From positions 18,977,984 to 19,041,983 of the forward strand of contig NC_092564.1 of assembly GCF_037975245.1 (NCBI RefSeq): 64,000 nucleotides of DNA. Reading direction: 5' to 3'. Numbering within the stretch: the stretch's first letter is position 1; each line of letters starts with the position of its first letter. Source of the DNA: Apostichopus japonicus. Lineage: Eukaryota > Echinodermata > Holothuroidea > Aspidochirotida > Stichopodidae. The position numbers and the translations under genes are program-made. This document shows positions 1-64,000 of the stretch, piece by piece. Below the pieces are notes generated by a model. The model saw only the letters and a list, made by a program, of their open reading frames with translations. It searched no databases and was not told where the DNA came from.

Positions 1-50
1 GATAATCGTAGCCTATGCAGTCATGTTGTGCGTGTGCCTGCGTGTGTAAA

Positions 51-336
51 CACGATATCTCAAGTAGGGAATCTTGGATCAATCTTGTATTTCGTGTGAA
101 GGAGTACCACATTAAGAAGAAGCCTATTGTTTTATGTGGAGGTCAAAAGTTATTTGTTATCACTAAGGGTCAGAATGTGAAAACCCTGTAAGCACAATAT
201 TTCAAGAGGGGAAACTTGGACCAATATCGTATTTAGTATGTAGTTGCGACACGTTAATTACAATAAGGCTATTGTTTTTTGTGAAGGTCAAAGGTCATTT
301 GGAGTCACCAGAATCAACTTTTGTAACCTTGTATCA
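51..336 (+). repeat. two tandem units of a ~140-bp dispersed repeat with a DR1 site
   Basis: Two diverged copies (about 51-190 and 191-336) share the order 'ATATyTCAAG...CTTGGA', 'GGCTATTGTTTT', 'GAAGGTCAAA' and a GGTCAC-like end. The second copy holds a perfect AGGTCAAAGGTCA at 285-297, which is the DR1 binding pattern of RXR/HNF4-type nuclear receptors. Related, more decayed copies occur near 7190-7385 (reverse), 29490-29650 joined to 31184-31290, 32290-32480 and 39570-39715. It is non-coding. The family name is unknown to me; the copy relationship is seen directly. Confidence 0.6.
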
Positions 337-690
337 TATTCTAGCGTATCTCCAACCGACCAGCCTATTAGATAACATGTGCGTTGCGCATCATAAGAAT
401 ATGAGAGTTGGTTGGCATTAGGAAATTAGCTTGTGGGCATCCGTATATAGTAATATCGAACCAGGTACACCAACGACCCAAGTTCCGTTGAATTCACCGT
501 GTCGCTAACGCATACGTCGTTGCATTACAAATGTGTGATGTTTGTACATACAACGTTCATCGAAATGAACGATACCGTTGTGCATCACAGACCTATCTTG
601 TCTACCGTTGTTTTAGATTTCTGTCGTATTACGCAATTGTCGAGATTCAGAGCAAAATAGACCCTTCACGTTTGGATGTAGTTATGTTGG
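337..690. other. unannotated intergenic sequence
   Basis: No conserved ORF, TIR or repeat unit is recognisable here. Short open frames exist but show no known domain. Confidence 0.5.
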
Positions 691-696
691 ACGGAG

Positions 697-830
697 TGTA
701 TAGCCTAATGGTTAACGCCGGCGTCTCCCAGTCATGAGATCCCCGGTTCGATTCCCGCCGACAGCAATGTGTGTCGTCTGGCAAGGGTGTTGTTCAATAA
801 CAACTTCCCGACATGGACGTTAAATGGATG
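697..830 (+). repeat. tRNA-derived SINE-like sequence
   Basis: A polymerase III box A-like stretch (TAGCCTAATGG, near 702-712) is followed about 40 bases later by a perfect box B (GGTTCGATTCC, near 744-754). The acceptor and T stems do not pair properly, so it is not a working tRNA. It runs on into a tRNA-unrelated body and ends near a CATA microsatellite (917-940). This is the usual layout of a tRNA-headed SINE. Its 3' boundary and family are uncertain. Confidence 0.5.
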
Positions 831-940
831 TGTGCCGAGAGATTGGCTTCGGTCAGCTTGCGAGTCTATAAGCCTCCATGGCTTCTTTCGCGAGTTCCTG
901 CTTGCGGGAAGATCACATATACATACATACATACATACAT

Positions 941-1825
941 GTTGGGGAAATGACCAGGCGCCGTTAGATTGTTATCAATGACCAATGTCAATGCGAATCC
1001 ACTGTGTAAAAAGGTTCGCTAGCTGCACGTGCATTATGTACGGCAAGAAGTTTCATCATGCGGAGATTGTTCACAAACTTCACGGAGCATATAAACATAC
1101 AGCGAAAACATAATGTGAAATCTAAAATAACAATTTATTACAGGGAACGATTTTAGGCTATACGCAGTACGTAATGTGTTTTAAAGGCATTCGTAAATAT
1201 GTTGGGTTCGCATATTAATTTCTGAGTGATTAAACATAGACAGCACCAGGACTTGGTTATGCGCAGGCAACCCCTACACAGTAGAGTATAGAAAAGGCAG
1301 TTCTTGGTAGACAATTTTTTTTTTTTTTCAAAACAAGAAATTTTCTTTGGTTAAAAGCTTATACCCTCAAACATCCCTAAAACTTTCTAATTTTTCATGC
1401 AAAATGCTTCATATTTAACAGAAAACTCTGGGCAGTATATTCCTAATAATGGTTATATATACTTTTGAAATTTAAGTTCTACGTACAAGTTGAATATTAA
1501 CAGGGTGTATTTTCACAAATCTTAGGGCAATCTCCCCCCCCCCCTCCCCTCACCCCAAGTGAAACAGTGTAACGGTTTTTTCTATAGTCAATTTTCTTGT
1601 GAATTCATCTAACTCCCTCTTCATCAATTGCTTTTTGTAATTCACAATTTGAGAGTTACTATGGTCGCCAGGAAAGGTCACAGGAATTAATATCACTCAA
1701 TGAATTAATGAGCCGAATTTGTGATTTGTAGTAATAAAATTGTTTTTTCTGAAGGTTCTACCCGAGCCACCCTATTCGTGAACCCAAAAAGAGACCAATG
1801 ATTCTTGATCATAACATATCAGGTT
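941..1825. other. unannotated intergenic sequence
   Basis: AT-rich sequence with a T run near 1314-1328 and a C run near 1537-1550. No gene or element end is recognisable. Confidence 0.45.
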
Positions 1826-1954
1826 ATTTCTAGCATGGGCGGCGATCATGGTGGGGGGGGGGGGGCGGGGGGACATGTCACCCCAATATTTTAGGTGGGG
1901 AATATAGTATCTAATATCCCCCTCAATATTTGGTGGCATAGTTTTTTTTGTGGC

Positions 1955-2204
1955 TATAAGAACATATTTTTTTATGATATCGCTAGTTATTTCAAAATAG
2001 AAATTGCTTATAGATGCAACTTACAGGGCCTAGGAAGTGCCATTTCCAGCGATCTGGGAGGCATTTTCGGCCAAAATTTTCTTTTACGCTTCGCGCCAAC
2101 TCATGGTGGCGCCACGCTTAGATACAAAACGCTTAGGTACAAAGATATGTTTGCATACAAGCTTCGCCCCTCCCTTGGCAAATTCCTCGCTACGCGCCTT
2201 TATA
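1955..2204 (+). mobile_element. partial CAGGCGCGTAGC-family hAT body
   Basis: This matches the body of the copies at 3895-4205 and 30324-30615: ATGATATCGCTAGT, then GCCATTTCCAGCGATCTGGG, then CTTCGCGCCAA and the right end GCTACGCGCCT. The left TIR is missing and no target duplication is visible. It is therefore either a truncated copy or a body shared between two related MITE families. Confidence 0.6.
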
Positions 2205-2302
2205 ACCGAGTCACAATTTGTTACTAAATATCACCAAAAAACGACACAGACTTTCACCGAGAGTAGTTTTACTTATTTTCGAAATTAATCAGCTAGACGG
2301 AC

Positions 2303-2862
2303 CATGGGCGCAGATCCTGGTGGGGACAACGGGACGCGTCCCCACCAACTTTTTCAGTGTTGGGGACATGATATACCGTGTCCCCACCAATTTGTCTTGA
2401 CCAAACGCTGCATTGCAAATTTCCCTGTATTGAACTTTGGCGCAGTTCGATCCAGCATTGTGCAAAAGACATGCAGCAGTTCTCACTTTATTACATTTAT
2501 CCACAGTTGTTAAATTTTGGAAGGAAATCGCAGTTGTGGCAGTCTATAATAGTTTCCTGGGAGAGATCCCAGACCCATCGTATACAAAGTCTACTTAGAT
2601 TATTGTCCCCTGATTTTTTTTTTCTGCAGACGCCCATGTGTTTCCCCCAACTTAAATTTCTAAGCCATGAGATCTCAAATTTAAGGAGGTTTTGGAGCAT
2701 TATATTGGGTCTGGGAGGTGTTATTTCCGGCGATCTGGGAGGGATATTTGCCTAAAAAAAATCTTGTACGCTACGCGAGAACCAATGGTCGCGCTCCTCT
2801 TAGATAATATCAGAGAACAGATACGCGTCCCCACCATTATCCAAGACTGATCTGCGCCCATG
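2303..2862. mobile_element. nested hAT MITE (CATGGGCGCAGATC ends)
   Basis: A perfect 14-bp terminal inverted repeat, CATGGGCGCAGATC / GATCTGCGCCCATG, is flanked by an exact 8-bp duplication AGACGGAC (2295-2302, 2863-2870). The element is 560 bp and inserted into the hAT element 1834-3016, so it is younger. A subterminal GGTGGGGAC / GTCCCCACC stretch extends the inverted symmetry. It encodes no protein. Confidence 0.88.
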
Positions 2863-3024
2863 AGACGGACCGCATCCGTAATGAAATTTGGTATATATAC
2901 AAAATATCACGGAGCGCCCGAACAATTTTGGGGATGTAGTTGCTATACGCGCCTGCACCCAAGCAAATGCCCCCCCTCCCCCCCCCCCCAATATTTGAAA
3001 CAAATCGCCGCCCCTGATTTCTAG

Positions 3025-3886
3025 TACGTCGCGGAAACAGGATGTGACAGCAGGGAGTTGTTTTATAGCAAATCCCTGGTAACAAAGTGAGAACGTCGAA
3101 ACATCATGATATTTGAATGCTGAGAGAACCGACTCACAGGAGAGAAACTCGGCATTATATGGCTCGTATGACTATTTATTCGATATTTGATGATATCAAC
3201 AATTATCTGGTGATGTCAGCAATTATGTAATGTTATTACCAATACATGTGTACCGTAGCCGGTGATGTACGCTCTAATTTAAACACCAAGAATAAAATGT
3301 TCATGTCTACTTTTTGGTGTGTTAAAAAGGATGATTACATAATGTTTGATGCAATTGTTTTTGCAATTAGTTTAAAATTTAACCATACATACATTGACTC
3401 GACATATATTATGCACACTGACCGCGATGTACTTCAAAATGTCACACCAATGATGACGTCATGCTATCAGATAACCAAAGTACGTTTTTGTTACGCCCTT
3501 CTTCTGCGATTCCTCTGATCAAGGTGCTTGAAGGACCATGTACTCTGAGTGTTTGGGCAATTTTGAAAAGTTGGAGAGTGAAATGCAAATAAGGTGTACC
3601 AACATGTTAAACTGTCGTATTCGCTTTGCGTTCAAGGGACATTACACTGCGGAACTGTCCAAATGAGGAAAGGTATCCATGCATGCTACACTAACTAAAA
3701 GGGTTGAAGCGCTGTTAAAAATATGTTGAAACATGGGTTGCATTGTACTTCTCACTCATTCCCGTTTCACAAGGTCCTGTTCTATTGCGGAACAGATTAC
3801 ATTATTTATCATATTCAGTGTATCGAATTTTGTCTGTACTTTTTATTACGGCATATGAATAAATTACATACTTCGAAGAAGTTCTG
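3025..3886. other. unannotated intergenic sequence
   Basis: AT-rich sequence with short open frames on both strands, none with a recognisable domain. Nothing else is seen. Confidence 0.45.
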
Positions 3887-3894
3887 TGTGTATC

Positions 3895-4205
3895 CAGGCG
3901 CGTAGCAAAGGGGGGGGGGGGCGAAGGGGGCAACCGCCCACCCCCCTTGAGCATATTTTTTTGAACGTTTTTATGATATCGCTAGTAAATTCAAATAGAA
4001 AATGCTTAGATACAACTTGCAAGGCCTGGGAAGTGCCATTTCCAGCGATCTGGGTGGCATTTTCGGCAAAAAATTTCTCCAATTTATGGTGGCGCTACGC
4101 TGAGATAGTTTCCAGAGCCGTATATAGAGATGCTGAATCTACTGCTCTGATAATTTGCCTACAGGTTCGCCCCTCCCTTGGAAAATTCCTCGCTATACGC
4201 GCCTG
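3895..4205. mobile_element. hAT MITE, CAGGCGCGTAGC family
   Basis: The ends CAGGCGCGTAGC and ATACGCGCCTG are flanked by an exact 8-bp duplication TGTGTATC (3887-3894, 4206-4213). The body holds the family landmarks: a G run with GAAGGGGG, CCCCCTTGAGCATAT, ATGATATCGCTAG and CCATTTCCAGCGATCTGGG. It is 311 bp and encodes no protein. Confidence 0.88.
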
Positions 4206-4213
4206 TGTGTATC

Positions 4214-4887
4214 GCTGTTACGAGAGGCTAAAATATATCAGAATAGCTAACATTGCATGTTGTCACTCCTCTTAAACGTTGCTTCCCTGATTCTGCGTAG
4301 CAGTGACAGTTGGGCCAATCCGAATTTGCAAACAATGCGTGAAGAATATGTTTATATTTTACATACGAGATCAACGTTTCTGTAGCCACATCATTAACCC
4401 ATGCTGCGTGAAGATAGCTGCCGAAATATCGTAGTTACCCCCCCCCCCCACCCCACCCGCCCCCTCCAAAACATGAATATTGTCTTCTTCCATTTCAAAA
4501 ACACTGAGAATTTCAAAACTTTCTTATAGGAAAGGGAGGAGGGGTTCATTGGGCGGTACCCTATGGTCAGAGCGAATGCTAAAACAATAACGATTTTTGG
4601 TACGGGAGGGGATACCAGCCCAGAAACTTTATTTTCGCAAAATTAATGGAAGTCAGCCCACAGGCTTCTTGAATAATACTATTATTTTTAGGTTTTCCAT
4701 TTATTTGCTTTCAGTTTGGAAACTATGAACGATTTCTCTTCACGATTTAAAACTAATTTTAGTAAGAAGGATTTCATTTTTAGTTAGCGCCCTTTTTATA
4801 TGGGCTCATTGCTTGCTTGGTTTCCTGTTTAGTATTTCGTCTTCGTAATGTGTTGCTTCTCACTGTTCTGCACGTATAGCGATCTTT
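4214..4887. other. unannotated intergenic sequence
   Basis: Contains a C-rich run at about 4438-4470 and no recognisable gene. The C run resembles the inner edge of hAT MITEs in this window, but no matching ends are found. Confidence 0.4.
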
Positions 4888-4895
4888 AGTATTAC

Positions 4896-5475
4896 CAAGG
4901 GCGGCGAAAGCACTTTAAATCTGGGGGGGGGGGGCACCGATATCAAAGGGCACTTTGCAGAAATTCGATTGGACTGATGCAGCCTTATATTCAGTACCCT
5001 TTTTAACTCTTATTGTATGATCTTATTTGCGTATACACATCACTCCATCAACGCCCCCCCCCCCCCCTCAAGGAAAATATGCATACTAGCACTGCACTAT
5101 CCAATGTGCAAATTGGGAAACAAGGAACAAGTTTTCTTTTGAGACAAAATGAGGTGAAAACATGCTAGTTGCTAATGTAGGAATCTTCCGAATTCATTAA
5201 AAGTCAGGGGCGTAGCCAGGACTGGCAAAGTTGTATGCACGACTATCTTAGCGGAGCGCCACCATCAGTTGGCGCGGAGCGTACAAGAAAATTTTTGGTT
5301 TTACAAACCCCTCAGATGGCCGGAAACGGCCCTTCCCGAGTGTTCATTCTGGTTCCCTGGCCTCTTGCTAACTTGAGACACCTCAATTTTTATGTAGAAA
5401 AAGGGCACATTTTTAACCTGAGGAAAAGTGGGGGGGTCACGTGCCCCCTGTGCCCCCCCGGTTCCGCCGCCCTTG
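4896..5475. mobile_element. chimeric hAT MITE, CAAGGGCGGCG family
   Basis: The left end CAAGGGCGGCGAAAG and right end GGTTCCGCCGCCCTTG form a TIR. The 8-bp duplication AGTATTAC is exact (4888-4895, 5476-5483). The right part, from 5205, starts with CAGGGGCGTAGCCAGG, the left end of a different MITE family, yet lacks that family's right end. The same fused structure recurs at 60613-61257, so the chimera has been mobilised as a unit. Confidence 0.87.
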
Positions 5476-5483
5476 AGTATTAC

Positions 5484-6040
5484 TGTACGTGTTGTCTTCT
5501 CTGCAGTTGCACAATGTATTGGTAATATTGTGTACGGTACTATGGGAAAAAATTATTAGGCAATGATTGAGTTGTAACAGTATTTTAATACTAAAGAACT
5601 TACTAAATTATTATGTCTATTTGTATAAATGTCAACGAGTCAATAAAGAGATGAATACAAATAATAATAATAATAATTATAAGATGACGATGACGATAGA
5701 TATTATGATAATGATAATAACCAATATGCGAAACGCATTGAGGTTTCAGTGGCTTCATTGCACTAGACTTCAGCTTGTAAACCAGAATAGCTGTTATAAT
5801 ATAAACGGCCCGAACCACTATGTCGATGTACAATTGCACTACGGCATTGTTAACACAGGTCAGTCCGCTGTACCTGGCATTATACCTTCACCAAAAACAA
5901 TAGGGGTCTTGTACTCAATGTGATGCAACCACACATGAAGTATGAGAAGTATCCACGATTCCCGATTCTCAAAATGAGATTTGATCTCACAAGCAAGGGG
6001 ATTCTTGTACTCAATACGGCAAATCCATATACCATGTAGC
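5484..6040. other. unannotated sequence with an AAT/ATG-rich simple repeat
   Basis: A short (AAT)n and GATGAT-type simple repeat lies at about 5655-5725. Frames overlapping it are low-complexity. No gene is recognised. Confidence 0.45.
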
Positions 6041-6044
6041 CATG

Positions 6045-6660
6045 GGAAAGGGTGGGCTATGCAATTTATTTGATACGTTTTAAGTTTTTAGACTAGACCT
6101 GCATGTTCTTCCAGATATCTTGAAGAAGATGGAAGAAGATGGCATCGGGAAGAAGATGAGAGAAGACGGACAGGGGGCCTGGGAAAGGTTGGGTTATAAT
6201 GTATTGATTTGTTTCAATGTTTTTGTAGACCTGTTCTTTCAGATATCTTGAAGCAGACGGGCGAGGGCTCTGGAAAAAAAAAAACTTGGAAGAAGACGGA
6301 CGGGGGCCTGGGAAGGGGTGGGTTCTGCAAAGTATTTGATTTGTTTTAAATGTTTTTGTAGACCTGTTCTTTCAGATATCTTGAAGAAGACGGGTAGGGG
6401 CTCTGGAAGAAGATGGAAGCAGACGGACGGGGGGCAGTGGCGGAGCGTCCATACAGTCAGGGGGCGGATATCCCCCTGACGCTCCTGATGCTCCGCGCCA
6501 ACCTGTGGTGGCGCTCCGCTTAGATAGTGTCGAAAGCGCCCCTACGGACCATTCTCGCCCCTGACCAACACCCCTAGCTCCGCCACTGACGGGGGGCCTG
6601 GGAAGGGGTGGATTATGAAAAGTATTTGTTTTTTCCGAGTTGTTCTTTCAGTTATCCGTA
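6045..6660 (+). repeat. ~129-bp minisatellite, about 4 copies
   Basis: The landmark CCTGGGAA recurs at 6178, 6307 and 6597. After removal of the 162 bp added by the 6435-6588 insertion the spacing is about 129 bp each time. Each unit holds CCTGTTCTTTCAGATATCTTGAAG, here split by variation, then purine-rich GAAGAAGACGG, then GGAAGGGGTGGG. The first copy is the most diverged. It has no coding potential. Confidence 0.75.
6435..6588. mobile_element. short hAT MITE inside the 129-bp minisatellite
   Basis: The ends CAGTGGCGGAGCG and TAGCTCCGCCACTG are flanked by ACGGGGGG on both sides (6427-6434, 6589-6596). At 154 bp it is the shortest copy in the window. Its inner GGCGCTCCGCTTAGATAGTGTCGAAA matches, in reverse, the body of the 26868-27251 copy, so both belong to one family. 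Target sequence is present once in neighbouring minisatellite units, as expected for a real insertion. Confidence 0.82.
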
Positions 6661-7557
6661 AGACAGAAGAAATGAGAAATGTTTTAAAGTTTTCCAGGTC
6701 TTGACAAACGTTTTTAAATGTACTCGCTATTTGGTGACAGTGACTAAAATCGCCAAAACGCAAAATTCACTCGCCACTATGACTGCTGTTCAAGTCTCCA
6801 TAGTACAGATCTACAATATCAATCCTTTTTTTTGAACAAAATGTTAGGTACTTAGGCAGATACATATGGTGCTAGTAATTGCACATTGGAAAATTATGTT
6901 TCTGTGCGGAATGAAATTTAACCTTTTTTCCACCAAAAGTAAGTGATGAACAAAGTAAAACACAGTTTCGCAGAATCGTAAATAGGCAGTTAGGCCTACT
7001 GTAGTGTCTCAAACAAATAAAAATAAAACATCTGCAAAAATACCTACGAAGATATATGCTTGGCTTCTGTTATATTATAGAGCTCCACTAGTATACACTA
7101 TGCATAGGCCTATACTATACAGTAGCTATAGGTATGCGCGAGTCCTAATTGCCTATATACAATACCTCACTGCTACTTTGAACCGCATACTCGATTAGCG
7201 TGATTCGTACATTTTCCCAATTTTTTATCTTGTTTTCTAGCTGTAGATTGGTGTGCGAAAAATATCGCTATTTTTCTATTACAGCTTCCCTTTTTGAGAT
7301 ATCGTATTTACAAGGTTTTCACAATTTGACCCCTGGTGACCCCAAATGACATTTGACCTTCTCTAAAAGCAATCATGTTTACAAGCGGGGTATCACACAT
7401 ACACACGCACGCATACACACACTCACATCTGTCAGCATGATTGCATAGGTTACGATTATCATCGAAACCAATAATTATGATAATAATAACAACCTAGAAA
7501 TACTTATTTTGGTTCTGGTCTTTGTACTCCTTTAGTCCAATGGCGTTAAAAATGCTA
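6661..7557. other. unannotated sequence with a reverse dispersed-repeat copy
   Basis: About 7190-7385 is a reverse-strand copy of the GGTCA-bearing dispersed repeat seen at 51-336 (TGACCCCAAATGACATTTGACC). The rest shows no gene. Confidence 0.45.
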
Positions 7558-8540
7558 CAGAGGGGCGTAGGAAGTTATCAGTATGGGCGGGGGGGGGGCA
7601 GATGACCGGTCGGGTTGGGGGATCATTTTCCAACTCGGATTGTATATATGCTATATGGTGGCCCAAATGGGATATTGGAAATTGATCATAAATCTCCGAA
7701 TTTCTATATATTTTTTATCATACCTTCGACTTTTTTTCTCACAGTTTCGTCTTCTTTCTCAGAACTTCGACTTTACATATCGAAATTTCGACTTTCAATC
7801 TCAAAATTTCTTCAAAATTGTTGTTATCTTATATCAAAATTTGAAATTGCTATACCGTCGACATTATTATTTCTACATTTCTATATTTCGGAGGTATTTG
7901 AGGCACATTTCGACCATTTGTTATAACTTATCAGTATACTCTACTGCATTTGTGTATAGTTTATTTTAGAAATTTTTCCATATAAAAAGTCCAATTGGTA
8001 GGAACAATTAAGTCGAAATTTTGACATTTTATTTCGAACATTACCGTAGTCTATTCTATACTATCTGACTAAACGCTCGCAAAAAAGTTACGACTGTTTA
8101 TATCAACATTTCTTACCTTTGGGTTTCTACAATTTCATCTCAAGGTATAAACATTTTCTTCATCGAAATTTCGACCGTTTATGTCGAAATTTCGACGTTG
8201 TGAATCGAAATTTGGAGATGTTTTCTTTCGAAACGTCGATTGCTTATTTTGAAAATATTCATTTTCCAATTTTGGGCTTTGTATTGAAATTTGTATATTA
8301 CTTTTAATAACGAAGTTCAAACATAAACTGTTTATAAGGTCGTTGCTTACTCTACATTTTGACTTTCGTTTCAAATCTCTACTTTGCTGTACGATTAAAT
8401 ATCATTTTCTCTCCTTTCGGCTGTTTACTAAAATTGTCACTCTTTTGGACGAAATGCAACATAGGCCTATATGTATTTGTGTTTTCAATGTCGACTTTTC
8501 AAGGTCAAACATCGAGAAACAAAGTTGAAAATTCTATACT
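7558..8540. repeat. degenerate TCGAAATTTCGA-rich repeat, possibly inside a hAT element
   Basis: From about 7700 the sequence is dominated by variants of the self-complementary motif TCGAAATTTCGA(C), spaced at roughly 20-25 bases (for example 7779-7795, 8163-8180, 8188-8200, 8204-8212). The left edge at 7558, CAGAGGGGCGTAGGAAG, looks like a hAT MITE end, but I find no matching right end. Open frames across it are low-complexity and probably not genes. Confidence 0.5.
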
Positions 8541-8603
8541 ATACCACTTTGTACGTATATATATATATGGACTGTACAATGTGCATGTGATAGCCTAACA
8601 CAC

Positions 8604-9160
8604 ATGGACATGGATAACCACAGACTTACCTACAGCCCAGATACACTACGAAGTATAAGGTCACATATGACCGATTTTGAACTAAGGCCACGGGTGTTCA
8701 ATAGATTAAAGGAACTTAACATTGTTCGCAGGCGTAGAGGCGCACGAGCCGGTATTCAGGAGAGGTTAAAGCATACAAAGGCATCAAATTTCAGCTTTCC
8801 TTATGGCTTCTCGTCAAATATTAACAGTCTTTATGGGAAATTTATACATCTAGAACAGACAGTTGGAAATATGCCGAACCTATGTTTTATTGCCTTGCAA
8901 GAAACGAAACTTCAAACAGTTGGAAACAAATGGGAAGGTGAGAATGTTCAACACCAAGTCGCTGACGAGGCTCTTCAAATGCAGAATTTCCACATGTTCC
9001 GCCAAGATCGCGGATTCACGGCTAATGGCGGTGGTTTGATGACCTACATCTCGAAGGATTGGTCTATCAATACTCCCAAAGTGTGTTTCACCTTGTCAAC
9101 ACCAGACATTGAGTTACTTGCTGTGAGAGCTCATCCTCGGTTTCTGCCCAGTGACATATC
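8604..9160 (+). CDS. LINE ORF2, N-terminal part and endonuclease start
   Basis: This encodes a short basic leader (IVRRRRGARAG near residue 45), typical just before the endonuclease in many animal LINEs. The APE endonuclease follows: SNINSLYGKF, then FIALQETKL carrying the catalytic glutamate, then GGGLMTYISKDW and IELLAVRAH. Coding stops at the hAT insertion: the last LINE residues are PSDIS, and the same target sequence GACATATC resumes the frame at 9605. The first ATG of the frame was taken as the start. It is a transposon gene, not a host gene. Confidence 0.75.
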
Positions 9161-9604
9161 CAAGGGCGTAGGAACCGGGGGGGCTGGGGGGCGCCAGCCC
9201 CCCGGTGAAAAATGTGGAGGGGCGGAAGTATCATTCCGCCCCCCCGCTTCGCAAGTCAGAAAACCCCTTTTTCATTTCCAAATGAGAAAAAAATCTCATT
9301 TGGAGCACCAAATTGCATCTAAGGCCAGGTGAAAATGCAAAATTATATACAAAATGGAGTGGGTGGGTTGAAGTGTGCTATATTGCACCAAATTGCATCT
9401 AAGGCCAGGTGAAAATGCAAAATTATATACAAAATGGAGTGGGTGGGTTGAAGTGTGCTATATTGCACCAAATTGCATCTGAGGCCACCTGGAAATGCAA
9501 AAAAAATCCAAAGGGGAGGGGGACACCCCCTCCCCTTAGACCCCTCCCCAGGCCGGCCATCAGTCTTCAGCCCCCCCACTCAAAAGTACCTTCCTACGCC
9601 ACTG
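9161..9604. mobile_element. hAT MITE with an internal 80-bp tandem repeat
   Basis: The ends CAAGGGCGTAGGAACC and CTTCCTACGCCACTG are flanked by an exact 8-bp duplication GACATATC (9153-9160, 9605-9612). Inside, an 80-bp unit starting CACCAAATTGCATCTAAGGC repeats at 9306 and 9386 and begins again at 9466. A single-unit relative lies in reverse at 35720-36090. The insertion splits the endonuclease of the LINE. It encodes no protein. Confidence 0.9.
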
Positions 9605-10258
9605 GACATATCAAACATGACTATCGTAAATGTGTATACTCGCCCTTCAGCAAACTTCACGGTTTCGAACGCAGCGTTGAAAAATGCTTTAACATCAATT
9701 TTAATGGAGAATCCGCGTTCATATATCATTATTGTTGGGGATCTCAACAGGGACCGTTTACCATTCCTCGAAACAATGGGCTACAACAACCTCGTAAATT
9801 TTGTCACCTTCCCAAGATCTAACACCATTTTGGATGCTGTGTATGTTAAAGGTTGGAGTTACTTCACTGCCAAGAAAATGCATCCTATAGCTACATCAGA
9901 TCATTTCAGCGTTCTAATTATGCCACGATACACAGAACGTTATCGAGAAGTTCAAAAGATACCAAGACCAAAGGAAAGAGACACCAGGAAGAGTAATGTT
10001 GACAATTTACGAGTGATGTTGGATTCAACAGATTGGAGGGTTTTTACAGATACGTGTGACACATTAGATGAATTGACACAAGTAGTATCATCTTACATCA
10101 ATTTTACAACTGATATCTGCATCCCTTATAGGACAATGTCACACTCAGAAGTTATGAAAAGACTGCCAGCCGATGATAAGATCAAGCAGTTGGAAAAAGA
10201 GCAAAAAGGAAGCAATTGATGATGGTGACACTGCTCTACGGAACAGGCTACAGAGATA
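9605..10258 (+). CDS. LINE ORF2, endonuclease C-terminal half
   Basis: Directly after the hAT insertion the LINE frame resumes with NMTIVNVYTRPSANF. It then shows the endonuclease motif IIIVGDLNRD (catalytic Asp and Asn) and the terminal SDHFSVL box (catalytic Asp-His). A linker toward the reverse transcriptase follows. The frame is lost near 10195-10258 in an A-rich stretch. Traces of the linker continue in other frames to about 10467, where the 6.08 kb element has inserted. This copy cannot make an intact protein. Confidence 0.75.
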
Positions 10259-10495
10259 AATAAATAAATATGTGTTCAAGAGGAGGAATGAATACTTCCA
10301 AAAGGTAACAACAGACAAACAGACAGTCTCTCTGGGATCTACTCAAATCAATACGGAAACCAGATGAACAGCATAGAAACTTGGTAAATGATGAGTTTGG
10401 CCAAAAATTAAGTCAACACTTCGGGCGTTTTAATGATGCTTCGAGCAAAGATATTTCACTTATACTACACTGTAAAAAAAAATCGTTAACGTTTG

Positions 10496-12020
10496 TCTTG
10501 ATTTGGATTATTGTTTACAGAGGGAGAGGATTTTTCTTAGTTTAGATCACAATTCGATTATTCTAAAACCAACATCGAGTGCAAGGTTTGCCCTTATTTA
10601 CGGGTAAGAAAGGAAAACTTTAGCTGGTTGAACGAAAATCTATCAGAACGCTTTTCTATTACTGAATATACGGATAAACGTTTTACCATATTATCCGGAA
10701 AGTTACTGTTACTCTGTCCAACAGGTAATGTTTATCTCTGCAAGCTTTTTTGGTGTTGACAAAAGCGCACATACGATTAATGTTAACACACGTTAGAATA
10801 CATAAACCCGGTTTTCGTTAACCCATCGATCGCGACATACACGCCAACGGCCACATTCGAACCAAACTTGGTTACCAACGAGGTAAATTTCTTGAATTTT
10901 AAACAGTTTGCACCCATCAAATCAAGTATCTTAGCTCTTTCATGATACAGTAGGATATACTCAACAAAAGGGAATCGCATTTCTTTCAAAGTTTTTGATA
11001 AATTCTGTATTTTCGTGGTAGACTTCGTCACGTCGGGTTCGCTGATGCGGTGGAGATGGTTAGGCTTGCAGGAGCGTACAGCATCTGTAGTACCTTAGCC
11101 CGTATACTAACCCCTATGTTATTTGTTAGGATATATGCTACACAATGAAACGCGTATACAGTAGCTAGCTTACTACGATGAGAGTATTGTAATACAATTA
11201 CAAACGTTAGGCTTATCTATTCCTAAAATAAAGCAGGCCTAAGTGTAGCCTTTATAGTTTAATATCACCTTAGAGTAAACACATACTCCCTCTTAGTTTT
11301 GGTGTTATATGGTTAGACTTTTGTAAACAAAAGGTAATTGTGCATATATTACTAGGTCAAAAAATGTACAAAGAAAGCAGGTCCTCCTGTTTTAAAAAAT
11401 TAGAAAATGTGGATGGAGGCTTAAAAGTAAATAAGGCTTAGGCTTACAACTTTGGGGTTCCTTGCTGCTGAAAGCAAAAGGAAACGATGCATTCAGATTT
11501 ATGTGTGTTTGGATGCATGTATATGTACCCTTATAGCTAAGGGTCAGGATTACTCAACTAGGGAATGCGCGATGTTCATCACATTCACTATGTAGATGCA
11601 TTATGTTTAGTGAGTGCAAGAACATTATTGTTTTGGTAGTTATATCATGAATATTAATGAGGTCACTGGGTCAAACCTGAAAACTATACATTTTGTTAAC
11701 CTACTCGAAAACCACAGTTCCCATTCTAGTGAAAGTTGGTATCGTGTAGTTAAGTAAAAACCTTAATGTGTTGATGCCTGTTAAATTTGATATATTAGCA
11801 TATTAATGAGGGGGTGTGGCTTCATATAATTTTGTAACAATAAGCAATAACTTGATAGGGGAATGCTGATGTTTATCATAGAATTGACTTTCTGCTGGTA
11901 TTTCATGAGGTGTCAGTTTGCCAAGGTATATTTCAAAATTTGGTGTTTTATTTTGTTTCCCAAAACAGGTGTTGGAGCTAAAACTATCACCACTTTGTGT
12001 TATCAACATTACCCACCACC
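10496..12020. other. 5' part of the CACTG-ended element, upstream of the cargo gene
   Basis: There is no conserved ORF. A credible 3' splice site (TTTCCCAAAACAG, ending at 11968) lies just before the cargo gene start, so a 5' untranslated exon and promoter probably lie here. Around 11530-11780 is sequence reminiscent of the GGTCA-bearing dispersed repeat. Confidence 0.45.
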
Positions 12021-14682
12021 ATGAAAATTCTTGTTGAGTATGGTCATTCTAGGAAAGTAATTGAACTAGAAAATGAAGATACACTGTTCACTGAGTCATT
12101 ATGCAATGCTCTCTGCATAATGATGAGTGTTCCATTTTCATCAGAAGAAACATTTTTCCAGTACTTTGATGAGGATTTTAAGTCATGGGTTGACCTTGAG
12201 CTTGGAACCAAAATTTTAGACAAGAGCAAGATTAAACTTAGCACTCTTCAACCTTTAGAGCCCTTGATAGGAACTGACAAACTCAATTTTAATTGTTCTG
12301 CAACTAGTGCATCTAGTTCTTGTGTGTCTGATGATGAGAGTGATAAAGCTTCCATTGAGCTTACAGTTGGATCACTTGATTTGGAATAGATATGACTCCA
12401 CCAGAACTTTGTGCAGGTGTGATTGAAGATGTTCCAAATACCATACAAGAGACCACTGAAGAATCAAACAAAATGATTAGTGTAACTGAAAAAGCTGGCA
12501 GTTCTGATGATAATAGTTGGGATATTCAGTTACTTTGTATCAAGTTTAGCATGACTTTGCAGAACAAGCTTGAAAATGAAGAACAACTACAGTGGGCCCA
12601 AAAACATGAACTACTCAATCATCTTGGAGATTTTCTGTACAAAAAAAAAACAAGTACCCAGATATGCACATGAAAAGGAGAATAGCTAAACAGCTAATAA
12701 CAAAATATCCTTACTTAAGGGAGCGCATTGGCTCAGGTTATGATACTTGGACTGCGGCCCTTAACAATAAATTGAAATCACTGAGGATGAAAGATTCAAG
12801 TCTCTCATTAAAAAATGCGCCTCTTAAAAGAAAAGAGAGCATTCTACAAAAGGATGTTTTCAAGAGGCCCTGCAAAGGGGAATTAAATTTCCTGCCAGTG
12901 ATACCATCCACTGAAGATGATACCTCTCTGAAAAGACATAAAGAAACCATGAAAAAGGAGATGTCTAAGAAACGGGCCAAAAACTTGATTTTGATCGAGA
13001 AACTTATGGATAAAACATATCCACAACGAAGGGCATATTTAACCAATAAACCACTTGTTAAAGACTTACTTCAAGAGTATCCTGCTCTTCTGCTAACAGA
13101 AGAAATTAGCAATGAGATGACTCGTTTGGTGAACATTGATTGTACCAAGAAAGTATCAAAGTTTCCTAGATTGGCCAAAAGTATCACCTTACTGGGAAGA
13201 TGTTACCTCAAGAGTGTCAAGAGTGGTCCTAAACATGACAAGATCAAAGAAATTCTACACAGGTGTGACAGGTAAGTCTTCAACTTGAATTTCAGTCAGT
13301 TTAATCTCTACCAGTGTTGTAGACCTAACAGGAGGCTTGGGTGTTTAGCCTTATGCCCCCTTCAAAAGCTTTACGCTCCCAACGATCCCCACTCCAGTGT
13401 GGACAGACTATACCCGCCACAGACCCCAAGAAATCGTTCAAAGGTAAATAAATAGGAATGCGTAATAGAGTGTTCTTTTGCGTTCATTTTTATCTTCTAA
13501 TCACAAACAGATCTTAGACTAGTACCTTTCAAAAAACCTATCATCCCTTACATGAAATATTAGTCCCCTAAGAGTGCAAAAATGTCCTTTTTTGTTGCGA
13601 TTGAGGAAATCCAAAACGTTACAAAGGCAAAGACCACATTTCTTTATTTCATGTGCCAACCTGCTGCTATGTTCATTGCATGTACTTATGTTATTTTTTA
13701 CCCTTCTTAAAATCATGAATCGTGTATCAAACGTAAAACTATGCATGATGCAAATTATCATATTGTGTTCTTCACCATTGTTATTATTCCAGGAATATTA
13801 GAAGCTCTGAGGTAGACAGAAGAGAGGAACAGAATAAAGCAGGATTACAGTTGCTACCATTGCTGCTACGGGAAAATGAAGAAGAATTCGTTTCCTACAC
13901 AAATGTAAGATCAAAGTTGGAAAAGAATATTTGTGATCATGGCATGTTTGGTATCACCTGTTTCATGTTCTGAGTAAAATAACATATCTTATGCAGGTGT
14001 AGATTCAGGGTGGGATTAACCATCCGAAGCCCCTTCCACCTTCACAATATACTTATTGCATCCATTGTAGTCAACTCCTCAATGACTTAAAGCGTTTGTG
14101 TGTAAATCATAACCTTTCTTGCATATTTCTTTATTTATAGTCTTCCAGCATGACAACAAGAACTACATCCCATTTTATGATTAAAGTTTAGTTGCTTGTA
14201 TATCCTCTTACTATGGGTAAAACGTACCATAGAAGCACCAAGTCATATAGGGATGCGCACATATGGGGTATGGGAAGGATAATTGTCCAAGCATGGACCA
14301 AGTGTAATGCACTGCAAAGAGAAAGATATGTCTTATCCTGTCATTATAAACCTGTTGCATTATGACATTTTGTATGTATTGTTTTTATTCATTTCAGACT
14401 TCAAACGAATTTCAAAAGATTGCAGAGTCAGTGTCAACCCCAACAGTTATAATCAGTGAAAGTACATGTGCCATTGCTGCTGAGTCCCAAGTGCTCAAGG
14501 AAGGTGATTCTGTGGACAGTCTCATTCATCTCATCAGTATGTTTTATTGTGTCAATATTGAATACCCGAGATCATGTAACTGTACATTGACATATGTACA
14601 AAAGGAGATTTTTGAAATCACTGACAATAAAAAGGTACCAGCTAAGTTGATAACCTTTGTAACAAAAGTCGCTAGCCAATAG
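12021..14682 (+). CDS. SAMD3-like family protein gene carried in a transposon (broken)
   Basis: Four coding pieces: 12021-12379, 12380-13271 (with a frame change at an A10 run, 12641-12650), 13793-13904 and 14398-14682. Donor CAG|GTAAGT follows 13271; acceptors TTCCAG and TTTCAG precede the last two. The first piece (MKILVEYGHS...) fits a PB1/ubiquitin-like head ending KIKLS. The second has YPYLRERIGSGYDTWTAAL and KRPCKGELNFLP. The last has HLISMFYCVNIEYP, matching the conserved tail (YLF-LxYALNIxYP) of the large uncharacterised 'sterile alpha motif domain-containing protein 3-like' family of fish and marine invertebrates. That match is from memory of the family. The ATG at 12021 has a good context (CCACCATGA). 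A frame change near 12380 and another at the A run make this copy broken unless they are assembly errors. The molecular function is unknown. Confidence 0.6.
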
Positions 14683-16300
14683 ATGATTAACCCCAAGCGG
14701 TCTCACATGGACATGCAACATTAAGCGAATCCAGCACAGCTACTATACGATAGCAGGAAAGAAAATTAGCATGTAAAAGCGACTATACGAAAGCTTGGAA
14801 GCACAATCTAACTGCTTGTTTGTTTTTAAGATTTGGAATTCTTTGCTAGGCCTGGTGTAGATTCAGCATCGTTCATTAGGTTGGGAGTTACTGATAAAAA
14901 AGTAATGCATTGAAAAATGTAACTTTAAAACATTTTTTGAGGGGGTGAGAGGGTAGCAAATTTGTATTTTGTTGAAAATATATTCCTCCATGGGAAAAGC
15001 CCTTTAAATATTCTTTCAAATCTGGGGCAGGGGTTACACTCTTGGATCACTAGGTAAATCGTTGCTAGTAGACTGACAGTACACATGGGATGCTATGTGG
15101 TGTTGAGATTAATTATTTCAAATAATGGTAACACATAATATTTGTATATATTTAAAGTGTAATTGATTGTTTGTTCTTGCTTCATATGATACTTTGTTGT
15201 ATACACCTATTTTGTCTATGGGGAGAAGGTATACTCTTGGTTAAACTAGGAAAATTGTTGTGAGTAGACAGGTGGTATTTATAAGGTGTTCGGTGGTATT
15301 GTCATTCCCACCCTCCACCCTATATGGAGCTTTTTCATTTTGTGTATTAATTTAAATAATGCTTAACACATAATCTTTGTGAATGTTTTAATTGTAATTG
15401 ATTGTTTGTTCTTGCTTCAAATGATAGTGTTTGTATACATGTAGCCTTGGGTAAATAAGAAAACAATTGTTGGTTAGGCATGACGTGCTATAGTAGGTGT
15501 TTAGATGTGAGATTTGGGTGTGATAAGGTGACCTGAGATGAATCAATGTTATAATCAAGAAGCTCGTTTAAAATTCTTGATTGTAAGGTCACCGCATCCT
15601 ACACCTCATTTTAAGGGATGTTTCATGTTGTATTTTTATTTTAAATAATACTAGACATGAATGTTTGCATATTATTAAATTGATATTGATTTATCTCTTC
15701 TTATCTTTATAAGTTTTAGTTGATTATTTTTAACTTGTTTGAATTCGTTTTTTGTTCTTTATGGGTGAGGGGTGTAATGCTATCAGTCCCTTTATTCTGA
15801 CACTGCCAAGGCATGAAAGTATGTCAGTGGAACGATTTTACTCAGCCATGTATATAAGATGGGTGTTAGAGCTAAAGGTGGTCGGAGTTAAAATAAGGAG
15901 AAAAGTACTGGAGACCAATTTTGTCAGTTTCAAACTCACTCTCTAAGTTTCACTTGTAAAAGCAGCCCACCCTTCACCACATATAGGTGCTTGTTCCATG
16001 TGTTGTTATCTTTAGTGATACATATACAATCCTAAACTCTACATTTTTAAATTTTCATTGATAGTCTTTGCCATGGTATTATTTGTTGGGTTTTAATAAA
16101 TATTTCTTACTTTAAAATCAAGTTTGTATCATTTTCAGTCTCACAGCTCTTACTATTCATTGTTATTATTCTGTACATCAGTTTTAAAAGGCAGAGAATT
16201 CCATAATATACATAATTTTCATGCAAATATATGTACTGTGTCAATAGTATTCTGAACAGATAATTGAAAGATAATCTCTAAATTCTAAAATTAGGAAGAC
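14683..16300. other. 3' part of the CACTG-ended element
   Basis: AT-rich with no recognisable ORF. Two similar stretches (about 15090-15190 and 15270-15425) share TAATTGATTGTTTGTTCTTG and are probably an old internal duplication. An AATAAA at 16096 could end the cargo transcript. The place where an autonomous relative would carry a transposase is empty here. Confidence 0.45.
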
Positions 16301-16545
16301 TAAAACTGAATTCGTTGAAGGTAACTCTAAAAGTGGTAATATTTCAGGAAACACTTGCGTTTTTAAGGAGAAAACACCGTTTTCGGTTGCAGCAACTCAA
16401 TATTGATGAAACACGCAAAACAGGATTAACGTTTAACCAAGATACGGTTAACATCTTATGGATTAATCTGAGGAAACCCGACTTTTGGTTGCAGCAACTT
16501 TAAACCATTTTCAAGGAAACGTTTACGATTTTTTTTTACAGTGTA

Positions 16546-17531
16546 CCAGACCTATCAACTGCTGAACCACCAGTAATACTTAAGAAAGATGTAAAAAGAC
16601 AATTTGGACTTGTTAAGATAGGAATTGCGTCTGGTTTTGATCAAATTCCCTGGTGGGTGTACAAGTATTGCTCTGAAGAATTAGCTGGCATATTCACTAA
16701 TTTATATAATGTAAGTTTAAATGAGAATTCAATTCCGTCCCTATGGAAGCATGCTAAAACATCACCTGTGCCTAAAATCTCTATTCCAACATCTGTAAAC
16801 GATTTTAGACCAATTGACATGTCCAGTATTGGTTTTAACTGTATGCAAAAATTATTATTTCCATACTTGACGCAGGCCATCGTATTACACGGTGATAAAA
16901 ATCAGTTTGCCTACAAAAAAGGCGTGTCCTGCACAGATGCTATACTCAAGCTCGTACATTGTGTTGTTTCTGGTTTAAATCAGAGTGACACAACAGTCAC
17001 TAAAGTTTTATTCTTAGATTTTTCAAGTGCTTTTAATACGGTTTTACCAAATCAGTTAATCCAAGGTTTGTGTAGTTTTATCGATGAGCCATGGCTTATA
17101 CATTGGTTGGCTAATTTTTTACAAGGATGGTCCCGACAAGTCAAGCTACAGAAAGGTTATTCAGAGGAATCAAATATTACAGTGGGAGTCCCCCAGGGAG
17201 GTCCTCTATCTGCGTTACTTTTTACAATATACACAGATGATATACGTTCTTCTATGGGGTGTGATGTAATTAAGTACGCTGATGATACAGCTATATCCTG
17301 TAACATTTCAAAGCGGACACACCTTGAAAATCAAAATGACTATAAATCCTGTATTGATAATATGGTCAATTTGTGTGAGCAGAAGAACCTCTTACTTAAT
17401 CCAAAGAAATCTAAAGAAATAATTTTTGAAAACATTAACATTAAACATCAAGGTCTCATTCAGACCAGGAATCAGAAAACTTATGTTCAAGGCTCCATTG
17501 TTGAGCGGGTATCTCATACTATGTACTTATA
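16546..17531 (+). CDS. LINE reverse transcriptase domain
   Basis: This continues the LINE after the 6.08 kb insertion. Reverse transcriptase motifs appear in order: KIGIASGFDQIPWW, DFRPIDMSS, FAYKKGVSCTDAIL, the catalytic LFLDFSSAFNTV, GVPQGGPLSALLFTIYTDD, and the active-site KYADDTAI (YADD near 17274). A thumb-like LLLNPKKSKE follows. The frame changes near 17520, just before the conserved YLGV(D) box, which is read in another frame. It belongs to the same element as 8604-10258. Confidence 0.88.
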
Positions 17532-18035
17532 GGAGTTGATATTGACGCCAAGTTAACCTTTACTAAACATATATCTAAATCGATGTCTAAGGTGTATTAT
17601 ATTGTATCAACGTTGGCATACATTACTCCTTATTTTCATTCTAATGTAAGAGATAAGGTTTTCAACTCATCAATTCTGCCAGTGATTGTGTATGCAGTTC
17701 CTGTCTGGTATCACTTTCTACTTGAAAAGGACAAGAAAAGAATTAGAAGTTTCTTGAAATACTGCTCAAAAATATTTAATCTCGACTATGAAAGCCTTGT
17801 TGGTAAAGTAAACACTGCTGCTAAAGATGAATTCATAAGACTAGCTAAGAATATACATAGTTCTAAAGATCACCCACTTCACTCAGAGTTGATCTCTCTG
17901 TGCAATAGAACCAGCAAGTACAATCTACGTAATCCTACTATCTTGCCACCTTTTAGAATTATGCTTTTTAAGAACTCATTTATCTACAGAGCAGCCATTT
18001 ATATTCAAAATGGGTTCTTAGAATCTCTGTTATAA
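17532..18035 (+). CDS. LINE ORF2 C-terminal region
   Basis: This starts with GVDIDAKLTFTKHISKS, the usual block after the reverse transcriptase in CR1/Jockey-type LINEs. It continues with a helical C-terminal region (VIVYAVPVWYHFL, RTSKYNLRNPTILPPF) to a stop at 18033-18035. It is followed by about 150 bp of 3' untranslated sequence and the GAAATT tail. It is in a different frame from the preceding part, consistent with one small indel in this copy. Confidence 0.75.
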   Translation, partial: GVDIDAKLTFTKHISKSMSKVYYIVSTLAYITPYFHSNVRDKVFNSSILPVIVYAVPVWYHFLLEKDKKRIRSFLKYCSKIFNLDYESLVGKVNTAAKDEFIRLAKNIHSSKDHPLHSELISLCNRTSKYNLRNPTILPPFRIMLFKNSFIYRAAIYIQNGFLESLL

Positions 18036-18183
18036 TCCTTTTAATCTTTAATCTTTAAAACTTCTAATCCTCTATCTTATTTCTTGTTTTTGTTCGTGCT
18101 TTCATTTTTGTACATGTTTACGTCTTTTATGTATCAATTTTATGTGTCCTATTTATAAATTTTATAATTTATACTGGAATAAA

Positions 18184-18249
18184 GAAATTGAAATTGAATT
18201 GAAATTGAAATTGAAAATTGAAATTGAATTGAATTGAAATTGAAATTGA
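18184..18249 (+). repeat. (GAAATT)n-type LINE 3' tail
   Basis: AAAGAAATTG is followed by imperfect 5-6-base units of GAATT/GAAATT through 18249. It lies right after an AATAAA-like signal (AATAAAG at 18178) and 150 bp after the LINE stop, marking the 3' end of the element. Confidence 0.75.
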
Positions 18250-19469
18250 TGTCTTATACGCTTCCGTACTACTTTATAAGAAAAGTCACCTAAGATTCCT
18301 AAGAAGGAACATGGGCTAGAAAAACCAAGCAACCGAACTACCGTGATCCGCTCTTCACCCCCCCCCAGGTCCCCCCGTTCCCCTTGCATCGAGAATGTGA
18401 TTGTGCATGTGATCATCGACAGGTGTGCTTAACGATTCACCCTATGAAAAACATAATGCTACACATGAATCTTTCCCGAACGGCCATACTAAGTTTTGTT
18501 ACATTTTCTCTAAAACGCCCTCAATATTTAATAGCCTATTATGGCCCAGAGCCATGTATACATGGATCTGATTACACCAACTTAAGGTGCTGACCCACAT
18601 ATGTTGATTTTTTTTTTCGTGCGGATGACAATCTTTCCACGGATTCTTTTCTACGAACGTCATAAACAGTGATACCACCATTCAATACAAATTTCTGTTC
18701 TTGCCGTCTTGTGTGCTTTGATGTCCTTTTCTTGCGGTGAGTTAATTTTGTTGCTGTTGGTTTGTTTTTTTGTTTTTTTCGTTTTTCTTATGCAAATAAT
18801 CATGCAAGTCTAAAGTATCGTTAGTTTCCCAATTTAAACTCTGAACGGAGAGCGAAGACACATGCAGACGAGAGATTTCCAGTTAAAAAAAAAAGATATA
18901 GCCTATTGATTACTGCTAACTACGATGCAACAATGACATGATTCGCGGCTACACAGTGAACAACTGTTATGTTATTACAGACCCTCCGGATTCCATCCCC
19001 CTTTCTAGGGTCAGCAATGAAGTTATAGTCCTGAACCGCAACTCTAACTTCTAGTCGATTCAACTTGACTCAACGCAATCTTTAACTGAAACTGATACAA
19101 CAACATAGGTATTAGAAAAAAACCTAAATGTTCTCTATGCGCAACTCTTATGTAATTATCAGGCTGTGTGTAACATCTGTCCAAATCATAGAAATTGACC
19201 TAGAGCTATTTCAATTTCTATGGTCCAAATACAGATAAACAGACAATGAAATCATAACGATTAATCGACAATTGTCAAACTACAAGGTTAACTCTTCTTT
19301 TTTTTCACTCTTTCTGATTTGACCCTTGCCATTTCCAAAGGACACGTTGGAAGGCTAACGGTCATTGGTCATCAGAATTAAAATATAATAAACTAGTCAA
19401 AAATTACAGGGCGTTTTACACGATATGAATATAAGTAATCATTTTACTATCATGCAGACTATGCAAACT
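18250..19469. other. unannotated intergenic sequence
   Basis: No conserved gene is seen. Contains a C run near 18358 and poly-T stretches near 18608 and 18764. Confidence 0.45.
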
Positions 19470-19479
19470 ATCAGAGCCG

Positions 19480-19739
19480 TAGATACCGCATTGCAAACTA
19501 TCTAAGCGTAGCGCCACCATGAGTTGGCGCGAAGCGCACAAGAAAATTTTGGCTGAAAATGCCTCCTAGAGTCCCAGATCACTGGAAATGACACTTCCCA
19601 GGCCTTGTAAGTTGCATCTTAGCATTTTCTCTTTGCAATTACCAGCGATATCATAAAAACATACAAACAAAATATGCTCAAGGAGGGGGGCGGCTGAACC
19701 CTTTGCCCACCCCCCCCCCCCCCCTTGGCTACGCGCCTG
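19480..19739 (-). mobile_element. hAT MITE, CAGGCGCGTAGC family, truncated copy in reverse
   Basis: Read in reverse, it begins CAGGCGCGTAGCC (19727-19739) with the family G run, ATGATATCGCTGG and AAGTGTCATTTCCAG. It ends in the GTTGGCGC...CTTAGATAGTTTGCAATG block near 19490. The second TIR is missing or replaced, and no target duplication was found. An old or deleted copy. Confidence 0.7.
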
Positions 19740-21480
19740 CCCTGCTTTCACTGGGTCAAAATTTCAAAGTATATCATACTGAAAATAAACGGATGATAAA
19801 GCAGTTTACAACTGTTGACGCAATTTCCTGCCCCATGATCACAATAACTAACTGGCCATACTGGCATGTGAGTTAGAAAATAATCTTGGATGACACAGCA
19901 ATATTAGACTATTCATCTGTGCATGCACTATGCAAGTGATTCGTGTTACGACATCAAATCATTTTATGACGTCAGTGTTCAAAATATTGACATTATGAAA
20001 AAGTTTGCTTTTGAAGAGTGTCCTGCTATAAGCTTGATCGAAATGTCAGGTACTCTAACTATTGTACATATATAAATACACAAGCTGTTTAAAGTAGATT
20101 TTTCAAAACATATCAACAATTTATTAATAATTATTTCTCTATCCTTGTTTCCTTCCATCCCCTCTTGAATCTCGTTACGGAACTTCTCGGCCACAGTAGT
20201 ATATCTAGGGCAACATATTTCAACATTGTTATTTTTTCAATGTCACCTGAGCCCGGTACAAATCGTTTTCAACCAATCCGAGCGCATACCACCTACAAGA
20301 AAGGTTTGTGACCGTGACCGCCTTGTTCATAGCGTTTCATCGGATCGCACGTTTGGTTACCGAAACATCAGCCCAGGCGTCACAACTGAATCCGACAGGT
20401 AGAGCCTCGTCATTTCTTGCAGGCCTCAATTAAACTTTTTGAGAGCGCCTTTACATCACGGATAGGCCTGTGCGTGAACTTGAAAACTATAATTTGCCTT
20501 GGAAAATGTGTAAGTCAGCCTACATATTATCGTATTGACAGCCAGTTTACTTCCTGTACATGTTTGACTAGGCTATGTAATTGTATCAAGGCCCAATTAG
20601 TTAGACCCAGTCTTTAAAAGTTATGCTGTACTATCGGCCCCAAATACTAGACATTCAAATATGGTCATCGTTGGTCAAAATTCTTAAATTGATTTGATTA
20701 CAACATTCGAGAAAATTATTCTCACTGGGACATTCAGTCATTTCCTGTGTGTTCCATAAGAAATGTCTGAGAACAATTTAGAGAGTAAAGACCTGCACTA
20801 AAGTACTTTTCGAAAACGTCTAGCAATTATAGCATGCTATAATTTGGGGCCTATAAAGACTACCTTTGAAGAGTGCTTTCAATTAACTTGGACAAAGTGA
20901 TGCTGACATTTAACAGCTCTTAGTACTCGAGTCTGTTGACTCAGTACTCAGGTTGACTTCATGCTGATTTGGACTTACAGTGACCCTGGAATCGGACTTG
21001 AGACAGCTAGGACTAGTCCATGCAAATAAGCTTGTCCATCAATTTGATCATCGCCATTGCAAGATGGCTGTTTTTTTCAGTTCAATCTCTGTGACGCACA
21101 CTTTTAAGCAATGAATTCCAGTGCTTCAGTATATGATTGTAATTATACAATTTTTGTAAGCACCAAGCAGAGCAAAATTGGCTCTTTTTCAGAGCATATT
21201 CCAAGTGAAGCACATTACTTTAATCACTTGCTGTTACAATGGAATTTTTGGCATAAGCTAGATTATCCGGTTTTAATTATTTATAACTTATGGACTTAAG
21301 AATTATAATGTCAATGATTCTTAGCTGAGAGAGTGTTGTGAACAGTAGTCACCTAACCTAAGTACATCATACCCCAAACACTTTCTCATCCAAATTAACT
21401 TTTAAAACTGTTAACTATAGGCTACTGGTAGAAGCATGATGCAATTATAGCTACAGTATCAGTGTATGTTCTGCTTGAAA
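19740..21480. other. unannotated sequence upstream of SELENBP1
   Basis: No conserved exon is recognisable. The short first exon and promoter of SELENBP1 probably lie somewhere between here and 24155, but the sequence does not show which site. Confidence 0.4.
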
Positions 21481-21549
21481 GTTCAGATTAAAAGATTGAA
21501 TGTTTTTGTTGTTAAAATTTGTTGTAAAACTGTTGATGTGGCCAGGAAG

Positions 21550-21850
21550 AACCACTTAGGAAAAGGATTTTCTATTGGGTTGACAGTAAGTGAAGTATTA
21601 TGCAATAGCATTGTATAGAAGCCATAAATAAACATGAGGTCGGGAACTAAAGAGCCATCAAGGTAGGGTTCTTTAAAGGGGAGGAATTTCTTAGTAAATA
21701 GGATTTTGGAGACAAGATTTTGGAGAGCGATTTCTATTGTGGTTGCTACTTTGTCAGAATTTTTTTGCTTTGTTCTTAATATATAAGTACACCTGGAGTA
21801 CACCTGGGGGCTAGACCCACTTAGGAAAAGGATTTTCTATTGGGATGAGG
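21550..21850. repeat. two direct copies of a ~30-bp sequence
   Basis: CACTTAGGAAAAGGATTTTC followed by TATTGGG occurs at about 21553 and 21819, roughly 266 bp apart. The spacing sequence is unrelated to other repeats in the window. It may mark an insertion or a decayed tandem duplication; no TIR is seen. Confidence 0.5.
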
Positions 21851-22762
21851 CTTTATATAAGTAACAGCTTTGAATACGGAAAGGTTTTGGATATTTGGGA
21901 AGTGAGTTAATGCTACCTTGTATTTCAGTAGGAGTTTTTCGATCAATGGTTCGTTCTCTAGGTTGTTTTTATACCACATTTCACTGTTTCGCGGTCAATG
22001 AAGACAAAGCCGTTGATGGGTCCTGCTTTTCCAAAATGAAGGGCTGGGTTTTTGGTGCACTTTCCAAATGTAGGAATGTTCTTACCAATCTGTAAAGTAA
22101 TATGACAAAAATATTTTATATCTCTAACTAGTGGAACAAGAGTCAAAGGTTGAAAGTAGGAATACAGTTTTTACAAGGAAAACTCATCTCTTGAGTGTAA
22201 TATGCTAGAAAATAGAAAACTATGTCAATTACTTATTTTAGTTGAAAGCACACTATGGATGATCAACAAGGAAAATTAAGTAAACGGATACAGAATGTAC
22301 ACTATACAATTGTAACGGTATTTCTATACAATAGTACATGTCTATATAGTTTGCCTGTTGCTGTTTCCTCTGGTAGTGCATATATCTATTCTACCCCTAT
22401 TTTTTCACCTGACAGTCTTTGTGAATAGCTAAAATTAGGTATGTTATTCAATACACCCTACGCCCACTGGCATCACTGAACTGAACCCACGCCTAGTAAA
22501 GCCCTTACAAGTCACAATTACATATTAATTATCATTGTTATTTGTATTGTACGAGGAAAGGCTTAATAAATAGGATTTTGCATTTCACAAAATCTGAATC
22601 TTTGTATACCGTTTTGTATGATTCAGTGCTGGATTGTATCGCTTGATCCACAACACCTGTGCAGGTGTTTGCAATAAAAAAAAATCTTGTTCTTGGCACC
22701 TTACTTTTTGAGTAATTTTCAGTGTATTTTGATTTCATTTAATACAAGATTCACTGATTTTT

Positions 22763-22870
22763 GTGACGGTCGGTAGGAAGCTTGAGTGGCGGTCGGTAGG
22801 ATGCTGATTTACTCTGAGTGCCGGTCGGCAAGCACTAGTGGCGGTTACGCCCGACCGGCGCCGACCGGCG
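22763..22870. repeat. GC-rich short repeat of CGGTCGG units
   Basis: GACGGTCGGTAGGA, GGCGGTCGGTAGGA and GCCGGTCGGC follow one another, then the complementary GACCGGCGCCGACCGGC. It stands out as CpG-dense in AT-rich surroundings. It could be a remnant CpG island near the unplaced first exon of SELENBP1, or a small inverted repeat. Confidence 0.45.
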
Positions 22871-23745
22871 TGGCTACAACACTGGTCACACAGTTGTGTG
22901 TTCCAGTTGATACCAACTTTGAATTTGGTGTGGTCAGTAGTAGTTGTATTGCCAGCCCATATCATGATACATATGACCATGAAGTTCAGTCAATTGCAAA
23001 TTTCATACTTGCTTTGCCAATGTAAAAAGTATTTATTACCTCCATCTAGCCAAGGCAGCTATGTAGTAGATATTAAGTATGACAATTGTGTACATGTATT
23101 TCAATTCCAAGATATATAATCTTGAATGTCAGAAATAAATTTTGTTGTTCCCATTGGATGAAGTTTACATTAGAGTTTCCAGAGTTAAATGGCATATTAT
23201 GTATTTTATAGCAATAACACTAAGTTTTAATTAAGGTATGAAATTATGAACAACTGAATTCAGTTGAAAATACTGTAAAGTATTATAGATAGGTTCAACA
23301 ATCCATAAATTCTTGCCACTGTGGAGGAGGTCATGAATTCGGCCACTAATTAGGCACGTAGATTATTCTGTGTTTTAATTGAACAGGGATTATTAGGTTT
23401 GTATGTACAATTTGTTAAGCAGTATATTAAGGGTTATATACAAATTTTGTTTCTCTTGAAAAAAATGTAAATCCATGGTCATTTACAGTTTTGTATACAA
23501 AACCCACGCTATACTGTGCATGTTTGCATTCGTGTAGTTTGCATAGCATGTAGCTATGTATGATACAAGATACAAGTTATTCCCAGCTGTTGAATCAAAG
23601 GAGATCTATTGTAAAGTGCGTCCTTAAACAAGTTCATGTCAGGAGAGTGCTGATGTTTCCAGTGTGAAAAGGGAATATTGTATAAATCTGCTATCGATCG
23701 CAAAATGCTATGCAATTCGGTCAAATTGCTATACAAAGGAAGCAG

Positions 23746-23906
23746 TTTTTTTTTTATTTATTTATTTATGTTTTATTTTTTTTTTATTTATACATTTATT
23801 TATTTATTTATTTATTTATATTTTTTATTTATACATTTATTTATTTATTTTTTTATATTTTCTTATTTTCTTATTTTATTTTTCTTATTTTTTTATTTTT
23901 TTACAC
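23746..23906. repeat. (TTTA)n / T-rich microsatellite
   Basis: About 160 bp of TTTA, TTTATA and T runs. Frames across it give Phe/Ile/Tyr/Leu-only peptides, which are not genes. Confidence 0.9.
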
Positions 23907-24155
23907 AGGACCAATAGCATTTTGTAAGAAACAAAATTCTGAGCCTTCGAAACTGTTACACAAAAATTTACCATGTACTAAATTATTCACTGGTGTATAT
24001 ATATATTCCATGCAACTCACTGTAGTAGGGTGGTACACGGTATAGGCCGCACATGTACCAGAATCATGGTTACCATGTAGTATAATTACCTTGGCTCCTG
24101 CAATATGTGGTCAAAATGAATAAATCATATATCTTGCTCTTGTAACATACTACAG

Positions 24156-24316
24156 CTTGTTGCTCAGGACCAGGGTATGCTACCCCAGAGGATGCAACCC
24201 ATGCACCTCCAGAAGGACTTCTGTACACCACCTGTGTCTACCGTGGAGTGGACTCAAAGAAACCAGATTTCTTGGCAACGGTTGATGTGGACCCACTTTC
24301 ACCAACATACTGTCAG
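24156..24316 (+). CDS. SELENBP1: SELENBP1 exon encoding the N-terminus
   Basis: After an AG acceptor (24154-24155) it reads [16 protein letters not shown] and on to [11 protein letters not shown], ending at the GT of 24317. It begins with two bases of a split codon, so the missing first exon ends one base into a codon. ATGG|CT would give Met-Ala-Cys-Cys, close to the human MATKC start; this is inference. Confidence 0.93.
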
Positions 24317-27300
24317 GTAAATTTGAGCTAAGAGTACTATGTAACATCATAATTAGCCAGTATCGCTACCAGGATTTTTATAGTTGTGTCTACCGGACGC
24401 ATAGGCATAGGAGCCCAATTTGAATTGGGGGGGCTGTAACTACTTGCCCGAAAAATATATCCAAAATTTTTTGTGCGCCTTAAACATGTTCATGTGTATA
24501 TCATATAGGCATGCAATGGTTATTGCCAATAACATACAATCATTTGCCATCATTTTGATCAATAATAATGATCATAATAATATCAGTTTAACCATTGAGA
24601 AACATATTGCAAGTTATTTTTCTTTCAGTAGGTGCCTGAAAAATTCTCAGCATATTGCCCGAATTTTCAGTTCAGTTTTCAGTTTTTTTAGTTCTTTGAG
24701 AAGTTGTGGCCTTTCAAAAGAAAGAAAGAAAAATATTCAAAAGGTGTTTAATTGTTTTGCCTTGTTTTGCATCTATAAGCCTAGTAGCTGTCAGTGTGTG
24801 TAAGGTGGGGTCTATTTCCCAAAAATAACAAGCTTGAAGCAATTTGAAGGTTTTGCGTCCCAGTTGCAGAATCCTGGGTTCGTGACAATGACTTTAAGAT
24901 GTAAGAAACATTCATTGTACAGTAGTTATAAATTAGTTGTACACTCATTTAGGAATACATTTTTATAGGTAAATTACTTTGAGGAATATATACAGTACAG
25001 GTCTCACTGCTGGTTTCGTCCAAAAAATGTTAAAATGGAGGGTCCCTGGATTGGGTTTATGAGTAAACTAGGGCAAAAAAACTGTAAGCTAATTAACTTG
25101 TATTCTTACTTGACTGTAACTGTATGTTTCTACCACCCTGGTCATATAAGCAGGACTAATTTATCCAGAGATATTGGAGGGGCAAGGTGGTGAATACTGA
25201 TTGAACTGCAGTTAAACCAATGTTTAAGTGTACCTGTAGATGTTTTACATGTTTTCAGGGTGGGTAAAAAGTGGGGCAGGACAGACTGCCCCCTATAGAA
25301 CAAAGTATAGGCAGTGATACAAATGATTCTTTACATCTACACATCTGCATGTTCTACAGTATATTGTACCGTACGTACCTATTGACGCTCCGCTATGTAA
25401 ACGATGCCTCCATTTGAGTGGAAATTTTGCTAATAAAATAACCCATTTTACTAAATTTTCTGCTTAAAATTGTCTTAAAACTAGTTGTTTGTCTGTATGT
25501 GTTCCTGTTTTAAGCTAACAGCTTTTCAAACGCTCGAAATTGGAAGTCAAATACAGCACAATTGTTCGCTATCTGTGTATTAACAGTGCCTATTGCAGTG
25601 TTTGATTTTTGCGGTATACCAACAATGACGTCACACGGTGACCAGAGGCTCCTTTGGGTCAATCTCTGTTTTCAGAAATTCCATAGGTACATGTCTTGTG
25701 ACTACCCTAAATTATGTCCATTTTCGTGGTCGTTTTTTGATGGGTTATAGTAGGTTCTCGAAGATTATTTTTTACACATGTATGTTGATTATGTGTATGT
25801 AAACTCCCAAATTAATGGAAAATCCCCCCAAAAAATGTTGTCTCCATAGTTGGTCTTTAATTCTTCCTCTTGAAGTTTGCGTGCACCAAGCGTCCGTGCA
25901 AGTGCTGCAAAAAAATAAAATTCAGACAGGACCGTGAAAATTTTCTTCTCAGAATTAAAGCAGCCATATTGTCAGACTAGGAACGTCGTGGGCATGCATC
26001 GACCAGTCTAATAGTTCTGACTAGTTGGATATATTAGACCTGAAAATAGGAGCCATGTACAGCAGTGACCAGCGGCAGCCAACAGCTGTCAAAGCTATAC
26101 TCACCACCAAGGGAAGCAATTATTGCCCTCATTATCTGCAACCTGCTCCATTCCTTACACAAAATACGTCAGCTGTAATCACGGATATTGGTTACATGTG
26201 CTAATAACATTAATAGGACGTGTACTGTCTGATGTAATAATTACAGTCAGTCATGATCCCCAACGTTCCCCATTCACTCACATTTTCGTTTGCACACGTG
26301 GTACTCACATTGATGCTGCATTAATACTGTCCGATATAAAAATCATACAGTATGACCAACTTTCCTGCATATATTCTACTGACATATCCAGTCAATGTTA
26401 ATATACAGTAGCCTATGAAATGCTGCACAGTTATGTTTATAATTATGTATATACAAGTATACATACATATCACATTAAAATTGCTAACTCTTAGTAAATA
26501 AGTTAACGGTTGGTTGATTTTACTACACGCAGGTGATTCATCGACTGCCAATGCCATATCTTGACGATGAAATCCATCACAGTGGTTGGAACAGCTGCAG
26601 TAGCTGCTTCAACGACCCCAGCAAATCTCGTAACCGGCTCATCTTACCCTGTCTGTCCTCCTCCAGAATTTATGTGGTGGACACAGGGTCACATCCCAGA
26701 GCCCCAAAGTTGCACAAGGTGAGCTTTAATAATTTGTGTCAATTAGTGACTGATATTTACACTAATTAGACAAGGTATTATTTCCTCAATGGAAAAGTTT
26801 AATTGAAAATCTACTGACATAGCTATTGGAGTTATTATCTTCTAGAAAGTTTATGCAGCAGTACTACCAGTGGCGGAGCTAGGGCCGGTATTGGTCGGGG
26901 GGGGGAGCGAGAATGGTCTGTAGGGGCACTTTCAACACTTTCTAAGCGGAGCGCCACCACAGGTTGGCGCGGAGCGTACAGAAATTTAGATCGCCGGAAA
27001 TGACCCTTTCCTGGCCTTGCTAATTTGCAGATAAACGAAGAATAAATAGGTGTCATCGCCATTTTGTCAGAAAATTACACCAACAAAATGTGACAAATGT
27101 CAATAGGTATTTGAGAGCGCAATAAAAAAGTCAATAATCGCGAATAAGTAAAAAGTGGTAAAAATTAGCTTAAAAGGGGCGCCAGCAGTCCATTTGAGTC
27201 CGTCAGGGGGGGGCATCGGCCCCCCCTGACTGTATGGACGCTCCGCTACTGAGTACTACTGTAAATAGAATTTTCCAGTCGATCTTGTACAGTAGTTTAG

Positions 27301-30300
27301 GTAGAATAGGAAAGAGCAGATGTAGAGTTGTAGACAGGTTAGTTAGTATCCTTGCTCGTTTATCCCTTAAACACTAAGGTAAGTAATATCAGAACAGACC
27401 AGACAACAACAAAAACAGTGACTTAAATTTGTGGCAAATTTTGTGGTCACATATGATGTGCTTTTTTCCCCTTTTTAACCTAGGACCATTAAACAGAAGG
27501 AAAATCATAAGCAATGAAACATTCAGTGATAGACATTAATGCTAAAAACTAGACTAGATGTTTCATTCGATTGTAGTTGGTGTTGTTAAAGCATGCCGCC
27601 AGTTCTATTTCAATGCTGAAATTACTGTACAAACAGTACATATATTCATGACCCTTTTGCCCTCATGACACTGGTGGGAGTACCAAACAGGTTTTGAGTT
27701 TTGCTGGTTACTTTGCTCCAGGATATATACCAGTTTAAACCAGTTCCGATCCCAGAAGTGTGATGGAGGGTGCAAGGGTCAAGGTGATTGAATGTTGCAA
27801 AAATGTAACATTAGTGTACAGTAGCTAACTGTAAAAGTATGCCTCCAGTGTGCATTTCATATTCTTATTGTCAGATTTAACCCAAGTCAACTTGTTTGAC
27901 GTTTGGTAGGAAATCTATGATGTGTTCTTTGCATCCAGCTGAGCGTGTTGCAACTTTGTAAAAGTGGTTTACCTGGTTCTTGGCGACATTGAAGTGACAG
28001 TAAGACTGATTCCTAATCAGTCGGTTAGGCACTGGAAATCCATCTAGGCTACTAAAACTTTCCATGTTTGCTTTTGACAAAGGACAGATTTCCTTTAAAT
28101 TAGAAACATATGTGTCGTGGCATATGTATGCCACAAACATAAAATGCTATTAAGATTTCTGCTCATGAAAAAAATGAAACCAAAAAAAACAGACCAAGAG
28201 CCAGCCATGTACATGATGGCAGAGAGAAATTAAAGCTGTCACGGTATCCACTTGCTTTTAGTTATTTTCGGTATAATTTTTGATGTAATCTACCATGCAC
28301 AGGTACTTAATGATGCACATTAGCAGGGGTAGATATTTGGGTATGAACACAGTTTCTGGCATGACATGAGGTAGTATCAGGTTGCAAACGGTATTTATCT
28401 AGAGCACACTAAAAACAGCCCCCAAACTCCCTTCCCTAATAAGAAAAGGATACTTATCGGGCTGTAATAGGCTGTTGAAACGCTTAGAAATCCAATAGGA
28501 TGTAAAGAAGGTAAAAATCCAATGTAATCCGGGCAGTTTTCGAAAGATTTGAATCCACTACGAAAACGCATGAGTAAACACTTTGGTTGGTAGAATGAGA
28601 AGGAAGGGCATTGACCGGATAGGACCGGTCGTTGAGGGTGCACAGTGTTAAAAGATTACCAGGACATACTAGACACGGTAGAATGAGGTGCTAATGTTGT
28701 GGGGAGACAGGTAAGCGAGGAGCGAAGTAAATATATAAACCAGTAAGTTTTATGATTTATCTAGAGCTTGGATTGTCTCAACAGACACAGTCAGTGGAGA
28801 GCAATTTGTAAGATGCAGATGGAATGGATGTCTATAAATATTGGTTTTAATGAGTTAATTGGACTCAAGAAATCTTTCAGAATCATATATTGAATTGAGG
28901 ATTTTGTTTCAATAAAACTGTTAAGTCCTAAAGTTCATCACCCATTTGTGGGTGAACTGGCAGCTGGTGTTCTCTCCATATTATGGAGGTAAAGTAAATT
29001 AATTTTTCTTCAAAACTGTTTTCTTGTTTGCTGGTATTGAAAGTTGAGATTTCTAAACAGGCACGTAGCCAGGGGGGGGGGCGAAGGGGGCAGCTGCCCC
29101 CCCTTGAGCATATTTAAAAAAAAAAAAAAAAAATGTTTTAATGATATCGCTAGTATTTTCAACAGAGAAAATGCTAAGATGCAACTTTAAAGTGCCATTT
29201 CCAGCGATCTGGGAGGCATTTTCAGCCAAACTTTTCTTGTACGCAACCATGGTGGCCCTATGCTTAGATAGTTTGCAATGCCGAATCTACAGTTTCACCC
29301 CTCCCTTGGCAAATTCCTGGCTACGCGCCTGTTTCTACAAGACATCATCCGAAGTGAATGTCCCTTAGTTTTATGAGACTTGTTAGAATGATATATCTTG
29401 GACAAAAAGTGAAGCTTATTAATGGTAGCTGTATTCGGCACTATCAGTCACTTATCCCGCTGGAATAATTTTAAGTTAATAGTCCACAGGTGGCCGGGAA
29501 AAACTTCAAAACTAAAACTTGGATGAACTCCACCCAACTTTTAGTGAGAACAAGAAGCTTATTGTTTTTCATAGAGGTCACCAATGTTAAAAACTCTGAT
29601 AACGTTGTAAATTTGCCATTTCTCCAAACTTCAAGCTTAGATATATGTGGTTGCACCCAGGGCCGTCTTAAGAGATCACCGGGCCCTGGGCCCGGCAATG
29701 GAGCGGGGCCCCTCAATTAAGTGAGTTCGAAAAAAGTTGCGTGAAAAATTGACATCCTTGACAATCGCTCAAGCATAGACATGCCTGCATTTACCACCCC
29801 TCCCTATGTCGCGCATAAAGCATAAAACTTTTAGCTGAATAAAATACGTGATATATCTTGAAGAGTAATCTTTCAGTTGCCCTCCATCCCTTCCCTAACA
29901 ATACTGGACTCACCATTTGTAACACCCTTGTGTTGAGTATTTCAATTGAAAGGGGGGTGTAGGCGGTTTTACACTATCTAACGCAACGTAGTCGCCAAGA
30001 ACATGAAGTATTTTTAAGGGAGGGCCCGAGGAACATGAACTTATAGCATGCTCCTCATGGTGAAACATAACTGCACCTATTAGGTGAATCGAGTGTACTG
30101 TTAATAGTAGGAGAGACTAGCGTAGGTTCTTATGACCAACTAGACCGGTTTCTGCTCTCAAACATTATAGGAGGAGCTTCATCAGTAGTAGCCTTTGAAT
30201 ATTTTATATTCGGCCTGGGCATCTCGTTCTAAAAATGCATCTATTTTCTGTGCACAAGTCTTTATGGCCTCATAGTGCAGCTATAAGGGCATCTAAAAGA

Positions 30301-33300
30301 GCTTTGTGTGAACCCTGAGAGTCCAGGCGCGTAGCCAAGGGGGGGGCGAAGGGGGCAGCCGCCCCCCCATTGAGCTTTTTTTTAATATCTTTTTCTTCAT
30401 GTTTTTATGATATCGCTAGTATTTTCAAAAGAGAAAATGCTAAGAAGCAACTTACAAGGCCTGGGAAGTGCCATTTCCAGTGATCGGGGAGGCATTTACA
30501 GCCATAATTTTCTTGTACGCTTCGCGCCAATCATGGTGGCGCTACGCTTAGATAGTTTGCAATGCCGAATCTACAGTTTCGCCCCTCCCTTGGCAAATTC
30601 CTGGCTACGCGCCTGTGAGAGTCAGCTGATTCCTCGTTAGTACGAAACCTTGAGTGAACAAGTAAATCTTTGAGATTTTGGGCTCTTTTGTAGGCTAGAA
30701 TCAGTTCTTTTGGAAACAGTTTGGATAATTCCGCGTGTTGCGAGATTAAGTGCCAATGTTTCAAAAGTGTTTTTTTTTCAAATGTGTGGTTTTGATATGG
30801 GGTGTATAAGTGAGCTTGAACACAAGTGGTACGTGGTTCCTTTTGTTTAGGTTTGGTAGTGAGGTATTGCCTTTCGTGGCTGAGGCAATTTCCTCTTTCT
30901 TATAGTTACGGAGTAACAGTTTCTCTGTGTAAGTTGTTCGGGGCATTGTATATTCCAGGGTTGCCAACTCAGATTCGAATATTTAATGTCAAACTCTGAA
31001 GTGTTTCACCAACTCTCGTCACAAGTTGTCAAGTATCGATTTCAATCAGGCATAATGGACTATTCAATAAGTTTTCCTCCCAGATTAAGACATGGGGTTA
31101 CTACGATTGCGGGGCCCCTGACATCGCGGGGCCCTGGGCCAGGGCCCAGTGGGCCCATGCGTTAAGACGGCCCTGGTTGCACCTTGCCAAGTACAAGACC
31201 CATTTTGCTTTCTGCGCAGCTGAAAGGTCATAAATTGAGTTCAACAGAGGTCATCACCTACAGCTTGCAATCCTAATAAATACAGTATGATATTGCACCT
31301 CAAAAACAATGCTTGGTAGCAATTAATACATGGCCATGTTGATTTGCTTTAGTATGGATGAGAACGCTATTGTTCGTCATAGTCATTTGTGGTCATTACG
31401 ATCTGTGCACTGCCTATAGCAAATACCATCAGAGTCGCGGCCTGTTTGTGGCCAAAAACAGGGGAGATTGAATATCTAACCCATGCAGTTGGTAATGCTA
31501 GCCATACCTAACACTCCTCTGCACACATTCATGATTAAAGACATGCACAGTGTACTACTGCAGTGGTCAAGCCCAACTTGTCTTCGCACACAGGAAAGTA
31601 TACTAGTGCTGGCCATTAGAGCACTTTTTTTTTCAATCAAATGGTTGGCTGGTCAATTAATTAGGTGGGCCTGGCTCAAGAATGAACCCTAATGGCAGTA
31701 CTTGGGATAGTTTATGCTACTTTTTAGTAACATAATTATTAATGCTAGAGTGAATTTGAGGTGGACAGCTTTTCTATATAGGCAGACTTGACGGTCATGG
31801 TCGCCTGGCAGAGGTTGAAATCTGACAATCTTGTAACGGAATATAAACTTTGAAAGTAAACCTTTAAAGGGTGTGAAGACTGGGGCAAAAAGAAACTTCT
31901 AATGCCTGTAATTTGACCTAGTTTGAATGAGGTGTAACAGAAGTGTTAAACACCACCATCAGTCCCAGAAAATACACACACAGCTTGCTACCGTCGGTAA
32001 TTAGACACTAGTGTATGTCCAGTCAGTACATACAGCCGCGATCAATACCCACAGCACAGTATACAAACGATACAACAATGGACATCTCAGGTCCAGCTAA
32101 AGATAACAATTAAGGTATCACGTTTCATTACTGTCTGCATTTTGAAGCGACATGAACAAAACGTCACTTGCAAGCGACAGAAAATTAACTTTTTCAGATG
32201 GCTGCACGTGGTTTGGGGCGAGTCTTCAATGCCTTGATGAACTCACTTGAATACTAACTACACTTGTGGATCCACCCTTCAGTATAAGAAACTTGTCTTT
32301 TGTAGCTGTAGGTCAACAATCATCTGAAGTCACCAGAGGTCAAATTCTGACAATCTTTTAACAATGAACACCAAAAGTAGAGCTTAATTGGATAAAATGT
32401 TTATATTTTGTGAATATAGTTAAAACTGTCAAAAGGTCAAAGGTCTCTTTCGGGTCAAACTTTGAAAATGTTGAGTACAGTTTTACAACATTTGTTAAAT
32501 GTTCTAAACGATAGCATTTGGCGGCAAAGAAGCTCGTTCTGTCTGTCCACTGTCTGTCCACTTTCTGGTTTTATAGGTGAACTAATATAGAAAGGAAGTA
32601 TCATACTGTATAACTTAGCTGTGATCACAGAGCTATTTCGTTATTAGCTCCATGCTGGGGGTGAATCAACGTCTGTCAACTCAAGAAAGTACCAACGCTA
32701 TATATAATGATCACACCTCAGTCAGCGACGTAGCCAGGAATTTGAAAGGGGGGGAGCGCTTTTTGCGATTGATATGGATTTTCAAAGTTGTAGGCACGAC
32801 TATCTGAGCGGAGCGCCACCATCGGTTGGCGCGGAGCGTACAAGAAAATTTTTGGTTTTACAAACCCCCCAGATGGCCGGAAACGGCCCTTCCCTAGTGT
32901 TCATTCTGGTTCCCTGGCCTCTTGCTAACTTGAGACACCTCATTCAAGATCACTTTTAAACCCAAAAAACAAACGAGTTAAAATAGTACGTAATTCAAAA
33001 ATACATAATGTATTAAAATTAGCAAGGTACACAAGGGCGGAAGCACTTTTAATCTGGGGGGGGGGCACCGACGTCAAAGGGCACTTTGCAGAAATTCGAT
33101 TGGACTGATGCAGCCTGATATTTAGTACCCTTTATAAATCTTATTGTATTATCTTATTTGCGTATACACATCACTCCATCAACGCCCCCCCCCCCCCCGT
33201 CTTAGTAGTCTTACTTTTCAACTTCTGATACTTGTAGATACAAAGATAGTCCAGAAATGTCTTTGATACAACTGTAGCTAGTAAATGTTTAAGTTAGCCT

Positions 33301-36300
33301 ACTAAGAGAAGGCGAGAGCTATCCGACGATTGCCATCTGATGCAAATTTCTCAAGTGTTTTCTCAACTGAAATATTATCTGCGTAAACGGGTTCTTAACT
33401 ACATGTTAAAAAACTGACAAGATCGGATCCTATAGTCTTTTTCGGCGGGTAGAGTGTTGAATGAAACTATCGTGCTACATACTGGCTACGCCCTGATCAT
33501 ATGATATCAGTATCAGCAGATTTTGTTTCCTGTTTAAATTCTTTTACATAATATATCAGAAAGACAAACATAGTGCTCTTTTACAAGTTTTCCAGTAGGA
33601 TGATTCTTGTTTATTGTCCAATGTCTGGACTTTAATACATTTGACGAACTTAACTGATGGACAATATAAACTTTCATATTTTGAAATACAGCCAAATATG
33701 CAGTGGCCTAAAAACAAATATCGTTATCGCAGTGTATTAGCAGTGTAATAATTATTTATAGGAAGTGCGTATCACGTACGATTGCTAGCTTAGCTTCATA
33801 ACATGCTGTTCGTGCAACAACTTAGGACGACTCATTGAACGAACGTTGTCGACGTTGTTGTGCATACAGTTCGTGACATTCCATAGAGTGCGGTTAGGTA
33901 GGCAATATGTATTTTATTACACAGTGGCCAACTGTAGGCTTGTACAGTAATTGGCTATAAGCTAAATTTAGCTAATTGCATCTGCCAAACTAAGTAAGTA
34001 GTTGAATCAGTAGGCGTGAATGTTACTACGATTACAATCGAGTTAACGGAGCTGACGAGTATTCAAGATCAAAAGAGCACTGACAAAATACCATGCTAAA
34101 AAAACGACAGTTTAAAAAAAAAAATCGACACTGCTCCCCCCCTGGCTACGTCCCTGACCTCAGTTATTTCAGCAACACCAGACGATGTCACCAAAAGTTG
34201 AAATACAATTGAAGGAAACAGAAAGTTGACAAAATCTGCACTTGAAGGGGATTTTCTTTTAAAACCAAATTCTTATGATAGTAAATTTATTTCAGTTTGC
34301 TGTTAATTGTTATACTATGAAGTACTGAATTGAAACCTCAAGGATCATACATTATAATATTATTAAAGAGTAGAAGTTACTTTCCTTAGGGTTTCAATCC
34401 CTCTCTTGTCTAATTTATTTCAGCAACACCAGACGATGTCCCAAATGGTGGATTTCCTACTAGGACATATGTTAATGATTATGTTTAAGTCCATAGTTCA
34501 AGAGCTAGCTTTCATTCATGCCAGGCATGGAATCTGAAGGTTAAGGGCTTGGTGGGCCATGAGTCAGTCCTCTTGAAAGGAATCTCCTTCAGGGTGGACC
34601 GGACATGAAAGATCTCTTACAGAGCCTGTGCATGGTCGAATAATAAGTTTTTTTTTAAACCCTGCTGTACATTTTCTTTTGTATAAAGATTGTTGAGCCC
34701 GAGGAAGTCGCAGAGGGGTCTGGTCTGTTGAATCCCCATACTTCTCATTGCCTTGGTAGCGGAGAGGTCCTCGTCAGTGCCATGGGCGATGCCAAAAACC
34801 CAGGAGAGGGCAAAGGTAGGGGAAACTCATTTCTCTTTTGTATTTTTGATGTGTCGGCTTCAAAAGTATTTACTTAAAGCTTGTTGTACTGTAGGCATCA
34901 ACCAGAGTGTTTTAACTATAAAACCCACAGTTTGAACTTGCTTTAAGTGGTAACATATGTAGATCAGAGATGGAAAGCTCCGCAGACCATCTGTTCTAGC
35001 AGTCTTAAAGGCATTGAAGACTCGCCCCAAACAGCGTGCCGCGCTATGAAAAGTTAACTTTCCGTTGTTTGCAAGTGAAGTTTTTCTCTTGTCGCCACAA
35101 AATGCAGACAGAAATGAAACATATGATACCTTGTTATCTTTAGCTGGACCTGAGATGTCCATCGCTGTACCGTTTGTACACTGTACTGTGGGTATTGACC
35201 GTAGCTGTATGTATTGACTGTACACTAGTGTCTAAATACCGACGGTAGCAAGCTGCGTGTGTATTTTCTGAGATGGATGGTGGTGTCCAACACTTCTGTT
35301 ACACCTCATTCAAAACTAGGTCAGATAACCAGCATTAGATGTTCCTTTTTGCGAGAGTCTTCATACCCTTTAAGTACGGTGTCATTCTAACTCCTGGTCT
35401 GTGCTGATCATAGCAACATATCCTTTGTTTAAATACCTCCTTTGAATCTCTTCATGAGCCTAGAGGGAAGTTACAAAAAGTGGAAGTATTTGCCTTAATT
35501 TATTAATTAATGCACGCAGAACAGTAAATAACAACAGAACAACACTGTAGGGTAGTATCATAAGCTGGTAGGGGTCTGTCCCAATCTATTACTGCTTCTG
35601 TTCAACAGTCTCAGTCAAGATGTGTACAAATCATAATCTCTATGTACAGTAGCATGTAGCTTTCCATACCATGATGCAGCGACACTAGTCTTCAATCCTG
35701 GTATAATTACAGAGTCGTCCAGTGGCGTAGGAAGGTACTTTTGAGTGGGGGGGGCTGAAGACTGATGGCCGGCCTGGGGGAGGGGTTTAAGGGGAGGGGG
35801 TGTCCCCCTCCCCTTTGGAAATTTTTTGCATTTTTAGGTGGCCTCAGATGCTTTTGGTGCGATATAGCACACTTCAACACCCACTCCATTTTGTAAATAA
35901 TTTTGCATTTTCACCTGGACTAAGATGCAATTTGGTGCTCCAAATGAGATTTTTTTCTCATTTGGAAATGAAAAAGGGGTTTTCTGACTTGCGAAGCGGG
36001 GGGGCGGAATGATACTTCCGCCCCACCACATTTTTCACTGGGGGGCTGGTGCCCCCCCAGCCCCCCCCCCCCCCGGTTCCTACGCCCTTGGAGTCGTCAG
36101 TTTTTATCAAACTCCCATTAAAGGTCATCGAATATGCCAAAAACTTAGATATTATATTACTCACATTTCGACATGTGTAAGCAGGTGACCAGAATGAGAT
36201 ATTCTGATTATCCATTTATTATCATTATCTGCAATATCTGGGAATACTTTGCAGGAACAGATCTACCTTCAGGAATGTTTACATTTAAATGATAAACTTG

Positions 36301-39300
36301 TTGCAAATTTCAGCATGTTAAAAATTTGGGATCGATTCCGATGACCCTTCACCGTTCAATCACTCATTTGGATTATCAGAGACCATTCTTCTCAGTTTTT
36401 ATCTGTAGTAGTTGTTTTAAAAGTCTACAATCGTATCTCCATCATGTCTGAATGGAACAATGCCATCTGCACCCAGCTTGTACAACATTGTCTTTTGCTC
36501 TTATCAAGACTAAATTCTGCTTTGTCATCAAAGGTAAAGTATATATATATATATAAAAGTAAGATATATATTCATCTATAAGCCTCTTCCAAGGAGGCAT
36601 CCTGTTTACTTATGACTTTAACAAACACGATCGACAGATTAATCGACTAAAATGAACCGGGGAAAAAAAAAAGAAAAAAAAAGAAGAGAGAATGGTGCCA
36701 CCCCTGGGAACTGATTTTGATCTTACTTAATCCAATAACAACCCACATATCTTCTAAAAAGTATTTTGTTAGTTTACTTCACAATCTACTCGACGAATAA
36801 TTTTCGTATAGTTTCACTTCATTATTATCAGCATTATCTTGATTTTTTTCCATTTCCCAGTCCTGTTAAACCCCTATGTGTTTCTTTGTGTCTTTATCGT
36901 ATTGAAGATTGTTACAGCTCATTTGTGATTTAAATGCAGGTAGTTATGCAAACCAAAGCACTAAAACAAACAGTAGATCTACTCTTATGCTGGATCTCAT
37001 AGAACTCTGTGTACTGCTACTGCATGATCATGTAATGATCACGTCGTCAAGGCATGGTTGTCAAGGCGAGTCACATGTTTACACTTCTATAGGCAATGTT
37101 ATCAGAGTAAATCCTCCGGTATACTTACAGTAAGTGCAGGGATATTTATCTTGGGTACAAAAGGCCAGTGAGTCAATGTTTTCTTTATAGAATCGTCAAG
37201 GTTTTTTTTAACAGGGGTGAGAGCTGCTTGTAAGTCAGTAGATTTATTTTGTTTGTTCAGAACTTAAACCACCACTAAAAGAGACGTATTATGGTACTAT
37301 TACTTAACCCCCCCCCCCCCCGGCACACTGCATTTTGTATCGATTTCTTGTGTTAAAGTTTAGGATTTTTTACTTACCGGGGGTGAGAGGTCGTACAGTA
37401 GATTTATTTCGTTTGTTCAGAATTTAAACGATCACTAAAAGAGACGTATTATGGTACTATTACTTAAACCCCCAGCACACTGCATCTTGTATCGATATCT
37501 TGTGTTAAAAGTTTAAAGTTAATTTTGTGGCCATGTGTGCTTGACAGTGAGAAAATTTACACACATGTCTACAGTATGTACACAGACAATGGGCATTCCA
37601 TTGCAGCAACCCACAAAACCGTTGTATATTTTACAACAACTCCAAATGTGGAACTGACTCCTGGCAACCCCCTCCCCCTCCTCCGCTTGCCCCCTGAACA
37701 CCCATTTCTTTTAAAACAGTTTTACTATGCAAACCTGAATTTTCAGTCCAAGTGATTGTGGAGTCAAGTATATATATATATTTTAGAAGCAAACTGCTTC
37801 AAAAGCAAGTTTTATTTGTTTTGAATCAGCACTGAACTGATTTAAAGAGCAGCTTGGTTTGATCCGTATAAATGTCAACAAAATTAATTTCAAATATTCG
37901 CATGCAGGTATTACAAGGTTTTTCGGTCATGGCATGTATGGTTATAATTTCAATTGAAATACTGATTTTCTCTCAAGTATTCACTTCCACAAATAGCCGT
38001 ATCTATATTTAGTCCAACGTTCCTTCCGATTCCTCTAATATTTCATTATACTTAAGAGTTATGTAGGCAAAACCCTGCAGCAATGGAGCTGTTTACTATG
38101 AAATCTATTCCTTCCCCCAAAAATTCTAAATCGCAAGGATTTATTTGCAACAACTACAGTTTATTTGCGGGTAACCAGCTAGTATACCAGTATTGTATGC
38201 TAGTGCATTCAAGTGCTCAAATAACTATTTGTCAATTGAATTTACAAGCGGTTCAAAATAATTGGTAAAGTTCATCAATTAAGTCATTTTAAAGTGATCT
38301 CATCGCTCCTTTAATTCATCCGTTCCACTCTTCTTCAACCTCGACCCGTTGTCACAAATTTCTCTGTGCTGATTTGTGTGTGTTCATGGTTGCGTGCGTG
38401 TGCGTGCGTGTACTATGTATGTTTATTCGATTACTTGTTAAAGTCATAATAGTTTATATTGATTTCTTTTTCTTTTACACACCAGGTGGATTTTTATTGC
38501 TAGATGGCGAGACCTTTAAAGTGAAAGGCAACTGGGAGGCTCCTGGATTCAATCCGTCGTTCGGATATGATTTTTGGTATCAGCCGTACCATAAGGTGTT
38601 GATCAGTACCGAATGGGGAGCCCCGAAGGCCTTCTTGAAAGGATTTGATCCCAACGACTACGCCAACGGTGAGTGCGTCGATAGATCCATCATCGGACAC
38701 TCGATATAGGGTCATGGAGCTCTCAAGACTCATTTGACAGAGAGACAGAAAAATAAAAAGGAAGGAATCCTACAGCTACTCTACACATGTTATCATCAGC
38801 CCAAAAGATGATATATTTTGGCTGCTTGCCATAATTTCGATCTGTATGGTAAACTGTTACCTGATTTGAAAAGATTAGATTAGAAAGTTGGCAATTAAAA
38901 CACATCAGACAAAATATTGACTTTTTTTTTTGGGCTTCCATTTCAGGTCTGTACGGAAAGAGCCTGCACGTCTGGGACTGGGATAGCCATAAATATCTCC
39001 AAGAGATTAATCTCGGTGACGAAGGGGGCATCCCCTTGGAAATCCGGTTCTTGCACAATCCACGAGCATCGGAAGGGTTCGTCGGATGCGCCCTGGCCTC
39101 GTCAGTTTACAGATTCTACAAGGCATCGGTGAGAGGATACTTTTTCCTTCCAAATTCGATTAAAGAAACCAAATGAGAAGGAGACAAAATGAAGAGAATG
39201 TGTCCGATTTAGGCACATCGTAATATCTTCTTCTGAAGTTTGATCCATCTCTGACCAATTAAGGCTATTGAAGAGTGTTTACCCTTAACTGCACAAATCT

Positions 39301-42300
39301 TTTATAGTTACTGTAGCTTAAAAAAAAAATTAATATTACTTGGCTTTTTCACTTGAACTTGGCTGTATATCTTGTGATTATTGAAGTATATGACCAAGCT
39401 ATGAATATTCTCATATTTTTGGATCTGCTCAATTTTAAGACAGAGATCTACATCAAACATTTAGGCTATTTATTAGTAAGCTTTGGTTCTTTTGCAAATA
39501 TTAATTTTATTTATGCCATATGGTACTGTGTCAGTGTGCATGTATGTATATACTGTATGTGACGAGTTTGCTTTTTGAATACGATAACTCAAGAAGTATT
39601 CACAATAGTGAGTTCCATACTTGGTATGTGGATCCTTCTTATTGAATGCAAAACCCTATTGTTTTTTGTTATGAAGGTCAAGGGTCATCTGAGGTCACCA
39701 AAGTTTCATCCGAGGTGTAGAAGTAAATTTGTGTCCACAATTGTTAATAGAAGGCTTTTATTGTTTCTTGTGAAGTCTGTGCTTAATTCTATTGTTTCCT
39801 GGCTCATGTTTGATGGACTAAGGAATATTAACGAGATTTTTTTTTATTTTAAGTATCAGTCCTACCAGTCTTACTTAGAATTGGTTGAGTATGGTACATA
39901 TACAGATATTGAAAAAATCCATCTTTATAAGAGCATTGCTTTTATGGATGGAATTCAATTCATCAATAAAATCTTGACACAATTTGCTCAATTACTGCAT
40001 GACAAGAATTAGTCCATTAGCCATAGGTTGCATTTTTCAGCTCTCTTGACCTCAACTTACTGAAACTTTATCTCTTCTGCAAACAGACTGATTAGTTTGG
40101 AAGAGTTGATTTGTTCACACCTTGCCATGTCTGCCTTGATCTGATAGTGATTTGGCTACTAGCTGTGTGAAGAGTTGCATAATAGATGAATAGGCAGCTC
40201 AACTGAGGTGTGAAAAGATGGGACTGATCACTCAGCCAACCAACTGGAAAAACCTGCCATTCAGTACAAACGGCGGGTTTTTGGATGCAACCTATAGCTA
40301 ATGGACACTTTCTTGTCATGTGAAAAGCTTTAAAGCTTTTCAGTAATTTGTTCCACCATCGATTGTACTACACAATGCAAACCGAGAGGATTGTTTCAGT
40401 TAAATGGTGTCCCTTGAATTCAAGGGACACCATTTAACTGAAACAATCCTCTCGGTTTGCATTGTGTAGTACAATCGATGGTGGAACAAATTTACCGACT
40501 TTGGCGTAATCGGTGTTCTTTGAGGTGGCTTTTTCTATGGTACTGCACTAGCTGTGTTGACTAATTGGTGTAAATGATGCAAGTCATACTGTACACAGGG
40601 TATAACAGAAACATGATTGACACCAACATAAATTTTTAGATTCACTGGTGTTATTGTAACAGTAGATTGTTTAATCACATAACATCATCACATTACACAA
40701 ACTTTGTGAGTATCCAGACCACAATTTTGAAACCTTCCTGATAAATTTACTCCTTACACATTCTTTCGTTATCAGAACGGTTCATGGGAAGCTGAAAAGG
40801 TCATTCAGGTCCCACCAAAGAAAGTTGATGGCTGGGCTCTACCCAATATGCCAGGTACAGAACTTTGTGTTAACCATTTTTACTGGAAATTTTCAGAAGT
40901 GGTGGCAGTGCATTTTAAAGAATATGCTTAGAATGCTTTGGAAAGTCAATTCTATCTATAATTCGCCCAAGCAGCTTTAATCTATAAGACTGTATGTGTT
41001 TGTCCCACTGATCATTTGTTTCCAATCTGTTTCACAGAAGTGATCAATCTTGCCAGTACAAATGTTACCAAAGTTTAGTTTATAATCCTGCTTGTATCAG
41101 TCATTTTCCCTTGGTTGTTGTACAACCGTGTTTACCCGAAACCTTCGTTCTTGCAATTGCTATCAGATATATAGTCATATATTAACAGCTCTATTCGTAA
41201 GCCAGATAAGGTCACATATTATCAGCTCTATTTGTATTGTAAGTCAGAGAAACAGAAAAGCTCCATGTCATATTTATTCTTTGCATTATACATGCCACAT
41301 TTATTAGCTTAAGACTGATCAAGTTATCTTTTGATGATTCAGCAGTTCTTGGCATGACATAGACATTTTCTTTCAGTGAGGAGATTGTGTCTCTTGTTGC
41401 TGGTTACCAGACTGAAATGATCGTGAAATTAGAGGCTCAATTTAGAAGTTTGTTATATATGACAGTCCTACACAAAATAGAACATTTTGTGTTCGAGTCA
41501 CATGTTTAATATCTATATTGGTTTTCATGAAAGGTTACCCAGTCTTTGAACTGCATGTATGTTTAAAGTACACGCCTCCCACACGCACATATATGTAGTG
41601 TGTGGCTGCTCCTCGTAAAGCAGATTACTGCCTTTCAGGCGCGGGAGGGCCTATTTTACGCATCTACCGGTCTAGTTCCTCACGAACCGTCAAGTTTGGG
41701 GGACACCACTGATCTCATGAGTATCTCAAATTAGACAGGAGTCTTGTTTTTGGTTCACATGGTCTGACTAAGAACATCGTTAATGTGAAGTCTACTTGCC
41801 CACGAATGATCGTTCCGTCCGTAGTTGATACCGATTATTATTCCGTCCTTTATTTTTCAGGTCTAATCACAGACATCTTGCTCTCTATGGATGACCGTTT
41901 CCTCTACTTCAGTAACTGGATTCACGGAGACATCAGACAGTACGACGTGTCGGACACAAGAAACCCAAAGCTAGTCGGACAAGTATGAGTCATCTTTAAT
42001 AACTCCACATAAAACTTTATGCATATGAAATAATAATGCGCTAATTATAAACAAAACAAAATAGTTGTCAAAGCGCCGTACATATATAGTTTGAATAGAA
42101 AGAAAAGCAACAACAATAATGCAACAATGAAAACTAATTACAAATCAAATTGAAAAATGTTTAGCATAGAGGTAGGCTTTTATTTTAGATTTGAAAAGTG
42201 ATATAATAGGTATACATTTTAAATGATTTGGGAGGGAATTCCACAACTTGGGACCAGAAACTGAAAAAGCACGGTTGGCATAGGTAACCCCATTGGTTCT

Positions 42301-45076
42301 AGGTACTAGGAGGGTATTGAATTTTGACTGATGGGTGGAACGCTTATATTGTTTTACTAATAGAAGTTCGGAAAGGTAATTTTGAGATAACTTGTTATAA
42401 ATACAATTGTGGATTAAAATAAGGACTTTGAAAGGTATATGCGTTTCAATTGGAAGCCAGTGTATTATGCTTTAAGAAGAGGGGTAACTTGTGTAAACTT
42501 AGTTTGCTTGAAGATAAGTTTGGCAGCCCAGTTTTGAATTTTTTGTAGTCGAATTACCAGATTTTTTGGAAGGCCAATGAAAATAGAATTACAGAAATCA
42601 AGGCGGAATGTAACAAAACTTGGGAGAGATATGGTCTGACTGCTGTTTGGTACGGGTTTCTGTCTAGATTTAGGGGACATCAATAAACTCAGTTTTAGAA
42701 GGATTAAGTTCAGTTTGAAAGTAACCCACTAATTAACTAAGTCACTATGTTCAGTATTTCCATAATGGAAATTAACTTGATGTAATTTTCTTCACGATAG
42801 TAACATTTCTTAACGACCATCATCATATCTCTCAATACAAACTTGATTCAAGCACTCAGAAATAACGACACTTAACGTGACATTAGGCAGAATTTTATTG
42901 TCGAGATGCTTAACTCTTACAAATGAGGCAAATTAGCGTCGACAGCTGGCAATGTATCTTTATAGTTTAAGGACGTTCACCACTTAAAATGAGATGTCTG
43001 GAATGCTCCTTTAAGGCTTAGTTATTTAATGATGTCCTCTTCTCCTTTGTCCAGCCCTGCAGAATATTAAATAATTTGTTTCTTTAAATTCTAGAAGCTC
43101 AAACTGTAGTGTTCTTTTTATGTGTATGCAAACACGAGAACACCCTTGAATGGTCACCCAACAACATTTATCCTTGGTAAAATTTGAAATCCATTGTAGA
43201 CACGTTACTTGAGGCCCTTTGAAGAACTGACATAGTAGTCAGTGTACTAGACTAAGTAGACCAGCCACTTTGATGAATCACTGACGATTAAAGGGTTATT
43301 GCTCAAAAACTAACAGTGGTTGTATACTGTACAGAGAGAGAGGTGGAGGATGCGTAGTATTAAAGAGCTGCATGCTTGAAGTTTTTGGGTTTTTCAGAGA
43401 AGCTCTGGTAAATGGGAATAAGAAAGTAGAGGTGGTTGTAACTGTGTATTTGTCAGAGATGGTCGGGTAGAGGAAGTTAAGGTAGTAAGGAGTAAGTGTA
43501 GGTAGAACTGTCTTAAATTGTATTTATATCAGAAAATGCTTGGGTAGAGGAGACGGTACATTGGATTTTGTCAGAGAAGTCCTAATAGAGGAGGGTTGGT
43601 AGGTAAATGTAAATTTTAGAGTGGATACTTGAGTTAAGTATAGGAGGGTGGGAAGGTAGAGTAAGTTTTAGATTGGATACTTGAGTTTAGTATAGGAGGG
43701 TGGGTAGGTAGAGGTAAGTTTTAGAGTGGATATTTGATAGGTAAATTGGATTCTGTCAGAGAATTCCTAGTAGAGGAGGTTGGGTAGGTAGAGGTGAATT
43801 TTAGGGTGGATACTCGATAGGTAGATGTGGATTTCCGTTTAGTATATTTGTCAGAGGTGTTCAGGTAGAGGAGGATGCTTTAGGTAGAGGTGAATGTAAA
43901 AATTCTTTGGTTTTACTGAGATAGAGGACAAGTATGTAAACAATCAAAAAAACATTCAACCTTGAATCGGTTCACGTCATCCTCAAATTCCTGTTCTCTT
44001 CAGTTATTTCTGGGTGGATCAATCACTGCTGACGGACCTGTGAAGGTCACCCACGACGAGGAACTACAAGAACAGCCGCCGTCTGTGTATGTCAAAGGTC
44101 GTGAGGTGACCGGTGGGCCACAGATGTTGCAGCTGAGTTTAGACGGCAAGAGGCTTTACGTTACGAATTCCCTCTACAGCGGATGGGACAATCAATTCTA
44201 TCCGGATATGATGAAGTAAGATCACTGGAATCACTTTTGAAATGGGACACAGACCCAACCATCCTTTTTTAGCTGTATACCAGAAATCCCCACCCCACCC
44301 CCTTTCCCCCTCCCCCTCCCCCCTCCCCTCCCCCTCCCCCCTCAAATAACTGAGCAGAAGCTTGCTCCGTTTGGGAGATATCGTAGTGTAACAGTCGTGA
44401 ACAGGGGCTATAGTAGGCCTGTTTTATTAATCTAGTCAAAGTGCCAATGCAGGGATCTGATACCTTTTATTTTTGTTTTTGTTTTTATTTTCCTGTTTTC
44501 ACTGTGGAATGTCAACAGGTTTTGACCCTGAGAAGATCGTCAGTAATTCGATCATGCAGTTTGCAAACCCATCTCTATTATAAAATATTGAACGTTCTTC
44601 TAAGCTGAGCTGTTTTGGGGAAGTTATTCATGACAGTTATACCTCTATTCACATGAAATGTTTATTTAGCCACACTAGGGAACCATGCAGGTTTTAGGTG
44701 CGTATGAGATTTGAAATCTGTTTGAAAAAGAGAACTAAATTCTTCAGTCCATCATTAGCAACCTGCCTTATGCACAAGGTACTCTTTCTGAATTCTATGA
44801 ATCCATCTCTGTGTTATTCTGTTTCTTAACGCCTTTCTGTCGTTCATGCAAGTTCCTTTACTTTTATGTCTCTCTCTTCTTTTGTCGTATAGAACTGGCT
44901 CAGTCATGCTCCAAATCGATATCGATACCAAAAAAGGAGGAATGACCCTCAACCGGAGCTTCTTGGTGGATTTCGGAAAGGAACCCAACGGACCTTGCTT
45001 GGCTCACGAGATGCGATATCCAGGAGGGGACTGTTCCTCTGATATCTTTCTCGTGGAGACCGAGGCAAAACTGTAG
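24156..45076 (+). CDS. SELENBP1: selenium-binding protein 1 / methanethiol oxidase, 9 coding exons seen
   Basis: Exons 24156-24316, 26533-26718, 34689-34815, 38486-38668, 38947-39128, 40776-40854, 41861-41982, 44004-44215 and 44893-45076 all have AG/GT borders and join in phase, giving about 478 residues, close to the 472 of human SELENBP1. The order follows the family: [36 protein letters not shown] (the CSSC of the selenium-binding cysteine), [64 protein letters not shown] and [16 protein letters not shown]. Family knowledge: a cytosolic enzyme oxidising methanethiol to H2S, formaldehyde and H2O2. The C-terminus is longer than the human one (about nine residues after DI). The first exon, perhaps only ATGG, is not placed. 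No break is seen. Confidence 0.95.
24317..26532 (+). other. SELENBP1: SELENBP1 intron 2
   Basis: No recognisable element apart from a short G run near 24427 that resembles a MITE edge. Ordinary intron sequence. Confidence 0.6.
26533..26718 (+). CDS. SELENBP1: SELENBP1 exon with the CSSC motif
   Basis: 62 codons, phase 0 at both ends: [20 protein letters not shown], then [12 protein letters not shown], then [21 protein letters not shown]. The CSSC matches the selenium-binding Cys57 region of human SELENBP1. Confidence 0.95.
26868..27251. mobile_element. hAT MITE, CAGTGGCGGAGC family, in a SELENBP1 intron
   Basis: The left end CAGTGGCGGAGCTAGG and right end GACGCTCCGCTACTG are flanked by an exact AGTACTAC duplication (26860-26867, 27252-27259). 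It is 384 bp and contains AAGCGGAGCGCCACCACAGG, shared in reverse with the 154-bp copy at 6435. It encodes no protein. Confidence 0.88.
27260..29049 (+). other. SELENBP1: SELENBP1 intron 3, unique part
   Basis: Open frames on the reverse strand (27877-28140, 28395-28643) show no known domain. Nothing else is recognised. Confidence 0.45.
29058..29331. mobile_element. hAT MITE, CAGGCGCGTAGC family
   Basis: The ends CAGGCACGTAGCC and GGCTACGCGCCTG are flanked by TTTCTAAA (29050-29057) and TTTCTACA (29332-29339), a duplication with one change. It is 274 bp with the family body and an A-run, and is somewhat older than the 30324 copy by the decay of its duplication. Confidence 0.82.
30324..30615. 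mobile_element. hAT MITE, CAGGCGCGTAGC family, nested
   Basis: CAGGCGCGTAGCCAAGG and TGGCTACGCGCCTG are flanked by an exact TGAGAGTC (30316-30323, 30616-30623). It is 292 bp and is the best-preserved family copy here. It is inserted into the Penelope-like part of the element 29658-31175. Confidence 0.9.
30624..30967 (-). pseudogene. Penelope-like retroelement fragment (C-terminal of RT)
   Basis: Reverse-strand frames give [11 protein letters not shown] and, in another frame, [19 protein letters not shown] then [19 protein letters not shown]. This block (HWxLL...LFP-P-AYRR-NLRDLLV) is characteristic of the region between reverse transcriptase and GIY-YIG nuclease in Penelope-like elements, from family memory. 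The piece is short, in two frames, and cut by the MITE at 30324-30615. Inactive. Confidence 0.5.
31864..32236 (+). repeat. left arm of a ~370-bp inverted repeat pair
   Basis: The stretch from GGGTGTGAAGAC to GTCTTCAATGCCTT matches, in reverse complement, 35008-35373. Shared landmarks: GAATGAGGTGTAACAGAAGT, ACACTAGTGTA, GGACATCTCAGGTCCAGCTA and TTGGGGCGAGTCTTCAATGC. Divergence looks like roughly 15-20% with small indels. No conserved protein is encoded. Confidence 0.75.
32723..34156. mobile_element. 1.43-kb composite hAT element in SELENBP1 intron 3
   Basis: The left end CAGCGACGTAGCCAGGAAT and right end CCTGGCTACGTCCCTG are flanked by an exact ACCTCAGT (32715-32722, 34157-34164). Its left part matches the right half of the 4896-5475 chimera (GCACGACTATCTGAGCGGAG). 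From about 33035 to 33200 it carries a partial left half of that chimera (CAAGGGCGGAAGCAC). The rest is non-coding filler. A stray CTGGCTACGCCCTG at 33485 may be the remnant end of another copy. Confidence 0.83.
34160..34460 (+). repeat. 26-bp direct duplication near SELENBP1 exon
   Basis: TTATTTCAGCAACACCAGAC followed by GATGTC occurs at about 34164 and again at 34424. Both copies contain a TTTCAG that looks like a 3' splice site. It could be a small local duplication or a decayed extra exon start; no open frame continues convincingly from either. Confidence 0.6.
34689..34815 (+). CDS. SELENBP1: SELENBP1 exon with the HTSHC motif
   Basis: Reads [20 protein letters not shown], then [20 protein letters not shown], ending one base into a glycine codon before GT at 34816. 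It follows an 8-kb intron filled with hAT elements. Confidence 0.93.
35008..35373 (-). repeat. right arm of the ~370-bp inverted repeat pair
   Basis: Reverse complement of 31864-32236. The two arms flank the composite hAT element and the SELENBP1 exon 34689-34815, with about 2.8 kb between them. The reverse-strand open frame through this arm has no known domain. Confidence 0.75.
35720..36090 (-). mobile_element. hAT MITE, single-unit relative of the 9161-9604 copy
   Basis: The ends CAGTGGCGTAGGAAGG and GGTTCCTACGCCCTTG are flanked by an exact GAGTCGTC (35712-35719, 36091-36098). The body is the reverse complement of the 9161 copy but has only one 80-bp unit, so the tandem expansion there is derived. 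371 bp, in SELENBP1 intron 4. Confidence 0.9.
36099..37200 (+). other. SELENBP1: SELENBP1 intron 4, unique part
   Basis: Contains a short (TA)n at 36540-36556 and an A-rich stretch at 36662-36684. No gene is recognised. Confidence 0.5.
37203..37512 (+). repeat. two tandem copies of a ~155-bp unit
   Basis: GTAGATTTATTT(T/C)GTTTGTTCAG followed by CACTAAAAGAGACGTATTAT and GGCACACTGCAT occurs twice, about 160 bp apart. The first copy carries a C run (37309-37322) that is short in the second. It lies in SELENBP1 intron 4. Confidence 0.75.
37513..38485 (+). other. SELENBP1: SELENBP1 intron 4, 3' part
   Basis: No element is recognised. A short TATATA run lies near 37770, and the sequence ends in the polypyrimidine tract before exon 38486. 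Confidence 0.5.
38486..38668 (+). CDS. SELENBP1: SELENBP1 exon, [10 protein letters not shown] block
   Basis: Completes the split glycine, then [39 protein letters not shown] and FDPNDYAN, ending one base into a glycine codon before GT at 38669. Confidence 0.95.
38947..39128 (+). CDS. SELENBP1: SELENBP1 exon, [12 protein letters not shown] block
   Basis: Completes glycine, then [32 protein letters not shown] and [17 protein letters not shown]. It ends in phase 0 at GT 39129. Confidence 0.95.
39570..39715 (+). repeat. dispersed GGTCA-bearing repeat copy
   Basis: Same order as the 51-336 units: ACGATAACTCAAGAAG, CTTGG, CCCTATTGTTTTTTGT, AAGGTCAAGGGTCATCTGAG and GTCACC. It lies in SELENBP1 intron 6. 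The hexamer pair at 39675-39687 is AGGTCAAGGGTCA, one change from DR1. Confidence 0.6.
39998..40320. repeat. 323-bp stretch bounded by 36-bp inverted repeats
   Basis: CATGACAAGAATTAGTCCAT at the left and its near complement ATGGACACTTTCTTGTCATG at the right bound the segment; the inner part GCCATAGGTTGCAT pairs with ATGCAACCTATAGC. It may be a small MITE. A clear target duplication is not seen. It abuts the palindromes at 40321-40492. Confidence 0.6.
40321..40342. repeat. 22-bp perfect palindrome
   Basis: TGAAAAGCTTT is followed directly by its reverse complement AAAGCTTTTCA. It is two bases away from a much longer palindrome. Confidence 0.85.
40345..40492. repeat. 148-bp perfect palindrome without spacer
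   Basis: Two 74-base arms meet at GAATTC (40416-40421) and read as exact complements outward to AATTTGTTCC / GGAACAAATT. It has no loop and no mismatch that I can find. It lies in SELENBP1 intron 6, 284 bp before exon 40776. Either a recent foldback in the genome or a foldback artefact of library or assembly. Confidence 0.9.
40776..40854 (+). CDS. SELENBP1: SELENBP1 exon, VIQVPPKKV block
   Basis: A short exon of 79 bases: [20 protein letters not shown] then ALPNMP, ending one base into glycine. The 148-bp palindrome lies about 280 bp upstream in the preceding intron. Confidence 0.93.
41861..41982 (+). CDS. SELENBP1: SELENBP1 exon, [16 protein letters not shown] block
   Basis: [20 protein letters not shown] then [12 protein letters not shown] and PKLVGQ, phase 0 at GT 41983. 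Confidence 0.95.
42070..42735 (-). pseudogene. 3' end of a CR1/L2-type LINE (broken)
   Basis: On the reverse strand, in two or three frames: [20 protein letters not shown], then [60 protein letters not shown] and a stop after [10 protein letters not shown]. These are the conserved C-terminal blocks of CR1/L2-like reverse transcriptases ([16 protein letters not shown]). A 3' tail with ACGGCGCTTTGAC follows. A frameshift lies near 42470 and a deletion removes sequence just upstream of the NSIFIGLP block. It sits in SELENBP1 intron 8, antisense to the gene. Confidence 0.82.
42736..43330 (+). other. SELENBP1: SELENBP1 intron 8, unique part
   Basis: No element or gene is recognised. Confidence 0.5.
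43335..43925 (+). repeat. irregular purine-rich minisatellite
   Basis: Units of roughly 55-65 bp share GGTAGAGG, TTTTAGAGTGGATAC(T)TGA and TTTGTCAGAGA (for example about 43610, 43670, 43725, 43800). Copies are diverged and of uneven length. It lies in SELENBP1 intron 8, ending about 80 bp before exon 44004. Confidence 0.65.
44004..44215 (+). CDS. SELENBP1: SELENBP1 exon, LFLGGSI to FYPDMM block
   Basis: [20 protein letters not shown], then [20 protein letters not shown] and [10 protein letters not shown], ending two bases into a lysine codon. A dense polypyrimidine tract starts about 75 bases downstream. Confidence 0.95.
44287..44342 (-). repeat. polypyrimidine tract with G-quadruplex potential on the minus strand
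   Basis: Almost pure C with single T or A breaks: CCCCACCCCACCCCCTTTCC, then repeated CCCCCT. The complement has many G runs of 4-6 separated by one base, far above the usual G-quadruplex pattern. It begins about 70 bases into SELENBP1 intron 9. Confidence 0.8.
44893..45076 (+). CDS. SELENBP1: SELENBP1 last coding exon
   Basis: Completes lysine, then [40 protein letters not shown] and [18 protein letters not shown], with the stop at 45074-45076. Human SELENBP1 ends at ...SSDIWI, so the tail here is extended. Confidence 0.95.
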
Positions 45077-45168
45077 ACAATTAACCTTTATTTGGGGGGA
45101 TTCATCGCCATCAAAGATTGTGACATAGATGTGAAGGCCTTGGCTCTCTAAGCCATGTTCACATTTAA

Positions 45169-45356
45169 GAATGGAAGGGGGATCTCTGAATGGAAGGGGG
45201 ATCAGAATGGAAAGGGGATCAGAATGGGAGGGGGATCAGAATGGAAGGGGGATCAGAATGGGAGAGGATCTGAATGGGAGGGGGATCAGAATGGGAGGGG
45301 ATCAGAATGGGAGGGGGATCAGAATGGAAGGGGGATCAGAATGGGAGGGGGATCTG
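45169..45356 (+). repeat. 17-bp G-rich minisatellite, about 11 copies, downstream of the SELENBP1 stop
   Basis: The unit GAATGG(A/G)AGGGGGATCA starts at 45188, 45205, 45222, 45239 and onward. It begins about 90 bases after the SELENBP1 stop, so it is probably in the 3' untranslated region. Short open frames through it are repeats of the unit and not genes. The first AATAAA signal downstream that I see is at 45969-45974. Confidence 0.85.
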
Positions 45357-45968
45357 ACACAGCAAGGGGGAGGTAGAGGGGGATCAGCTGCACTTTGTGA
45401 ACACTCCCTTAGTCAGTATCAGACCTTGCAATCAACTTCTCCTTTGTAGACCGGAATTTGACCCCTCAGGGGCAATCAAGATTGTAGTATGACCTTCAGT
45501 TATATTTGCACTTGTCACTTCCCTGTAAACACAGACCGACGGTGACCGTGAGTCTAAAATGCAGACCCAGGGTAGTACTACAACTAGCTACATGATCTGT
45601 AAATGGTCATCGTGACCTTTGACCACTCGTTTGATCCTCTTTTCTCTCACCTCGATCTGCCACCCTTTCTCAAATGTGGATATGCGTCCGGAGTCGCTCC
45701 GAAGGAAAACGAGAACCCATTATTCCCTCGTGTTCTCAAATGTGGACAAGGCATAAAATACTTTTGAAAATTCATTATCGATACATATATTCTGTTAATT
45801 TGCTTCCTAATCAGTTGAGCCTTTTCTTATTTCTACCATTGCATGGGGCTTCCTTTTGTCTGGTCATTCTAAGGGTGATGTTAGGGGATACATAATTAGA
45901 GCTATATATAAGATAGATTAATCTGTTTAAATTTCATTCCATGTAGGTTTCTAAAACAACGCTTGTAT

Positions 45969-45974
45969 AATAAA
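45969..45974 (+). promoter_or_regulatory. candidate polyadenylation signal AATAAA
   Basis: AATAAA lies about 890 bp after the SELENBP1 stop. It is one of several in AT-rich sequence, so its use is unproven. Confidence 0.3.
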
Positions 45975-45979
45975 AACAT

Positions 45980-48700
45980 AAAAAACGTACTGGGAGGCAA
46001 GAGTTAATTTTTAGTTACTATCAAAGAACAGCAAAGGGATGAAAGTCCTGTTACAAGAATCTCTGAATATCAATTCTGAATAATGCTTTTATGACATAAA
46101 CCATTATTCTTTCTTGTTAATGTTTGATACTTTTCCTCTGTGACCAGCTGCCTCATATTTCAAGCAATGAATGAGATGTCCTTATAAACAACTATGCAGC
46201 TACTTATTTCAAGATGTAGAACATTAAATTTATTGAAATCGTTTCGGAGATTTTGTAAAAATAAGTCGTACCAGGGTACATAGCCAAAGACTATAACATT
46301 CTAAAAGAGAAAGTCAAATTTTATTTATTTCATAAAAAGATCTATTTATTTTAGTATTCACGAAATGAAGTATACATAATTATTTAGTGACAGCAGCTCA
46401 GTATTTTGTCTTTACAGTGAACTTAAACAATCATAATTTTTGAAAATCTTGAAAATTAAATGTTAATAGCTTTCATGTTGTTTACCTGTTGCCCAAAGTC
46501 GGATTACATATGCAAACTGTTGCGATAAAGGTTATAGTGTTTGAAAATATAATGTTGGCCTTTTGTAAATGTATTCATGTAAAATTGTAAGAAAACCATG
46601 TATGAAAACATCACTCATAAATGACTTTTATATAAATTTTTGAAACAATTTCTCCTTTGGAGTATATACTCTTTAGGTTGTTTGAAATATCACTCTGGTA
46701 GGAAACACAACCCAAAAATACTAACCATGAATCTGAAATAATAAACAGCATAGAATCATCAAATTGATCATTTGAACATTAGAAAAACTACAAAGTGGGA
46801 ATTTTTCCAAATTATGATTTGTTTCTGTTTTTGGTAGTTGTTGGGTTTTTTTTTCAAGCATGTTGCCTTAAACTATTTTTGGGGGTGGGGGGTTGGGTTG
46901 TGGTTGTGTCTTCCAAACTTGACCTTGTTGTTGGCTGAAAATAGCCAAAGAGTTCCACTATCACTGCCAATGGTGAATAAGAAAAGGAAGAAGTTAAAGT
47001 AGTGCACGGATATTGTGAATGTTCATTTTTTAATTATTTTCACAATGACTTATAAATGTTAAATTTACTTTGTTCTACAATACAACTCCTTGTTTATATC
47101 TCATCTCATATTGAGATGAGATATTGCATTTCACCCCCACATCAGAAATATTAGGAAGTGAGTGTGTGTGTGCGAGCAGAAATTGTGCTGCAAACTCCTA
47201 GACGGTAAGTCCGATAAAGTTCAAACTTTGTGGGTAGGTGCCTGACCGTGAAACCTATAGTGCCTGCCAGTGTGTGATTGGTGACGTCAGAGGTCAAATA
47301 CCCCCCCATTTTTTTTTTTTTGGCCAGTACCTGTAGCTTGTCAGTAAAAAGTCATCAAACCAAAAGATATGTTTAGAATAATGGGACATATCTTAAATTT
47401 TTTGAGATAACAACCAGATGCTTTCAAAAATAATCCAATCATTAATCACTTCAGTCATGAAGGAGATGAGATCTGTAACTCCATGGATTGCCCTCTAGGT
47501 TGTATAGTTCCGTTGTACTTAGATAATATATCATATCTATAATATGTCATATATTATATCATATATATTATATATATTGGTGGATTGGGAATTGCATTTA
47601 TAATGGCATTGAGTGCCTTACTATGATCTGCATGTTTGTAATACCGTGCCAAAAAGTATTTAATTAAGGTACATTCTGTTTTTTTGTTGCAATGGAATGT
47701 AAAAGCATGTTTGAGCAAATATATAACGTGGAATCAGGAGAATGATACTAATATCTGCTGAGTGGTTACTGTTTTATTCAGTTTCTGTGTGGTTTTAAGA
47801 CAATTTGTTATTAACTCTCTGCCTGTTGATTTGAAGCATATGTCAAGGCAAGTGTGCAACTAACTTTACTTTTAGGAAAGAATCTATTCCTGGCTTTGCA
47901 TAGTTTTCCAGTTCAACACATACCCCATTCCCATGTGCTTGACGGCCTTTCTTGTTGAAGTCTTCATTTTTCTATAAGTATTATGAGACATTCCATATTC
48001 CTTTTGTGCCCAGTACAGTAGTTCACCCCAGACCCCAAATATGAATGTAACCCCCGTGTAATGTCACATCCCACTCTCCTCACGTCATCCTAAATATTGT
48101 ATTATTAATTATATTTATATATTCATTTATCTTATCAATAGCGAACCGCAGAAAAAAATCAGAAATCGAGCTGTTTGTCTCAGCAAACCCAATATCCATA
48201 TCTTTATGTCACCACAACAGCTCCGTAGATTTTAGTACACGTACAATTTCAGCAATGTGGCGTCGCACGAAAGGTTATCAGTCGACAAAGAAAAGACGTA
48301 ACATGACCTAATGCAGTGCTCGTATTGACATATTTCTTAGTCACCTTTATCGTGTTTTTTACTGCCTGTAAGTGGAACAGCAAATTTTGGCAAAGTACAT
48401 GGTGTCAAATATAAAGATGTTTGAAGGTGATATAAAGCGTTTTCGAAATTATTTGTTGACGAATGCAGTGAGTAAGCCTCAATGGAGCGATTAATTGTGG
48501 TACGACGTCTATAACAGCAATGTATAGGAGAAAGCTCCAGATTAAAACTCTAAGAGGTTTGTCAACAGTGACTGAAATACACAACATTCTGACTTTATAA
48601 ATGTCAGTCAGCTGTTAACATTAGCAATTCGGTTAGATTTGTAATTTTTCTTCTATCACGAAATAGTTACATATTGCTGAGATATTGTGCACATACAATT
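45980..48700. other. AT-rich intergenic region
   Basis: No conserved exon is seen. A hairpin ATATCTCATCTCA-tat-TGAGATGAGATAT (13-bp arms, 47096-47124) and a TA-rich microsatellite (about 47525-47580) are the only structures noted. Confidence 0.5.
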
Positions 48701-48702
48701 TA

Positions 48703-49165
48703 ACTCCTACATGCACCTCTTCTTTTGGGTAACAATTTAACCGTCTTGTATAACACAGCGTGACGCTGGCGCAACCAACACAGTATTCTGCTGCACACAA
48801 TTAGCGTATTAGCCATAGCGTGATAGTACTGTCTGACTTTTGTCGTTCCCGTGTGCACCTGGATACCAGAGCGCTGCGCTCACAATGATGTCAGCACAAA
48901 ATCAGACGCGCGCGATCCGCGCTTAAATTTAAACTGCTGCATGCGATCTTCTTTGCGTAACAACTTAACCATCTTGTATAACACGCTGGAGCAACCAACA
49001 CAGTCTTCTACTGCACACAATTTATATAGGCTTATTAGCTATAGCGCGATAGTACTGTCTGACTTTTGTCGTTCCCGTACCGTGTGCACATGCATACACA
49101 TGCATACAATGATACCAAAGCGCTCATGATAATTTCAGTACAAACTCAGACGCGCGCACTCCGAA
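48703..49165. repeat. tandem duplication of ~228 bp, CpG-rich
   Basis: AACAA(T/C)TTAACC(G/A)TCTTGTATAACAC at 48731 recurs at 48959, with the following GCAACCAACACAGT, ACTGTCTGACTTTTGTCGTT and CAGACGCGCGC blocks also repeated. The copies differ by small indels. It ends about 60 bp before the Harbinger transposon. Confidence 0.8.
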
Positions 49166-49444
49166 ATATCTGTACATGTTGTACGTATAGGTTATACCTC
49201 CGTGCGTGCGCTTATATCTAACTACAAGCCGGTTCATACTCGCTGCGTTTTCACTGCGTACGCAGCGCGCAGACCTATTTCGTTCGATCCGCTGTGTGTA
49301 AATGGACGCGCAGTGCGTAATCAAATTGCGCTGCTGCGTACGAACTTTTTGAAAATAAAAAAGGGTCGTGCACACTTATTGGATGCGTAGTCGGACATAT
49401 TGAAATTTTTCAACATTTTGTCGGATGCGTATTCATTCGCAGTG

Positions 49445-51057
49445 ATGGCAAAACTAATTAGTGACGATGAAAAGCTTATTGAAACAGTGCGCCTGTTTCC
49501 AAACCTCTACAATACATCATTGAGAGAGTACCGAGACACAGAGAGGGCAGTCAATTCATGGAAAGAAATTGGGAAAATATGCAGCAAAGATTGGAAAGAA
49601 TGTAAGGACAAATGGAGGAAACTGCGCGATGCTTTTGTGAAAGTAAAGAAGAGCATGAAGACCAAACGTGGAGACGGGGCCAAAAGGCAAACAAAGTGGC
49701 CATACTATGAAGTCATGTCTTTTCTTGGAGACCACGTCAAGCACAGAAAAACGGAAACAAACATGGGCGTCAGGTAAATTTAAACGTATTTTTAGTGGTT
49801 TAATTCAAATCAACCATTTTTCAAGTTTTTAAATGCACCCATGTGAAAAATATTTAAAGAGAAACAATAATGAGTCCAACAAAATTTAATTAGAAATAAC
49901 TTGTTAAATTAATAAATGTATAATAGTTGTTAATGTTAAAGATGTAGCTCCACTGAATGTATACCTCATTGGGTTTTGGGAGAGTCGGGTCTACTCTATG
50001 TCCTATATCATTCAAATCGTCTATTTTTCATTTTCAAGAGACGCCATAAAACAAGCCATAAAATTACTTGTCGTTTTCGAGAAACAGTTTTGTGTCAAAA
50101 TACACTATACAAGTTTAGCATTATGCATTGTTGACAAATTTCCTCAAGATAGCAATTTATATAAGGACATAAGTCTCTAGCTAAAAAAGGAAGGTACTAC
50201 TAAAAGTACTTAAGATCAATATCATGTTCGCAAAATAGTACAGAAAAGCTTTTTATACTATTGTAACGAGGCCCTCACATCTTTGAATAATAATTAACTA
50301 CATCGTCCGGCAGGTGCATTCATAACCAACGTTATTTGATTTGTTTTTATAACAAAGTGTACATTTAAATCATGACAAATAGGCCTTCAGTATATTAGGA
50401 ACAGAATCAAGAAAGATGTCATAAAAAGATTAATTTGAACTATCAATTATTTTCAGAACCACAGTTCTTTAGTTTGGTCCACAAATTTCTCAACGAATTT
50501 AATGGAAATCCACTTGCTCGAGAGGATTGTTAGTTAAAATCGCCAAGATCAAACTACCCCATTGAAAGCAACATAATGATTTATTAGACCATGGCCAGTC
50601 CAACATAATATAATTATCTGTAAAATTTACATTAATAATTCACAGATCTGAAATGCTAGAATATAAAGACCGGAGCTATGATACACTAGGTTCCGAAGAA
50701 GATTTAGAAAGCACCATCCTAAACCATTTGACGCCTACCAAAGAGCCATCATCAAGCCTATCATCAAGCACATCTTCATCTCCTCCAAATGAAGGACAAA
50801 AGCGAAAGAGTTGTTCTCCAGATGAATCGATCAAAGCCAAGAAAGCTAAGAGAGTCGACGCTGTGGACATGGCCATCCTGGACAGACTCGCCCATATAAT
50901 ATTGAGAGCAGATGAAGATGAAGATAGCCTGTTTGGTAGGATAATCGGTGCAACTCTGAAAAAGTTTTCACCGAGAGAGAAAGCCCTGTGTAAACTCAAA
51001 ATTCAGGAGGTGCTGTTTCAGCAGGAAGACCTCATATTTACTGCCACCGTAAGTTAG
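49445..51057 (+). CDS. MADF/Myb-like DNA-binding protein of the Harbinger transposon
   Basis: Two exons: 49445-49773 (AG|GTAAAT donor) and 50646-51057 (TTCACAG acceptor), joined in phase to about 246 residues. Residues 5-95 are a MADF domain: KLIETVRLFPNLYNTSLREY, then AVNSWKEIGKIC, CKDKWRKLRDAFVKVKK and KWPYYEVMSFL. The second exon has a Ser-rich linker, a basic KRKSCSPDESIKAKKAKR and a BESS-like C-terminal helix region. In Harbinger elements this partner binds DNA and brings the transposase to the nucleus and the ends (family knowledge). The frame is intact. The stop at 51055 overlaps a possible donor (ACC|GTAAGT), so the true end could differ. Confidence 0.8.
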
Positions 51058-51217
51058 GCCTTGGGTCCAGCCAAATCGGTTTTTACTAACCCGGCCATTG
51101 GGGCAAATGTAACCTGGATTGATACCAACATTGGATTTTGATTGTTTTAGACTTTTAATGAGAATCTATTCACTCTGTATATTGTTTGTGTTACTATAAA
51201 TGTTATTCAGGATACTA

Positions 51218-51744
51218 TAGGTTTTCCCGGCCAATTTCAAAAAAAAAAAAATTCAATTTCATTTACACGCTTTCAAATTCACGCGATTTTTCTAGTCGAA
51301 TCAAACTAGAGTTTCTCTTTCGATATTATTGCATTTCTCCCACATTCTGTTGGGCCACTTCTTGTAGGAGATCACCTCTCCACTGTTGGAGATTGACTCC
51401 TGCTTCTCGTGCTGCCTCGCGGTCTCCTATTCGTAGCTGCCATTCTGTGAGGGCCAAATCTCGTTTGACACCAGAAACGAATTTGAATGCACACCTTTGG
51501 AAAATGTTTGCTCATTGATTAAATTGAATGGTTGACCAGCCTCGGCGACTGGCTTTGACGAAATTGAAAGACTAAATGAATTTGAATGATCTTACTTGTA
51601 AAGTGAATGCTCAAGTGCTGAAAGTGAATGACCCATTTTAACCATTGAATGCTGGTGTAGCCCAGCATTTATTTTCAAACGAAATTGAATGAGCCTGGTA
51701 TTAACCTGAATGAATTTTTTGTTGAAATTGGCCGGGAAAACCTA
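51218..51744. mobile_element. 527-bp TIR element nested in the Harbinger transposon
   Basis: TAGGTTTTCCCGGCCAATTT and its complement AAATTGGCCGGGAAAACCTA bound the segment, a perfect inverted repeat of about 23 bp, with TA at each outer flank. The interior has GAATTTGAATG-type repeats and no intact gene. TA flanks suit a Tc1/mariner-type MITE, but the superfamily is not certain. Confidence 0.75.
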
Positions 51745-52394
51745 TAATTAAATAAAAAAAATATTACTTTAAAGGCAGGGTATACTTTTGGTAATTGTCA
51801 AAGACAGTATCCTCACTTGGTGTATCCCAGCTTATGCATAAAATAATAAACCAGTGAAAATTTGGACTCAATCGGTCATCGAAGTTGCAAGAAAATATCG
51901 AAAGATAAAACACCCGTGTTGCATACAGAATTGTGTGCTCTCAGACTCAATTGTCTGGGTGATAAACTACCTCTTTCTCTAAAAATAAACATTTCTTCAA
52001 AGGGGTCGTTTCTAACAATGTTTTACAATATCAACAGCTCCCCAAAGCGAGGAAAGGCGGCGATAGGCCTCCACATAAGCATGTAACAATAAACCATCTA
52101 ATTCTATATATTTTAAACATTTAGACCTATCTGAAAAAGATACCATGCCTATTCGAAAAATAGTTTACAAGCACAAAGGAAGAAACGAATTTGAAACGGA
52201 CGTTTACAGATTTGAAATTTATATATATATTCCAACCATTGTTGTTTGCATATTTTACACAAACAAATTAATTTAATCATTTCCTTCGTTTGTTTAAAAC
52301 TCTATTTTTTATTTTAAGTTAATAAAGTTCGTTTTCAATCCTGAATGATTGTGCAGTTTACTTGAGTTGTGCACTTACCTGAAGGCAGTATCTT

Positions 52395-54119
52395 TCAGAT
52401 AATTGTGTAGCTAGCAGATTGTCGCTTTCACAACATTACACACCAATTCTGGTGCTTAATCGATTGGTCGACGAAAGATCCGCCAACGTGCAGCGAGAAT
52501 GCCGAATGCATTCTCTGCTATTCGTCTTGTTCTGCTGAGTCGATATAAGTGTATATCTTGTGTTCATGGTCCAAGTTTGATCCTGTTCAGCAGATGATGA
52601 AAAATATAAATGTTATGTCCTTTGATCGCAGAAAAAAAAAACAAGAAGAAAAAAAGTACATTTTACACATGTCAAACGTTTCAAATGAGCAAATGAGATT
52701 ATTGTTTTATGTCAAAGTAGAAGATTTATAAATAGTGGTCTAAGAATGTAAGTTTCATTGAAACAAATAATAGGTAGCATTTATAAAAAAAAAAAAAAAT
52801 TCAGACGCTGGAAAACACTTGAACCCGTGGCAAGAGATTCATCTGGTAACAAAACTTGTAAGTTGCATACCTGGGAAAGGTCTCATCAGATTCGGCTTCA
52901 ATGGGAAAGCTTCGTCCCCAACAAACACCGGCGGAACTATTGTGTTGGTTCCTGGGAGTGCTCTTGGATCTGGGATGTTGAGTGTACCAGTGTTTAACTG
53001 CTTCCCAAATTCGCTTTCACTGAATACCCCACCATCACTCTCTCAACCAAATACACCAATGTCAACCATGACAAATTTGTATTGCGCATCTCCAACTGCC
53101 ATCAGTAAAATAGAGAATGTTCCCTTGTAGTTGAAAAAGTCACTTCCTTCAAAATTATGAAACAAATTTATATTCGCAAATAAACGGGACTGACGTGTGT
53201 TTGCCATCTAGACTATGGTCAAGTTGAGCAAGCCTTGCTTTTTAATGGACCTTCAGCAGTATCGCTTGTACTGTTAGGCCTATGTCATTGTGCTTTTTAT
53301 CACCTTGTTTTGTTTTGATGCTTTAAAATGTAATTGAATCCCTTTGACACTGCGGGAAATAAACAAACCAAGAACAATAACATGCCTTGCGTTCGTTCTT
53401 CGTGTCTGTAATTTTCAATAATAGGCCTACTATGATCGCTATATTATTTCCTATCTTAGGCCCTATAGTTTTAGTTTAAATCTACGAGACACTATTTCTG
53501 GTGTAGAAAGTTTGGCGATAAATTTTCACTCCATGAATGAACAACCCCAAAATTGATAAAATTGAAAAACATTTAAACCAACCTGAGTTTGCAGGTGACG
53601 GTACAACAACATGTTTGCCATCAATTGCGCCAAGGCACACAGGAAAGTTCCAGTACGACCAGAACTCTCTAGCAATTCTTTGCCAATCTTCCTTCGTCGG
53701 AAATTTTAACACAACATTATGAAGTGAATTCCAAATCGCGGCTGCCGTTTCCTTGAATATGCCATTTACGGTTGACTCTTCCCAGTCTGAAACTTATTGC
53801 AACAGTTTGATGTGAGTCGCCTGTTGCTAGCAGTCTCAACGTTACTGCCAACCGTTGAGATGGGCTGATGGGATACCGGTGAGTTCCAAAATGAACAAGT
53901 CGAGGTCCCACTTCTTGCAAAAGAGCATCAAAGCGAACCCTCGACATCCGGAAGTAGCGATGGTGGGTTTCTTCATCATATGGAATGGAATTCACCCTTT
54001 TCACTTCTTTGCTGATTCAAAGGGCGGATATACCATCGCCGCCCTTTTGGTCTTGACTGACGTCGATGATGAGCCAGCAACAGTAGTGACAGAAGTAACA
54101 TTTCCTCAATTCCATCCAT
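52395..54119 (-). pseudogene. Harbinger DDE transposase (DDE_Tnp_4), broken
   Basis: Reverse strand. The first part (54119-53583) gives MDGIEEMLLLSLLLAHHRRQ, RRWYIRPLNQQRSEKGEFHS, YFRMSRVRFDALLQEVGPRL, then KFPTKEDWQRIAREFWSYWN and FPVCLGAIDGKHV, with the first catalytic Asp. It needs frame changes near 53995 and 53770. A second part (53146-52871) gives [20 protein letters not shown] and [19 protein letters not shown], with the further catalytic Asp/Glu, and one in-frame stop after DIGVFG. A third (about 52555-52395) gives [20 protein letters not shown]. The parts are separated by GT-AG-bounded gaps. All landmarks match the family order; at least three defects make it non-functional as read. 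Confidence 0.8.
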
Positions 54120-54345
54120 TTTCACGAATCAATCAATGACAGGTCTACAGGAAAAGGATTGCTGAAAAGTGATGCACTCTGCACTTGGCCACCTTACGTA
54201 TACGATTTTTTAAGTAAAGTATGAACAAAAGTAGCGCGTGCGTTTCCACACGCGAACGCAAATTTAATGCGTATCTATTTTTGAAACCGACAGTCGCATT
54301 GTCGGGTGCGTATGCGCAGTCGCAGCAACTATGAACCGGCCTTAC

Positions 54346-55984
54346 CGGTGTTTACTATACCGTCATACACAATGGTTTGTCAATGGCAAAATGTTGTTGT
54401 CATTTTATGGGCGTCCATACCAACACGTACTGCATGCAGTGTAGTCTACACGTTGGGTGTATCTTCACATCGTTCTTCTTCTTAATTGTTCGAGCGTATC
54501 CAATGATCGGGTTGCAGTAAAGACGACATTTGAAGACAAACATAGTGCACGTGGATTGTAATTTTTTACATTGTCTGAAGCTGCCTGTCTGTCTGTGAAG
54601 TTACCTAAATTAGGCTTAACCTGTGCATAGCCTATAGCCTAGGCATGTGTGGAATGCTTTTGAATTCATGTGTTTGCTATACATTATGTGCATAGTGGTG
54701 AGTCACGAAAAGTGTCCAAAAGATTCCTTAATAACAATTGAGGGATTTTGATGGCACTTTATGCTTTCTGGAAGCAGCGTAGGAATGTCTGCAGGCGAGT
54801 TAAAATGTTTGGTCGGGATTGTACCAGCAAGACGTTGGTTACTACGTTTCATTGCCAGAATGGCACGAGAAGTTGAAAGCGCCATCTATAACCAACTTTT
54901 ACGTGTAATCATTATGCATATTTAATGAAAACGTCGAGAAAAAACCGCGGAGAGGAAATGAAGAAATATATATTGTGTATGCTAAAAATTCAATGTATAT
55001 GCTATCCATTTATTATTATTTTGCTTGTTTAGACTTTAATATTTATAACGAGTGTAGCCTAGGTAGGCTACCTGTTACTATAACTATATGGCGGACGCAC
55101 TTTCTGTAAGTTCTTGATTTTACCATAGCAACGGAACGTTAGATATTTGAAACGGAGCCATTCTAGACGAACATACAAGTTCTATGGAAGTTGTCGTGAA
55201 TTTCATATTTTTTGTTCTAATATGATAAAAATATAGAAGTCCATGTTGGTAACAAATAGTAAAAGCTAGATAGAATAGAAATTAAAGAGATGTATTCGGC
55301 AATGAGTATATTTTGCCGGTAGAAAGTCCTATATGTGTGTCATAAACTCATAATTGAATCATCTACGCTACTAGTTTTATTCTTGGGTATGTGCTGTATC
55401 TGCATTTCTACTCTGTCTACTTGCATTATTATTCGCAGTTTTCGATTCTTCCCTTTGGGCTTGGAGAAGCGAATGCACTCTATCACGGTTACCTTTGAAT
55501 GCATGAGTGACACGTAGGGAAAGGAGGTGGTGAACTCATGGGTGGGAGGGACTAGACATAGTGTCGTATTCCTGTCTGCACAATTGCAAAGTTATACTTG
55601 GATCGTGCAGCTATTTCAATCAGATTCTCATGCAGGCTCGCAGCATAGTTTATGACGATATTTGTATATCATAGTCTCAATAAAACAGCACGTAAGAAAT
55701 GTAAAGTATTGCTAACATGAGCTGTTGCGGTGTAGATACGAGTTACTAGCGAGGGCGCCCAACGGTTTTGGATGCTGATACTATCAACAAGCATGGCAAC
55801 ACCCACAGCTTGTAAGCTGTGTTAATCTTTTCTAAGTTCTCTTTAATTTCATCCTTCTGTAGATGCGGGAACGTTTGTATCAGGCTAAAAAACATCAGTG
55901 AGAATTACGGTCTAGTTGGTATGATTTGTCATTACTTCATTTATGTAACGTTTAGGATTAAATTATTCAACTTGGCAATCAGTT
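54346..55984. other. unannotated intergenic sequence
   Basis: No conserved domain is found in the short open frames. Nothing else is noted. Confidence 0.45.
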
Positions 55985-57205
55985 ACTTGGATGGGGTAGG
56001 GACATAAATCTGCCCAATGTCTACACCAAAGAATTCCTCCTAGAGGACACATACCAACCCAAGAAGATGTTGATGTCTGGGACCATCTAAGGGGCAAAGT
56101 CTCACTTAGGAAGATTGATGCAGATATCGGCTTGATGGTAGGGAACGCCCTTACCCGTTTATATATGCCACGTCAGACGACTACAGGCCCGCAGGGCTCA
56201 TCTTTTGCCCAACGTTCTCTTCTGGGTTGGATCCCGTGGAGCATTGTGAGACCAGGTTCGTCCTCGAATACTCACACCGTGAATAAAGTGGAGGCGAGAG
56301 CCGTCGAGGACCATTATCAGTTGACACAATTGGTCCGACAAGCCACAAAGACAGACTTTCCTGAACGTCAAGGGACAGAGAGACTTGGGATGTCAGTAGT
56401 AGACAAGACATTTGTCGAGATTATGGAGGATGGCATCAAGTTGGTAGGAGGGAGTTATGTCATTCCCCTGCCATGGATGGATCCAAACTCGATCCTACCC
56501 AACAACAAGGGCCAAGCTACGAAAAGGTCGAAATACTAGAAAGACGGTTTCAACGAGACCCAGAGCTGAAAATTAAGTATGTAGAGTTCATGAACTAGAT
56601 GTACGATCGTAAGTACATGGAGCAAGATTATGAGAGCACGTCTAAGGCCAAGGAGTGGTATCTTTCCCACAGCCCTGTTATCAGTGACAAGAAGCCAGGC
56701 AAAGTAAGTGTGGTCTTTGATTTTGAAGCTGAAAAGCCAGTGTCTTCCTCAACGACTTGCTTCTACAGGGGCCGGACATCATGAACAGAATGGTAGGTGT
56801 CCTCAGATTTAGAGAAGAGAAAGTTGCTGTCATGGCATATATCGAACGAATGTTCCTTCAAGTTGTAGTACCCTTGAGATCATGATGCCCTCAGATTGCT
56901 GTGGAGGAGCAATAAGGAAGAAGAGTTAAAGATTTACAGAATGACTCGTCACCTGTGTGGAGCCGTATGACCATCAGCCATCGCCAACAATGTACTCTAG
57001 AGGACCGGAGGAGACCATGGACATATATATAGTCCTGATGTACGGAAAGCTATCGGGGATTCTTTCTACACAGGCGACTGTCTGACAACAACTTCAGACA
57101 TATCCAAAGCCATGGAACTGACAAAGGGCCTGACTGATTTGTGTGCTCCATGCGGTTTCAGGCTCACAAAATCGGTGTCAAATAATAAGAAGGTACAGGC
57201 TAATA
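55985..57205 (+). mobile_element. BEL/Pao LTR retrotransposon fossil (pol fragment)
   Basis: Several open stretches resemble BEL/Pao pol: a protease-side region with VGNALTRLYMP, a linker with LPWMDPNS and NNKGQATKR, and the reverse transcriptase start [14 protein letters not shown]. No LTRs, gag or integrase were found. It is a broken fossil with several breaks, likely old. Confidence 0.7.
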
Positions 57206-57373
57206 TATATAATAATATAACATCATGTAAAAAGAAATATAAATTTAACATACTATAATTAACGTCGATAGTATAAGCATATTATTTGGAGAACACAGTG
57301 TTTAGGGTTTATATATAGTTATGACAAATACGTCAGCTGAATTTGGTAAATGTTTTGACATTTCATAATAATG

Positions 57374-58328
57374 TTACTTTTTGTCAAATGACTTAAAGTC
57401 CAGAGATCTCTCCTTTTGTTTCTCAAATATTTCCTTCGCCCTTTGGTATAGTCTGACATCTGCTTCTAAAGCCCTCTGAACATCTTTATTCTCCATCAAC
57501 AATTTCTTGGATTGAATTCTCTCCTGCTTTCGTTCTTCGCTTTCTTTGGGTCTTGCGTTAGAATGACTATTTTGACATTCATCATGAAATGGTATACCCA
57601 GAGCTTCTTGCAGTAGTAACAGGGTAGAATCCAGTTCTTCCAGAATACCAACCAATGCAAACATCTCCTCCATCTGTTGCTCTGCGTAATTTAGAACCAT
57701 CTCAATTTCTGTGAAATGGTAGTTGACAATTTGCTCAACCTCTAACTGCTCCCTGTCACACATCCATCCCCCTTCTGGTGTGGTGCCTTTTTGACATTTG
57801 TGAAGGCAAGTCAACTGATGGAAGAAGACGTTACGAACTAAAAGAGCAAATTCCTCAATCGGTTGGTTACACGGTGCATTCGATCCTCCACCATATTTAC
57901 AGAAGAAATAGTGAGATACCATTCTATCATATGGATCTCTCAATACGGTAAAGTGTGCACATCGTCTCGGCTTTAAGTGCTCACACAGACTGAACCCGTA
58001 AGTCCCCATGAAAGAATCTACATCGTCAAAGCCACCGTTTAGCATTTTCTCTTTCGTTTCTCCTGCGTTTTTAGCAAAGACAGTGAACGGTTCTGCTTTG
58101 ACGTATTTTTGGTTAATTTTAGAAACGCAATTTTTGATGGTCGTGCCACCTCCTTTAGGATAATGCACAAAACTGAGGCTAGTATTTTTGAATACTGAAT
58201 CATCTATTCCAGAAGTCAGGAAGTAATTAGGTAAGGAGTTACCTCCGTGAATTATCTTGGCTAAATCTGGACCACTCATTGCCTTCTGTTGTTGATTGCT
58301 TGCTTCATCATCAGCATAATTGAGGAAT
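57374..58328 (-). CDS. sulfotransferase exon 2 (catalytic domain)
   Basis: Starts with the last base of a split Arg codon then FLNYADDEASNQQQ, carries both PAPS-binding motifs, and ends DFKSFDKK-stop at 57374-57376. Cys-rich part HQLTCLHKCQKG with GGWMCDRE could form luminal disulfides. The open frame extends upstream of 58328 but that part is intron. Confidence 0.88.
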
Positions 58329-60448
58329 CTGTGAAGCAGAAAAGAGCAATTTATTTTTGGTTTATAGTTTACAAAAGCTATTGCATAGCTTTTCCTATTC
58401 TGGGATGTAAAATACAACATTCTTTCATTGAAATTTTATGTCAATAACAAATTCACCCCTAAAAGCAATTGCATGATGCTATAGTGGTGGTGTTTTGTAC
58501 CCGATGAGACATGAGAACTGAGCCACTGTGTAAGTCGCGAGAACCAAGCACAATAATTAGAAAATTGTCAATCAAGGTGCGAGATAATATAACAGAGGGC
58601 GCTTTATTTCGCATAAATGTTAAAAAATTCTCCTTTGGCAATTCAGATAATGAGATAAACGTAAATCTGTAAGTTTTGGAGTAACTGATAACGGTTGTAA
58701 TCCTTTTAAATTGTTTATGTTACATGCAAAATATTATATCTTTAAAGGTAAGAACAATTAGCCAAGCCTGATTCAACGATTTTCCGTTATAAATTTGAAT
58801 TCTTCTCGAGGTTCAACTTCACGTATTAAGAAAGAACAAAAACAAAGCGTTAGTTGATATTTACAATGATTGCTTTAAGGATTTATAAGTGAAATTGGTT
58901 TGTGTTTCTCTTTTCTTATCTTTTTGCTAAAAAATGCTAAAGAATGCTAAAAAATGGAGACTTGAAAGACAAATGCGATTACCAATAAATGAGATGGGGG
59001 AAAACAGAGGGCGTTATTTCATTTATATGACCAGAGCCGTATATATAACAACAGATAATAGGCAGCTGGACTTTCTGTTCATCAAACCCATTCAATATTT
59101 GACAACAAAGTTGATTGCTCCATTGGCTCCTGAATTTATAGTCTTATAAAGGCTGAGCATCGACTGGAAGAACGCAAACTCTTTCATACCTGACATTTTC
59201 CACTAGTCTCCGCCAGACATGTTTCGTGATGAAGCAGCAACAGTGGTAACCGTCATCAAAAAATATTCCCTATTCACCAACCGAAACTTATTTCATGGCT
59301 TGCCAAAAAAATGACATCAGATTCCCCTCTCCGCCCCTTCCTCATAGTTGTCAGTATAAGATATATAAAATTATCTGTGTATGTACAAAAAACTTTTATA
59401 CAATTTTTGGAGTCGTGACTCACCGACGCAGGAGCCAAGAGATCGAAGCACTACTCTAGTGTTACAAGGCTCATGAATTCTCATCAGGGGAAAGAAGGGA
59501 AGGGGTGAGAGGTTGGGGTAACAACACCCCCGCCACGAACGGTCTCCCAACAGTGACCGTTGGTGAAAGTTTTACAGAATTAAATACTGCTGGTATCAAC
59601 CAGTGTGGAAGAGAACTATACCATAGGTATCAAATACACGAAATCTCACATTGGATACAAACTGGCAACGAAATGTGATTTTTTGCAACTCTCTATCTAT
59701 CTACGGGTTCTGTTTACGACCAGATCCGTAAGCCTATATCAACGAAATTCTATCCGACTATTGTATCCCAGTCTTTACGTAAAAGTCAAAATATTGATCA
59801 ATGTTGTTGTATGGTTTATTTCTAGCTTATTTTAGCAGTAGGGCGGAAGGCCATGCCCCCACCCTCCGATCGTCATTCAGGGGATATCTCAGTCAAGATT
59901 TTCTCAGTTCAGTCGGAGAAGATTTGAACCATTACTACGGGTGCTATCTTGGAAAATCAAAAGATGAACTCGTTTTGGGGTTGTAACTGACTGATGATAT
60001 AAAAAAAAACATGTTGGATACGGCTCCCCGTCTCCCCCGCCCCCACCCCACCCCCGCCAAAATGCTATTAGTTATATCGCGTATAAGAGTCAATCATGTC
60101 AGCGACAATTTCATATGCAAAATCTGAGTTTTATGCAAAATCTCTAACACCAACATATATAGGAGAGTAGTTGAGTTGCGTTAAAGTGGCATTACTTCAT
60201 GTAGGCTTATGTTTGCAGGAAACTTACCTAGAAGTCTTAACGTCTGCAACATACCCAGGCATGTGTCTGTGTTTCGAAGACTGCAGTGAAATTAAACACA
60301 GAGCTGTTAAAACCAAAATACCGTAAAATCTTTTTGAACGCACGTCACGGCAAATTCTGTTCACCAAATTTGCGTGTATAGCAATGCGTCCGATGTTCTC
60401 CTCGACGGGGTATTCCGTTATCCATCTAATAGCACGTTTTTGCTGCAT
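57374..60448 (-). CDS. Golgi-type carbohydrate sulfotransferase (Sulfotransfer_2 family), 2 exons
   Basis: Exon 1 is 60448-60228 and exon 2 is 58328-57374, with a GTAAGT donor and a TTCACAG acceptor joining AG|A to one Arg codon; total 391 residues. Residues 1-40 form a basic cytosolic tail, 41-55 a short membrane segment (FYGILVLTALCLISL), and the rest a luminal domain. This is the type II topology of Golgi sulfotransferases. Residues 129-137 (HYPKGGGTT) match the 5'-phosphosulfate loop of PAPS-binding enzymes; 201-215 (TVLRDPYDRMVSHYF) match the 3'-phosphate site. The C-terminus is basic and helical. The acceptor sugar is unknown; the nearest likely relatives are uronyl/heparan 2-O-sulfotransferases. 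The first in-frame ATG after an upstream stop was taken as the start. The frame is intact. Confidence 0.85.
58329..60227 (-). other. intron of the sulfotransferase gene
   Basis: 1.9 kb, AT-rich, with a C-rich patch near 60030. No nested element or gene is recognised. Confidence 0.65.
60228..60448 (-). CDS. sulfotransferase exon 1 (tail and membrane anchor)
   Basis: MQQKRAIRWITEYPVEENIG through the hydrophobic FYGILVLTALCLISL to YVADVKTS, then AG|GTAAGT. The frame is open upstream to a TAA but has no other ATG. A hAT MITE (60613-61257) ends 165 bp before this start, so the promoter must lie in or beyond it unless there is an upstream exon. Confidence 0.75.
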
Positions 60449-60612
60449 ATTTGGCTTTTCAAGCTTCTTCTGAAATTTGCACAATGTAATCGCAGGCAGA
60501 GTGAAAGAGGTCTCTTATTTTAAGCAGTCAGCCTGTTCCAGTCCTCATTTCCAGGTACCGAAATAAGTTTAACCGGAATACTACAGTCTATTACTATAAA
60601 CTGCGTTGTATT

Positions 60613-61257
60613 CAAGGGCGGCGGAAGCACTTTTAATCTGGGGGGGGGGGCACCGACATCAAAGGGCACTTTGCAGAAATTCGATTGGACTGATGCAGCC
60701 TTATATTTAGTACCCTTTATAACTCTTATTTCATTATCTTATTTGCGTATACACATCACTCCATCAACACCCCCCCCCCCCCTCAAGGAAAATATGCATA
60801 ATATCCAATGTGCAAATTGGGAAACAAGGGAACAAGTTTTCTTTTGAGACAAAATGAGGCGAAATCATGCTAGTTGCTAATGTAGGAATCTTCCGAATTA
60901 GAGTTTATTTCTTGTTAATATCTTAACAATTTTTTCCCATTCGAAATAGCTTTGAGTTTGACCCACAGAAATTCATTAAAAGTCAGGGGCGTAGCCAGGA
61001 TTTGCAAAGTTGTATGCACGACTATCTTAGCGGAGCGTCACCATCGGTTGGCGCGGAGCGTACAAGAAAATTTTGGTTTTTCAAACCCCTCAGATGGCCG
61101 GAAACGGCCCTTCCCGAGTGTTCATTCTGGTTCCCTGGCCTCTTGCTAACTTGAGACACCTCAATTTTTATGTAGAAAAAGGGCACATTTTTAATCTGAG
61201 GAAAAGTGGGGGGGGGGGGCACGTGCCCCCTGTGCCCCCCCGGTTCCGCCGCCCTTG
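60613..61257. mobile_element. chimeric hAT MITE, second copy
   Basis: The ends CAAGGGCGGCGGAAGC and GGTTCCGCCGCCCTTG are flanked by an exact GTTGTATT (60605-60612, 61258-61265). It has the same fused structure as 4896-5475, with the internal CAGGGGCGTAGCCAGG at 60984. It is 645 bp; relative to the other copy it keeps about 70 bp just left of the junction, probably lost there by a short-homology deletion. It encodes no protein. Confidence 0.9.
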
Positions 61258-61614
61258 GTTGTATTCGTATAGGTACAACATACAGTCGACATACCTAGCT
61301 ACATAGGTGCATTATTATCAGCAATTGGTACAACAAGATACTTAAAATATCAACAAGGATAAAGTTTGTCTGCGACCGGATTCCATGAATTGAGATCTCA
61401 ATTCTTTTTGCACAGATTCCCTTTGTTACCCATCTTATAGCAAATTTGCATATGGTTCTTGTTGAGAAGTGATGTAGCGCCATGACGTATTTGGTGTACT
61501 CTATATTAATACGCAAATGCTCCATGCAGGAGAGGAAATTCCCTTAATAGGCAAATGTATTGTGTAGGTTAGGTGTAACAGTATAAAAAAATCTCTACCA
61601 CTGTTTGTCATTGA

Positions 61615-62905
61615 TGATAATGGCTCTGCCTTGTTTGGTCGGAATTGGTTGGCACACTTACCATTAGATTGGCAACAGATTAATTGTGTGTACCTGTCTA
61701 CTGAATGTTAATGATAGGCAAAAAAGAAATATTATACAAAATTCAGAAGTTAGGATTAGGTCAAGAGTTGCAAAACTTGGAATTAAATCAAATGACTTTT
61801 AAACCACAACTTGATTAGCCAAGACCTTTACCGCTAGCTATCAAAGGTAAGTTGTCTGATGAGCTAAAAGTATTAGTGAATGAATTAAGGCATTTTAGAT
61901 AAAGTAAAATTTAGGAAATTGTCCCAACTGGCTGATGTTAGCATGTATATGCATGTTTATGCATTTTAACATGTACATGCATGTGTGCCATATATTTGCA
62001 TGTATAACATGTATATGCACGTACATGTATATGCTTGTATATGCATGTTTATACATGTATATGCATGTATATATGTGTGTATGTGTGTATGTAACATGTA
62101 CATTCATGTATATACATGTATGTCATATATTTGCATGTATATGCATGTTTATTGGCCAGGTTATAGATGTGCGATTGAACAACCAGTAGAATTGTGTCAA
62201 AGCGTTCCAACTCGTCCCATCCAAAAGCAAATTACAAATCATTGGAAATGACCCACAATGCCATGGCACAGGATTATCGTTGAATTTGCTGGCCTTTTTC
62301 TAGGCAATATGTGTCTCATAGGAGTTGATGCTCCACTCGAAATGATGGCCAGAAGTAGTTTTAATGAAATCTATACAACTTCATTTTTTTGGCAACAGCA
62401 ATTAAGGCATAAATCATTATATCAGAAGTGATGTTAAGCACCCTGCTTCCAAAACGGCGAGGTTGCGATATTTGTACGAACGTCCAAGCAGTCGATGAAG
62501 AAAGTCATGTTTGATAGTGGTCAAATTCAAACGGAAAGTTGATCAATTTTTGCTTTCCTGTGTGACATTCGTTGACCAAAGGAGACACCAACAAAATTGT
62601 TCCTTAAAAAGAAATGCTCCATACAAGGGTATTTGTGTTGAAAACCAGTTTTCAATACTTTTGCGTGTACTTGCAAAGACAAGAGTTCAAATGCTGAAGT
62701 TCCTAAGGTATCAATGCATCAATGGGGACCGAGGGTGAAGTGATGGTATTATACTTTACAATGTGTACTGACAAATGGGTTGAAGGCACGGATTACAAGG
62801 ATCTTTAGGTCCAGTCATGTATCTAGTTCAAGTAGCACACCGTGAGTGGGAAATGGCACATTAATCAAAATTAGAACACCATCTCATATATCCACAAGGG
62901 AATCA
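61615..62905 (+). mobile_element. Ty3/Gypsy LTR retrotransposon fossil (pol remnants)
   Basis: Short stretches match Ty3/Gypsy pol in the expected order: ALFGRNWLAHLPLDW from the start of the reverse transcriptase region, then, after a simple repeat, EFAGLFLGNMCLIGVDAPLE from the integrase core, and a C-terminal GPVMYLVQV. No LTRs or gag are seen. It is heavily broken with many breaks and large losses, so old. Confidence 0.65.
61938..62155. repeat. alternating purine-pyrimidine ATGTATATGCATGT repeat
   Basis: About 220 bp of ATGCATGT, ATGTATAT and TGTGTATG in near-strict alternation, lying inside the Gypsy fossil. Peptides of Met/His/Cys/Tyr/Ile read across it are not genes. Confidence 0.85.
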
Positions 62906-63329
62906 TTATGTAGTTAATTTCAAGCATCTGATTTAAGTCTAGGTTTGCGAAATTTCTGCTGATTCAAAGGAATTACAGCAGAATAGAGAAACTGTAACTC
63001 TTAAGGTACTGTTAAGAGTAATCTCTATGTTTGAAGTTGAGTTGCATCAGGGACCGCCACAACAGTTCTATTCCTCCCAACATTCCAGGTCCCTATAGCC
63101 GCCCAAATGCAGGCATTAAAGGTTCTAACATACCGTTGGAGACAAACATTCAAATGCAATATAAAGTAAAATAAGAAGGAAAATAAACCACCAGGCCCAG
63201 TATGAGTTGAGTTTGTTCAAAGCACTTGGCGTGCGAGAGATCATTGTTGAAATTTCAACCAACATAAACATCTTTTCTTAGAAATAAGACCATACGTAAA
63301 CTTCAAAAATCATTTTATTGTCACTTTAT
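62906..63329. other. unannotated sequence before the satellite
   Basis: No gene or element is recognised. Confidence 0.45.
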
Positions 63330-64000
63330 TAGTATAGTTATCCATACTGAGATATTTCATCCTCGTATATTTTAACAATCCTCAATGACTGGGAGTTATA
63401 TACAAAGAATCAGCTTTACTAGCAATTATCCGTGCTGAGATATTGCATCGTCCATTCTAACAATCATCAATGACTGGGAGTAATATAGAAAGAATCAGCT
63501 TTACTAGTAGTTACCCATACTGAGATATCGCATCGTCCATTCTAACAATTATCAATTACTGGGAAGTAATATATAAAGAATCAGCTTTATTGAGATATTT
63601 CATCGTCTATTATAACAATCTTAAATTACTGGGAGTAATATATAAAGAATCAGCTTACTAGTAGTTATCCATACTGAGATATTGCATCCGCCATTCTAAC
63701 AATCATCAATGACTGGGAGTAATATAGAAAGAATCAGCTTTCCTAATAGTTATCCATACTGAGATATTTCATTGGCTATTCTAACAATCATCAATGACTG
63801 GGAGTTATATATAAAGAATCAGCTTAACTTATAGTAGTTATCAATGCTGAAATATTTCATCGTCCATTCTAACAATCATCAATGTCTGGGAGTAATATAT
63901 AAAGAATCAGCTTTCCTAATAGTTATCCATACTGAGATATTTCATTGGCTATTCTAACAATCATAAATGACTGGGAGTTATATAGAAAGAATCAGCTTAA
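63330..64000. repeat. ~85-bp satellite array, 8 or more units, running off the window
   Basis: CTGAGATAT starts at 63347, 63435, 63520, about 63590, 63674, 63759, 63847 (as CTGAAATAT) and 63932, giving a period of 84-88 except one shortened unit of about 70. Units contain TTCTAACAATCATCAATGAC, TGGGAGT(A/T)ATATA and AAAGAATCAGCTT. Units at 63759 and 63932 share variants (TTCCTAATAG, TTCATTGGCTATT) not found in the unit between them. Confidence 0.9.

What the first reader, a model, noticed from the sequence alone, without database searches (positions are those of the whole stretch)
40321..40492. 148-bp perfect, spacer-free palindrome next to a 22-bp palindrome
Seen: two 74-base arms meet at GAATTC with no mismatch, and a separate 22-bp perfect palindrome sits two bases away. 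Long spacer-free palindromes are unstable and normally acquire a central asymmetry, so this is either very young, under a special process, or an artefact of foldback during library preparation or assembly. It lies in an intron close to an exon, where a transcript would form a long hairpin.
Basis: seen in the sequence. Interest (0 to 1): 0.7.

Follow-up and report, generated by a model that had tools for sequence, protein, structure and literature searches.

The report
Copy-back palindrome in an intron
A 148-letter stretch inside an intron of what is probably a sea cucumber genome reads the same on both strands, most likely because a broken or stalled DNA end was copied back on itself during repair; it is a clean, long example of a known kind of mutation, not a new kind of genetic element.

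Summary
Window 40345-40492 is a perfect, spacer-free 148-bp palindrome; 40321-40342 is a perfect 22-bp one. No other copy of the arm was found in the 671.6-Mb genome, so it does not look like a repeat element.

The surroundings suggest a history. A 323-bp MITE (39998-40320) ends flush against the 22-bp palindrome. Taking out the MITE and one TG of its apparent target duplication turns the 22-bp palindrome into a perfect 34-bp one, which overlaps the 148-bp palindrome by exactly AATT. Simplest reading: two back-copied tracts of 17 and 74 nt joined through a 4-nt microhomology (fold-back end joining or serial template switching), then a MITE landed in the smaller palindrome. This argues against an assembly artefact, as does the probable source, a PacBio HiFi assembly of Apostichopus japonicus (inferred from sizes), but no reads could be examined.

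The site lies in an intron of an SBP56/selenium-binding-protein gene. A transcript would fold into a 74-bp-arm hairpin; I have no evidence that it is used. A new member of a known kind, of modest interest.

The parts
40345..40492 (.). 148-bp perfect palindrome without spacer; arms 40345-40418 and 40419-40492; 29 of 74 arm bases are G or C
   Evidence: no other copy found in the genome
40321..40342 (.). 22-bp perfect palindrome, reading: the remnant of a 34-bp palindrome
   Evidence: only this place in the genome within 2 mismatches
39990..39997 (.). AATTACTG, the outer left part of the inferred 34-bp palindrome, now separated from the rest by the MITE
40323..40348 (.). Remainder of the inferred 34-bp palindrome after one TG is collapsed; its last four bases are shared with the large palindrome
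40345..40348 (.). AATT, the overlap of the two palindromes, read as the microhomology joint
   Evidence: chance of 4 or more about 0.02 at a blunt join
39998..40320 (.). 323-bp MITE with 36-bp terminal inverted repeats (39998-40033, 40285-40320; 89% complementary)
39996..39997 (.). Left copy of the apparent TG target duplication
40321..40322 (.). Right copy of the apparent TG target duplication
39129..40775 (+). Intron that holds all of the above (borders by GT/AG read by eye)
   Evidence: SBP56 matches on both sides
40776..40854 (+). Next exon of the SBP56 gene
   Evidence: for borders; Pfam SBP56 E 1.8e-05, 24.2 bits, below the curated cut-off of 34 for this 30-residue piece

Best explanation
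A real, apparently single-copy inverted duplication made by copy-back DNA synthesis. Most likely form: the intron broke, or a fork collapsed, at ...GAAAAGCTTT|TTCAAGGG.... The left end was copied back for 17 nt and the right end for 74 nt, and the two new ends were joined through AATT, a net gain of 87 bp, leaving a 34-bp and a 148-bp palindrome that overlap by 4 bp. Later a 323-bp MITE inserted into the 34-bp palindrome with a TG duplication, leaving the 22-bp remnant. Shown: the palindromes, the 34-bp palindrome on collapsing the MITE and one TG, the 4-bp overlap, no other copy found. Inferred: the break, the enzymes, the order in time, and that both tracts came from one event. I expect no selected function.
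For: Both palindromes are exact. No other copy of arm or 22-mer was found. Collapsing the MITE plus one TG lengthens the palindrome from 22 to 34 bp; P about 3e-4 for the six extra pairs. The MITE family tends to sit between identical 2-bp flanks: 8 of 19 sites against 1.95 in shuffles, P 0.0002; 7 of 18 without this site, P 0.00075. The palindromes share exactly AATT; P about 0.02 for 4 bp or more at a blunt join. Two-ended copy-back with a 4-nt overlap rebuilds the MITE-free sequence letter for letter (largely true by construction, so only a consistency check). In yeast, fold-back insertions at breaks run from 2 to about 150 bp, most under 14 bp, with 0-5 bp microhomology at the capture joint (PMC11724301, passages). 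Pol theta extends stem-loops from two terminal base pairs and can so create a microhomology for joining (PMC11292364, abstract and passages).
Against: No relative or second individual is held, so the one-armed ancestor is inferred. The yeast local fold-backs have a 41-nt loop, and in PMC7467729 short-loop hairpins were recovered mainly with Mre11 or Sae2 defects (medians 4 and 3 nt, against 36 nt otherwise); two spacer-free centres need pre-existing short palindromes, inter-strand switching or sealed ends. A 74-nt tract is long: Pol theta insertions are put at up to about 30 nt (passage in PMC11724301). A 4-bp overlap alone is weak. Only 8 of 19 MITE sites show the 2-bp pair, 12 of 19 show a 1-bp match (mean 5.61 shuffled), and the outer base of the pair (left -2 against right +1) agreed in only 0.32 of 22 sites while left -1 against right +2 agreed in 0.64, so the duplication rule of this family is not clean.
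Confidence: 0.72

Rival explanations
1. Serial template switching at one replication fork rather than a two-ended break: the new strand turned back for 17 nt, jumped at AATT to the opposite strand downstream, copied 74 nt backwards, then turned forward again. This is a variant of the best explanation and shares its evidence.
For: Inter-strand switches allow any spacer, zero included; short-range template switches are common (4017 significant events in six great-ape comparisons; PMC7954356, passages) and can make perfect hairpins in one event (PMC8794818, abstract and one section).
Against: By hand, a single four-point event does not fit: the left flank carries only 17 bp and the right flank only 74 bp of the inverted block, so at least two switch pairs are needed, each ending without a spacer.
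Confidence: 0.35
2. Sequencing or assembly artefact: a fold-back during library preparation or a consensus error added the second arm.
For: Perfect arms without spacer are what fold-back artefacts look like; no reads were available to me.
Against: Arms stop after 74 bp in two different flanks; a second palindrome overlaps by 4 bp and seems to have been split by a MITE after it formed; the probable source assembly rests on HiFi reads at about 64-fold (PMC10344927, passages; species inferred).
Confidence: 0.08
3. A fold-back type transposable element or an unknown palindromic MITE.
For: Long terminal inverted repeats and an A+T-flanked site beside another MITE.
Against: No other copy at E up to 10 (the search skips very common words); no matching flanks (TTCAGT left, TACCGA right).
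Confidence: 0.04
4. A functional hairpin RNA gene (young miRNA or siRNA source) kept perfect by selection.
For: Predicted stem of -131.9 kcal/mol, z -29.7, in an intron of the + strand gene.
Against: The fold follows from the palindrome itself; 0 of 11 Rfam matches reach the family's gathering score and most appear on both strands; no small-RNA data.
Confidence: 0.05
5. Hairpin-forming transposase (hAT- or RAG-like) sealed the ends and the hairpins were opened far from the tip.
For: Sealed ends would give spacer-free centres on both sides (recalled mechanism, no call).
Against: No shared target duplication at the two tips beyond TT (junction printed); recalled footprints are a few bases, not 17 and 74.
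Confidence: 0.04

Closest known systems
Local fold-back inverted insertions at double-strand breaks in yeast (PMC11724301, abstract and passages seen)
   Same: Inverted copy of sequence beside a break, 2 to about 150 bp, joined with 0-5 bp microhomology
   Different: Here no spacer at the centres, apparently copied at both ends, in an animal genome and without a known break
Short-range template switch mutations, four-point model (PMC7954356 passages; PMC8794818 abstract and one section)
   Same: A local event makes a perfect inverted repeat from neighbouring sequence
   Different: Two back-copied tracts in a row, so one four-point event does not suffice; no ancestor to align
Theta-mediated end joining with stem-loop extension (PMC11292364, abstract and passages)
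   Same: Back-copying makes a new 3' end whose microhomology serves for joining
   Different: 74-nt tract is long for this enzyme; the enzyme is not testable here
Perfect inverted repeats catalogued across genomes (PMC13155455, passages)
   Same: Perfect arms with zero spacer, the predominant spacer length in eukaryotes there; longest perfect human arms reported as 140 bp
   Different: Spacer-free eukaryotic repeats there tend to be AT-rich; this arm has 29 of 74 G or C, about the window's average

Membership tests
Copy-back inverted duplication (fold-back or template switch) | One arm is a reverse-complement copy of adjacent unique sequence | tested here: met
   Arms 100% complementary; no copy found elsewhere
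Copy-back inverted duplication (fold-back or template switch) | Microhomology at the joint | tested here: met
   4-bp AATT overlap once the MITE and one TG are collapsed; chance about 0.02, so weak by itself
Copy-back inverted duplication (fold-back or template switch) | Ancestor or relative with a single arm | not testable with these tools
   No relative of this genome is held
Loop-primed fold-back inversion (yeast type) | Spacer or loop kept at the centre | tested here: not met
   Spacer is zero at both centres
Single four-point template switch | One inverted fragment between two forward flanks | tested here: not met
   Two inverted tracts, 17 and 74 nt; judged by hand
Transposable element (fold-back element or MITE) | Several copies in the genome | tested here: not met
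   Only the locus itself at E up to 10; that search skips very common words
Transposable element (fold-back element or MITE) | Target-site duplication at its ends | tested here: not met
   TTCAGT left and TACCGA right of 40345-40492
microRNA precursor | Match to a known family at its gathering score | tested here: not met
   0 of 11 listed matches reach it
microRNA precursor | Small-RNA reads from the stem | not testable with these tools
   No read data
Sequencing or assembly artefact | Spanning reads carry only one arm | not testable with these tools
   No reads; indirect evidence against

The most novel reading that the evidence does not exclude
Both ends of one germline break were copied back and then joined through microhomology: a two-sided fold-back whose scar is a pair of overlapping spacer-free palindromes. 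If the pair signature recurs it would be a repair outcome distinct from the one-sided fold-backs described in yeast (PMC11724301), and a single-event source of perfect intronic hairpins.
Probability: 0.35. Interest if true: 0.45.

Novelty: new member of a known kind. Interest (0 to 1): 0.3.

Why it matters
It shows in one animal intron how a perfect hairpin may arise in one step, with a transposon insertion as a relative time marker that helps to tell mutation from artefact without reads. The pattern of two palindromes sharing a microhomology could be searched for genome-wide to measure how often break ends are copied back in animal germlines. For this locus alone the consequences are probably small.

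Tried and rejected
Repeat-element origin of the palindrome: disfavoured, no other copy found. MITE as the cause of the palindrome: disfavoured; the other 18 sites tested have empty-site palindromes of 8 bp at most, and the palindrome's right arm pairs with sequence on both sides of the MITE without containing the MITE. Single four-point template switch: does not fit by hand. Known RNA family: only sub-threshold, hairpin-shaped matches. Transposase hairpins: no shared duplication at the tips. Paper searches that gave nothing on this locus: sea cucumber with palindrome terms (76 papers held 4 of the 5 terms, 10 listed, none of the 10 mentions sea cucumber), and template switching with de novo miRNA terms (12 of 46 listed, 6 of 69 listed). 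Pfam found nothing for four other frames tried at 42147-42728 and 53484-54016.

Limits. The genome-wide rate of such palindromes could not be measured: the 303-kb survey is small and biased, 31 of its 32 loci having been picked as MITE hits. Rows dropped in the target-duplication test: one search set aside 11 partial alignments and 2 with repeated flanks, leaving 22 sites; one search required exact ends (L024, L031, L042 lost), merged L022 with L018 for shared flanks, and added L004, leaving 19. MITE copies beyond those fetched were not looked at (one search scored 40 of 170 candidates).

Full report
Observation. The 148-bp palindrome at 40345-40492 and the 22-bp palindrome at 40321-40342 are exact and two bases apart. 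Chance is excluded for the large one (about 8e-35 expected in 671.6 Mb). The next longest spacer-free perfect palindrome in the window is 20 bp. In a 303,140-base survey the other 20 spacer-free matches with arms of 12 or more all belong to one (TA)n run.

Where it is. The window lies in a genome of 671,581,487 bases in 35 contigs. Contigs C16 (46.04 Mb) and C23 (18.20 Mb), the largest and smallest of those whose length I saw, are close to the extremes reported for the 23 chromosomes of the sea cucumber Apostichopus japonicus (18.21-46.02 Mb; total 671.6 Mb in 34 scaffolds; PacBio HiFi at about 64-fold, hifiasm; PMC10344927, passages). The species is inferred from these numbers, not shown. Frames at 38473-38685, 38943-39125, 41857-41985, 44001-44219 and 44891-45070 match successive parts of Pfam SBP56 above its cut-off; the short piece 40767-40856 matches the part in between at E 1.8e-05 but below the cut-off. 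By splice signals the intron is 39129-40775, and the exon starts 283 bases after the palindrome.

The neighbour. A 323-bp element at 39998-40320 with 36-bp terminal inverted repeats is a MITE: 40 of 170 candidate places were scored, nearly all of the scored matches spanning about its full length, and the closest other copy, L013, is 99.4% identical. It ends where the 22-bp palindrome begins. Among 19 independent full-length sites, 8 have an identical 2-bp flank pair (1.95 in shuffles, P 0.0002), 12 a 1-bp match (5.61, P 0.0024), none 3 bp. At this site the pair is TG/TG. The rule is not clean: in 22 sites the outer base of the pair agrees no more than about chance (0.32) while left -1 and right +2 agree in 0.64. 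Collapsing MITE and one TG gives AATTACTGAAAAGCTTT/AAAGCTTTTCAGTAATT, a perfect 34-bp palindrome; chance of the six added pairs is about 3e-4. None of the other 18 sites has an empty-site palindrome above 8 bp. So the MITE most likely landed in an older palindrome and did not make it. Copying from a MITE-free homologue after insertion is possible but less simple.

The joint. In the MITE-free sequence the 34-bp palindrome ends with the AATT with which the 148-bp one begins: an overlap of exactly four bases (chance of 4 or more at a blunt join about 0.02). A left end copied back 17 nt and a right end copied back 74 nt, joined with that overlap, rebuild the sequence exactly. This is largely built in and shows consistency only.

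Mechanism. Known processes supply each element: fold-back synthesis at breaks with capture through 0-5 bp microhomology (PMC11724301, passages), Pol theta stem-loop extension that creates a joining microhomology (PMC11292364), and short-range template switching (PMC7954356, passages; PMC8794818). I hold copy-back synthesis to be most likely (0.72). Within it I cannot decide firmly between a two-ended break and serial switching; the rival's 0.35 is its share within that class, and not additional to it. Spacer-free centres count somewhat against plain loop-primed fold-back.

Age. No difference in 91 arm pairs gives a 95% upper bound of 8.2 My at an assumed 2e-9 per site per year or about 1.6 My at 1e-8. 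Two differences in 323 between the MITE and its nearest copy correspond to 1.55 or 0.31 My. The rates are assumptions, so this is a bracket; it does not conflict with the order palindrome first, MITE second, nor prove it.

Function. The RNA hairpin is very stable (-131.9 kcal/mol), which follows from the palindrome itself. None of the 11 Rfam matches reaches its threshold. I have no evidence of use and no data that could show it.

Novelty. Long perfect inverted repeats are rare but known: perfect human arms reach 140 bp in one survey with spacers up to 8 bp (PMC13155455, passages), and 718 near-perfect human palindromes exceed 200 bp according to a review (PMC7999016, passages). What may be new is the pair-of-palindromes scar; I did not search the literature for exactly that pattern beyond.

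Noticed in passing
39998-40320: A 323-bp MITE family with CATGAC-type terminal repeats and many copies; identical 2-bp flanks in 8 of 19 sites; superfamily not assigned.
   Followed up: partly
L036 (C9:28213000-28222999): Three MITE copies in one 10-kb stretch, about 1.15 kb apart, as if carried by a tandem repeat.
   Followed up: no
49391-49774 and 50614-51054, + strand: MADF DNA-binding domain, then a BESS motif just below its cut-off: a regulator gene or a transposon partner protein.
   Followed up: partly
45168-45354: 17-bp G-rich tandem array of 11 copies soon after the last SBP56 exon match.
   Followed up: no
42001-44000: Strong GC skew (0.293), the highest of the 2-kb bins of the window, partly over a 52-bp tandem array at 43589-43737.
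   Followed up: no
5242-5280 and 6490-6528: 39-bp inverted repeats, 90% complementary, 1209 nt apart, perhaps the ends of another DNA transposon.
   Followed up: no
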